Below are positions 1-51,464 of a DNA stretch of 51,464 nt, in pieces. A program made the position numbers and the translations under genes. Position 1 is the stretch's first letter. Every line of letters starts with the position of its first letter. Under the pieces are notes generated by a model. The model ran no database searches and was not told the DNA's origin. It saw nothing but the letters and a program-made list of their open reading frames with translations. Source of the DNA: Polynucleobacter meluiroseus (lineage in GTDB: Bacteria; Pseudomonadota; Gammaproteobacteria; Burkholderiales; Burkholderiaceae); NCBI GenBank assembly GCA_945901245.1, contig CAMDKY010000010.1, positions 1 through 51,464 on the forward strand. Reading direction: 5' to 3'.

Positions 1-1
1 C

Positions 2-325
2 GTCAGTACCTTATGCATGGGTATGGCGGCGAGTATGGGTGCTTTTTTACTTTGCGCCGGGGAGAAGGGCAAGCGCTACGCTCTGCCGAATTCCCGCGTG
101 ATGATTCATCAGCCCCTGGGCGGTGCGCGCGGTCAGGCTTCAGATATTGAAATTCAAGCGCGTGAGATTTTGTATTTGCGCGAGCGCCTCAATCAAATCT
201 TAGCGGATCGCACTGGCCAATCGATTGAAACCATTGCCAAAGATACTGATCGAGATAATTTCATGTCGGCCGATCAAGCCCGTGATTACGGTTTAATCGA
301 TAAAGTCATTGATAAGCGCCCCTAA
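2..325 (+). CDS. clpP: ATP-dependent Clp protease proteolytic subunit, 3' part
   Basis: Serine protease subunit that forms the double-heptamer degradation chamber of ClpXP and ClpAP in the cytoplasm. The gene is cut by the window's left edge. The remaining 107 residues carry the catalytic serine in an AASMGAF motif, the catalytic histidine in MIHQPLGG and the conserved RDNFMSA segment containing the catalytic aspartate. The stop TAA (323-325) directly abuts the clpX start, so the two subunits of one machine are translated from a shared message with zero spacing. The identification is secure; only the N-terminal half is missing. Confidence 0.97.
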
Positions 326-1708
326 TTGAGCGATCCCAAAATACCTACTTCGGCTGACAAGCTCCTCTTTTGCTCGTTCTGCGGCAAGAGTCAGCACGAA
401 GTCAAAAAACTCATTGCCGGCCCTTCGGTTTTTATTTGCGATGAGTGCATTGATTTATGCACCGACATTATTCAAGAAGAGTTAGCTAATTTACCGTCGT
501 CAAAGGGTGATGGTGGCTTGCCTAAGCCACATGAAATTCGTGCGGATCTCGATCAGTATGTAATTGGTCAAGATCAAGCAAAAAAGACATTAGCTGTGGC
601 GGTCTACAACCATTACAAGCGTTTGCAGTATTTGCCGGCACCAAAAAAAGACAAAGCAACTAAAGCGGATGGCGTTGCCGATACCAAAGATAGTAAAACC
701 GAAACTAAGCAATCAAAATTACCCGCTAAGGCCATCGTGGATGGTGTTGAGTTAGCCAAAAGTAATATCTTGCTGATTGGCCCAACTGGTTCAGGCAAAA
801 CCTTACTCGCACAAACACTGGCACGCTTGCTTGATGTTCCCTTTGTCATGGCCGATGCCACGACCCTTACGGAGGCCGGCTATGTTGGTGAGGATGTTGA
901 AAATATCATTCAGAAGCTACTACAGGCTTGCGACTACAACGTCGAAAAAGCCCAGCGCGGCATAGTCTACATAGATGAGATTGACAAAATTTCACGCAAG
1001 TCAGATAACCCCTCAATCACCCGCGACGTTTCGGGTGAGGGCGTGCAGCAGGCCCTCTTGAAATTGGTTGAAGGCACCATGGCATCTGTACCCCCCCAGG
1101 GCGGTCGCAAACACCCCAATCAAGATTTCTTGCAAGTCGATACAACCAATATTCTGTTTATTTGCGGTGGCGCATTTGACGGATTAGAAAAAGTGATTCA
1201 GCAGCGTACGGCAAAAACCGGTATTGGCTTTAGCGCCGAAGTGCCAGGCAAAGACGATCGCGGCTCCAGCGAGTTACTCAAAGAAGTGGAGCCAGAAGAT
1301 CTGATTAAGTTTGGTTTAATTCCAGAATTGATTGGTCGTTTGCCAGTGCTAACCACCTTGGCTCAGCTAGATGAGACTGCTTTAGTCCAAATCTTGACAG
1401 AGCCAAAAAATGCCTTGGTTAAGCAATATCAAGCCCTCTTAACCATGGAGGGAGCTGAGCTTGAGGTGCGCCCCGAAGCCTTGTCTGCGATTGCCAAAAA
1501 AGCGATTGCCCGTAAAACGGGTGCTCGTGGTCTACGCTCGATCCTAGAAGGCGCCTTGATGGACGTCATGTATGACTTGCCATCCCTGCGTAATGTTCAA
1601 AAAGTCGTGATTGATGAAAGTAGCATTCAGGGTCAAGGAAAGCCCCTTTTGGTCTATAAGCAGAGCGAAGCCCCTCTTGCAAATCAGGAATTGTCTAAAA
1701 AAGCTTAA
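326..1708 (+). CDS. clpX: ATP-dependent Clp protease ATP-binding subunit ClpX
   Basis: AAA+ unfoldase that recognises tagged substrates and feeds them to ClpP. The N-terminal C4 zinc-binding domain is visible (CSFC then CDEC, about residues 15-40), followed by Walker A GPTGSGKT (near residue 155), pore loop GYVG, Walker B IVYIDEID, the IGF loop that docks on ClpP and sensor-2 ARGLRS. The start is TTG immediately after the clpP stop, with no clear Shine-Dalgarno, which suggests translational coupling. A lysine- and aspartate-rich insertion of roughly 35 residues (about residues 98-135) sits between the first AAA+ helix and Walker A; E. coli ClpX is much shorter there. Total length of 460 is longer than the usual 420-425. 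Confidence 0.97.
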
Positions 1709-1765
1709 TTTGACCTAAATTTGGCTATTTTTGCCCTAATTTTGTTACTTTTTCCTCGTTTTGCT

Positions 1766-1794
1766 CTTGTAATTCAGAGGTACAAACCCATATA
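1766..1794 (+). promoter_or_regulatory. Candidate sigma-32 heat-shock promoter of lon
   Basis: CTTGTAA at 1766-1772 is followed after 14 bases by CCCATATA at 1787-1794. This resembles the sigma-32 consensus (CTTGAA, 13-15 base spacer, CCCCATNT). It lies about 95 bases upstream of the lon start, and lon is a classical sigma-32 target in proteobacteria. The match is read from the sequence; the role is inferred. Confidence 0.55.
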
Positions 1795-1887
1795 AGTAGT
1801 ATTCTGATCATTGAATTATACCTTTTAAGTAGCTTTTGGTACTTTTAAGAAATTTTGAGCGTTTGACTACTTTGGAGGATTCGCCCC

Positions 1888-4320
1888 ATGCCTGGCCATT
1901 TATTACTGCCCTCTGAACCGATTCAACTGCCTTTGCTCCCCCTGCGGGACGTAGTTGTCTTTCCCCACATGGTGATCCCCCTATTTGTGGGGCGTCCTAA
2001 ATCCATCAAGGCGCTTGAAGCAGCCATGGAAACCGGTAAGAGCGTTTTGCTGGTTGCCCAAAAGACCGCCGCAAAAGATGAGCCCTCGGTCGATGATTTA
2101 TACGATGTGGGTTGCATTGCCAGTATTTTGCAGATGCTAAAACTGCCAGACGGCACTGTTAAGGTATTAGTCGAAGGCTCACAGCGTGCAGAAGTGAGTC
2201 AAATTGAAGATGCCCTCGGCTACTTCAGTTGCGAAGCAACACCCAAAGCCATCGATACCTTAGATGCCCACGAGACAGAGGCACTGCGCCGCGCGATCAT
2301 GGCCCAGTTTGATCAGTACGTCAAACTGAATAAAAAGATTCCGCAAGAGATACTCGCATCCTTAGGTGGCATTGATGACCCAAGCCGTTTGGCCGATACC
2401 ATTTGCGCCCATTTACCGGTCAAGCTAGAGCAAAAAAAGCGCCTATTGGAGATGACCGATGTCGTAAAACGCCTCGAGAGTTTATTAGCTGACTTAGAGA
2501 GCGAAATCGATATTCTGCAAGTTGAGAAGCGCATTCGTGGCCGCGTCAAGCGCCAAATGGAAAAGAGCCAGCGCGAGTACTACCTTAATGAACAGGTTAA
2601 AGCGATTCAGAAGGAGTTAGGCGAAGGCGAAGAGGGCGCTGATCTCGAGGAATTAGAGAAGCGCATTAAAGCGGCCAAGATGCCAAAAGAAGCGCTGAAA
2701 AAAGCCGAGTCGGAGCTGAAAAAACTCAAACTAATGTCACCCATGTCAGCAGAGGCAACGGTGATACGTAACTACATTGATACCCTTGTAGGCCTTCCTT
2801 GGAAAAAGAAGAGCAAGGTCAATAATGATTTAGATAATGCGGAGAAGGTGCTTGATCAGGACCACTATGGACTGGACAAAGTCAAAGAACGCATCTTGGA
2901 GTACCTTGCAGTTCAGCAACGCGTTGATCGTGTAAAAGCCCCCATCTTGTGCCTGGTAGGCCCTCCTGGTGTTGGTAAAACATCTTTGGGTCAATCGATT
3001 GCACGCGCGACTAATCGCAAGTTTGTGCGCATGGCCTTGGGCGGCGTTCGTGATGAGTCGGAGATCCGCGGTCATCGCCGTACTTACATTGGCTCGATGC
3101 CTGGCAAGATTTTATCGAGCTTAACCAAGGTCGGCGTCCGTAATCCCCTGTTCTTATTAGATGAGGTGGATAAGATGGGCATGGATTTCCGAGGCGATCC
3201 AGCCAGTGCGCTCTTAGAGGTGCTTGATCCAGAACAGAATCACACTTTCCAAGATCACTATGTTGAGGTTGACTTTGATCTCTCCGATGTCATGTTTGTG
3301 GCTACCGCGAATTCCTTAAATATTCCGGGGCCACTCCTCGATCGTCTTGAGGTCATTCGCTTGGCAGGCTATACCGAAGACGAAAAAACCAGCATCGCCA
3401 CCAATTATTTAATTCCGAAGCAAATTAAAAACAATGGTTTGAAAAAAGGCGAACTGCAAATAGAAGAAAGCGCGATTCGCAGCATGATTCGCTACTACAC
3501 CCGTGAGGCAGGGGTTCGTTCACTTGAGCGTGAGATCAGCAAGGTTTGCCGAAAAGTGGTCAAACTGTTGCTCCTCAAAAAAGAAGCTGCGCCGATCATT
3601 GTTGATGCAGATAATTTAGAAAAGTTCTTGTCTGTCAAGATTTTTGATTACGGCTTAGCCGCAAAAGAGAATCAGCTTGGTCAAGTGACTGGTCTTGCAT
3701 GGACTGAGGTGGGAGGTGATTTACTCACGATCGAAGCAGCACTCATGCCAGGCAAAGGCGTCATTACGCGCACTGGTTCTTTGGGCGATGTGATGAAAGA
3801 GTCGGTCGAAGCAGCCAGAACGGTGGTGCGCTCACGTGCTCGTGCACTCGGCATTACCGATGAGGCCTTTGAGAAAAAAGACATTCATATTCACTTTCCA
3901 GAGGGCGCCACTCCCAAAGACGGGCCATCGGCTGGTATTGCCATCACTACCGCCTTGGTTTCCGTTTTCACTGGCATTCCAGTGCGTTCTGATGTTGCCA
4001 TGACCGGAGAAATTACCTTGCGCGGTGAGGTCTTACCGATTGGCGGTCTGAAAGAGAAATTATTGGCCGCGCATCGGGGCGGCATCAAGCTGGCTTTAAT
4101 TCCGGAAGAGAACGTGAAGGACTTAATTGATATCCCAGACAACGTCAAGAACGCAATTGAGATCATTCCAGTTCGCTGGATCGATAAAGTACTCGAGCTT
4201 GCATTAGAACGCAAGCCGGAGGCTTTGCCTGAACTCAGCCCGGATGATCTAGCAAAGCAGGCGGCAGAAGCCAGTAAGGCTAGCGCCGCAATTGCTACTG
4301 GGGAAGTCTTAAAGCATTAA
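1888..4320 (+). CDS. lon: ATP-dependent endopeptidase La (Lon)
   Basis: Cytoplasmic AAA+ serine protease that degrades misfolded and regulatory proteins. The N-terminal LON substrate domain ([15 protein letters not shown]) occupies about residues 10-205. The ATPase has Walker [10 protein letters not shown] and Walker [11 protein letters not shown]. The C-terminal protease domain has the Ser-Lys dyad: Ser681 in KDGPSAG and Lys722 in GGLKEKLL. The length of 810 is normal for the family. GGAGG at 1874-1878, nine bases before the ATG, supports the start. It has its own upstream region of about 180 bases with a heat-shock-like promoter, so it is probably transcribed separately from clpPX. Confidence 0.98.
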
Positions 4321-4376
4321 TCTAATCTCGGGATCGTACCCTTCGTTCAGTGTAAGCATTGGGCCAATCAAGAAAA

Positions 4377-4406
4377 TTGGCACCCATGCTGGACTAAGGG
4401 TACAAT
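4377..4406 (+). promoter_or_regulatory. Sigma-70-type promoter of tRNA-Val
   Basis: TTGGCA (4377-4382), an 18-base spacer and TACAAT (4401-4406) lie 15 bases upstream of the mature tRNA 5' end. Good agreement with TTGACA/TATAAT. Confidence 0.65.
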
Positions 4407-4421
4407 TTCGGTTGTTTTATG

Positions 4422-4497
4422 GGGCGCTTAGCTCAGTTGGTAGAGCGTCTGCCTTACACGCAGAATGTCGGCGGTTCGAGCCCGTCAGCGCCCACCA
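4422..4497 (+). tRNA. tRNA-Val (anticodon UAC)
   Basis: A 76-nt cloverleaf can be drawn by hand. The acceptor stem pairs GGGCGCT with AGCGCCC, the anticodon stem pairs TCTGC with GCAGA around loop CTTACAC, and the T arm carries TTCGAGC. The anticodon TAC is at 4455-4457 and reads valine codons. The CCA end is encoded (4495-4497). It lies between lon and the ppiD-like gene. Confidence 0.96.
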
Positions 4498-4599
4498 TGC
4501 CCTATTCGTGATATCGACTGGAATTGCCATTATTTCGATTGCTCACCACACTCCGATTTTTTCTTAAACCCAGTGTTCATTAATTCGTAAAGCCTATTC

Positions 4600-6066
4600 A
4601 TGCTAGATTCCATCCGTCAGCACCGGCGATTCATGATGTTCTTTGTATTGGTGTTGATTGTTCCTTCCTTTGTTTTTTTTGGCGTATCAGGTTATACGGA
4701 TTTCTTTGAACAAGAAACCGACCTCATCAAGGTCAATGGTAAGGCCATTACCGCCCAAGAGGTCGACAATTCAGCCAAGCGGCAGTCTGAGCGGGTTGGC
4801 GCTAATTCCCAAATCGCCCAAAGTCTCCCATTTCGTCAAGCCGTATTGGATGAATTACTGCAGCAGCGCCTCTTGGCCTTTGCAGTGAACAAACTGCAGC
4901 TGCGCATTAGCGATCAAGCGCTGACCAAAAACTTAGCCACTATTCCAGAAATCAAGTCCCTATACAAGCCAGACGGTACTTTTGATAGTGCCCGTTATCG
5001 CCAGCTCCTAGCCAATGCCGGAATGACGATTGAGCAGTTTGAAGGCGGGCAGCGTTTTGACTTGATGATTCAGCAGTTTGTGACCTCTGCAGCGCGTACC
5101 GAGCTACCCGCACCCAAGATTGCCAATATCATTTCTGCCTTATACGAGTCGGAGCGCCAAGTGCAGTCAATCCAATTTACAGCGGCTGATTTTGTCTCCA
5201 AGGTAACGCCAACGGAGGCGGAACTTGAGGATTTTTATAAAGCCAATGCGCGCTTATTCGAAACTCCCGAGCGCATTGACATTGATTTTTTAGTGCTGCG
5301 CGCTGACCCCAAAGAGGATGCTAAAGCCTTTGGTGAAAAAGCCGATCAGTTTGCTAATTTGACCTACGATCAATCCGATAGCCTTAAGCCAGCAGCGGAT
5401 AAGTTAAAGCTGAGCATTCAGTCAGTAAAGGGCGTATCCCGTGGTGGTAAAGCGGGCTTACCGGCAGACCATCCGCTTAATAACCAAAAAATAGTTCAAG
5501 CCCTGTTTGGCGATGATGCATTAAAAAACAAACGCAATATTGAAGCTGTGCAGATTTCCCCAGGGGTCTTTGTATCGGCCCGTGTCACCCAGCTATTTCC
5601 ACCCGAAGTAATGCCCTTTAGTGCTGTTGCAAATGAAGTCAAGCGGCAAGTCACTTTACGCAGCGCTGAAAAGCTTGCGAGTGCTGCCGCAGCTGAGCGC
5701 TTTATTGCTGCTGAGAAAAATCCCTCTAGTGCCGCTGGATTTGGTGCTCCTGTTTGGGTATCACGCAATAAGCCTGCAAACTTAGTCGGCTCTCCACTGG
5801 ATGCGGTCATGGCTTTAGATCCAAGCAAGTTGCCCATGGTGATTTCTATTTCCAATCCGGGATCAGGTACGACCTTGTATCGCATTGATCAAGTACGTCA
5901 GCCTCCCGCAGCCGATGCCAAGATTCGTCAGGCTCAAGCTCAGCAGATTCAGGCCTTAGCTGCTCAAGCTGAATTCGTTGGTTTTATGTCCTACTGGCGC
6001 GATGAGGCCAATGTCAAGGTGATTAACCCCCTCAAGCAAGCGAGCGTAGGAAGTTCCGGGGGTTAA
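4600..6066 (+). CDS. ppiD: PpiD-like periplasmic chaperone (SurA-N type) apparently lacking the parvulin domain
   Basis: Inner-membrane-anchored periplasmic folding factor. The N-terminus has basic residues and one membrane segment (about residues 12-32), followed by a SurA-type chaperone domain (about 36-180). The distal part matches PpiD character, including a YDQSDSLKPAADKL segment near residue 255. In PpiD of E. coli and most betaproteobacteria a parvulin isomerase domain of about 95 residues lies before this segment. Here the strand ERIDIDFLVL (from about residue 224) is followed almost at once by it, and no parvulin motif is visible. Total length of 488 compares with about 620-640 for full-length PpiD. 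Position after lon and tRNA-Val fits ppiD synteny. Family assignment is firm; the gene symbol is by synteny and similarity. Confidence 0.85.
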   Translation: MLDSIRQHRRFMMFFVLVLIVPSFVFFGVSGYTDFFEQETDLIKVNGKAITAQEVDNSAKRQSERVGANSQIAQSLPFRQAVLDELLQQRLLAFAVNKLQLRISDQALTKNLATIPEIKSLYKPDGTFDSARYRQLLANAGMTIEQFEGGQRFDLMIQQFVTSAARTELPAPKIANIISALYESERQVQSIQFTAADFVSKVTPTEAELEDFYKANARLFETPERIDIDFLVLRADPKEDAKAFGEKADQFANLTYDQSDSLKPAADKLKLSIQSVKGVSRGGKAGLPADHPLNNQKIVQALFGDDALKNKRNIEAVQISPGVFVSARVTQLFPPEVMPFSAVANEVKRQVTLRSAEKLASAAAAERFIAAEKNPSSAAGFGAPVWVSRNKPANLVGSPLDAVMALDPSKLPMVISISNPGSGTTLYRIDQVRQPPAADAKIRQAQAQQIQALAAQAEFVGFMSYWRDEANVKVINPLKQASVGSSGG

Positions 6067-6082
6067 ATAAAGGTTTTTTACC

Positions 6083-6132
6083 TTGTTTTAGATCCCGTTA
6101 TCTGCTATGATATGTATCATTGATATGTATCA
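6083..6132 (+). promoter_or_regulatory. vapBC promoter with tandem palindromic operator
   Basis: TTGTTT (6083-6088), a 17-base spacer and TATGAT (6106-6111) form a promoter. Overlapping and following the -10 are two identical copies of TGATATGTATCA (6108-6119 and 6121-6132), one base apart. Each copy is an inverted repeat (TGATA, TG, TATCA). This is the layout expected for autorepression by an AbrB-type antitoxin bound to its toxin. The sites are seen; the role is inferred. Confidence 0.7.
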
Positions 6133-6147
6133 ATTGGAGATAAATTA

Positions 6148-6381
6148 ATGGACACAGCTCAAGTTTTTAAAACTGGACGCAGCCAAGCGGTTAGGTTGCC
6201 TAAAGAGTATCGGTTTACTGATACCGAAGTGACTGTCCAGCATTTTGCCGGCGGAGTTTTACTGCTCCCAAAAAATAGTTTGTTTACGGCCATTTCAACC
6301 TCTTTGGCTAGCTTTGAGCCTGGATTTCAAATTGATCGCGAACAGCCGCCACAGCAAAATCGTCCGGAGATCCTGCCTTGA
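6148..6381 (+). CDS. vapB: VapB-type antitoxin (AbrB/SpoVT fold)
   Basis: A 77-residue antitoxin whose N-terminal segment (TGRSQAVRLPKEYRF, about residues 9-23) is the swapped-hairpin AbrB DNA-binding motif seen in VapB proteins. The C-terminal tail is proline- and glutamine-rich and is expected to wrap the toxin. GGAGA lies eight bases before the ATG. Its TGA stop overlaps the toxin's start codon by four bases, so antitoxin translation precedes and couples to toxin translation. It most likely represses its own promoter through the tandem repeats upstream. Confidence 0.9.
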   Translation: MDTAQVFKTGRSQAVRLPKEYRFTDTEVTVQHFAGGVLLLPKNSLFTAISTSLASFEPGFQIDREQPPQQNRPEILP

Positions 6382-6770
6382 TTTTGCTGGACACAAACAT
6401 TTGTATTTACATCATTAATAAGAAACCACCTACCGTAATAGATCGATTTAAAAAATACAGTACTGGTGAAATTGGCATTTCAAGCGTAGTAGCAGCGGAG
6501 TTGGCTTTTGGTGTAGAAAAAACAGGGTCTGAGAGAAACAAATCTGCATTACAGTTGTTCTTAGCGCCACTCCTTATTCTTCCTTTTGACGAATCATGTA
6601 TCTGGGCCTATGCTGCATTGCGTGCAAAACTTGAAAAGTTAGGGCAGCCAATAGGCTCCTTAGATACGATGATTGCATCCCACGCAATAGCTATGAATCT
6701 ACCGCTTGTCACCAATAATCAAAAAGAGTTTTCTAGAGTAAAGGGTTTGAAATTACTCAATTGGGTTTAG
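6378..6770 (+). CDS. vapC: VapC-type PIN-domain ribonuclease toxin
   Basis: A 130-residue PIN-domain toxin, expected to cleave tRNA or rRNA when free of antitoxin. Acidic active-site residues are visible in LLDTN (Asp5), AAELAFG (Glu near 43) and GSLDTMIASHA (Asp near 99), followed by LVTNNQKEFSRV, typical of VapC proteins beginning with a DTNICIYI segment. It starts at TTG 6378 within the TTGA overlap with vapB, behind CGGAGA at 6365-6370. All motifs are intact, so it is probably functional. The pair sits between housekeeping genes and is probably horizontally acquired. Confidence 0.92.
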   Translation: MILLDTNICIYIINKKPPTVIDRFKKYSTGEIGISSVVAAELAFGVEKTGSERNKSALQLFLAPLLILPFDESCIWAYAALRAKLEKLGQPIGSLDTMIASHAIAMNLPLVTNNQKEFSRVKGLKLLNWV

Positions 6771-6794
6771 CCATTTGGCCTAAGATTATTTAAT

Positions 6795-7430
6795 CTATTT
6801 TTTTAGAAGTTGCCCATAAAACGGGGTGAGGGCAGTCCAGACGTTCTGAAACATAATGCTCTGTGCTGCCTCGTTCGGATGAATGCGGTCCGCCTGAAAG
6901 AGTTCATTGCGCTGAGCAACGCCTTCCAAAAAGAATGGCAGTAGCGCCACTTGCTGGTTTTTTGCAATGCGCACAAAAAGCTGGGCAAATTGTTGGGTGT
7001 ATTCTTGGCCATAGTTTGGCGGAATGCGCATTCCAAGCAGCAGTACTTCAGCCCCTGATTTTTTACTGAGCTCTACCATGGTGCGGATATTTCTTTCGGT
7101 TTCCGCTAGGGGAAGGCCACGCAATGCATCGTTTGCCCCTAATTCAATAATGACTAGTTTCGGTTTTTTCTGACTCAGCAACTTAGGCAGGCGCGTTAGA
7201 CCGCCTGAGGTGGTCTCGCCGCTGATGCTGGCGTTCATTACCTCCCAGTTACTGCCTTCTTTTTGCAGGCGACTGGTGAGTAAAGCAACCCAGCCACTGC
7301 CCCGTGCAATACCATATTCAGCGGATAAGCTATCGCCGGTGATTAAAAGAGTCGGTTTAATGGGGTCTTGTGCCCGCGCTGGGCTAATTAGTGTCAGCCC
7401 GAGTAAGATGATGGCAATGCAAAATTTCAA
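6795..7430 (-). CDS. tesA: Arylesterase / lysophospholipase of the SGNH family (TesA-like)
   Basis: Secreted GDSL hydrolase expected to cleave acyl esters or thioesters in the periplasm. Block I ITGDSLSAEYG holds the nucleophilic serine, block III is ELGANDALRG, and block V DRIHPN carries the catalytic Asp and His. I prefer TTG at 7430, preceded by AAGGA, which gives a clean signal peptide (MKFCIAIILL to a cleavage site after ARA) and avoids overlap with the divergent ATPase. An ATG at 7478 would add 16 residues, has no Shine-Dalgarno and would overlap the neighbour's coding sequence. The divergent pairing with ybbA is the common tesA-ybbA arrangement. Confidence 0.88.
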   Translation of the reverse strand: MKFCIAIILLGLTLISPARAQDPIKPTLLITGDSLSAEYGIARGSGWVALLTSRLQKEGSNWEVMNASISGETTSGGLTRLPKLLSQKKPKLVIIELGANDALRGLPLAETERNIRTMVELSKKSGAEVLLLGMRIPPNYGQEYTQQFAQLFVRIAKNQQVALLPFFLEGVAQRNELFQADRIHPNEAAQSIMFQNVWTALTPFYGQLLKK

Positions 7431-7442
7431 ACTATATTCCTT

Positions 7443-8129
7443 ATGAGCAATCAATCGGTTGTGCTTAACGTACAGCATTTAGGCAAATCCGTACAGACCA
7501 GCGATGGACCATTGACTATTTTGCATGACATTTCATTTAATGTCTGTGCTGGAGAAAGCGTTGCCATTGTGGGTGCATCAGGCTCAGGTAAAAGTACCTT
7601 ACTAAGCCTGTTGGCTGGCTTAGATACGGCCACCGATGGCTTGGTTGAATTAGTCGGTGAAAACTTAGCCAATTTAAGCGAAGATGGTCGGGCTCAATTG
7701 CGGGGCAAGTATGTTGGCTTTGTTTTCCAGTCGTTTCAGCTGATACCGCACCTCAGTGCACTCGAAAATGTCATGCTCCCTTTAGAGCTTCGTGGCATAG
7801 CGCTTGTAGAGGCACGCGAGCAAGCGCAATTTTGGTTAGATAAAGTTGGCTTAACTGCACGCCTCAATCACTTTCAAAAAACGCTATCGGGCGGAGAGCA
7901 GCAGCGCGTTGCTCTTGCCCGTGCATTCGTTGGTAAACCCGCTATTTTGTTTGCCGATGAGCCTACGGGTAGCTTAGATCAGGCCAGTGGCGCTAAAGTA
8001 ATCGATCTGTTGTTTGACCTTAATCAGGCCAATGGGTCCACTCTGATTTTAGTAACCCATGATGCTGCCTTAGCAGGACGGTGTGCACGCCAGCTCCATC
8101 TGCAGGGCGGAGCCTTACTAGCAGAGTAA
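7443..8129 (+). CDS. ybbA: ABC transporter ATP-binding protein, YbbA/LolD type
   Basis: A 228-residue ATPase of the MacB/LolD/YbbA group, which drives transmembrane complexes acting on lipids or envelope substrates. Walker A GASGSGKST (near residue 46), Q-loop FVFQSFQLIP, signature LSGGEQQRVALARA, Walker B ILFADEPTGSLD and the H-loop VTHD are all present. YbbA is preferred over LolD because the gene is divergent to a tesA homologue, as in E. coli. The partner permease YbbP, normally directly downstream, is absent: purL follows after 39 bases. No Shine-Dalgarno is evident before the ATG. Confidence 0.85.
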   Translation: MSNQSVVLNVQHLGKSVQTSDGPLTILHDISFNVCAGESVAIVGASGSGKSTLLSLLAGLDTATDGLVELVGENLANLSEDGRAQLRGKYVGFVFQSFQLIPHLSALENVMLPLELRGIALVEAREQAQFWLDKVGLTARLNHFQKTLSGGEQQRVALARAFVGKPAILFADEPTGSLDQASGAKVIDLLFDLNQANGSTLILVTHDAALAGRCARQLHLQGGALLAE

Positions 8130-8156
8130 AACGGCAGGGTTTTTTAGCCAAAACCT

Positions 8157-8162
8157 TATAAT
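8157..8162 (+). promoter_or_regulatory. -10 element directly upstream of purL
   Basis: A perfect TATAAT lies six bases before the purL ATG (8169), which would place transcription initiation at or near the start codon. No good -35 hexamer is visible at 16-18 bases, so the promoter is uncertain. No Shine-Dalgarno is present. Confidence 0.4.
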
Positions 8163-8168
8163 TACCTC

Positions 8169-11100
8169 ATGTCTTTTTTTCGTTGTTTGCCCGGGGCTGA
8201 TGCCCTTTCAGCCTTCCGCCAGCAGCGGCTTTTAGCCTCGCTAGCAGAACAGGGCATTCTACTTAGGGCGATTCAGGCACAGTACCTTCATTTCGTCTGG
8301 TCAGAGACCGAACTGGATGATGCCCAGCTCTTGGTTTTGGAGGGTCTGCTTACGTATGGCGAGCCCTTTACCTTAGCCGAGCCAAAAGCAGGGTGGCTAG
8401 CTAGCCTAGGTCAATCACCGCAACCGTCCCAGGCTATTGCCATTCCCCGTTTCGGTACGGTATCGCCCTGGGCGAGTAAGGCGACTGATATTGCACACCA
8501 GTGTGGTCTGCCACTACTGCGTATTGAGCGCGGAATTCAATACACCTGGGTTGCTCAAAGCAAATTAAGTACACAACAGCAGCAGTCGGTATTGGCGGCC
8601 TTGCATGACCGCATGACCGAAACCCTAGTTGACTCGGTTGATGCCGTTACGCCGCTCTACCAAAGCCTAGAGGACCGTCCGCTCGTTCGTATACCCCTTA
8701 TGGCTGAGGGCGAGGCTGCCTTAAAAAAGGCCAATCTCGAATTCGGGCTGGCCTTATCGGAAGATGAGATTACGTACCTGGCCGAAAACTTTCAACGCCT
8801 GGGCCGAAACCCAAGTGATGTTGAACTCATTATGTTTGCGCAAGCCAATAGCGAACATTGCCGGCACAAAATCTTTAATGCTTCGTGGACCATTGATGGC
8901 CAGCAGCAAGATATGTCCTTATTTGGCATGATTCGCAATACCCATCGTTTGCAGCCCAAAGGGACGATCGTTGCGTACTCCGATAACTCAGCCGTCATGG
9001 AGGGGTGTGTAGCACAAACTTGGGTGCCACAGGGACCTGATCAGCATTACCAAAAAGAGCAGCGCCTAACGCACACCTTAATGAAGGTCGAGACGCACAA
9101 TCACCCCACTGCAATCGCTCCATTTCCTGGCGCTTCTACCGGTGCTGGCGGTGAACTTCGCGATGAGGGCGCAACCGGTATTGGTGGCAGACCCAAGGCA
9201 GGCCTGACTGGCTTTTCAGTATCGAATTTGAACATTCCCACTATGAACTTGCCGTGGGAGGTGCCACAGTACGGTAAGCCAGAACGCATTGCCTCACCAC
9301 TGCAGATCATGATCGAAGGGCCGCTTGGTGGCGCTGCCTTTAATAATGAATTCGGTCGACCGATTCTGGGTGGCTATTTCCGGGTCTATGAGCAAACCAT
9401 CAACGGCGTGCGTCACGGCTATCACAAGCCCATCATGATTGCTGGCGGTATTGGCAACATCGATGCCATTCATACGGCTAAAAAAGAAATCAAAGCAGGT
9501 CACTTATTAGTTCAATTGGGTGGGCCTGGTATGCGCATTGGCATGGGTGGCGGAACTGCCAGTTCCATGGCAACGGGTACTAACGCAGCCGATTTAGATT
9601 TCAATTCCGTGCAGCGTGGCAATCCAGAGATTGAGCGCCGGGCACAGGAAGTCATTAATGCTTGCCGTGCCATGGGCGCCGCTAATCCGATTGTATCGAT
9701 ACACGATGTCGGCGCGGGCGGCCTATCGAATGCCTTTCCTGAGCTGGCCGATGGCGCTGGACTTGGGGCTGACTTTAAGCTGCGTAACATCATGCTGGAA
9801 GAAAGTGGTATGAGTCCAGCTGAAATTTGGTGTAACGAATCGCAAGAACGTTATGTGCTAGCCATCGATACCGCTGATTTGGATTTACTTAAGGCACTAT
9901 GCGAGCGCGAGCGTTGCCCCATCTCGGTAGTGGGTCACGCCACCCTCGAGCGCCAGTTACGACTCGCCGATAGCAAGGCAGAGCCTGATTCAGATACAGC
10001 GTTTCCGATTGATATGCCGATGGAGGTATTGCTCGGCAAGCCGCCCAAAATGCATCGCGATGTCACCCATATTGCACAACGTTTTGCAGAGCTCGACGTC
10101 ACGGACGCCAAGCTCGACGAATGCGTTGCCTGGGTTTTACAGCAACCGACCGTAGCCAGTAAGTTATTTTTAATCACCATCGGTGATCGGACGGTGGGCG
10201 GCCTCAATGCACGTGACCAACTGGTTGGTCCATGGCAGGTTCCCGTTGCCGATTGCGCCGTTACAATGATGGATTATGTGGGTTGCCGCGGCGAAGCCAT
10301 GTCGATGGGTGAGCGTACCCCAATTGCTGTGATCGATGCCCCTGCAGCAGCGCGTATGGCAGTGGGTGAAGCCATTACCAATCTATTGGCTGCTGATATT
10401 AGTGGACTGGATACGGTGAAGTTATCGGCAAACTGGATGGCGGCCTGCGGTAAGCCAGGCGAAGATGCCAAACTCTTTGACTCCGTGAAGGCAGTCGGTA
10501 TGGAACTCTGTCCTGCATTAGGTATATCCATTCCAGTCGGCAAGGACTCTTTATCCATGGCTTCCGAGTGGCAAGAGGGCAGTAATACAAAGAAAGTGAT
10601 CTCGCCCGTTTCCTTGGTGATCTCGGCATTTGCGCAGGTTACCGATGTACGCAAAACCAGCACTCCCTTATTGCAACTCCGTGATGCTGGGCAGCCTTTA
10701 GATAGCGAACTGATTTTGATTGATTTGGGCCGTGGTAAGAACCGCATGGCTGGTAGCATATTGGGTCAGGTTTTAAATCAATCTGGCAAAACTGCTCCAA
10801 ATTTAGATGATCCAAGTGATTTGAAAGCCCTTGCAAGCGCAATCATCGAATTGCGCGCTGCCGGTTATCTCTTGGCATACCACGACCGTTCAGATGGCGG
10901 TCTCCTTGCGACCATTGCTGAGATGGCTTTTGCATCCCACTGCGGTATTTCCATTAATGTGGATATGATCGCGGTCGATTTAGATCAAGAGCCCGATTAT
11001 GGCGATGCTAAAAATTGGTCGCAGCAAGTCTCTGGTCGCCGCCATGAACAAACCATGCGAGCCCTCTTCAATGAGGAGTTGGGTGCCGTCATTCAGGTAC

Positions 11101-12206
11101 GCCGCACCGATCGCGATGCAGTATTTGCACTATTACGTAAAGTTGGATTGAGTGCCTGCAGTCATGTGATTGGTAAACCCAATACCAACGGTCGCATTGA
11201 GATTTGGCGCGATGCCAAAAATATTTATGCCGAGCCACGTGAACTACTACACAAAGTATGGCAAAGCACCAGCTGGCAGATTGCCCGCTTGCGCGATAAC
11301 CCATCCTGCGCAGATAGTGAGTATGGGCTACTGGATGACAAGGAAGATCCCGGTCTTTCGCCTCTATTGACATTTGATGTGAGCGATGATGTTTCTGCGC
11401 CCTTCATCAACTCAGGTACTCGGCCCAAAATGGCGATTTTGCGCGAGCAGGGCGTGAACTCCCATGTGGAAATGGCCTACGCCATGGATTGGGCGGGCTT
11501 TGATTCATATGACGTGCATATGTCGGATTTGATTTCCGGGAGAGCGAGCTTATCCAACTTCCGCGGTCTGGTTGCTTGTGGCGGATTTAGTTACGGTGAC
11601 GTGCTCGGTGCCGGTGAGGGCTGGGCAAAAACCATTTTATTTAACGCGCAATTACGCGATCAGTTTTCCAGCTTTTTTGATCGTTCAGATAGCTTTGCTT
11701 TAGGTGTATGCAATGGTTGCCAGATGATGAGTAACCTGGCTGGGATCATTCCAGGAGCCGATGCCTGGCCTAAGTTCACCCGCAATCAATCAGAGCAGTA
11801 TGAAGCGCGTCTCGTAATGGCAGAGGTGCTTAAGTCCCCATCCATTCTGCTCCAAGGCATGGAGGGGAGCCAGATTCCGATTGCGATTGCGCATGGTGAA
11901 GGCTTTGCCAACTTTGGTCAACAGGGTAATTTAGCCAAATTGCAAAGTGCAGGTCTAACCGCACTGCGTTTTGTGGATCACCGCGGTAATCCAACCGAGA
12001 CCTACCCGATGAATCCCAATGGCTCCCCAGGCGGTCTGACCGGCGTTACCACGGCCGATGGCCGCTTTACTGTGATGATGCCGCATCCGGAACGGGTCTT
12101 TCGTACGGCCCAGATGAGCTGGGTACCAAGCGAATGGCAACAAACCTCCGATGGCGCTAGCCCATGGATGCGTTTATTCCGTAATGCCCGCCGCTGGGTG
12201 GGGTAA
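8169..12206 (+). CDS. purL: Phosphoribosylformylglycinamidine synthase
   Basis: Fourth step of purine synthesis: converts FGAR plus glutamine and ATP to FGAM. This is the large single-chain form (1345 residues) typical of proteobacteria. The N-terminal PurS-like domain is followed by two AIRS-type halves ([11 protein letters not shown] and THNHPTAI in the first ATP site, and GKDSLSMAS in the second half) and a C-terminal class I glutamine amidotransferase with nucleophile Cys in [11 protein letters not shown] and a catalytic His in MPHPERVFR. The N-terminus aligns with E. coli PurL ([10 protein letters not shown]), supporting the ATG at 8169. There is no Shine-Dalgarno, and a TATAAT is very close upstream. 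Confidence 0.98.
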
Positions 12207-12222
12207 GTAAGGTGCCGATCCC

Positions 12223-12984
12223 ATGCTGATGGAGCCGGTGACCTTTTCTGAATTGGGTGGCATTCGCTATTTGCATTTCGGTACGGAGTTAATTCAAGGA
12301 GCAATGCGTCTGCGCGACCCTAATGAAATCTACCTCGAATACAACCAGCAGATGATGGCTTGGCTTTTATTTCTAGAGACCAAGCCCGGAATGCGGGTTG
12401 CCCAGCTGGGCCTAGGTACTGGCGCTTTGACTAAGTTCACTCACCTGCATTGCCCCGCAGTCAAAACTACGGTAGTGGAAATAAACCCGGCAGTCATTAT
12501 TGCGGCGCGCAGTATGTTTTTTTCGCCTGACGATGATCGAAGATTGCAGACCCTGCAGATCGATGCCCATGCATTTGTGCATGATGATCAATTTCACAAT
12601 CAGTTCGATGCGCTGCAAGTTGATTTATATGATGCCATTTGCGATGGCCCCTCGGTGAGTTCTCTGGATTTTTATAGCGGCTGCTATGAATTGCTTAAGT
12701 CACCTGGAATTCTGACGGTCAATTTGTTTTCTCGGCACAAAAGCTTTGATATCAATCTCAGCAATATCTGTGAAGCCTTCCATAATCGCGTCTTACTATT
12801 TCCAGAATCCCACAATTGCAATGTGGTGGCTATGGCATTTAAGGGACCCCTTTTACAAGCAGAGTGGTCTGATGTGGTCAAGCGTGCCAAGCTAATTCAA
12901 GCGAAGACGGGCTTAGCAACCGCATCGTGGGCTACTGGTTTACGTCACGCCAATGCGAGGCAAGAAAATGCCCTGTGTATTTAA
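12223..12984 (+). CDS. Spermidine-synthase-fold protein (probable class I methyltransferase-like)
   Basis: A 253-residue Rossmann-fold protein of the spermine/spermidine synthase superfamily. The nucleotide-binding loop is QLGLGTGALTKF (about residue 65), followed by an acidic VVEINP strand end that would bind the ribose of SAM or decarboxylated SAM. The catalytic aspartates of true SpeE, in a DSxDP-type motif, are not obvious; VDLYDAICDGPS stands at that place. I would therefore not call it spermidine synthase. AAGGTG precedes the ATG by about eight bases. It follows purL by 16 bases and probably shares its transcript; a strong terminator follows. Confidence 0.75.
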   Translation: MLMEPVTFSELGGIRYLHFGTELIQGAMRLRDPNEIYLEYNQQMMAWLLFLETKPGMRVAQLGLGTGALTKFTHLHCPAVKTTVVEINPAVIIAARSMFFSPDDDRRLQTLQIDAHAFVHDDQFHNQFDALQVDLYDAICDGPSVSSLDFYSGCYELLKSPGILTVNLFSRHKSFDINLSNICEAFHNRVLLFPESHNCNVVAMAFKGPLLQAEWSDVVKRAKLIQAKTGLATASWATGLRHANARQENALCI

Positions 12985-13016
12985 AGTGTGATGCGATTAA
13001 TTGTCTTGAGCAAATG

Positions 13017-13043
13017 AATAAGGGGATCACTGGTCCCCTTATT
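13017..13043. terminator. Bidirectional terminator between the spermidine-synthase-like gene and acnB
   Basis: A 10-bp stem (13017-13026 with 13034-13043, core AAGGGGA/TCCCCTT) closes a 7-base loop TCACTGG. A-rich and T-rich flanks allow it to work on both strands, and it lies between two convergent genes. Confidence 0.75.
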
Positions 13044-13071
13044 TCATAGCAATGATTGCTGATTGCCTTAC

Positions 13072-15657
13072 TTAAACTGTGACGGTATCCGCAACATCAC
13101 TAAACGACTTGATCTTGTCAAAGTTCATGTAGCGATAAACCTCATCCGCCTTCGCGTTGAGCGAGCCTAATTGATCCAAGTACTCCTGCATTGTTGGAAT
13201 GCGGCCCAAGAGCGCTGCTACGGCAGAGAGTTCAGCTGAGGCCAAGAAGACATTGGTATCAATACCCAATCGATTAGGGAAGTTGCGAGTCGAGGTCGAA
13301 ACCGCCGTGGCCCCTTTGCGCATCGATGCTTGATTACCCATGCATAGGGAGCATCCAGGGGCTTCCATGCGGGCGCCCGTGCGGCCCAGAATACCGTAGT
13401 AACCTTCTTCGGTCAGAACCATCGCATCCATTTTGGTTGGAGGAGCAATCCAGAGGCGAGTTGGAATATCGGTTTTACCTTCGAGTACTTTTCCTGCAGC
13501 ACGGAAGTGGCCAATATTGGTCATGCAGGAGCCAATAAAGACCTCATCAATCTTGGTTCCCGATACCTCAGAAAGGAACTTCACATCGTCTGGATCATTG
13601 GGGCAGGCGAGGATGGGTTCTTTGATTTCGTTAATGTCGATTTCAATAATCTCGGCATAGTCTGCATTGGCATCCGCTTTGAGTAATTGGGGATTGGCAA
13701 TCCAGGCTTCCATGGCTTTAATGCGGCGACCTAACGTGCGAGCATCCTCATAGCCATTAGCAATCATCCATTTCATCAGGGTGATATTGGAGCGCATGTA
13801 CTCAATAATCGGTTCTTTATTTAAGTGCACCGTACAGCCGCCAGCAGAACGTTCGGCAGAGGCATCGGACAATTCAAAGGCTTGTTCTACTTTGAGCTCA
13901 GGCAAGCCTTCGATCTCCAAAATACGGCCGGAGAAAATATTCTTCTTGCCTTGCTTTTCTACTGTGAGCAGGCCGCGCTTTATGGCATATAGCGGGATGG
14001 CGTTGACTAAGTCACGCAGCGTGATGCCAGGCTGCATGTTTCCTTTGAAGCGAATCAATACCGACTCCGGCATATCGAGAGGCATGACTCCAGTAGCGGC
14101 AGCAAATGCCACTAAACCAGATCCGGCTGGGAATGAAATGCCAATTGGGAAGCGGGTATGGCTATCGCCACCCGTGCCGCAGGTATCGGGCAAGAGCAGT
14201 CGATTGAGCCAGCTGTGAATCACGCCATCACCGGGACGCAAAGCAACGCCACCACGGTTGGTCATGAAGGAAGGCAACTCGTGGTGGGTGCGGATATCGA
14301 CTGGCTTGGGGTATGCCGATGTATGGCAGAAGGACTGCATCATCAGGTCGGTTGAAAAGCCGAGACATGCCAAGTCCTTGAGTTCATCGCGGGTCATTGG
14401 GCCGGTCGTATCTTGCGAGCCCACGGTAGTCATGTGGGGTTCGCAATAAGTGCCAGGGCGAACACCTTGACCCTCTGGCAGTCCGCAAGCGCGACCCACC
14501 ATTTTTTGCGCCAAGCTAAAGCCTTTTTTATTGTCGGGCGGGCTAATCGGCAAGCGGAACTCGGTCGAGGCCGCTAAACCCAGTGCGGCACGCGCCTTCG
14601 CAGTCAGGCCACGTCCAATGATCAGCGGAATACGGCCACCAGCGCGCACTTCATCCAAAATCACAGGGGATTTGAGCGAGAACTCAGCAATGACTTGGCC
14701 ATTTTTCAGGGCCTTGCCTTCGTAGGGGCGCAGCTCAATTACGACACCCATATTCATTTGGCTAACGTCGAGCTCGATTGGTAATGCGCCGGCGTCTTCC
14801 ATGGTGTTAAAGAAGATCGGAGCAATCTTGGTACCAAGGCAAACGCCGCCAAAGCGTTTATTGGGTACAAAAGGAATATCTTGGCCAGTCCACCAGAGCA
14901 CCGAGTTAGTCGCCGATTTACGGGATGAGCCAGTGCCAACCACATCACCTACATAAGCAATTTGGTGACCTTTTTTCTGCAGCGATTCAATTTGCTTCAT
15001 GGGGCCTCGAACACCAGTCTCATCTGGCTCGATGCCAGTGCGGGGGTTTTTTAGCATCACAGTGGCATGCAATGGAATATCCGGGCGGCTCCAAGCATCA
15101 GGGGCAGGAGACAGATCGTCGGTATTGGTCTCGCCAGTAACCTTGAATACGGTTAAGGTCATACTCTCTGGAACAGCAGGACGGCTTGTGAACCATTCTG
15201 CATCCGCCCAGCTCTGCATTACTCCCTTTGCGTGGGCGTTACCTTTTTCTGCCATCTCTTGCACATCATGGAAGTAATCAAACATCAAGAGGGTCTTTTT
15301 GAGAGCTTCAGCCGCCGCTGCTGCGCACTCTGCATCTGCCAGCAATTCCACTAGGGGAGCAATGTTGTAGCCGCCCAGCATGGTGCCGAGCAACTCGGTG
15401 GCCTTAATGCGTGAAATGAGGGGAGACTTATCAGTTCCTTTGGCAACTGCAGCCAAAAACTCGGCCTTAACTTTAGCGGCCTCATCAACGCCAGCAGGAA
15501 CGCGGTAGGTAATTAAGTCAACCAGCTCAGCCTCTTTGCCTTTCGGTGGGTTTTTTAGTAAACCAACCAGTTCAGCAGTTTGATCTTTGGTTAAAGGCAG
15601 GGCGGGGATACCGAGTGTTGCGCGTTCTGCAGCAAGGGCGTTGTAAGCTTCTAACAT
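13072..15657 (-). CDS. acnB: Aconitate hydratase B (possibly also 2-methylisocitrate dehydratase)
   Basis: TCA-cycle enzyme that isomerises citrate to isocitrate using a 4Fe-4S cluster; AcnB also acts in the methylcitrate cycle in many bacteria. The N-terminal HEAT-like domain (about 1-160), the swivel domain and the catalytic domain are in AcnB order. Cluster-ligand cysteine regions [10 protein letters not shown] and CSLCMGNQA are visible, as is the [13 protein letters not shown] segment. I place the start at 15657 ([12 protein letters not shown], like E. coli MLEEYRKHVAER), behind AGGA at six bases. An upstream in-frame ATG at 15702 would add 15 unsupported residues. The product of 861 aa compares with 865 in E. 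coli. Confidence 0.97.
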
Positions 15658-15716
15658 CGCGTTTCCTATGAATAAGGGGTTATCAATTGAATGGCGAAGC
15701 AAGGAAAGTCAAGGAC

Positions 15717-15730
15717 TTGACCTCGATCAA
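15717..15730 (-). promoter_or_regulatory. FNR-like box upstream of acnB
   Basis: On the minus strand TTGATCGAGGTCAA matches the FNR/CRP-Fnr consensus TTGATNNNNATCAA at nine of ten defined positions. It lies just downstream of a possible -10 (TACAAT at 15740-15735), close to the expected transcription start, and about 60 bases before the acnB ATG. Such a position would suit repression under low oxygen. The corresponding -35 is weak. Confidence 0.4.
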
Positions 15731-15826
15731 GCCTATTGTAATGTTTTGATCGGATGCTGGACATCAAAATTTGTAAAAAATGCTATTAAACATAGCTTAA
15801 CAGGGTCAATTTATGGCTGAATTCAT

Positions 15827-16015
15827 CTAAATTGTGTGCTCAACCTTGAGGGCCCAAACCAAGGAAATTACCCAGCCAATCAATGTCCAGCCTAAAAATA
15901 GGTTGAGGGCAAAAATAGCGCCCGTATTGACACGCTTCTTATAAAACGCGATGGCAAAGGGCAAAAAATAAAATAGGGAGAGGATGGTAATGAAAGCTGC
16001 AAATAAAAAACGCAT
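15827..16015 (-). CDS. Small membrane protein of the superinfection-immunity (Imm) family
   Basis: A 62-residue protein with two hydrophobic segments (about residues 3-24 and 31-56) separated by a short basic loop YKKRVN. The core LFLGWTLIGWVISLVWAL matches the Imm-like superinfection immunity family (named after phage T4 Imm), which is also widespread in non-phage bacterial chromosomes. There is no prophage gene nearby, so a phage-exclusion function cannot be assumed. It stands alone between acnB and pyrG, divergent from pyrG. Confidence 0.75.
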   Translation of the reverse strand: MRFLFAAFITILSLFYFLPFAIAFYKKRVNTGAIFALNLFLGWTLIGWVISLVWALKVEHTI

Positions 16016-16089
16016 TTTGACTTCCTCTAGGCCCTATTAGGGCAAATGGGGGGTTATGAATAAAATGGGAGTTTACTGCCTGCGTAAAT

Positions 16090-16119
16090 TTGGAATTCTT
16101 GTAAAGGTATCGTTATAAT
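16090..16119 (+). promoter_or_regulatory. Promoter of the pyrG-kdsA-eno-ftsB operon
   Basis: TTGGAA (16090-16095), an 18-base spacer and a perfect TATAAT (16114-16119) lie 27 bases upstream of the pyrG ATG. Confidence 0.65.
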
Positions 16120-16122
16120 TAG

Positions 16123-19953
<3,831 letters not shown>

Positions 19954-19972
19954 AAACGCGCGCTCAATTGTC

Positions 19973-20305
19973 ATGCGGCTGATTATTTATTCCATGTTTG
20001 CCCTGCTGATAGCGATTCAGTATCCGCTTTGGCTAGGCAAAGGCGGCTGGTTTAAGGTGTATGAAATGGAGCGGCAACTCAAAGACCAAAAGGAGCTGAA
20101 TCAAGCATTGGCCTTACGCAATACTAAATTGGCCGGTGATGTGGCTGACTTGAAGACAGGTACTCGGGCCATTGAAGAGCGTGCACGCACTGAGCACGGC
20201 ATGATTAAACAAGGCGAATACTTCATTCAGATATTACCAAGCGACAAGTCAGTAGCCGAGGTAAAGCAGGATGCGCAAGCGAAAGAGGCACAAAAGCCGC
20301 AGTAA
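19973..20305 (+). CDS. ftsB: Cell division protein FtsB
   Basis: A 110-residue bitopic membrane protein of the divisome; FtsB pairs with FtsL and FtsQ at the septum. One membrane segment (about residues 3-21) is followed by a coiled coil (about 29-70) with heptad character and a short acidic and lysine-rich tail. The location directly after eno is conserved for ftsB in many gamma- and betaproteobacteria. The ispD gene that follows ftsB in E. coli is absent here; a convergent hslO follows. Confidence 0.9.
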
Positions 20306-20324
20306 GTAGCCCTTGGTGTTCTGC

Positions 20325-21290
20325 TTAATGCCCTCCGGATGGCGGCCGCGTCGCATCCGTTAGTAAGTCTGTTTTAAATACCTGTATGCAATCCACTGCA
20401 TCAAATCGGTAGCTTTTGCCGCAAAACTCACATCCAGTTTCAACTGCGCCTTGTTCGGCAAGGATGCTATTCACTTCCTCTTCCCCTAGCATGCGCAAAA
20501 CATCGGCAACCTTGAGGCGTGAACAGCGGCAGGCGAATTGGACTGGCCGTGTTGGAAAGGTCCGTACCCCAGCTTCGCTGGATTCATTTAAAAAGAGTCT
20601 GCGCAATGTAGTCTCGGGGCTGAGCTCTAGTAACTCATCCGTAGTAATCGTCTCGCCCAGCGCCTGAATGCGACTCCAGCCTTCGGCTGCCGTTTGTGGA
20701 TCAAGGTGCACATGACCCCCTGAATTCGGTAGACGCTGCAATAGTAAGCCGCCAGCTACCTGTTCGTTGGAGGCCAGCCAAATACGGGTCTCCAATTGTT
20801 CTGAGTGGCGCATATAGAGCATGATGGCTTCTGCTGCATTTTGTACGGGCACAGCAATGCCATTGTGATCTTGCTCCAGACCAACTATGCCCTGATAGGG
20901 CGGCTGTCCAGGCTGCCGTTCAGTCGGATCCAAGGTAATCACCAGACGCCCAGTGTTAGCGGCATCTAGTAAATCAGCTAGCGTGGCTTTGGGATCAATT
21001 TCAGTAGGCTCTACGGATAGCTTGACCGTTGCACGCATGGTCAGGTTCGAGCTGCATTCCACCACCAAGAGGGAGACCGGGCCTTTGCTTTGCGCTTGGA
21101 TAATCAAGGTGCCGTCAAATTTGAGGCTAGCACTCAGTAAAGTTGCAGCCGCAACAAAATCACCCAAAATCTGCCGAATAATAGGGGGGTCATTGCGCCG
21201 GGCTATGACCGATTGCCACGCCGTACTGATCGATACAATTTCGCCGCGGACAGGAGCTCCATCGCATACAAAAACAAGTAATTCATTCAT
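20325..21290 (-). CDS. hslO: Redox-regulated molecular chaperone Hsp33
   Basis: Holdase activated by oxidation and unfolding; it protects cytoplasmic proteins during hypochlorite or peroxide stress. The C-terminal redox switch contains the zinc-binding cysteines as CRC followed about 33 residues later by CEFC (about residues 252-287). The N-terminal globular domain has the family's SVLVVEC-like strands. Length 321 is slightly longer than E. coli's 292. Divergent from gltX with 56 bases between starts; convergent with ftsB. Confidence 0.95.
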   Translation of the reverse strand: MNELLVFVCDGAPVRGEIVSISTAWQSVIARRNDPPIIRQILGDFVAAATLLSASLKFDGTLIIQAQSKGPVSLLVVECSSNLTMRATVKLSVEPTEIDPKATLADLLDAANTGRLVITLDPTERQPGQPPYQGIVGLEQDHNGIAVPVQNAAEAIMLYMRHSEQLETRIWLASNEQVAGGLLLQRLPNSGGHVHLDPQTAAEGWSRIQALGETITTDELLELSPETTLRRLFLNESSEAGVRTFPTRPVQFACRCSRLKVADVLRMLGEEEVNSILAEQGAVETGCEFCGKSYRFDAVDCIQVFKTDLLTDATRPPSGGH

Positions 21291-21310
21291 GGGCCAAAGT
21301 ATCCTTGGTT

Positions 21311-21339
21311 TTGCCTTGATTTGCTTGACCTGAGATAAT
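21311..21339 (+). promoter_or_regulatory. Promoter of gltX, possibly producing leaderless mRNA
   Basis: TTGCCT (21311-21316), a 17-base spacer and GATAAT (21334-21339). The ATG of gltX begins eight bases after the -10, so the expected transcript start coincides with the start codon. No Shine-Dalgarno is present. Confidence 0.5.
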
Positions 21340-21346
21340 ACTGTTT

Positions 21347-22762
21347 ATGTCTATACGTACCCGATTTGCTCCCAGCCCAACTGGTTTTATCCACCTTGGC
21401 AATCTTCGCAGCGCCCTATATCCTTGGGCCTTTGCACGCCACCATGGTGGTGACTTTATTCTCCGCATTGAAGATACTGATCTTGAGCGTTCATCTCAAG
21501 AGGCAGTAGACGTGATCATCGACGGCATGGCTTGGCTCGGTCTTGATATCGACGAGGGCCCCGTCTATCAGATGCAGCACATGGATCGCTACCGTGAAGT
21601 GATTGCACAGATGCTGAAATCCGGCCTTGCATACTCTTGTTATATGAGCGAGGCCGAACTCAATGCCTTGCGCGATCAGCAAATGACCAATAAGGAAAAG
21701 CCACGCTATAACGGTTTATGGCGACCGGAGCCCGGGAAAATATTACCGCCGGTTCCAGAGGGCGTATTGCCGGTCATTCGTTTTAAAAATCCAATCGGCG
21801 GATCGGTCATTTGGCAAGATGCCGTCAAAGGCCAAATCGAAATCAGCAATGACGAACTCGATGATCTAGTGATTGCAAGGCCCGATGGCACGCCAACCTA
21901 TAACTTTTGCGTGGTCGTCGATGACATCGACATGCAAATTACCCATGTGATCCGGGGTGACGATCATGTCAATAACACCCCAAGGCAAATTAATATCATG
22001 CGCGCCTTATGCGGAACGCCACCCATTTATGCGCATCTACCCACCGTTCTCAACGAAGAAGGCGAGAAGATGAGCAAACGCAATGGCGCGATGAGCGTAC
22101 GCGATTACCAGCGCGAAGGCTATTTGCCCGAAGCCATTCTGAATTATCTAGCGCGCCTCGGCTGGGCGCACGGCGATGCCGAAGTCTTCACCCGTGATCA
22201 GTTTGTGGGCTGGTTTGATTTAGACCATTTGGGGCGCTCGCCAGCCCAGCACAACCCTGAAAAGTTGCTCTGGCTAAACCATCACTATATTCAGCATAGC
22301 GATCCAGCTAAATTAGCAGAACGGGTCAAACCATTTGCGCTTGAGCGCGGAATAGTCATTCCGGAAGCAGGGCAGGGTCCTGACTTTGTTCAGGTAGTGG
22401 GGCTGCTGAAAGACCGCGCTAATACCTTACTGGAAATTGCCGATGGCGCTAAGCTGTTTTACATGCCCGCACCCGCGTTTTCGCAGCAAGAAATCGATGC
22501 CAATATTCCCGCGAATATACGTCCAGCATTAGCCGATCTGATTACGGCATTTGAGGCGAGTGATGGTAGTAAAGAGGGGTATTCAGCAGCCTTCAAGGCG
22601 GTCTTAGCGCAGCATCAACTCAAGATGCCAGCCTTGGCTATGCCGGTTCGCTACGCCTTGTTTGCCACCACCCAAACCCCAGCAATCGATGCCGTCTTGG
22701 TTATCCTGGGTAAGGCCGAAACTGTGCAGCGCCTACGGAGAGTACTTGCTGCCGAAAATTAG
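21347..22762 (+). CDS. gltX: Glutamate--tRNA ligase
   Basis: Class I aminoacyl-tRNA synthetase that charges tRNA-Glu. The ATP-binding motif is [13 protein letters not shown] (HIGH-type), and the second signature is [10 protein letters not shown]. The C-terminal helical anticodon-binding domain fills about residues 325-471. Length 471 matches the bacterial enzyme. Downstream, within 200 bases, lies tRNA-Glu itself in a three-tRNA cluster. The ATG lacks a Shine-Dalgarno and follows a -10 element closely. Confidence 0.98.
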
Positions 22763-22843
22763 GGCAAACAGGTAAAAATAGGCTAAAATCTCGGATTGTT
22801 TTAAATGTCTTGTGTTGCTGTAGCAGTATGAACGCGAGATTAT

Positions 22844-22919
<76 letters not shown>

Positions 22920-22959
22920 GCATTTAGAATGGCAGCACATGCAGTATTGGTAGTCCACG

Positions 22960-23035
22960 GTCCCCATCGTCTAGAGGCCTAGGACATCACCCTTTCACGG
23001 TGAGTACGGGGGTTCGAATCCCCCTGGGGACGCCA
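22960..23035 (+). tRNA. tRNA-Glu (anticodon UUC)
   Basis: A 76-nt cloverleaf with CCA encoded. Acceptor GTCCCCA pairs with TGGGGAC, anticodon stem TCACC/GGTGA encloses CTTTCAC with anticodon TTC at 22994-22996. It is the substrate of the GltX enzyme encoded just upstream. Confidence 0.96.
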
Positions 23036-23049
23036 GATTTTGTAGTATT

Positions 23050-23126
23050 GGAGCGGTAGTTCAGTTGGTTAGAATATCGGCCTGTCACGCCGAGGGTCGC
23101 GGGTTCGAGTCCCGTCCGCTCCGCCA
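23050..23126 (+). tRNA. tRNA-Asp (anticodon GUC)
   Basis: A 77-nt cloverleaf with CCA encoded. Acceptor GGAGCGG pairs with CCGCTCC, anticodon stem TCGGC/GCCGA encloses CTGTCAC with anticodon GTC at 23084-23086. Last of the cluster. Confidence 0.96.
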
Positions 23127-23138
23127 AGATTGATAAAT

Positions 23139-23162
23139 AAGCCCCTTAAGTGGGGCTTTTTT
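23139..23162 (+). terminator. Intrinsic terminator of the tRNA cluster
   Basis: Stem AAGCCCC (23139-23145) with GGGGCTT (23152-23158), loop TTAAGT, followed by a continuous T run to 23162. Strong classical terminator 12 bases after tRNA-Asp. Confidence 0.9.
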
Positions 23163-23171
23163 ATTGCCGAT

Positions 23172-24041
23172 TCATTTGGCTGTCGGAATCGTACCCGGAG
23201 CTTTGGGCGCATCACGATACAAAGGCTCGACCGCCGGCATTAAAGCGCTGAGCTGTTCAATGCGCGTTTCTCCCGAAGGGTGGGTTGATAAAAACTCGGG
23301 TGGATTTTTGCCTTTGGTTGCTTTCATCATCTTTTGCCATACGGAGATCGCTGTACGGGGGTTATAACCTGCTCTGGCAGCTAGTTCAATTCCGATCGCA
23401 TCGGCTTCGCTTTCATGTTGCCTTGAGTTCGGCAATACCAATACATACTGCGCTACTTGATTGGCTGCATTGATCTGCGCGCCATAGCCTCCCGCTGCGG
23501 CGAGTGCAATATTGGTGATGGTACTTTGTGCCATGGCTTGCGAAAGTCGTTCTCTGCCGTGCTCGCGTAATGCATGCGCAATCTCGTGCCCCATGATGGC
23601 GGCAATCTCATCGTCATTGAGATTCAGTTGATCGATGATGCCGGTGTAAAACGTAATCTTACCGCCGGGTGCGCAGGTGGCATTCAGAATGGGGGCGTTA
23701 ATCAGGCTCAGTTGCCAATTCCATTTCTGGGTATCGTCCCGAAAGTAGGCGGTTTTCGGAATGAGGCGATTGGCAATGCCGATCAGGCGATCGTATTGCG
23801 GCCCCGAAGTAATCAGAATCTTTTTTGCTTGGGCTTTTTTATTCTGTTCATTAAAGCTGATTGCCGATAAACGTTCAACCTCACTTTGCGAGGCCATCAT
23901 CAGCTGCTGGCGATTGACGCCCACCACGCCCGGACGGGTCGTAGTGGTGCATGCAGAAATCAGGGTAATGCTGGCAATGCAAAAGGCAATGAGACGGTAA
24001 TGCGTATTGCGGATGCATTTACGAATCAAGGACCTTTGCAT
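23172..24041 (-). CDS. M48-family zinc metalloprotease lipoprotein (LoiP/YcaL/BepA group)
   Basis: Periplasmic membrane-anchored metalloprotease probably involved in envelope or outer-membrane protein quality control. A signal segment ends in lipobox ISAC (Cys near residue 31). The zinc site is HEIAHALREH with the third ligand in the ESEADAIGIELAARAGY segment. The STHPSGETRIEQL motif near the C-terminus is typical of the family. Length 289. The N-terminal extension before the hydrophobic stretch is long and basic, so a later start is possible. Gene-specific naming (loiP, ycaL) is not justified from sequence alone. Confidence 0.9.
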   Translation of the reverse strand: MQRSLIRKCIRNTHYRLIAFCIASITLISACTTTTRPGVVGVNRQQLMMASQSEVERLSAISFNEQNKKAQAKKILITSGPQYDRLIGIANRLIPKTAYFRDDTQKWNWQLSLINAPILNATCAPGGKITFYTGIIDQLNLNDDEIAAIMGHEIAHALREHGRERLSQAMAQSTITNIALAAAGGYGAQINAANQVAQYVLVLPNSRQHESEADAIGIELAARAGYNPRTAISVWQKMMKATKGKNPPEFLSTHPSGETRIEQLSALMPAVEPLYRDAPKAPGTIPTAK

Positions 24042-24071
24042 TCTGATCGGTACTAGATTGATTAGGGCGTA

Positions 24072-24668
24072 TTACTTCTTTCCTGGTGTAATCGAAGCGG
24101 CCATCCGGTCGATGAAAAGAGCGCGCACTACATCGCCTACTGCAATGTCTTTCAAGAGCTCTGGGTTCTTCACTTTCACGACAGTGACCTTACCATTAGG
24201 GCCCTTGATTGATGCTGTCTTTTTGTTGCGATCGACAGCAACCACATCGGCAATGATTTCAGTGGCGTTGGTGATGGTTTGGGATGGTTTCTGACCAGGC
24301 TGTGCAGTAGCAACAGCAGAGGCTTCTTGCTTGCTGCGAATGCCATCGCTCTTGGTTTTAATCAGCTCAAGCGCAACTGCAACTTCATAGGTCACGCTCA
24401 GGTGATCGCCTACCTTAATTTGAGCAAAGTTTTTGATTTCTGGACCAGCCACAAAATTGGACTCGCCTTCTTTATTCTTGAAGGTAATGGTGCGTGTTTT
24501 AGCGTCAATCTTGACAACATCGCCCTGATATAAGTCATAGACCGTATCCATAATGGCAGCCGCCTCTACTTTAGGCTTAGCTGGACTAGCAGGCTGTGCC
24601 TGAACTAGGCTAGTCGTTGCGAGTAATGCCGCAGTGATTGCAGCGATGTGGAGGGATTTACGTTTCAT
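24072..24668 (-). CDS. Secreted protein of unknown function with an internal domain duplication
   Basis: A 198-residue protein with a clear signal peptide (MKRKSLHIAAITAALL to a site near VQA-QPA). The mature part appears to hold two related beta-rich units: GDVVKIDAKTRTITFKN ending in IKVGDHLSV (about residues 48-98), and ADVVAVDRNKKTASIKG ending in IAVGDVVRA (about 138-190). They are separated by a variable Ala/Gln/Thr-rich linker. The pattern resembles small OB-like or DUF5666-like beta barrels, but I cannot assign a family. It is on the same strand as the M48 protease, 30 bases upstream of it, so both may act in the envelope. Real gene; function unknown. Confidence 0.85.
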   Translation of the reverse strand: MKRKSLHIAAITAALLATTSLVQAQPASPAKPKVEAAAIMDTVYDLYQGDVVKIDAKTRTITFKNKEGESNFVAGPEIKNFAQIKVGDHLSVTYEVAVALELIKTKSDGIRSKQEASAVATAQPGQKPSQTITNATEIIADVVAVDRNKKTASIKGPNGKVTVVKVKNPELLKDIAVGDVVRALFIDRMAASITPGKK

Positions 24669-24706
24669 GTTCTTCCTTTTGGTTTGATAAAAAATAATCT
24701 TTGGTT

Positions 24707-25651
24707 TTACTGCGTACGAATGGATTCAACAAGCTGGGTTTGACCTTCTTGGCGCTCCCACCAATTTCCTGCAAAGTGACCTTGTAACCAATCGATGCAT
24801 TGACTGACCTTACCAGGCACCAAGCGGGGCGATGAGAACACCGCATGGATTTCTTGGGAAGGCAAAGTCCAGTCCGTCAAGATCGGCTGCAGACTACCCC
24901 TCTTGACGGAATGGTAAGCCACGTACCAAGGTAGGGCTGACAAGCCCATTTTAGCGATGGTAGCTGCCAATAAGGTCGATAGATTATTGGAGTAAAGCGG
25001 CCCCTTTACAGGCACAGAGAGGGCTGCGCCATCGGCTCCACTGAGGTGCCAGCGGTGATTGTCTTGAACGGAGCTGTAAATCAGGGCCTGGTGACTCGAT
25101 AGTTCGCTTGGATGCCGTGGGGTGCCGTGCTCTTTTAAATAACTAGGGCTGGCCACCATTACCCAGGGATTGAGGCCCAAATACCGTGATCCCAGTGAAG
25201 AGTCGGGCAGGCGCCCCATACGGATGGCTAAATCAATGCCTTTTTCAACCAAATTGATGTAATCGTCGTCTAAGCTCAGATGCACCTGCAGTTGCGGATG
25301 CTGGCCCATGAATTCCAATACCAAGGGGGTCAAAATGCGTCGCCCAAACGCAACCGATGAGCTGATCGACAGCTTTCCTCGAATTTTGCTTTGCAGTAAA
25401 GCAGCTAAATTATCGGCATCCTCAAGTTCACGCGAAATAATTTTGCATTTCTCATAGTAGATTTGACCGATTTCAGTCGGGGTAACGCCCCTCGTACTGC
25501 GGTGCAGCAAAAGGGAGCCCAGGCGCTTTTCTAAAAACGCAATGTGCTTAGTCGCAGTCGGCTGAGTAATGCCCAGGCTAGTTGCAGCCTTGCTAAACGA
25601 GCCGGTCTCCACCACGCGAACGAAAAGGGCGATGCCCTGAATGCGATCCAT
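24707..25651 (-). CDS. LysR-family transcriptional regulator of the glyoxylate genes
   Basis: The N-terminal winged helix-turn-helix (about residues 3-62, FVRVVETGSFSKAATSLGITQPTATKHIAFLEKRLG, quoted here in part as SFSKAATSLGI) is followed by a periplasmic-binding-protein-like effector domain (about 90-300). Total 314 residues. It is divergent from gcl with a 130-base gap containing a perfect LysR-style palindrome, so it most likely controls gcl-hyi-glxR and itself. The effector is unknown; glyoxylate or a related acid is a reasonable guess. GGGTAT and no Shine-Dalgarno precede the ATG. Confidence 0.92.
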   Translation of the reverse strand: MDRIQGIALFVRVVETGSFSKAATSLGITQPTATKHIAFLEKRLGSLLLHRSTRGVTPTEIGQIYYEKCKIISRELEDADNLAALLQSKIRGKLSISSSVAFGRRILTPLVLEFMGQHPQLQVHLSLDDDYINLVEKGIDLAIRMGRLPDSSLGSRYLGLNPWVMVASPSYLKEHGTPRHPSELSSHQALIYSSVQDNHRWHLSGADGAALSVPVKGPLYSNNLSTLLAATIAKMGLSALPWYVAYHSVKRGSLQPILTDWTLPSQEIHAVFSSPRLVPGKVSQCIDWLQGHFAGNWWERQEGQTQLVESIRTQ

Positions 25652-25681
25652 ATACCCATTTTAGCCTTATTTCTATTTGGG

Positions 25682-25698
25682 TATTCCAAATTGGAATA
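25682..25698. promoter_or_regulatory. LysR operator between regulator and gcl
   Basis: TATTCCAA (25682-25689), one base, TTGGAATA (25691-25698): a perfect 8-bp inverted repeat containing the T-N11-A pattern of LysR-type sites. It is 31 bases upstream of the regulator's start and 84 bases upstream of gcl, well placed for activation of gcl and autoregulation. Confidence 0.7.
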
Positions 25699-25781
25699 GG
25701 TGATATGAATGCGCCTGCCATTCTCATTTGAGCCGGAAATCGCCATCATTCATTCATTCTTATAAACGTGGAGGAGACATC

Positions 25782-27572
25782 ATGGCCAAAATGAAAGCCG
25801 CAATGGCTGCAGTGCTAGTAATGGAAAAAGAGGGTGTAACGACCGCCTTTGGCGTACCGGGCGCTGCAATTAATCCGCTCTATGCCCAAATGCGTGAGCG
25901 TCAGTCGATTACGCACATCTTGGCTCGCCACGTAGAAGGCGCCTCGCACATGGCCGAAGGCTATACCCGCGCTAAGGCCGGCAATATTGGTGTCTGCATC
26001 GGCACCTCGGGCCCTGCTGGAACCGACATGATTACCGGTCTCTATTCTGCGATTGCCGATTCCATTCCTATTTTGTGCATTACCGGTCAAGCGCCGCGTG
26101 CTCGCCTATACAAAGAAGACTTTCAGGCGGTTGATATTGAGTCCATTTCTAAGCCAGTTACCAAAATGTCGGTTACGGTTCGCGAGCCCGGCTTGGTGCC
26201 ACGGGTATTTCAGCAAGCATTCCATGTGATGCGCTCCGGACGTCCCGGCCCAGTCTTAATAGACTTGCCTATTGATGTGCAATTGGCTGAGATTGAATTT
26301 GATATCGATACCTATGAGCCATTGCCGGTCTACAAGCCTGCAGCCAGCCGTAAGCAGATTGAAAAGGCCATGGAAATGTTAATGGCCTCTGAAAAGCCAT
26401 TGATTGTTGCTGGTGGCGGCATTATTAATGCCGATGCGGATAAGTTATTGGTTGAGTTTGCTGAGTTGACCGGCATCCCAGTCATTCCTACCCTGATGGG
26501 TTGGGGCACCATTCCGGACGACCATCCATTGATGGCTGGTATGGTTGGCTTGCAAACGTCGCACCGCTATGGCAATGCCACGATGGTTGCCAGTGATTTT
26601 GTTTTGGGAATCGGCAATCGCTGGGCCAACCGCCATACGGGCTCGATTGATGTGTATTGCAAAGACCGCAAATTTATCCACGTGGATATTGAGCCAACCC
26701 AAATTGGTCGTGTCTTTAACCCAGACTACGGCATTGTTTCCGATGCAAAAGCCGCTTTGGAATTGTTTGTTGAAGTAGCCAAAGAGTGGAAATCCAAAGG
26801 CAAGCTCAAAGACTACAGCGATTGGGTCAGCCGTTGCCAAGAGCGCAAGCGTTTGATGTTGCGCAAAACCAATTTTGATAATGTGCCTATTAAGCCACAG
26901 CGCGTATATCAGGAGATGAATTCGGTATTTGGTCGCGATACGGTCTATGTATCAACCATCGGCTTGTCACAAATTGCAGGTAGCCAGTTCTTGCACGTGT
27001 ATGGCGCTCGCCAGTGGATCAATTGCGGTCAAGCCGGTCCTCTAGGCTGGACCATTCCTGCGGCATTGGGTGTTTTGGCATCCGATCCAACCAAGACGGT
27101 GGTTGGCCTTGCTGGTGACTATGATTTCCAATTTTTAATTGAAGAGTTAGCCGTCGGTGCACAGTTCCACTTACCACTCATTATGGTTTTGGTAAATAAC
27201 AGCTACCTCGGCTTGATTCGCCAAGCGCAGCGTGGTTTTGAGATGGACTACTGCGTTCAGCTGGCCTTTGACAATATCAACGTCGATGATGAAAACCTCA
27301 AAGGCTATGGCGTCGACCACGTCAAAGTCGTGGAAGGTTTGGGTTGCCGAGCCCTGCGTGTAACCGACCCAAGCAAGATCAGTGCTGCCTTAATCGAAGC
27401 ACAGAAGATGGCTAAAGAGCACCGCGTTCCTATCGTGGTTGAGGTTATTTTAGAGAAGGTAACCAATATTGCCATGGGTACCGAGATCACCAATGTGAAT
27501 GAGTTCGAAGACATTGATTGTCGCCACCCTGCAGGTACTGAAGGATTGATTACTGCTGGTTTGCTTGAGTAA
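25782..27572 (+). CDS. gcl: Glyoxylate carboligase (tartronate-semialdehyde synthase)
   Basis: Thiamine-diphosphate enzyme that joins two glyoxylates to tartronate semialdehyde and CO2. The N-terminal pyrimidine-binding domain has [11 protein letters not shown] and [19 protein letters not shown], where Val stands at the position of the usual catalytic Glu, a known peculiarity of Gcl. The C-terminal domain has the GDYDFQF segment with [10 protein letters not shown], the ThDP pyrophosphate site. I use ATG 25782 (596 residues), preceded by GGAGGAGA; an upstream ATG at 25728 would add 18 residues unlike the family. E. coli Gcl has 593 residues. First gene of the glyoxylate module. Confidence 0.97.
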
Positions 27573-27602
27573 TCAGTTTACTTAATGGAATGCTGTTCTA
27601 AT

Positions 27603-27639
27603 GCGGTATTACTAGCGTAATACCGCCATTTTTTCGTTT
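27603..27639 (+). terminator. Hairpin with T-rich tail between gcl and hyi
   Basis: A perfect 10-bp stem (27603-27612 with 27617-27626, GCGGTATTAC/GTAATACCGC) with a 4-base loop TAGC, followed by T6 and then T7 interrupted by CG. It is a credible intrinsic terminator or attenuator inside what is otherwise one operon, and would lower hyi and glxR expression relative to gcl. Confidence 0.75.
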
Positions 27640-27678
27640 TTTTGCTTTTTGATTTTTTGAATTTATTAAGGAACAGGA

Positions 27679-28455
27679 ATGCCGAAGTTTGCTGCTAATC
27701 TCACCATGTTGTTTAACGAAGTTCCATTCATGGAGCGTTTTGATAAGGCGGCGGCAGCCAACTTTAAGGCAGTGGAGTTTCTGTTTCCATATGCATTTCC
27801 AATTGCGGATATTAAGGCAAAGCTGGATCAAAACAAACTGACTTTGGTACTTCACAATATGCCCGCAGGCAATTGGGAAGCGGGTGAGCGTGGGATTGCT
27901 TGCCTGCCTGATCGCGTGGAAGAGTTTCGTAAAGGCGTATCCAATGCGGTGGAATACGCCAGTGCACTTAGGGTTACTCAAGTCAATTGCTTGGCCGGAA
28001 AAGCACCACAAGGGGTTGCCCATAGTGTGTTGCAGACTACCTTGATAGATAATCTGAAATACGCTGCTGCAGAGCTTAAAAAAGCCCATATCAAGCTTCT
28101 GATTGAGCCCATCAATACCTTTGACATACCAGGCTTCTTCTTATCTGGAACGCAGCAGGCAGTCGACATCATCACTGAAGTTGGCTCGGATAATCTATTT
28201 TTGCAGTACGACATCTACCATGCCCAGCGCATGGAGGGTGAGCTGGCCAATTCCATCCAGAAGCATCTTTCTAAAATTGCCCATATTCAGCTAGCCGATA
28301 ATCCTGGCCGCAATGAGCCTGGTACCGGTGAAATCAATTACGCCTATATCTTTGCTATGCTCGATCGCATTGGCTATACCGGCTGGATTGGTTGTGAATA
28401 CAAACCCGCAGCGACAACCGAGGCAGGCTTGGGTTGGTTTAAACCCTTCGCTTAA
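27679..28455 (+). CDS. hyi: Hydroxypyruvate isomerase
   Basis: TIM-barrel enzyme of the xylose-isomerase-like superfamily that interconverts hydroxypyruvate and tartronate semialdehyde. Typical features are the N-terminal FAANLTMLFNEVPFMERF, the metal-ligand glutamate in LLIEPINTFDIPGFF, the LQYDIYHAQRMEGEL segment and the C-terminal second glutamate in WIGCEYKPAATTEAGLGW. Length 258 is identical to E. coli Hyi. AAGGAACAGG precedes the ATG. It lies between gcl and the reductase gene and belongs to that pathway. Confidence 0.95.
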   Translation: MPKFAANLTMLFNEVPFMERFDKAAAANFKAVEFLFPYAFPIADIKAKLDQNKLTLVLHNMPAGNWEAGERGIACLPDRVEEFRKGVSNAVEYASALRVTQVNCLAGKAPQGVAHSVLQTTLIDNLKYAAAELKKAHIKLLIEPINTFDIPGFFLSGTQQAVDIITEVGSDNLFLQYDIYHAQRMEGELANSIQKHLSKIAHIQLADNPGRNEPGTGEINYAYIFAMLDRIGYTGWIGCEYKPAATTEAGLGWFKPFA

Positions 28456-28593
28456 ATTGGCTGCTGCTATATTTTGATTAGCTAGTTTGGCATGCCAATC
28501 AAGAATATGCCTCAGCTCTTGCGAGATAATTTGCTTTTGCAGTCCTTCAAACTCCACTAATAAAAGCCCATCACCTTAAATAGGATTACTACC

Positions 28594-29499
28594 ATGTCAC
28601 AACTCAAACTCGGTTTCGTCGGCCTTGGCATTATGGGCGCGCCCATGGCGGGGCATTTAGTTGCTGCAGGCCATACGGTGTATGTCAATACGCGCAGCAA
28701 GGTACCGGAGGCCATTGCGAAATCAGCAGCGATTCAGTGCGCAAGCCCGGCGGAAGTTGCCGAGAAAGCCGACATTATTTTTACCATGGTTCCCGACACT
28801 CCCGATGTTGAGCGCGTGCTGTTTGGTGACAAAGGCATTGCCAGCGGCTTAGCCAATGGCGGTAAAGGTAAAGTCGTTGTGGATATGAGCTCCATATCGC
28901 CGATTGCAACCAAAGAATTTGCAAAGCGCATTAATGCATTAGGCGCTGATTATCTCGATGCACCAGTTTCCGGCGGTGAAGTGGGCGCAAAAAATGCAAC
29001 CCTGTCGATCATGCTCGGCGGTGATGAAGCCGTCTTTGCACGCGTTAAGCCCATCCTCGAATTAATGGGTAAGAACATTAACTTAGTCGGCGGCAATGGC
29101 GACGGTCAAACGGCTAAAGTAGCCAACCAAATTATTGTGGCACTGAATATTGAAGCGGTTGCTGAAGCGCTCTTGTTTGCTGCTAAAGCCGGCGCCGATC
29201 CAGCCAAAGTACGCCAAGCCTTAATGGGCGGCTTTGCCAGCTCCAAGATTTTGGAAGTGCATGGCGAACGCATGGTCAAGCGCACCTTTGATCCTGGGTT
29301 CCGGATTGAATTGCATCAGAAGGATTTGAACTTGGCGCTGAATAGTGCGCGCGCACTCGGCGTCTCTTTGCCGAATACCGCCACCGCTCAGGAACTGTTT
29401 AACTCCTGCGCAGCCCATGGCGGCAAAGCATGGGATCATTCAGCCATGGTGCGTGCCTTAGAGAAGCTGGCTAATTTTGAGATTGGTCAAAAAGCCTAA
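28594..29499 (+). CDS. glxR: 2-hydroxy-3-oxopropionate (tartronate semialdehyde) reductase
   Basis: Reduces tartronate semialdehyde to glycerate with NAD(P)H and completes the glyoxylate-to-glycerate route. It is a beta-hydroxyacid dehydrogenase: Rossmann motif GFVGLGIMGAPMAGHL at the N-terminus, substrate-binding DAPVSGGEVGA (near residue 120) and a catalytic Lys in GDGQTAKVANQI (near residue 170). C-terminal helical domain complete at 301 residues. The symbol garR could equally apply; glxR is preferred because of the gcl-hyi neighbourhood. The gap of 138 bases after hyi has no obvious terminator. Confidence 0.95.
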   Translation: MSQLKLGFVGLGIMGAPMAGHLVAAGHTVYVNTRSKVPEAIAKSAAIQCASPAEVAEKADIIFTMVPDTPDVERVLFGDKGIASGLANGGKGKVVVDMSSISPIATKEFAKRINALGADYLDAPVSGGEVGAKNATLSIMLGGDEAVFARVKPILELMGKNINLVGGNGDGQTAKVANQIIVALNIEAVAEALLFAAKAGADPAKVRQALMGGFASSKILEVHGERMVKRTFDPGFRIELHQKDLNLALNSARALGVSLPNTATAQELFNSCAAHGGKAWDHSAMVRALEKLANFEIGQKA

Positions 29500-29547
29500 T
29501 CCTGTTTTTCTAGTTTGACCTAAGCCAGTGGTGCATTCGGTTGCATA

Positions 29548-30144
29548 ATGAGCAGCATGGACTCACTACTGGTTGTTTACCTTCACGGCTTTCGTTCCTC
29601 ACCTCGCTCCAGTAAAGCCCAGATGACTGGTGATGCCATCGCGTATCGCGTAGAGCAGGGCGCCGCGATCGAATGGTATTGCCCTCAGTTGCTCGCCTCG
29701 CCGCGCGAATCGATGGACATGGTTCGGCGCCACATTGATGCCTCTAAAGCCAATCGACTATCCGTGATCGGCTCTTCCTTGGGCGGCTTTTATACCAACT
29801 ACCTCGCAGAGCACTATGGTTGCAAAGGCATTGCACTCAATCCAGCGGTGAGGGCAGGGCGCGAACTGGCGCCCCATGTCGGCATGATGACGGCCTATGA
29901 TAGCGAAGAGCCTTTTGACTTTCGGGCTGAATACATCGATGAACTTAATCGCATGCAGGTCGAAGCCATTACGCTCCCTGAGCGCTACCTCCTCCTCGCC
30001 GCCACCGGCGATGAATTGCTCGACTGGCGGGAGATGAGCGCCTTTTATCGAGGCGCCGAGCAGATCATTATTGAAGGCAGCGATCATGGTATTCACAATT
30101 ACAGCGAGTACTTGGATGCAGTCGTCGATTTCGCCTGCAATTAA
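29548..30144 (+). CDS. YqiA/YcfP-family alpha/beta-hydrolase (esterase)
   Basis: A 198-residue single-domain hydrolase. The oxyanion strand is YLHGFRSSPRSSKA (near residue 12), the nucleophile elbow GSSLGGFY (Ser near 73), and a catalytic His sits in EGSDHGIHNY near the C-terminus, with a candidate acid in ATGDELLDWR. This matches the UPF0227/YqiA family of short-chain ester hydrolases. Two ATG codons, 29548 and 29557, are possible; the second would sit seven bases after CATAAT. No substrate can be inferred. It stands 48 bases after glxR but is probably unrelated to glyoxylate use. Confidence 0.88.
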   Translation: MSSMDSLLVVYLHGFRSSPRSSKAQMTGDAIAYRVEQGAAIEWYCPQLLASPRESMDMVRRHIDASKANRLSVIGSSLGGFYTNYLAEHYGCKGIALNPAVRAGRELAPHVGMMTAYDSEEPFDFRAEYIDELNRMQVEAITLPERYLLLAATGDELLDWREMSAFYRGAEQIIIEGSDHGIHNYSEYLDAVVDFACN

Positions 30145-30229
30145 TTGATGTAGCTCATTTGTTGAGCTTCTGACTTGACATACTGCACTCTGGACTAATT
30201 AGCGCGCAAGCGCAAAACCGGAGAGCACC

Positions 30230-30328
30230 ATGCAACTACTCAAAACCTTTTTGATCTGGCTTGTCTTTGCTGAAAAGCAGGGCGAATGGCAACGTTCGGA
30301 GTGGATTTGCCGTAATCGGATTAAATAA
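30230..30328 (+). CDS. Possible 32-residue peptide
   Basis: A short ORF with a good ribosome site (GGAGAG at 30220-30225, four bases before the ATG) and a perfect TTGACA at 30175-30180, though no convincing -10 follows. The peptide is hydrophobic in its first half (MQLLKTFLIWLVFA) and strongly basic and tryptophan-containing in the second half (QRSEWICRNRIK). It lies in the 321-base gap between the esterase and the HNH gene. It could be a real small membrane peptide, a leader peptide or chance. No family recognised. Confidence 0.3.
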   Translation: MQLLKTFLIWLVFAEKQGEWQRSEWICRNRIK

Positions 30329-30383
30329 ATCGAATGGCGAAAACCCTAGCCAATGCTCCCTTTGTAGGGTCAATTGCGCTGCG

Positions 30384-30412
30384 TTGATGCCCCCCTTAAT
30401 TTTCTGTAAGAT
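30384..30412 (+). promoter_or_regulatory. Promoter of the HNH gene
   Basis: TTGATG (30384-30389), a 17-base spacer and TAAGAT (30407-30412), the latter preceded by TG as an extended -10. It is 54 bases upstream of the chosen HNH start. Apart from this and the small ORF, the 30145-30465 gap contains only a weak inverted repeat (ACCCTA/TAGGGT at about 30342-30370). Confidence 0.6.
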
Positions 30413-30465
30413 GGATGTCATGCAGCAATGCCATGATGTAAGCCATGACACAGAAAGGAGTGGGT

Positions 30466-31047
30466 GTGCTGAGCATTTTGAAGTTAGACGCCGGCGGCAT
30501 TCCGCAATGCTGGATTAACGCGGAAGAAGCGACAAAACAATATGCGGATCAGAGCGTACTCTGGACCCTAGGCGATCCGATTGCCGTCATGCGCGGCGGG
30601 ATTTCTCGTGCGACTGGTAAGCAGTCGATCATTGAACTGCATTCCATTGTTGCGGTTAAAGGTTCTGCCCGCATTAATCTCTTTGATGTCGTGCCCAGCA
30701 TCACCAAACGTAAGCTGTATCGCCGTGATCGTGGCCTATGCGCATACTGTGGTGAGCGCATTACTGAAAACGATGCCGAGGCTGAACACATTACTCCGAA
30801 TAGCCGTGGTGGCAAATACACCTGGATGAATTTGGTTATTTCCTGCAGGCCATGCAACCAGCGTAAAGGCAATCGCACCCCGGAAACGGCGAACATGAGC
30901 TTGCTCTATGCTCCGTACATGCCAAGCCTGTATGAAGACATGATTCTCAAGGGCCGCAATATTTTGGCCGACCAAATGGATTTTTTAGCTGCGAACTTAC
31001 CCAAAAATAGCCGTCTCCTGGAAGGACTGTTCTGGGAGCAATCCTAA
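30466..31047 (+). CDS. HNH endonuclease-domain protein
   Basis: About 193 residues with an HNH fold near the middle: zinc cysteines CAYCG and CRPCN, and the active-site motif EAEHITPNSRGG with a conserved Asn in WMNLVISC. The N-terminal domain (LKLDAGGIPQCWIN) resembles chromosomal HNH proteins found widely in proteobacteria. GTG at 30466 is preferred because AGGAG lies five bases upstream; an ATG at 30445 has no ribosome site and adds seven residues. Not flanked by restriction, phage or toxin genes; nuclease activity and target are unknown. Confidence 0.87.
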   Translation: MLSILKLDAGGIPQCWINAEEATKQYADQSVLWTLGDPIAVMRGGISRATGKQSIIELHSIVAVKGSARINLFDVVPSITKRKLYRRDRGLCAYCGERITENDAEAEHITPNSRGGKYTWMNLVISCRPCNQRKGNRTPETANMSLLYAPYMPSLYEDMILKGRNILADQMDFLAANLPKNSRLLEGLFWEQS

Positions 31048-31073
31048 GTCGTTTTAGGCCGCTGTGGGTTCTA

Positions 31074-32024
31074 TTGGCAGCCCTGGTGCTGTCGCTGGCA
31101 GCGCACCTTATTTTATTTTTCTGGTTGTGGCTGATGCCTACGGGCTCTCTGCTTGCGCCCCCGCAAGAATCCCCCTTTGTTGCTACCTTGAAAGAAGAGC
31201 CGGTCAAGCAAATCAAAATAGCCCGCTCAGAAAAAAAAGCATTGCCACAGCTTGGCAACACGACAGGCGATATGGGTAGCCTGGCTGGATCTCCAGAGGG
31301 CGCTTCAACAGAGCAGGGCGATGGCCTCGCCGAGCAAGATGGGATGGCGTTTCGCCTACCCGAATCCGCCTTGTTGTATTACGACGCTTACGTCGACGGA
31401 CAACCAGTTCAGACTGGTGAAATCAAGTGGATTGCAGACGACACGGGGTATGTACTGTCGATCACCATTCCCTATGCCTTTGTAGGGCCCTTTGTATTTG
31501 AATCCAAAGGCAAGATCGATGCCTACGGTTTAGCGCCATCGATTTACTGGGCACAGCGTGGCAAAAACCCGCCTCGGTTTTCTCGCTTCGAGCGCAATGC
31601 GCAGGGCGGTCCGGTGATGTTTTTTTCAGAAAAGATGGATTTTTCTCCGCCCATCCCACCCGGCACCCAAGACCGGTTTAGCCTGATTTTTCAGTTTGCT
31701 TCGCTCCTGAATGGTGACGGCAAAATTGATGAAGTGGGCACTGTTCGTTCGATTCCGGTTGCAAGCTTTGATTCGATTGAACCCTGGCAATTTAAAAGTT
31801 ATGGTGAAAAGATATCTGAAGATGTACCCAGCATGGGCCTAACCACATTACGCCACTATGAATTACTCGATCGCCCCAGTAATAAATTCAAAAGGCGCGT
31901 AGATCTATGGCTAGTTCGTGATTTAGAGTGGCTTCCCGGCCGCATAAGGACAACAGAGGCAAATGGCAGGGTGTTTGAGCTTGTTTTTAAGCAGAAGGCG
32001 CCGCTGAGCCGGACTTCCGAGTAA
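31074..32024 (+). CDS. DUF3108 protein, membrane-anchored
   Basis: A protein of about 316 residues with an N-terminal hydrophobic anchor (AALVLSLAAHLILFFWLWL), a low-complexity linker (about residues 45-95) and a C-terminal DUF3108-like beta-rich domain (from about residue 97, LLYYDAYVDGQPVQTGEIKW onwards). It is probably a periplasmic domain tethered to the inner membrane. The start is problematic: TTG 31074 is the only standard start but has no ribosome site, and the frame stays open upstream through RFRPLWVL, which would supply the usual basic residues before the anchor. It follows the HNH stop by 26 bases. Function unknown. Its 3' end overlaps the convergent channel-like gene by 38 bases. 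Confidence 0.8.
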   Translation: MAALVLSLAAHLILFFWLWLMPTGSLLAPPQESPFVATLKEEPVKQIKIARSEKKALPQLGNTTGDMGSLAGSPEGASTEQGDGLAEQDGMAFRLPESALLYYDAYVDGQPVQTGEIKWIADDTGYVLSITIPYAFVGPFVFESKGKIDAYGLAPSIYWAQRGKNPPRFSRFERNAQGGPVMFFSEKMDFSPPIPPGTQDRFSLIFQFASLLNGDGKIDEVGTVRSIPVASFDSIEPWQFKSYGEKISEDVPSMGLTTLRHYELLDRPSNKFKRRVDLWLVRDLEWLPGRIRTTEANGRVFELVFKQKAPLSRTSE

Positions 32025-32505
32025 GCAGGGATCCCATCATCGAATACAGGGCGGCGCCGGACATGGACACCGAAAACACACCCGAAAACGAGATCAAAAT
32101 CGGCAATACTTGCCAAGCGCTGCTTAAGGGGTAATTGCCAAAACCCAGGGTGGTGTACATCTCGCCCACAAAATAAAAGGTCTGGGTTATGCCTGGAAAG
32201 ACAGAAAAAGCGACCAATACGTATGTCCAAGCCAAGATTTCAGCAATGTGGGTCAAGATGATCAGCAGAATGGCAAGGAAATACGATATAAAACTGGCTC
32301 CCGCCAAATGCCGTATTGATTTGAGGAAACGATCGATGGCATGGAACGCGCTGGCGATGACCAAGACAGCAACACCATGGATGGTGATCATCGCAGCCAT
32401 GAAAGCCAAGATTAAGTACAGCTCAATATTGTCGCCAATATCCAGTTGAATCTGCTGCAATAAGTCAGTCAGGGAGGGTAAGGCAGCGGTCTTTTCAATG
32501 GCCAT
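31987..32505 (-). CDS. Potassium-channel-like membrane protein (Ion_trans_2 type)
   Basis: A 172-residue integral membrane protein with about three hydrophobic helices (near residues 28-52, 70-100 and 130-155). Between the last two is YTTLGFGNYPLS, a TLGFG version of the K+-channel selectivity filter TVGYG. The arrangement of helix, pore loop, helix fits the minimal bacterial channel fold. No cytoplasmic gating domain (TrkA/RCK) is present. A TATAAT on the minus strand (32556-32551) may serve as its -10. Ion selectivity is an inference. Confidence 0.75.
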   Translation of the reverse strand: MAIEKTAALPSLTDLLQQIQLDIGDNIELYLILAFMAAMITIHGVAVLVIASAFHAIDRFLKSIRHLAGASFISYFLAILLIILTHIAEILAWTYVLVAFSVFPGITQTFYFVGEMYTTLGFGNYPLSSAWQVLPILISFSGVFSVSMSGAALYSMMGSLLTRKSGSAAPSA

Positions 32506-32572
32506 GCATATACCTAAATTGACTTATCTATCTTATTTGACATAATAATGATTATACGCAGTTAGGACATAG

Positions 32573-33286
32573 TTAAGATTTGGGGCCGCCTGGATATGGT
32601 TCGTTGTACAGCTTCTGCCAGCGGGCCCTTAAGCCCTTTTGTATTTCCTCTTGATTAAATAATTCAGCTACATCGATTGCCGAATAGCCTTGTTGATTGC
32701 GTATCCGAATGTCGGCGCCGCGATCAAGCAGCAAGCGCACCAGTTGGATATTTCCGGCACGGATGGCCATCATGATGGGGGTTGTCTCATTGGGGCTAGG
32801 CGCATCTACAACGGCTCCCTTATCCAGCAAGAACTGAGCGATTTCCAGGTGACCATTGGTGCAAGCGTAATGCAGCGGTGTCCAGCCAGACCGGTTGACG
32901 GGCACCTGCTTCTGATCAACCAGCACCTTCACCTCAGGCAATAGGCCATAAAGAGACGCAAACATGAGGGGGGTTTCATTGGTTAAATTAGCCTGATCCA
33001 GGTCGATGCCTTTCACATTAATCAGGTAATCCACTGTTTTAACTGAGTTTTCTTGCATTGCCACCATCAAAATTGGCATGCCGCGGGGATCCTTTTGGTT
33101 GGGGCTCATGCCTTTGTCAATCAGCGCCTTGACTTCGCGGACATCGTCAAACTTAGCTGCTTTAGTGATATTGGCTATCTGTGAGTCCGTTTGGGCATTA
33201 ACCCAAGCTGGCGCTACGCCCGTGCCCAGTATGGCCGCACCGCAAAGGCCTGACAAGATCGTTTTATATTTAAGATTCAATATCAT
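32573..33286 (-). CDS. Secreted ankyrin-repeat protein
   Basis: A 237-residue protein with a signal peptide (cleavage near VNA-QTD, about residue 31) and four to five ankyrin repeats from about residue 40 to 205. These include the consensus-like stretches GWTPLHYACTNGHLEIAQFL and ETTPIMMAIRAGNIQLVRLL. It is expected to be a periplasmic protein-binding scaffold. Its ATG overlaps the tatD stop by four bases, so it is the last gene of the mltG-tmk-holB-tatD operon. Its partner is unknown. Confidence 0.87.
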   Translation of the reverse strand: MILNLKYKTILSGLCGAAILGTGVAPAWVNAQTDSQIANITKAAKFDDVREVKALIDKGMSPNQKDPRGMPILMVAMQENSVKTVDYLINVKGIDLDQANLTNETPLMFASLYGLLPEVKVLVDQKQVPVNRSGWTPLHYACTNGHLEIAQFLLDKGAVVDAPSPNETTPIMMAIRAGNIQLVRLLLDRGADIRIRNQQGYSAIDVAELFNQEEIQKGLRARWQKLYNEPYPGGPKS

Positions 33287-34074
33287 GAAAATTCTCTATT
33301 TACTTGAAAACATTTAAAAAAGTTATTTGTAGTGTGCTCAGCAATGGCCTCAACCGAGACGCCCTTTAATTCGGCAATATAGCTAGCCACATGGGAAACC
33401 CAAGCAGGCTCATTGGTTTTACCACGGTGTGGCATTGGGGCAAGGTATGGCGAGTCGGTTTCGATAAGCATGCGCTCAAGGGGTACTTGTCTGCAGGTTT
33501 CCTGCAGGTCTTTGGCGCTTTTAAAGGTCACAATGCCAGAAAAAGAGATGTAAAACCCGAGCGCCATGGCTTCCTTGGCAACCTCTAGGCTCTCGGTAAA
33601 GCAATGCATCACCCCGCCAATCCGATCAGCGCCCTCCTCTTTTAGGATCCGTATGGTGTCCTCTGAAGCAGAGCGAGTGTGAATGATTAATGGGCAGCCT
33701 GACTCGATTGCCGCCCGAATATGCGTCCGAAAGCGCGTGCGCTGCCACTCCATATCAGCGTAAGCTCGATCGGCCATGCGGTAATAGTCAAGCCCGGTTT
33801 CGCCAATAGCGATGATCTTGGGGTGGCGCGCCGCCTCGACCAAAAAGTCAACGGTGGGTTCTGGGGTATTTTCGTAGTCAGGGTGCACGCCGACAGAGGC
33901 ATATAAATGGGGATGCGTTTCAGCTAACTGCCGCACCAAAGGGAAGTCAGGCAGGTCAACTGAAATGCAGAGCGCATGCGAGACCTGGGCTGCCGCCATA
34001 TTAGCCAGCACTTCAGGCAGGCGCTCGCTGTATTCTGGAAAATCGAGGTGGCAATGGGAATCAATGAACATCAT
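33283..34074 (-). CDS. TatD-family metal-dependent hydrolase (YcfH-like DNase)
   Basis: A 263-residue TIM-barrel hydrolase of the TatD family. Metal-binding residues are seen in FIDSHCHLDF (N-terminus), IGETGLDYYR (near residue 92), the LIIHTRSA and GVMHCFTES strands, and the final Asp in LIETDSPYLAPMPHRGK. Family members show 3'-5' exonuclease or peptide-tRNA-linked activities. The position after holB corresponds to E. coli ycfH after tmk-holB. The 53-base gap to holB holds no terminator. Confidence 0.93.
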   Translation of the reverse strand: MMFIDSHCHLDFPEYSERLPEVLANMAAAQVSHALCISVDLPDFPLVRQLAETHPHLYASVGVHPDYENTPEPTVDFLVEAARHPKIIAIGETGLDYYRMADRAYADMEWQRTRFRTHIRAAIESGCPLIIHTRSASEDTIRILKEEGADRIGGVMHCFTESLEVAKEAMALGFYISFSGIVTFKSAKDLQETCRQVPLERMLIETDSPYLAPMPHRGKTNEPAWVSHVASYIAELKGVSVEAIAEHTTNNFFKCFQVNREFS

Positions 34075-34127
34075 TTCATTTTAATCGCCAGCGCCCTTCT
34101 CGGCTAATGGATCGAAAACTTGGGAAA

Positions 34128-35246
34128 TCAATCGGCAAAAATCTGCTGATATTGCATCAGCAGGGATTCAAGCTGAATACGGGTAGCCAATGGGTGGTTT
34201 TCATGGCGGCGTGCTTGGGTAACCAGTTTCCAGAGTCGCAGCAGCTTTTCTAAGCGCGCCTGTTTTGATAAGGTCGTAATACTGCCGGCATGCTTGGGGT
34301 AGAAACGCACTGCATCGGCCTGTGCGCTGCCTTGCAAGTCAGCCAACCAACGTTGCATGGATGCTAACAAGACGGCAAAGGAAGCTTTGTGGGTTTTTTC
34401 TGCCACATCAAGCCAGTCAATGCGAACGCCTTGAGCTAAGCCTTGCAATAAATAGCGGGATGCCTGAATCGAAACAAAAAGCTCGTCTTTATCATTTTGA
34501 CCCTGTTTGGAGCTCAGAAAATCGAGCGTTGCATAGGGCGCCCCACCCTGCTCATAAAAGATGGTTTCCAATTCGTCGTTGGAGACTTTGAGCTCGGGGC
34601 GAGATGCGATTTCATGGCGCAGCCATGCAAGACCAGAGGCTCGATCAGGCGGCGGCAAGGCGACCAAGCGGCAACGGGAGCGAATGGTCGGCAAGACGCG
34701 ATCAAGATGACTGGTTACCAATATAAAAATAGTACTGCTGGGTGGCTCTTCTAAGGACTTGAGTAAGGTATTGGCAGCATCTACTCGCAAGGCCTCTAAA
34801 GGGTAGACTAAAACTATGCGATTACCCCCGCGATGTGTGCCAATCGCTAATCCATCGATGGCTGATCGCGCTTCATCAATCGCAATGTATTTCTTCTCTT
34901 TCTTTTCGGGAGAGTCGCCTTCCTCGTCGCGTAGTGCCTTTGCTTTTTTGCTGGGCGACAGATCACCATCGATACCCTCCAAAGCTTCATTGGGCATAAA
35001 GCGGCGGTGCGTTTCTGGAACCAATGCAATAAAGTCGGGGTGATTACCGGTATCAAACCAGCGGCAGGCTTCACAGCCATTGCAGGGTTTTTTGCTGCCG
35101 AAAGGCGCCTCACACAGCAAGGCTTTTGCTAGGGTGATTGCAAAATCAGCCTTGCCAATACCAGCTTGCCCATGAAGCAGTAAGGCGTTTGGGCAGGCGC
35201 TTAAGTCAATGCCGTCCCATTGCTGCTGTAGCCAGGGTGCAATCAT
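34128..35246 (-). CDS. holB: DNA polymerase III delta-prime subunit
   Basis: Clamp-loader subunit of the replicative polymerase. The AAA+ domain has a degenerate P-loop [11 protein letters not shown], a zinc module (CEAP then CNGCEAC, about residues 40-60) and [14 protein letters not shown] with the SRC motif [10 protein letters not shown] lysine- and glutamate-rich insert (about residues 95-115) follows the zinc module. I place the start at ATG 35246, which overlaps the tmk stop by four bases and matches the family N-terminus ([10 protein letters not shown]). The 12 extra residues from 35282 are unlikely. Confidence 0.92.
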
Positions 35247-35896
35247 CGAATAGCCAATGGAACCTGGCGTAAGAAATCCCAAATCACCTCTTGTGTTTGG
35301 GTGGCATCAACCAGCACAAAACGGAGCGGATCGGCTTTGACTCGGCGCAAATATTCTTGACGAACCCGCTCAAAAAAAGCCAGATCGAGTTGCTCGAATT
35401 TATCGGGTGAGCGCGCTTTCGAACGCCTTGCCTCTGCTACCGCTCCCGGCAAATCAAATAAAAAAGTGGTGTTGGGTTGCAATAGTCGCCCATCGGCTCT
35501 GCCCTGGACCCACTGCTCAAGGGCATTGAGTTTTGCCAGTGGCAGCCCGCGTCCACCGCCCTGGTAAGCAAAACTCGCATCGGTAAACCGATCGGATACG
35601 ACGATATGGCCCGCAGCCAAAGCTGGCTCAATAACCTGCTCGATGTGTTCACGGCGCGCAGCAAACATCAGCAACGCTTCGGTCTCCAAATGCATGGGTG
35701 CTTCGAGTAATACAGCTCGAAGTTGCTCACCCAAGGCAGTACCCCCTGGCTCCCGCGTTAGCACAACGGATCGATCCGGAAAGCGGTCCCTGAGTAAATC
35801 GCAATAGGCATTGATGTGGGTGCTTTTTCCGGCACCATCGATGCCTTCAAAGCTAATAAAAAAACCGGGCTCATTTGCATTCATCGTGGCATCCAT
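35243..35896 (-). CDS. tmk: Thymidylate kinase
   Basis: Phosphorylates dTMP to dTDP. The P-loop is [11 protein letters not shown] (near residue 17), the DR(Y/H)-type motif appears as [17 protein letters not shown], and the LID-region arginines are present in [16 protein letters not shown]. Length 217. The ATG shares one base with the mltG stop (TAATG), and its TGA overlaps holB, so the three genes are translationally coupled. The mltG-tmk-holB order is conserved in proteobacteria. Confidence 0.96.
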
Positions 35897-36951
35897 TACG
35901 GTGATGCCCTCTTTGCTGGCGCTTTAATGGAGCGCTGATATTGGTCGACGGCTTTTTCATGCTCGGCGAGTGTCTTGGAAAAGTAGCTGCTGCCATCGCC
36001 CTTGGCAACAAAATACAGGGAGTCACTTTTCGCAGGATTGGCTGCTGCCAGCAGGGATTCAATGCTGGGAATCGCAATCGGGGTAGGAGGTAAACCGGCA
36101 CGCATATAAGTATTGTATGGACTGTCGCGGCGAAGATCCACTTTACGTAAATTGCCATCAAACCCTGGGCCGATGCCATAGATTACGGTCGGATCAGTCT
36201 GCAGGCGCATCCCCATTTGCAGGCGATTATGAAACACCCCTGAAATCTGACTCCGCTCACTTGCTTTACCAGTCTCTTTTTCGACAATCGAAGCCAGTAT
36301 TAAGAGTTCGTAAGGCGACTTCAAAACCGAATCAGAGGGTCTGCCCTCCCAGGCTTTTAGCTGGTTTTTTTTCATAGCATCGGCTGCTCGGCGGTAAATA
36401 GCAAGATCGCTTTCGCCAGGATCAAAAACATAGGTGTCCGGAAAAAATAGCCCTTCGGCGCTCGGCTGATTTAGGCCTACTGTTTTAGAAAAGGCCTCGG
36501 GGGCAAGACCCTTAGTTTGGTGATCCAAAGCAGGATGGGCGTCCATGATTTGCCGCAGCTGCCATATGGTCATTCCAGGCACAAATGCAATTGTCTCTTT
36601 AATACTATCGCCCCGAGCCATTTTAAATAGGATGGTGGCCGTACCGGCATCGAGGGGGAAAAGATAAGTGCCCGGCTTTAACTTGGCATGGACTAGCAGA
36701 GCGCGTGATCCCAATTGAAACAATATGCCATTAACTTCAATGCCTTGTTTGCGCAACTGCTGGGCGATGCTGGCCACGCCAGACTTGGGATTGACCTTGG
36801 CCGTAAAGCCGCCCGGTCGACTTGGATCATTTGCACTGCTAGGGACAACACCCCAAAAAAATAGGGTTGCAAAAAAGAGGGCTAAGGCTAAGGCCCCAAA
36901 TCCCAAGACTTTAAGGGGTAATGCCCAAAATAAATTACGCTTTTTTCGCAT
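35896..36951 (-). CDS. mltG: Endolytic murein transglycosylase MltG
   Basis: Inner-membrane lytic transglycosylase that cuts nascent glycan strands and helps terminate peptidoglycan elongation. One N-terminal membrane segment follows the basic MRKKRN start. The catalytic domain contains [19 protein letters not shown] with the catalytic Glu (near residue 220), [20 protein letters not shown] and [16 protein letters not shown]. Length 351. First gene of the operon running through tmk, holB, tatD and the ankyrin gene. Divergent from ygfZ across 73 bases. Confidence 0.95.
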
Positions 36952-37024
36952 CAGGCTATGATAAAAGCGTCTAGACTTTTTTTACTCAAATCACGCCCTT
37001 ATCACCCTAAAGAAAATCGACACC

Positions 37025-37987
37025 ATGAAAACCGCTGCCAATCTCGCCGACTGGGGACTCATTATCGTTGAGGGTGAGGATGCAGCCAGTTTTCTACAAA
37101 ACCAGCTTACCAACTCGGTTATGGGGCTTACTGCGCTTATGCCACCGGCAATAGCCAACGGTGCCGATGCGGTGCGTCTAGTCGGCTACTGCAGTCCCAA
37201 GGGACGCTTAATTGCGAGTGCCTGGCTTGGCCTCTTTTTGAAAGAGGATAAGAGTTCGTATTTTTGTTTATTTATCTCAAGGGATTTAGCAGCCAGTATT
37301 GCCAAGCGTTTGGCGTTGTTCATCATGCGCTCCAAAGTGACCGTACGGGATGCGAGTGGCAGCATGGCCATTACAGGCTATTGCACTAGCGCTGCAGTGG
37401 ATGGACTTGAACTCAATCAAACCAGTATTGCACTGCAACTACCGGACGTAGTAACTGCTGGCGTAGCAATGCACCGCGTGCTGATTGCGCAGCCAGGCAC
37501 CGCACCAGAGCTCGCAATGGATGCGGTATCGGAAGACGCGGAAATCTTGTGGCGCTCGCTAGAGGTGATGAGCGCAATTCCACGCATCGTGGCTGCCACT
37601 CAAGATAAATTTGTACCCCAAATGGTGAACTTTGAATCGGTCTATGGGGTCGATTTTAAAAAGGGTTGCTATCCAGGCCAAGAGATCGTGGCACGTAGCC
37701 AGTATCGCGGGGCAATTAAACGGCGCCTGCAGCTGGCGCACTGTCCTATTGATCAACTTGGCAGCGTAGCAACCGGCCCAGGAAGTGAGATTTTTCATGC
37801 GGATGATCCCACTCAGCCAGCTGGCATGGTGGTGCTTAGTGCTCCCAGTATCGCAAATACCCGCCGCATGGACTTCCAGATTGAGATTAAGACCGAGCTG
37901 CAAAAAGGGGGCACTTTTCATCTGGGCTCGCCTGAGGGCCCCATTTTGATGCTAGATCAGCTGCCCTACCCCCTGATTACGATTTAA
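37025..37987 (+). CDS. ygfZ: Folate-binding protein YgfZ (iron-sulfur cluster repair factor)
   Basis: Relative of the glycine-cleavage T-protein that supports maintenance of certain iron-sulfur enzymes such as MiaB in E. coli. The diagnostic motif KGCYPGQEIVARSQYRG is present near residue 215, including the essential Cys. The N-terminal half resembles the folate-binding domain (FLQNQLTNSV). Length 320. Divergent to mltG, as often seen in betaproteobacteria. Only a weak ribosome site (AGAAAA) precedes the ATG. Confidence 0.93.
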   Translation: MKTAANLADWGLIIVEGEDAASFLQNQLTNSVMGLTALMPPAIANGADAVRLVGYCSPKGRLIASAWLGLFLKEDKSSYFCLFISRDLAASIAKRLALFIMRSKVTVRDASGSMAITGYCTSAAVDGLELNQTSIALQLPDVVTAGVAMHRVLIAQPGTAPELAMDAVSEDAEILWRSLEVMSAIPRIVAATQDKFVPQMVNFESVYGVDFKKGCYPGQEIVARSQYRGAIKRRLQLAHCPIDQLGSVATGPGSEIFHADDPTQPAGMVVLSAPSIANTRRMDFQIEIKTELQKGGTFHLGSPEGPILMLDQLPYPLITI

Positions 37988-38004
37988 TCAGGCATAGTAT
38001 TGCT

Positions 38005-38862
38005 ATGTGCCTAATTCTCTTCGCCTGGAAATCCCACCCCGACTACCCGCTTGTCGTAGCGGCGAATCGCGATGAGTTTTATGAGCGCGATACAGAAAAA
38101 ATGGATTGGTGGTCTGAGCACCCTGGACTTTTAGCGGGCCGCGATCGCGCCGATGTGCTGGGCAGTCCAGGAACCTGGCTCGGGTTTACGAAGTCAGGTC
38201 GCTTTGCTGCATTAACCAATGTACGCGCACCGAGCGAAAAAAATCCGGACGCGCGCACTCGTGGCGAGCTATCCCTGATGTATCTGACGGGTGAGCACAA
38301 GCCCGATGGATTCATTCAACACAATGCAAAACGCTTTGAGCAATACAACGGTTTTAATATGCTGATGGCCGATCTGAGCGAGCCGAGCGACGGGCAGATG
38401 CATTGGGTTAGCAATCGCATGATGCTGGGCCAATCCATTCGGCCACGTAAAACATTTCCGAAGCAGGCTTTAGATGCTGGGGTTTATGGCCTTTCCAATG
38501 CCATGCTCGATACGCCCTGGCCTAAGGTCACTCATCGCGTCGCCGCCTTTGCCCAAACACTCGCCATGGATCAAGGCAATCTCAAGCAGGTTGATCATTA
38601 CTTGCATTTACTGAGCGATAACCGCGTTGCGGTAGATCAAGAATTACCCAGCACGGGAGTTAGTAAAGAATGGGAAAAAGCCTTGTCTCCGGCATTTGTA
38701 CAAACCCCGATGTATGGCACCCGCTCCAGTACTGTTTTGCGGGTTCGCAAAGACGGTGCATTTGAAATGGTTGAACGCCGTTTTGATGCCAATGGAACCA
38801 TTGGCCATGACGTGATTACCGGTGCACTTACGAGCGCATCCGGCTCAAACCTTTCGGTTTAG
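38005..38862 (+). CDS. NRDE-family protein (TANGO2-like)
   Basis: A 285-residue member of the NRDE superfamily. The N-terminus starts with the conserved Cys2 (MCLILFAW) and the eponymous AANRDEFYERDTE, followed by LAGRDRADVLGSPGTWLG and FAALTNVRAP. The N-terminal Cys suggests an Ntn-hydrolase-like fold. The eukaryotic relative TANGO2 has been linked to heme and lipid handling; the bacterial role is not established. It follows ygfZ after 17 bases; TAGTAT lies four bases before the ATG and there is no Shine-Dalgarno. Confidence 0.88.
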   Translation: MCLILFAWKSHPDYPLVVAANRDEFYERDTEKMDWWSEHPGLLAGRDRADVLGSPGTWLGFTKSGRFAALTNVRAPSEKNPDARTRGELSLMYLTGEHKPDGFIQHNAKRFEQYNGFNMLMADLSEPSDGQMHWVSNRMMLGQSIRPRKTFPKQALDAGVYGLSNAMLDTPWPKVTHRVAAFAQTLAMDQGNLKQVDHYLHLLSDNRVAVDQELPSTGVSKEWEKALSPAFVQTPMYGTRSSTVLRVRKDGAFEMVERRFDANGTIGHDVITGALTSASGSNLSV

Positions 38863-38873
38863 TAAGACCTAGT

Positions 38874-39356
38874 TTATTGCTTGCGCTGGTCGGGATTGAT
38901 GATTCGCTCGCCGCTGGCACTGCGCGTGGGTAAACGCCGCAAGTACTTAAAGGTGCCAGTCGCCATACAACACACCCGACCCTGATCGTCATACAACTTA
39001 GCCTCACAAAAAGCCATCGTTACAGTACGGTGTACGGTATCCGCCTTCACCCTTAAGATGCCGTTAGCGGCTTGTAAAAAGTTAGTATTGAGCTCAATCG
39101 TGACTACGCTTCGGTCATCCGGATCACCCGAGCGCGCAGCAACCGCCATAGCCACGTCCATCAGCGTTAGCAATACACCGCCATGCGCGACTTCCCAGGT
39201 ATTTTTATGCTCGGGCTTAATCGCTAGCAGAATTTCACCGCTGCCCATTTCTGCGCTGAGGCAGCGGATGCCGAGTAGTTTTAAAAAAGGGACATCCAGC
39301 TCTTGGCCTAAATTATTGAGCTTGGCGGCAGCAGTGAGTTCAGTTTGATTGGTCAT
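38874..39356 (-). CDS. PaaI-family hotdog thioesterase
   Basis: A 160-residue acyl-CoA thioesterase of the hotdog fold. The catalytic helix region shows NTWEVAHGGVLLTLMDVAMAVAA, with Gly-Gly-Val and Asp as in PaaI/YdiI enzymes, and the core strand has VTIELNTNFLQAA. Its substrate is unknown. It is convergent with the NRDE gene (11 bases apart) and divergent from selO (71 bases). Confidence 0.88.
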   Translation of the reverse strand: MTNQTELTAAAKLNNLGQELDVPFLKLLGIRCLSAEMGSGEILLAIKPEHKNTWEVAHGGVLLTLMDVAMAVAARSGDPDDRSVVTIELNTNFLQAANGILRVKADTVHRTVTMAFCEAKLYDDQGRVCCMATGTFKYLRRLPTRSASGERIINPDQRKQ

Positions 39357-39427
39357 GTTAGAAGTGGGGTAATTGGCGTTACTTGTCTTGGGCGTTTGGG
39401 GCTAAATACCCATAGAATAATGAACTT

Positions 39428-40888
39428 ATGGCATTTTCTATCATCGGCGATGACACCTGTCAATTTATAGCCCCTACCCCACTCCCAGACCCCTATTGGA
39501 TAGCCGTTTCACCTCAGGCAGCTGCGCTGCTTGGGATTCCCTTAGGGCCTAAACAATTGCCGCTCGATCCGGCTTGGCTTGCGGTATTAGCCGGCAATGC
39601 GCTCGAGGCAGGTGGCCATCAATTTTTGAAGCCCATGGCTACCGCCTATAGCGGCCATCAATTCGGTCATTGGGCTGGGCAGCTGGGCGATGGCCGGGCT
39701 TTTTTGCTGGGGGAGCTGAACCACCAAGAACTGCAACTCAAGGGTGCCGGCATGACGCGTTACTCGCGCATGGGCGATGGCCGCGCTGTTTTGCGTTCAT
39801 CGGTACGGGAGTTCCTATGCAGTGAGGCCATGCATGCCTTGGGCATTCCGACGACGCGAGCGCTATCCCTGGTTGGCTCTAAGCAGCCAGTGCGACGCGA
39901 AACCGTCGAAACCGCAGCTGTCTGTTCCCGCCTTGCTCCCAGCTTTATTCGCATCGGCCACTTTGAACACTATGCGGCCAATGGCTTGCATGCGCGCTTA
40001 CAGGAACTGGCTGCCTATTTAATCGAGGCACACTACCCCGAGTGCCAATCCAGCAGTACTCCATACCTTGCATTATTTAAAGCGATATCGACGCGCAATG
40101 CCGAACGCGTTGCGCAGTGGCAAGCGGTGGGATTTTGCCATGGGGTTTTAAACAGCGACAACATTAGCGCACTCGGCCTCACCATGGATTACGGCCCCTT
40201 TGGTTTTTTAGATCACACTGCCCTCGATCATATTTGCAACCACACCGATAGCGGCGGTCGTTACGCCTACCATCGCCAACCTAAAATCATGCACTGGAAT
40301 ATGGCCTGCCTTGCCAATGCCATGGTGCCACTCATCGAAATCGAGAGTCCCGGCGAAGATGCTGCTGATATTTTACGCGCCGCCTTGGGTACCTTTCCGC
40401 CGGAATATGAGGCCAGATGGCTAGCGCTATTTCGGGGAAAACTGGGTTTGCAGACGAATGTACCAGAGGATATAGATTTAATTGAAGCACTATTGCAACT
40501 CATGCACGCCAATCGAGCGGACTTTACAACTGTTTTTCGTAGTTTATCCACCGTACAAAAAAAGGAATTCAACTTGAATTGGCGTGATCAATTTTTGGAT
40601 CGGGCTGCTGCGGATAGCTGGTTGATGCAATACCGTGAACGCTTAGCGCTGGAATCGAATTCTGATGCAGAACGCGCATTGCAAATGAACAGCGTCAACC
40701 CTAAATTTATACTCCGCAACCATTTAGCCCAGCACGCAATCGAGATGGCGCAGGAGGATGACTTTACCGAAGTCAATCGATTGCATTTGATATTAAGTAG
40801 GCCATTTGATGAGCAGCCTGAGTTTGAGCAATATGCATTAGCACCATTGCCGGATCAGGTCGTAACGGATCTCAGTTGCTCATCTTAA
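39428..40888 (+). CDS. selO: Protein adenylyltransferase SelO (YdiU)
   Basis: Pseudokinase-fold enzyme that transfers AMP to Ser, Thr or Tyr of target proteins and takes part in the oxidative-stress response. Active-site signatures are LQLKGAGMTRYSRMGDGRAVLRSS (LQLKGAGMT and GDGRA, near residue 105), REFLCSEAM and HGVLNSDNISALGLTMDYGPFGF, which has the catalytic Asp and metal-binding Asn/Asp. Length 486 is typical for bacterial SelO. The bacterial form lacks the selenocysteine of eukaryotes; here the C-terminus ends in a Cys-Ser-Ser. It lies 35 bases before msrB, another oxidative-stress gene. Confidence 0.95.
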   Translation: MAFSIIGDDTCQFIAPTPLPDPYWIAVSPQAAALLGIPLGPKQLPLDPAWLAVLAGNALEAGGHQFLKPMATAYSGHQFGHWAGQLGDGRAFLLGELNHQELQLKGAGMTRYSRMGDGRAVLRSSVREFLCSEAMHALGIPTTRALSLVGSKQPVRRETVETAAVCSRLAPSFIRIGHFEHYAANGLHARLQELAAYLIEAHYPECQSSSTPYLALFKAISTRNAERVAQWQAVGFCHGVLNSDNISALGLTMDYGPFGFLDHTALDHICNHTDSGGRYAYHRQPKIMHWNMACLANAMVPLIEIESPGEDAADILRAALGTFPPEYEARWLALFRGKLGLQTNVPEDIDLIEALLQLMHANRADFTTVFRSLSTVQKKEFNLNWRDQFLDRAAADSWLMQYRERLALESNSDAERALQMNSVNPKFILRNHLAQHAIEMAQEDDFTEVNRLHLILSRPFDEQPEFEQYALAPLPDQVVTDLSCSS

Positions 40889-40923
40889 AAAACTAAATTA
40901 CCTAAACTCGAGATAGATACACC

Positions 40924-41328
40924 ATGAAAAAAACCAATGAAGAATACCGCGCTGCATTAAGCGACATTGAATACCGCGTTACACGGGAAGCCGCTACCGA
41001 GCGTCCTTTTACGGGAAAGTATTGGGATCATTGGGAAAATGGAAAGTACCAATGCGTGTGTTGCGGCACCCCGCTATTTGAATCCACTACCAAATTCGAC
41101 GCGGGATGCGGCTGGCCTAGCTACCATACCCCGCTTAATCCAGAGGCGATATCAGAGCATCAGGATGGCGCCTTTGGCATGGTGCGGACCGAAGTACGTT
41201 GTAGCCATTGCGATGCCCATCTGGGGCATGTCTTTAACGACGGCCCCAAGCCAACGGGTCTACGGTATTGCATTAATTCGGCATCCCTGCGCTTTGAGCC
41301 CAGCAAAAATGTGGAACTAGGTCAATAA
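40924..41328 (+). CDS. msrB: Peptide-methionine (R)-S-oxide reductase
   Basis: Reduces the R form of methionine sulfoxide in proteins. The fold's zinc cysteines appear as CVCC and CSHC, the substrate pocket as [13 protein letters not shown], and the catalytic Cys in [11 protein letters not shown] near the C-terminus. [12 protein letters not shown] is also conserved. Length 134. Opens a compact run of msrB-yciB-bolA-ppiC that is conserved in betaproteobacteria. Confidence 0.97.
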
Positions 41329-41344
41329 AAGCGATAATCACGGC

Positions 41345-41896
41345 ATGAAATTCTTATTCGACCTTTTTCCTGTAATTCTGTTTTTTGTCGCATTTAAGTT
41401 TGCTGACATCTATACCGCCACGATTGTGGCAATGATCGCCACCATCGCTCAAATATTGTGGGTGTACTACCGCCATCGGAAGATCGATGCGATGCAATGG
41501 ATGAGCCTAGTCTTGATTGTTGTTCTAGGCGCGCTTACCATCTTTTTGCAGGATAAAACCTTTATACAGCTCAAGCCTACTGCGCTCTACTGGCTTTTTG
41601 CGGCTGGCCTCTTTATTAGTGCCCAATTTTTTAATAAGAATTGGATTCAGGTACTGATGGGTAAACAGGTTACCTTAAAAGAAAATGCTGCGCGTAATAC
41701 CTGGAGTCAGCTCAACCTTGCTTGGTCGATTTTCTTTTTAGCAATGGGCGCTCTCAATCTATACGTTGCTTTTCAATTTTCTGAAGATACGTGGGTTAAT
41801 TTCAAGCTCTTTGGCACCACTGCCCTACTGATTGTCTTTGTGATTGCGCAAGGATTTTGGCTTAGCAAGCACATGGAAGAGGAAACACCGTCATGA
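41345..41896 (+). CDS. yciB: Inner membrane-spanning protein YciB (septation protein A)
   Basis: A 183-residue polytopic protein with about five membrane helices. Family motifs include KFLFDLFPVILFFVAF at the N-terminus, the FNKNWIQVLMGKQVTL loop (near residue 100) and WSQLNLAWSIFFLAMGALNLYVAF. YciB affects cell-envelope synthesis and septation, interacting with elongation and division proteins in E. coli. Its stop overlaps the bolA start by four bases. Confidence 0.95.
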   Translation: MKFLFDLFPVILFFVAFKFADIYTATIVAMIATIAQILWVYYRHRKIDAMQWMSLVLIVVLGALTIFLQDKTFIQLKPTALYWLFAAGLFISAQFFNKNWIQVLMGKQVTLKENAARNTWSQLNLAWSIFFLAMGALNLYVAFQFSEDTWVNFKLFGTTALLIVFVIAQGFWLSKHMEEETPS

Positions 41897-42183
41897 ACAA
41901 AAATCAAGAGCGCATCGCCCTTTTTTTAGCTGACCTTAAAGTAGCACTGCCAATAGATCGCATTGCTATCGACGACGAAAGCCATTTGCATGCCGGTCAT
42001 GCTGGCGCTGCCAGCGGTGGCGGTCACTTTAAGCTGACCCTAGTATCCCCCGCCTTCGATGGCTTAAATCGCCTTGCGCGCCATCGCTTAATTTACGCGG
42101 CCTTGGATCGCCATATCCCCGCCGAAATACACGCACTGACGATTGAGGCCCATAGCCCTGCTGAAGCAGCCTTACTAAAATAA
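41893..42183 (+). CDS. BolA-family protein
   Basis: A 96-residue BolA/IbaG-like protein. The class II KH-like fold shows DESHLHAGHAGA (near residue 28) and HFKLTLVSPAFDGLNRLARHRLIYAAL, with the conserved F-G-xxxxxRHR motif. BolA proteins bind monothiol glutaredoxins through a shared iron-sulfur cluster and affect iron handling and morphology. Translationally coupled to yciB by an ATGA overlap. The C-terminus (HALTIEAHSPAEA) is standard. Confidence 0.93.
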   Translation: MNKNQERIALFLADLKVALPIDRIAIDDESHLHAGHAGAASGGGHFKLTLVSPAFDGLNRLARHRLIYAALDRHIPAEIHALTIEAHSPAEAALLK

Positions 42184-42260
42184 GTCGTACTGTATTCAAT
42201 CCATTCCTTGTATCCATACTTTTTCCCTTTTCTTTTTTATCCTTTTTCCCAAACCTGACT

Positions 42261-43055
42261 ATGAAACCACTCTCCCAATTTGCCCTTTCGACTGCCTGTG
42301 CAGCCCTATTGATTAGCCCCCTCGCCTCGGCACAAAATGCTGCGATTGTGAATGGCAAGCCCATACCCAAGGCGCAATTGGACCGCCTGATCCAAAAGTC
42401 AGGTCAGCCCAATGATCCCCAAGTTCGCGAAAAGGCCCGTGAAGTACTGGTTACGCGCGAGCTGGTCATTCAGGAAGCCAATAGCCGCGGGCTTACCCAA
42501 AAACAAGACGTCAAAGATAAGATTGATCAATCACGCATTGGTGTTTTGGTTGCCGCCGTGTTTGAAGACTTTGTCGAGCGCGAAGGCGTAACGGAGGCAG
42601 AACTCAAAGCGGCGTATGCCTCTATACAGGCGGATTACACCGGTAAAGAGTATCAAGTGAAGCATATTTTGGTCGAAAAAGAAGCCGATGCGAACGCCCT
42701 TATTGCAAAGATTAAAGCGGGTACCAGCTTCTCTGATTTAGCAAAACAGAATTCCAAAGACCCTGGGTCTGCACCCAAAGGAGGTGAACTCGGCTGGGTT
42801 GGCGATAAGTCATTGGTTCCTGAGTTTTCTAAGGCGATGGTTTCCTTGAATAAAGGCCAAATGACCGATAAGCCGGTGAAGAGTCAGTTCGGCTGGCACA
42901 TCATTCGGGTTGAGGATGTGCGCGATGCCAAGGCGCCTCCCATGGATGAAATCAAGGCGGAACTGAAGCAAATCTTAATTGCTGATGAAAACTGGCAAAA
43001 AGCCAAGTTCTCCGAGATGATGCAAAAGCTCCGGGCTAAGGCAAAGGTTCAATAA
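42261..43055 (+). CDS. Periplasmic parvulin-type peptidyl-prolyl isomerase
   Basis: A 264-residue secreted isomerase. A signal peptide (to about residue 24, LASA-QNA) is followed by a SurA-like N-terminal helical part (about 28-125) and a parvulin domain. The latter is recognised by [41 protein letters not shown] and [11 protein letters not shown] (about residues 130-225). It follows bolA in the conserved msrB-yciB-bolA order. In contrast with the isomerase-less PpiD-like protein at 4600, this one has an intact active domain. Confidence 0.94.
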
Positions 43056-43057
43056 GC

Positions 43058-43444
43058 ATGATGCTATTGCACACCATGTTGCGGGTTGGCGATCTGAGCC
43101 GCTCAATTGATTTCTACACCCGTATTTTGGGTATGAATCTACTGCGTACGACAGAGCGCCCCGAGCAAAAATACTCTTTGGCCTTTGTTGGTTATGGCAA
43201 GGGTAATGCTGATGGGCAAGCTGAAATCGAGCTCACCTACAATCATGGCGTAGATCAATACGATCTAGGTACAGCCTACGGTCACATTGCCTTAGGGGTG
43301 AGCGATGCCTACGCTACTTGTGCCGCCATTAAAGCAGCTGGTGGTCAGGTTACCCGCGAAGCCGGCCCTGTTTTAGGTGGTGACACCATCATTGCTTTTG
43401 TTACCGATCCGGACGGATACAAAATCGAGCTGATTCAGCGCTGA
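43058..43444 (+). CDS. gloA: Lactoylglutathione lyase (glyoxalase I)
   Basis: Converts the methylglyoxal-glutathione hemithioacetal to lactoylglutathione. Metal ligands are seen as His5 in [11 protein letters not shown], Glu in [10 protein letters not shown] (near residue 57), His in YGHIALGV (near 75) and Glu in YKIELIQR (near 123). This is the nickel-dependent bacterial pattern. Length 128. It starts two bases after the ppiC stop, so the two are probably co-translated. Confidence 0.96.
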
Positions 43445-43449
43445 GCAAT

Positions 43450-44634
43450 GTGGCACTAAATAGCCCCATCGAACTTCGCGTTCTCGATAGCATCCAGGCC
43501 ATTCCTAGCGAGCACTGGGATGCCTTATTAGCGGCAGATTCAACGCCTTTTTTACGCTATGCCTTTCTCTCTGCTTTAGAAGAGCAGCACTGTGTTGGTG
43601 GTAAAACTGGCTGGCAAGTGGCCCACTTAGCGGTATACCCGACGGGTAAAGAAAAGCCCATTGGCCTCATGCCGCTCTACTTAAAAAGCCATTCCTACGG
43701 CGAGTATGTATTCGACTGGTCTTGGGCAGAGGCCTATGCTCAGCATGGCCTTAACTACTACCCCAAAGCCTTGTGCGCTATTCCATTTACACCAGTCCAA
43801 GGCGCACGCATCCTGCTGGATCAAGAGCACGATCCAAAACAAACCCAGCAGTGGCTTATTCAGGGTTTGAAGCAACTTTTAATACAGAATCAGCTCTCTT
43901 CGGCCCATGTCCTATTTGCCGAACAAAAAACCCAAGATGCATTACTTGCAGAAGGCTTTATGGCACGCGATGCAGTGCAGTTTCATTGGATTAATCGTGG
44001 ATATGCCAGCATGGAGGCATTTTTAGAACAGCTCACCATGAAACGCCGCAAAAATATTCGGCGCGAACGCAAAGAAGTAGTGGAAGCCGGTGTGCAATTT
44101 AGGCATATTCCTGGGGCAGATGCAAATCAGGCAGATTGGGCTTTTTTCTATCGGTGCTATGCCAACACCTACCTCGAGCACCACTCATCTCCTTATCTGA
44201 ACGAAGGATTTTTTCAGGCATGGGGCCAGCAAATGCCCGAACACCTCCACCTGATTGTTGCCGAGAAAGAGGGTAGCCCCATTGCCGCATCCCTCTTGGT
44301 GGTTGATAAAAAAGCCCCTATTCCAACGGCCTATGGACGTTATTGGGGCTCGATTGAATACATCTCCTGCTTGCATTTTGAGACCGCCTACTACCAAGCG
44401 ATTGAGTACTGCATTCGAGAAGGAATACAGGTTTTTGAGGGCGGCGCCCAAGGCCAACACAAAATGGCGCGAGGTTTTTTACCGGTTACCGTGCAATCAG
44501 CCCACTGGATCAAAGACCCCGAGTTTGCAACGGCCGTCGAGCGCTTCTTGAAACGGGAGCGCGCCGGCGTCGGCGCCTACGTGGATGAGCTGGCAGAGCA
44601 CTCTCCGCTCAAATCGACTACAGTACTGGAATGA
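43450..44634 (+). CDS. GNAT-fold protein of the DUF482/FemAB-like group
   Basis: A 394-residue protein with tandem acyl-CoA N-acyltransferase-like regions. Typical segments are TPFLRYAFLSALEEQHCVG near the N-terminus, FDWSWAEAYAQHGLNYYPKAL, MKRRKNIRRERKEV and FEGGAQGQHKMARGFLP near the C-terminus. These match the peptidoglycan/FemAB-like DUF482 family, whose substrate is not established. The start is GTG 43450, five bases after the gloA stop; a GAGC stretch stands before it but no strong ribosome site. Its stop overlaps the next ORF by four bases. Confidence 0.9.
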   Translation: MALNSPIELRVLDSIQAIPSEHWDALLAADSTPFLRYAFLSALEEQHCVGGKTGWQVAHLAVYPTGKEKPIGLMPLYLKSHSYGEYVFDWSWAEAYAQHGLNYYPKALCAIPFTPVQGARILLDQEHDPKQTQQWLIQGLKQLLIQNQLSSAHVLFAEQKTQDALLAEGFMARDAVQFHWINRGYASMEAFLEQLTMKRRKNIRRERKEVVEAGVQFRHIPGADANQADWAFFYRCYANTYLEHHSSPYLNEGFFQAWGQQMPEHLHLIVAEKEGSPIAASLLVVDKKAPIPTAYGRYWGSIEYISCLHFETAYYQAIEYCIREGIQVFEGGAQGQHKMARGFLPVTVQSAHWIKDPEFATAVERFLKRERAGVGAYVDELAEHSPLKSTTVLE

Positions 44635-44879
44635 GCACTTCAAATACCAACTCGCCCATTAGCGGTGCCAACTCCTTGTTGATTGGCGATGCCGAGTCTG
44701 ACACCCCCTGCATTGGCATCTGCTCTACTTTGTACGATGAAATCTGCAAAGGCTGTGGCCGCACTTTGATTGAAGTCAGTAATTGGGTCTTCATGACACC
44801 AGAAGAAAAAGCGGCGGTCTGGAAACGCATCCAGGCAGAAGGTACGGCAATGCGTTTTCAGCGCAACAAAACGGGCTAA
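44631..44879 (+). CDS. DUF1289 protein
   Basis: An 82-residue protein with a DUF1289 module: TPCIGICSTLYDEICKGCGRT holds four cysteines (about residues 26-44; written here in part as CIGIC and CKGCGR), suggesting zinc or iron-sulfur binding. It is followed by the conserved W-x-F-M-T-PEEK segment. The N-terminal 25 residues are variable and Ser/Asn-rich. Coupled to the GNAT gene by an ATGA overlap. Function unknown. Confidence 0.88.
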   Translation: MSTSNTNSPISGANSLLIGDAESDTPCIGICSTLYDEICKGCGRTLIEVSNWVFMTPEEKAAVWKRIQAEGTAMRFQRNKTG

Positions 44880-44947
44880 GATAAAGCTAAGTCTGAACTC
44901 AGGTCGTAAGTAATGCTTGCTGGGCCTACGAATTCAATCTTCATGAA

Positions 44948-45331
44948 TCAAATTCCCTTCATATTGTCGACGCCAACAAAATACGTTTTGGCATACGCCA
45001 TAATTTGAGCGTCTGTTGGGTGATCAACGGTCTCAACTCCAACAATAGCCCGAAATGCGACTGGATCGTGAGCAGATGCGTGCTTTACCAGTTCGGTCTT
45101 GGCTGATCCGGGTCCAAGTATCAGAATTTCTTTGACGCTTGCTACAGCTGAAATTACTTTATGAAAGAACTCATGATCGATGGGAGTCTTGCCGCTGCCA
45201 ATGGCATTCGCTTTGTGATGCAGATGGTGCTGTGAAGAGTCGCTTTTAATAAACTCATTTTTGCTGGCATCGAAATAAAGGATGCGAGCCTCTTTGTGAT
45301 CAATCCAAATGGCAACGTGATTAGTTTGCAT
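44948..45331 (-). CDS. eRF1-domain-like small protein (annotated in relatives as translational machinery protein)
   Basis: A 127-residue cytoplasmic protein with an eRF1/Pelota-like alpha-beta character: HVAIWIDHKEARILYFDA at the N-terminus, FFHKVISAVASVKEILILGPGSAKTELVKH in the middle and VGVETVDHPTDAQIMAYAKTYF at the end. Similar host-attachment/eRF1-like proteins occur in betaproteobacteria; the role, perhaps in ribosome rescue or stress, is not established. It is transcribed alone on the minus strand. A perfect 12-bp palindrome lies 26 bases upstream of its ATG. Confidence 0.75.
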   Translation of the reverse strand: MQTNHVAIWIDHKEARILYFDASKNEFIKSDSSQHHLHHKANAIGSGKTPIDHEFFHKVISAVASVKEILILGPGSAKTELVKHASAHDPVAFRAIVGVETVDHPTDAQIMAYAKTYFVGVDNMKGI

Positions 45332-45356
45332 GCTTTATCCTAAAATTAAATCAAAC

Positions 45357-45368
45357 TGGGCTAGCCCA
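45357..45368. promoter_or_regulatory. Perfect palindrome upstream of the eRF1-like gene
   Basis: TGGGCTAGCCCA is a 12-bp perfect palindrome located between 26 and 37 bases before the start codon, a plausible operator position. The remaining 45332-45549 gap is AT-rich with no other gene. Confidence 0.3.
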
Positions 45369-45519
45369 AGACGGGCTCTACTTCCATTATCGTCTTAATA
45401 AAACGTTAATTATTTTTAATGCCAAAGAAAAATTACGTAATGTTCTTGACTTCCGCTTTTAAAACGAAATAGGTTCAGGTTAAATAACCCAAACTGGTCT
45501 TCGAAAAAACAGAAGTCAT

Positions 45520-45540
45520 GCTAGCTGCGTAGAAGCTAGC
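45520..45540 (-). terminator. Possible hairpin after ybiT
   Basis: Stem GCTAGCT (45520-45526) with AGCTAGC (45534-45540) and a 7-base loop, just after the ybiT stop. On the minus strand a T run (45509-45504) follows only after 10 bases, too far for a textbook terminator. Confidence 0.3.
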
Positions 45541-45549
45541 TAAGGTGCA

Positions 45550-47157
45550 TCAACCCGCCAGCGACTGACTACGCAAATATTCTTCGTAGGTTCCAGAGTA
45601 ATCTACTACGCTGCCGTCTAGCTTGACTTCCAGTATGCGGTTCGCTAAGGCTGAAACAAATTCTCGGTCATGGGAAACAAAGAGCAAAGTGCCTTCGAAC
45701 TTCTCCAAGGCAATTTGCAGGCTTTCAATGGATTCCATATCCATGTGATTGGTTGGCTCATCCATCGCCAGGACGTTGTGCTTTTGCAGCATCAACTTAC
45801 CCCAGATCATGCGGCCTTTTTCACCACCAGACAGCACTTTGACCGACTTACTAATGTCATCGCCCGAGAAGAGCAATCGCCCTAATGTGCCACGAATGAC
45901 CTGATCATCGTCGCCCGTATTGCGCCATTGATTCATCCAATCCATTAATAGCTCGTCATTCGGAAATAACTCAGAGGTATCTTGGGGCATGACGCCAACA
46001 TTGGCGTTCTCAGCCCACTTGACATCACCGCTGTCGGCAGGGATGCCGCTAAAGCGTTTACTCAAAATGGTTTTGAGTAAGGTAGTCTTACCGGCACCGT
46101 TTTGGCCAATGATCGCAATCTTTTCACCGGCACGAATACCAATCTTAAAGTTCTTAAAGATCGGACGATCAAACGCTTTGGTCAGAGCATTGCATTCCAC
46201 TGCCATGTTATGAAGCTTTTTTTCATAATCAAAGCGCATGAAGGGATTTTGACGAGAGGACGGCTTGATTTCCGTAATCTCAATTTTCTCGAGCTGACGC
46301 TGACGCGATGTGGCTTGGCGTGCTTTAGACGCATTGGCCGAGAAGCGGCTAACGAAAGCCTGTAACTCTGCGACCTTCTCCTTAGCTTTTACGTTGGATG
46401 CGAGTTGCTGCGCCCTTGCCTGCGTCGATGCCAGCATATAGGAATCGTAATTGCCCGGATAGACTTTCAAAGTACCAAAGTCCATATCGGCCATGTGCGT
46501 ACAGACCTCATTGAGGAAATGGCGATCGTGGGAAATAATAATGATGGTGCTGTTGAGTTGATTCAGAATTTCCTCGAGCCAATGAATCGAGTGAATGTCC
46601 AAGTTATTGGTTGGCTCATCCAGCAGCAGCACATCGGGATCAGAAAATAGAGCCTGAGCTAATAAAACGCGTAGTTTCCAACCCGGCGCGACGCTACTCA
46701 TGAGGCCTTGGTGTTGCTCAATCGGAATACCAATACCCAGTAACAACTCCCCTGCTTTGGCTTCGGCGGTATAGCCACCGTATTCTGCATACTTACCCTC
46801 TAATTCAGCAGCGCGCATGTAATCTTCATCGCTTGCATCGGGATTGGCGTAAATGGCATCTCGCTCCGCTGCCGCTTTCCACATCTCTTCGTGGCCCATC
46901 ATCACGACATCTAGCACTCGTACATCTTCAAAAGCAAACTGATCTTGACGTAACTTACCCAAGCGAATATTAGGCTCTAGGCTAACGTTGCCGCTAGTCG
47001 GCTCCAGATCGCCGCCCAAGATTTTCATGAAGGTGGATTTACCACAGCCATTGGCGCCAATTAATCCATAGCGATTGCCGCCACCAAACTTGACTGAAAT
47101 GTTTTCAAAAAGGGGTTTTGCCCCAAACTGCATGGTGATATTGGATGCGGACAACAC
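45550..47157 (-). CDS. ybiT: ABC-F family ATPase YbiT
   Basis: Duplicated ABC ATPase without membrane domain, of the ABC-F group that acts on the ribosome. Two Walker A motifs (GANGCGKST and GQNGAGKTT), two Walker B/DEPTN motifs ([11 protein letters not shown] and [10 protein letters not shown]) and a charged linker ([19 protein letters not shown]) are in place. Near-identity of the N-terminus to E. coli YbiT ([20 protein letters not shown], shown in part) places it in the YbiT branch. The start is GTG at 47157 giving MLSASN, matching E. coli MLVSSN. Length 535. Monocistronic. Confidence 0.95.
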
Positions 47158-47267
47158 GGGTATATTCTTACTTTCTTAAGTTCAAAGGCATGGGGTGCGC
47201 TGCAATACAGCGAAGCGCCCTATTTTAACGGTGTTGCCAAAGCAATGCCGAATTTATAGAGCAAGTC

Positions 47268-48923
47268 CTAAAATGCCGCCGCTAAGCCATCCCGTCGACT
47301 ATCGCTGGCTGCTACATACCCCGCTTCTAAATCATCCGATAGCCGCCAAATAAATTGCCCTGCCCCAAAGTCCATATAGGGGTCATCCACCCGCTTTAAG
47401 ACGTGCCCTATGCCCTCTAATCCGGAGATGGTGTCAGCGCGCATACCGGACTCCACATCCAAGCTAAAGTCCCGATTGACCTTCCAGCGAGGGGCGTCGC
47501 ATGCCGCCTGGGGCTGCTGTCCATAGGCCAGCATCCGCACCAGGGTTTGCACATGGCCCTGTGGCTGCATATCACCTCCCATGACGCCAAAACTCATTTG
47601 CGCCTGCGTCTTGCCATTGACTTGTTTGGTTAAAAAGGCGGGGATGATCGTATGAAATGGCCGCTTTCCACCGGCAACGACATTAGCCGATTTGGGGTCC
47701 ATCGAAAATCCGTAGCCCCGGTTTTGCAAACTGATGCCAAATTCAGGGACCACAATGCCGGAGCCAAAGCCCATGTAATTACTTTGTATGAAGGAGACCA
47801 TCCTGCCCTGCTCATCACTCGTACTCAGGTAGACGGTGCCGCCAGTAGGCGGCAAACCAAATTGAAAATGCGTGGCTTTATTGGGATGAATTAATTTAGC
47901 TCGCTCTGCTAAATAACCTGGATCCAGCATTTGTGCTGGCGTTACGCCCATCGAACGGGGATCAGCCACGTATTGGTAGATGTCCGCAAAAGCCAATTTC
48001 ATGGCCTCAATTTGCAGGTGCTGGCTTTGTACACCATCAACGGGATAACTTGGTAAATCAAGGTAGTTCAATATACCCATGGCCATCAATGCGCCGATGC
48101 CTTGACCGTTGGGTGGGATTTCATGAAGATCATAGCGCTCGCCGTCGCAAGCTGAAACTGATTGCGATAGGGGTTCAACCCAATCCGGCCGATAGTTGGC
48201 TAAGTCAGCAAGACACATTGATCCACCATGCTCCCGTGCATGCCTTGCCATCGCCTCGGCAATCTCGCCTTCATAAAAGGCGCGAACACCCTGTTTTGCA
48301 ATGTAGCGCAATGCTGTTGCTGCCGCCTCAAAACGAAACTGCTCACCAATAGCGGGAGCCCGGCCATTAGGCATAAAAGCCTGAGCAAAGCCAGGTTGAG
48401 TGTGTAACTCAGCTGCTGCAGCAGCCCATTTTTTTGCCACTACAGGAGGCAGAGCGTACCCGCGCTCTGCAATTTCAATTGCTGGCTGCAATAAATCAGC
48501 CAGCGGTAACGATCCGTAACGAGCATGCAGCGCCTCCCATCCCGCAAGTGCGCCAGGTACCGTTACCGAATCCCAGCCGCGCATGGGGTTTTTAGCAATA
48601 CCGTTACCTTGCGTACCGTACTTACTGGCAAAGTAACTGGGGCTCCATGCTTGCGGTGCAGTACCGGATGCATTTAAGCCCTGCAACTGCTTGCCGTCCC
48701 ACACGATGGCAAAACAATCGCTGCCAAGGCCATTCGATACCGGCTCGACGATCATGAGTGCGGCGGCCGCGGCAATCGCGGCATCAATTGCATTACCACC
48801 CTGATGCATCACCTTGAGTCCTGCTTGCGCTGCGAATGGGTGCGATGTCGAAACCACATTGCGCCCCATCACTGGCATCCGAATCGATGGGTATGGGTTA
48901 TCCCAAGAAAATTGCATCGCCAT
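47268..48923 (-). CDS. Gamma-glutamyltransferase-family protein, cytoplasmic
   Basis: A 551-residue Ntn-hydrolase that matures by self-cleavage before a nucleophilic Thr, visible in GGTVYLSTSDEQGRMVSF (Thr near residue 365). Other family features are HPFAAQAGLKVMHQGGNAIDAAIAAA near the N-terminus, PPNGQGIGALMAM and MGGDMQPQGHVQTLV. Unlike secreted Ggt it has no signal peptide, so it is probably cytoplasmic, like YwrD-type proteins and some acylases; the substrate may not be glutathione. A second ATG at 48917 is possible. It lies 11 bases downstream of msrQ on the same strand. Confidence 0.9.
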   Translation of the reverse strand: MAMQFSWDNPYPSIRMPVMGRNVVSTSHPFAAQAGLKVMHQGGNAIDAAIAAAAALMIVEPVSNGLGSDCFAIVWDGKQLQGLNASGTAPQAWSPSYFASKYGTQGNGIAKNPMRGWDSVTVPGALAGWEALHARYGSLPLADLLQPAIEIAERGYALPPVVAKKWAAAAAELHTQPGFAQAFMPNGRAPAIGEQFRFEAAATALRYIAKQGVRAFYEGEIAEAMARHAREHGGSMCLADLANYRPDWVEPLSQSVSACDGERYDLHEIPPNGQGIGALMAMGILNYLDLPSYPVDGVQSQHLQIEAMKLAFADIYQYVADPRSMGVTPAQMLDPGYLAERAKLIHPNKATHFQFGLPPTGGTVYLSTSDEQGRMVSFIQSNYMGFGSGIVVPEFGISLQNRGYGFSMDPKSANVVAGGKRPFHTIIPAFLTKQVNGKTQAQMSFGVMGGDMQPQGHVQTLVRMLAYGQQPQAACDAPRWKVNRDFSLDVESGMRADTISGLEGIGHVLKRVDDPYMDFGAGQFIWRLSDDLEAGYVAASDSRRDGLAAAF

Positions 48924-48934
48924 ACCAGGAGTCC

Positions 48935-49525
48935 TTATTTTTTTCTCTGAAAGTACTGCTTTATGAGTGGTAAGCGAAAGAGCAGCAGTACTACTACTAC
49001 AGCAAGGTAAATCGATACTGTTTCATAATCGCTTTTGCCAGCCTTATGCCACCAATAATGCAGGATCGCTAAGATGGCGATAGCGTAGACCAGCAGGTGC
49101 AGCTGACGCCAACGGCGACCCAGCAACTGCTGAGCCCATCGATTCGATGTGATAGCAAGTGGAATCAAACAAACAAAGGCGATAAATCCAAAGGTAATGT
49201 AGGGTCGCTCCAAGACATCCTGCCACATTGCTCCGAATGTAAAGTCATGGTCAAGCCACAGCCAAATCAGAAAATGCAAGGTGGCATAAAAGAAACAAAA
49301 CAAGCCGAGCATACGCCGCCAGTGTAAAAATCCACTCCAGCCTGTCACCAAGCGCGCCGGACTCATCGCTAAGCTCAGGCATAAAAACACCAAAGTCCAA
49401 GTGCCCATCGAGCGCGTAATGAACTCAATCGGATTGGCCCCTAAATCCTGCATGCTACCAAGCCAAATTAGCCTCGCTAATGGTAGCAAGGCAAGTACAA
49501 ATATGGCTGGCTTTATGTACTGCAA
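48935..49525 (-). CDS. msrQ: MsrQ, heme-binding membrane subunit of the MsrPQ methionine-sulfoxide reductase
   Basis: A 196-residue protein with about six membrane helices of the ferric-reductase-like heme-binding family. It carries electrons from the respiratory chain to MsrP. His residues for heme are present in ATLHFLIWLW and in HLLVYAIAILAILHYWW. RRMLGLFCFFYATLHF and RWRQLHLLVYAIAI match the MsrQ pattern. The start is TTG, the first base after the msrP TAA stop, so it must be translated by coupling. Confidence 0.93.
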   Translation of the reverse strand: MQYIKPAIFVLALLPLARLIWLGSMQDLGANPIEFITRSMGTWTLVFLCLSLAMSPARLVTGWSGFLHWRRMLGLFCFFYATLHFLIWLWLDHDFTFGAMWQDVLERPYITFGFIAFVCLIPLAITSNRWAQQLLGRRWRQLHLLVYAIAILAILHYWWHKAGKSDYETVSIYLAVVVVLLLFRLPLIKQYFQRKK

Positions 49526-50497
49526 TTAGTAATTCTTTTTGAGATCCATGCCGGTATATAAACTGGCCACTTGCGTGCCATAGCCATTAAACATCTCGGT
49601 TGGGATCTTGGGGGCAAAGATACCTCGGTTATCACCGAGGCGACGCTCGGTAGCCTGACTCCAGCGCGGATGGCTCACATTGGGATTGACGTTGGAATAA
49701 AAACCGTACTCGCGCGGCGCCGATTTCACCCAACTGGTCACAGGCTGCTTTTCCGTTACGCGAATCGAAACGATGGACTTGGCACTCTTAAAGCCGTATT
49801 TCCAGGGAACCACAATGCGCACTGGCGCGCCATTTTGTTTGGGTAATACTTCACCGTAGAGACCCAAGGTAAGCAAGGTGAGCGGGTTCATGGCCTCATC
49901 TAAACGTAAGGCCTCACGGTATGGCCAGTCCAAAATGGGGCGGGCCAGCCCCGGCATTTGCTGTGGATCTGCTAGGGTCACAAATTCAATGAACTTGGCC
50001 GAACCCAAAGGCTCAACCACATTTAATAATTTAGACAGTGAATAGCCATTCCATGGAATAACCATCGACCAACCTTCAACGCAGCGCATCCGGTAGATCC
50101 GCTCTTCGATTGGCGCCAATTTCAGTAAGGCATCAATATCAATCGTCATGGGCTTTTTAACTAAGCCATCAATCGTAACTGTCCATGGATTGGTCTTGAG
50201 GGATCCAGCACGGCGGGCAGGATCACCCTTGTCCATACCAAACTCATAGAAATTATTGTAGGTCGTGACTTCTTTGTATTCTGAAAGAGTCTCTTTAGTG
50301 GAGTATGGTGACTCGATCACATTCTTGAATTTAACGGCATCGGGATTGCTTGCAATCGCCTCGCGTGAGAACCATGGCGCCAATGCCATGCCCATACCGC
50401 CTGCAGCAGCAAAGCGAATGAATGAACGGCGGTTCTCAAAAATAGACTTTGGCGTAATGTCACTGGCTTGAATAGTGGGATCGTGAAATGGTTTCAT
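49526..50497 (-). CDS. msrP: MsrP, molybdopterin-containing catalytic subunit of periplasmic methionine-sulfoxide reductase
   Basis: Periplasmic enzyme that repairs oxidised methionines in envelope proteins. A twin-arginine signal peptide ([13 protein letters not shown], about residues 22-35) directs folded export. The molybdenum-ligand Cys is in [14 protein letters not shown] (near residue 140), and the C-terminal pterin contacts are in [13 protein letters not shown]. Length 323. Operon order msrP-msrQ as in E. coli yedYZ. Confidence 0.95.
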
Positions 50498-50499
50498 GC

Positions 50500-51201
50500 T
50501 TAAACCTTTATTTTAAATGGCGTGAAATTGGTGTGGGTGTCGTAGTAATCTTCATTTTCTTTTTTCTTCAAAAATCCAACCACCGCATACGTCAGGGGCG
50601 TCGCTAAGACCTCCCACAGGGTTTTTAGAACATATTGGGCTAAGGCCACCTGAATAATCTGACTGGTTGACCAAATGCCATAAAACGCAATCACATAAAA
50701 AAGGCTGGAATCAACCAACTCCCCAACTGCAGTAGAGCCAATCGTACGCGTCCATAAATGCTTGCCTTGGGTAAAAATTTTCATCTTCGCCATGACGTAG
50801 CTATTGGATAAGCTACCGCACCAGAAAGCAATCATCGATCCTAATGCAATCCGCCAGGAATTTCCAAATACTGTCTCCAGTCCACTCTGGTAACTGGCCA
50901 TATGGGATCCTGGTGCGACAGGCAATGCAATTACCACTTGCGCCATCAGGGCGGCAAATGCGAGCGCAGCAAACCCCACCCACACTGCCCTGCGATCATG
51001 GGCATACCCATAGACTTCGGTCATGATGTCGCCAAAAAAATAGGCAATCGGGAAAAACAAAATACCGGCACCAAAAATGACCGTGCCAAATAATGGCAAA
51101 TCCAGCGTGGCTACCTTACCAGCGCCAATGAAATTACTACACAGCAACACCACTACAAAAGCGGCAAGCAATAAATCGTAATAACGGTGGCGGCGTTGCA
51201 T
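50500..51201 (-). CDS. yhhQ: Queuosine precursor transporter (YhhQ family)
   Basis: A 233-residue inner-membrane protein with about six helices. YhhQ proteins (VUT superfamily) import queuosine precursors such as preQ0 and preQ1. Signatures are [21 protein letters not shown] (near residue 60) and [17 protein letters not shown] (near 155). The tail is cytoplasmic and basic-acidic. It ends two bases before the msrP start on the same strand, so it heads the minus-strand run, although function does not connect it to MsrPQ. No preQ1 riboswitch was recognised upstream. Confidence 0.92.
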
Positions 51202-51296
51202 GGGTTTTGGGTGGGTACTAACAGCAGGTTTAGGCTAAAAGTTGGATAATCAATAGGATAGCTGGATTTAACAAAAACCACAGGAAATGCCGATAG

Positions 51297-51464
51297 ATGA
51301 GTAAGCCAATTTTTCACTGGGAAGACCCTTTAATGCTGGACACCCAGCTCAGCAGCGAAGAGCGTATGGTTCGAGATGCCGCCTTTGAATATGCCCAGGG
51401 AAGCTTGGCCCCGCGGGTGCATGACGCCTTTCGCAATGAATCGACGGATCCCGCTATCTTCCGT
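51297..51464 (+). CDS. gcdH: Acyl-CoA dehydrogenase, probably glutaryl-CoA dehydrogenase, 5' part
   Basis: Only the first 56 residues are inside the window and no stop is reached. The N-terminus FHWEDPLMLDTQLSSEERMV and the following RNESTDPAIF resemble glutaryl-CoA dehydrogenase, a flavoenzyme of lysine and tryptophan breakdown that yields crotonyl-CoA. CAGGAAA stands before the ATG, supporting this start. The gene is divergent from yhhQ across 95 bases. The gene symbol rests on the N-terminal pattern alone. Confidence 0.7.
   Translation, partial: MSKPIFHWEDPLMLDTQLSSEERMVRDAAFEYAQGSLAPRVHDAFRNESTDPAIFR

Follow-up and report, generated by a model that had tools for sequence, protein, structure and literature searches.

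The PpiD-like gene at 4600..6066 of the window (the whole 51,464-nucleotide stretch of DNA from the freshwater bacterium Polynucleobacter meluiroseus analyzed here) poses two questions: has the encoded protein lost the parvulin domain of its relatives, as the initial annotation proposed from the sequence, and, if so, what does the shortened protein do? The features on which the answer turns are as follows, with residue numbers of the window protein.

4600..6066, + strand: PpiD-like coding sequence without the canonical parvulin domain (488 aa, open reading frame)
4624..4677, + strand: N-terminal helix, residues 9-26, likely membrane anchor (model helix with low pLDDT; analogy with E. coli PpiD)
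4720..5148, + strand: SurA-like N-terminal part of the NC domain, residues 41-183 (PF13624, model helices, SurA structural matches)
5209..5628, + strand: retained degenerate parvulin-type unit, residues 204-343 (PF13145, model, profile match)
5272..5301, + strand: strand before the seam, residues 225-234 (model, alignment)
5308..5322, + strand: seam where relatives hold the parvulin insert, residues ~237-241 (5 residues versus 153-176 in 28 full-length proteins; edges alignment-dependent)
5323..5385, + strand: helix after the seam (241-257 in the model) and the QSDSL segment (residues 258-262) (model)
5917..6006, + strand: C-terminal helix (residues 440-469) that should complete the NC domain (model; analogy with E. 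coli PpiD)

The ppiD locus and the missing domain

The SurA-like N-terminal domain PF13624 matches residues 1-160 of the window protein (Pfam, E 1.5e-34), and the best NCBIfam model is PRK10788 (PpiD) at 123.6 bits, short of the 493 that its cut-off requires; this model includes the parvulin domain that is absent from the window protein. Identity to E. coli PpiD is 24%. Upstream of the gene lie clpX and lon, the order in E. coli K-12 being clpX-lon-hupB-ppiD, and a tRNA-Val gene (anticodon tac, 4422-4497, + strand) stands between lon and ppiD, at the place of hupB in E. coli K-12. Directly 3' of ppiD, a MazE-type antitoxin (PF04014, 6148-6381, + strand) overlaps a PIN-domain protein (PF01850, 6378-6770, + strand), a pair that is likely a VapBC-type toxin-antitoxin. 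Matches in named genomes fall at 13 loci: eight in Polynucleobacter, four in MAGs (family or class level) and one, a distant match, in Magnetospirillum. A pseudogene, a frameshift or an assembly gap was ruled out, the frame and the gap being common to the genus, with few amino-acid changes. The dN/dS of the gene against three near relatives is ~0.03 (a fourth gave no value); since dS is saturated, this value is indicative only, and it hints at a coding sequence under constraint.

When the window protein is aligned with the full-length relatives of its family (n = 28, 627-659 aa), it proves to be 139-171 residues shorter, in keeping with the shortfall of about 140 first estimated, and many family relatives from other genera align to it as two blocks, ~1-237 and ~240-488. 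The length of the insert was counted between two fixed columns, residues 245 and 402 of the full-length relative L087: between them lie 153-176 residues in 28/28 full-length proteins, whereas the 72 short Polynucleobacter proteins (the window's own included, after exclusion of one fragment without a start and four at contig ends) have five residues in 68 cases, six in three and four in one. The spacing originally noted, a strand with QSDSL about 22 residues further on, is likewise borne out at ~23 residues, with the strand at 225-234 in the model and QSDSL from residue 258.

The piece that is absent from Polynucleobacter PpiD holds the canonical parvulin domain. PF00639 and PF13616 match L048 and L087 with E values of 2.7e-29 to 3.5e-32 (PF00639 at 277-372 and 276-371, respectively), the piece matches solved parvulins by sequence in full-length relatives, and in a model of L087 it matches 3gpk_A with Z 17.4 and an rmsd of 2.0 over 107 residues. 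Neither family appears among the matches of the window protein up to E 10, in a search where HMMER filters discard most hits above ~0.1. With the canonical domain absent, the window protein is classed as a variant within the PpiD group, not as typical of it. The initial picture of a PpiD-like protein that has lost this domain and conserved the rest is sustained.

The parvulin histidines, residues 276 and 366 of L087, are kept in 26/28 and 27/28 full-length family proteins, and 22 of 23 further full-length proteins from the order have both. E. coli K-12 PpiD carries isoleucine and leucine at these columns, and its parvulin domain is described as inactive owing to a change of a critical histidine in the accessible part of one study (PMC9797188, from work cited there). 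In the window protein the stretch that bears both histidines in relatives is absent. The paired histidines of the relatives make isomerase activity before the loss plausible, and Polynucleobacter may have lost an active parvulin domain.

The unit around the seam

An AlphaFold2 model of the window protein has a mean pLDDT of 81.8, with 85-94 over most of residues 181-430; its pTM is 0.46, and the domain arrangement is therefore uncertain. The helix at residues 9-26 is hydrophobic-looking and of low pLDDT. When the model is compared with the solved PpiD-YfgM complex (8zht_A), Z is 12.8 over 406 residues, but with an rmsd of 13.0. SurA and 8zht were also matched when solved structures were searched by profile; a single-sequence search of these structures with the window protein returned nothing useful.

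The initial statement that no parvulin motif is seen requires qualification. It holds for PF00639 and PF13616, and it does not hold for PF13145 (Rotamase_2), which scores 31.9 bits (cut-off 27) over residues 204-343, so that a parvulin profile does formally match, on a degenerate unit around the point where relatives carry their insert. Structure prediction divides in the same way: the canonical domain is absent, and residues ~223-339 still match parvulin folds, the best being the PpiC-type 3gpk_A (rmsd 3.0 over 99 residues), whose Z of 9.2 is little above the 7-8 common between unrelated models. Further matches are to S. aureus PrsA (residues 219-331, Z 8.5) and to 2kgj, the parvulin domain of E. 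coli PpiD itself (residues 221-339, Z 6.2).

Compared with the canonical parvulin profile, residues 204-343 give a probability of 96 and a score of 59.7 over 130 columns (best of 20 column shuffles, 30.0), a match driven in large part by a 30-residue helix-strand motif that alone gives a probability of 96 and occurs twice in relatives. Residues 221-339, without the leading helix, give a probability of 0.35, which is not significant, and the third unit of full-length relatives reaches 21 over 11 columns. Comparing the profiles of the outer and third units gave 0.58, with 0.22 and 0.06 for two NC-domain controls. The C-terminal part of the outer unit scores 16.1, where the best shuffle reaches 16.3; rejoined to the leading helix it scores 87.6, which we read as mostly due to the helix-strand motif. 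Because the scores are this weak without the motif, we do not call the outer unit a parvulin on sequence grounds.

In full-length relatives the canonical domain is inserted within the degenerate parvulin-type unit, so that both are present side by side. A similar architecture has been predicted for E. coli PpiD, in which four domains are distinguished (NC, second, third and parvulin), the second and third having a similar fold and the parvulin domain lying within the third (PMC9643414, in the part accessible to us). Taken together with the matches of the retained unit, this arrangement indicates that only the inner unit was lost: Polynucleobacter PpiD retains the degenerate host unit but no longer has the canonical unit inside it.

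Distribution of the short form and its probable repeated loss

The short shape is genus-wide and not order-wide. A PpiD match was found in 177 of 186 Polynucleobacter genomes, including all 144 good ones, and the nine genomes without a match are 56-87% complete; comparison across the genus thus finds the short form throughout. Among the Polynucleobacter matches listed, read by eye, none is split by an insert, although the match in G154 ends at residue 215 and that in G047 reaches only 244, so that these two say little on this point. In a sample of the order, PpiD lacks the parvulin domain in 7/120 genomes: three Polynucleobacter, all three genomes from family f17 and a single one from f43. No convincing PpiD was seen in G428 or G475, the gene of G462 is divided between two contigs, and the remaining best matches listed continue across the parvulin domain. 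That the whole order has the short shape, an alternative raised at the outset, is ruled out, as most order genomes keep the domain. Of 94 genomes sampled across the class, 81 have a match beyond E 1e-40, and among these an open frame below 600 aa occurs only in the window's own genome and in G542, whose short PpiD is also without the parvulin domain. Retention of the domain in nearly all other sampled genomes suggests that it usually matters. Within the window's own family, eight further proteins of 516-524 aa (L106-L113, from two further genera, g21 and g22) have no canonical parvulin domain.

In a tree of 78 tips built from the shared core without the seam, the 14 Polynucleobacter tips group together (support 1.0), as do the three f17 tips (0.999), and Polynucleobacter PpiD is nested among full-length PpiD. 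The smallest clade joining Polynucleobacter and f17 holds 48 tips, 31 of them full-length. The f17 proteins (L142-L144) group with full-length L153 and L167 (support 0.968); the nearest neighbour of Polynucleobacter is full-length L105, at a node with a support of only 0.403. The f43 protein, L145, has a full-length relative, L146, in its own family. The g21/g22 node has weakly supported neighbours (0.126 and 0.908), which leaves the deep placement of these groups weak. The scars also differ: Polynucleobacter has 4-6 residues at the seam and f17 is about as tight, g21/g22 have 41-43 residues there, and L145 and L169 have kept a linker. On the simplest count, similar losses would have occurred in four other lineages (f17, g21/g22, L145 and L169), making five overall.

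Probable function of the shortened protein and comparison with known systems

We consider it probable, at roughly three chances in four, that the window gene is a PpiD orthologue encoding a membrane-anchored periplasmic holdase at the Sec translocon, without the isomerase domain. In the course of events that we propose, the inner canonical parvulin unit would have been removed in frame in an ancestor of Polynucleobacter, at a point between the first strand and the first helix of the degenerate host unit; the host unit would then have closed up, the SurA-like NC domain and the outer units staying in place, and the shortened PpiD would dock to YfgM and SecYEG and act as a selected, isomerase-free holdase. 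Chaperone activity, docking to YfgM/SecYEG and absence of isomerase activity are what we infer from the tight seam and genus-wide presence, the low dN/dS, the model, the clpX/lon neighbourhood, a YfgM-type gene and an engineered E. coli counterpart; the PRK10788 score below cut-off, the low pTM, the wide retention of the domain in other genomes and the lower levels of the engineered protein count against this reading.

The engineered counterpart, PpiD-deltaParv, restores growth of an fkpA ppiD surA mutant, and its protection of citrate synthase exceeds that by intact PpiD about 2-fold (PMC2956729, available part). The same source gives lower levels for it, judges it less stable and finds slightly weaker surA skp complementation, so that the parvulin domain may help stability; it also describes a SurA chaperone core of N- and C-terminal parts that is active without parvulin domains. 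As for the partner, the YfgM family PF09976 is matched in the window's own genome (C46, E 6.0e-46) and in 16/16 genomes examined, over most of the profile in 15. Natural PpiD without a parvulin domain was the subject of no report found in the open-access literature, subscription papers being mostly outside the scope of that search.

DsbA has been predicted to dock on the parvulin domain of PpiD (PMC9797188, available part), and we therefore examined co-loss of the domain with the disulfide system. A DSBA-family match is present in 15/15 genomes and DsbB (PF02600) in 11/15. DsbB was not found in the window's own genome or in 3/3 f17 genomes, although DSBA-family proteins are present there; the DsbB-negative genomes are the own genome G000, G379, G425 and G466. 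The DsbB match is partial (~82 of 148 positions) in Polynucleobacter G007 and G013. It covers most of the profile in Polynucleobacter G065, G041 and G123, in three genomes with full-length PpiD, and in G238, G206 and G405, all with parvulin-less PpiD. The pattern is mixed, and no simple link of parvulin loss with the disulfide system was seen.

The strongest alternative is neutral erosion, in which a single chance deletion in a small genome removed a domain that could be spared, and the shorter protein works no differently. We would give this somewhat less than an even chance, and as to the role of the protein it is compatible with the holdase explanation. The E. coli domain is reported to be inactive and removable (accessible parts of PMC2956729 and PMC9797188), and parvulin-less genomes are modest in size (1.2-3.4 Mb for those from the genus search and 1.3-2.7 Mb for the rest); against this, such loss is found in at least four other lineages, the relatives keep both histidines, and many similar-sized genomes keep the domain. 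The arguments from size and lineage are not strong either way. A broader generalization, which we advance only tentatively and think rather unlikely, is that PpiD would be built of nested parvulin-type units, the innermost, histidine-bearing one being detachable and dropped by at least five lineages, in two cases at a near-identical tight strand-to-helix seam, to give a pure translocon holdase, with the losses adaptive.

It is highly unlikely that substrate or proline binding passed to the degenerate unit at residues 204-343, an isomerase-like role being relocated and not lost: the unit does pass the PF13145 cut-off and match parvulin folds in the model, but it draws no report from PF00639 or PF13616, its profile match is not significant once the leading helix is removed, its best Z is little above values often seen for unrelated models, and full-length relatives carry it as well, beside the canonical domain. 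Elsewhere in the window, a stand-alone PpiC/PrsA-like parvulin protein of 264 aa is encoded at 42261-43055 (+ strand); this and a two-parvulin SurA-like frame are the only parvulin frames seen in the genome (assembly 93.75% complete). That the PpiD domain split off to become this separate gene is scarcely credible, as the PpiD model does match it (NCBIfam, profile positions 246-380, 86.2 bits) but PRK00059 (109.5 bits) and PrsA (94.1 bits) match better, it has weak SurA_N matches of its own, and the four relatives whose PpiD has kept the domain also possess stand-alone parvulin frames of about this length.

Because the E. coli copy is reported inactive and removable, the role of the PpiD parvulin domain is disputed, and a genus without it beside relatives with both histidines is a natural experiment on its purpose. 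The compact PpiD of Polynucleobacter would also be useful for studying the PpiD-YfgM-Sec complex.

With E. coli K-12 PpiD (b0441; 8zht) the window protein shares the SurA-like NC domain, the nested outer domains, the gene order clpX-lon-(one gene)-ppiD and, probably, an N-terminal anchor helix; it differs in having no canonical parvulin domain, and at the locus tRNA-Val replaces hupB. With SurA, and its parvulin-less core, it shares structural matches and a core made from N- and C-terminal parts, whereas SurA is specialised for outer membrane proteins (PMC2956729, available part) and the window protein has a predicted anchor and nested degenerate units. The proteins of f17 and g21/g22, L145 and L169 are likewise PpiD frames without the canonical domain, at separate places in the tree, and all of these except f17 differ from Polynucleobacter in keeping a linker at the seam. 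The closest parallel is PpiD-deltaParv, a PpiD without just the parvulin domain, of which Polynucleobacter PpiD is the natural counterpart: chaperone activity is reported for the engineered protein (PMC2956729, available part), while the Polynucleobacter form is natural and genus-fixed, has lost ~150 residues including linkers, and belongs to a group in which, unlike in E. coli, the parvulin domain still has its two histidines.
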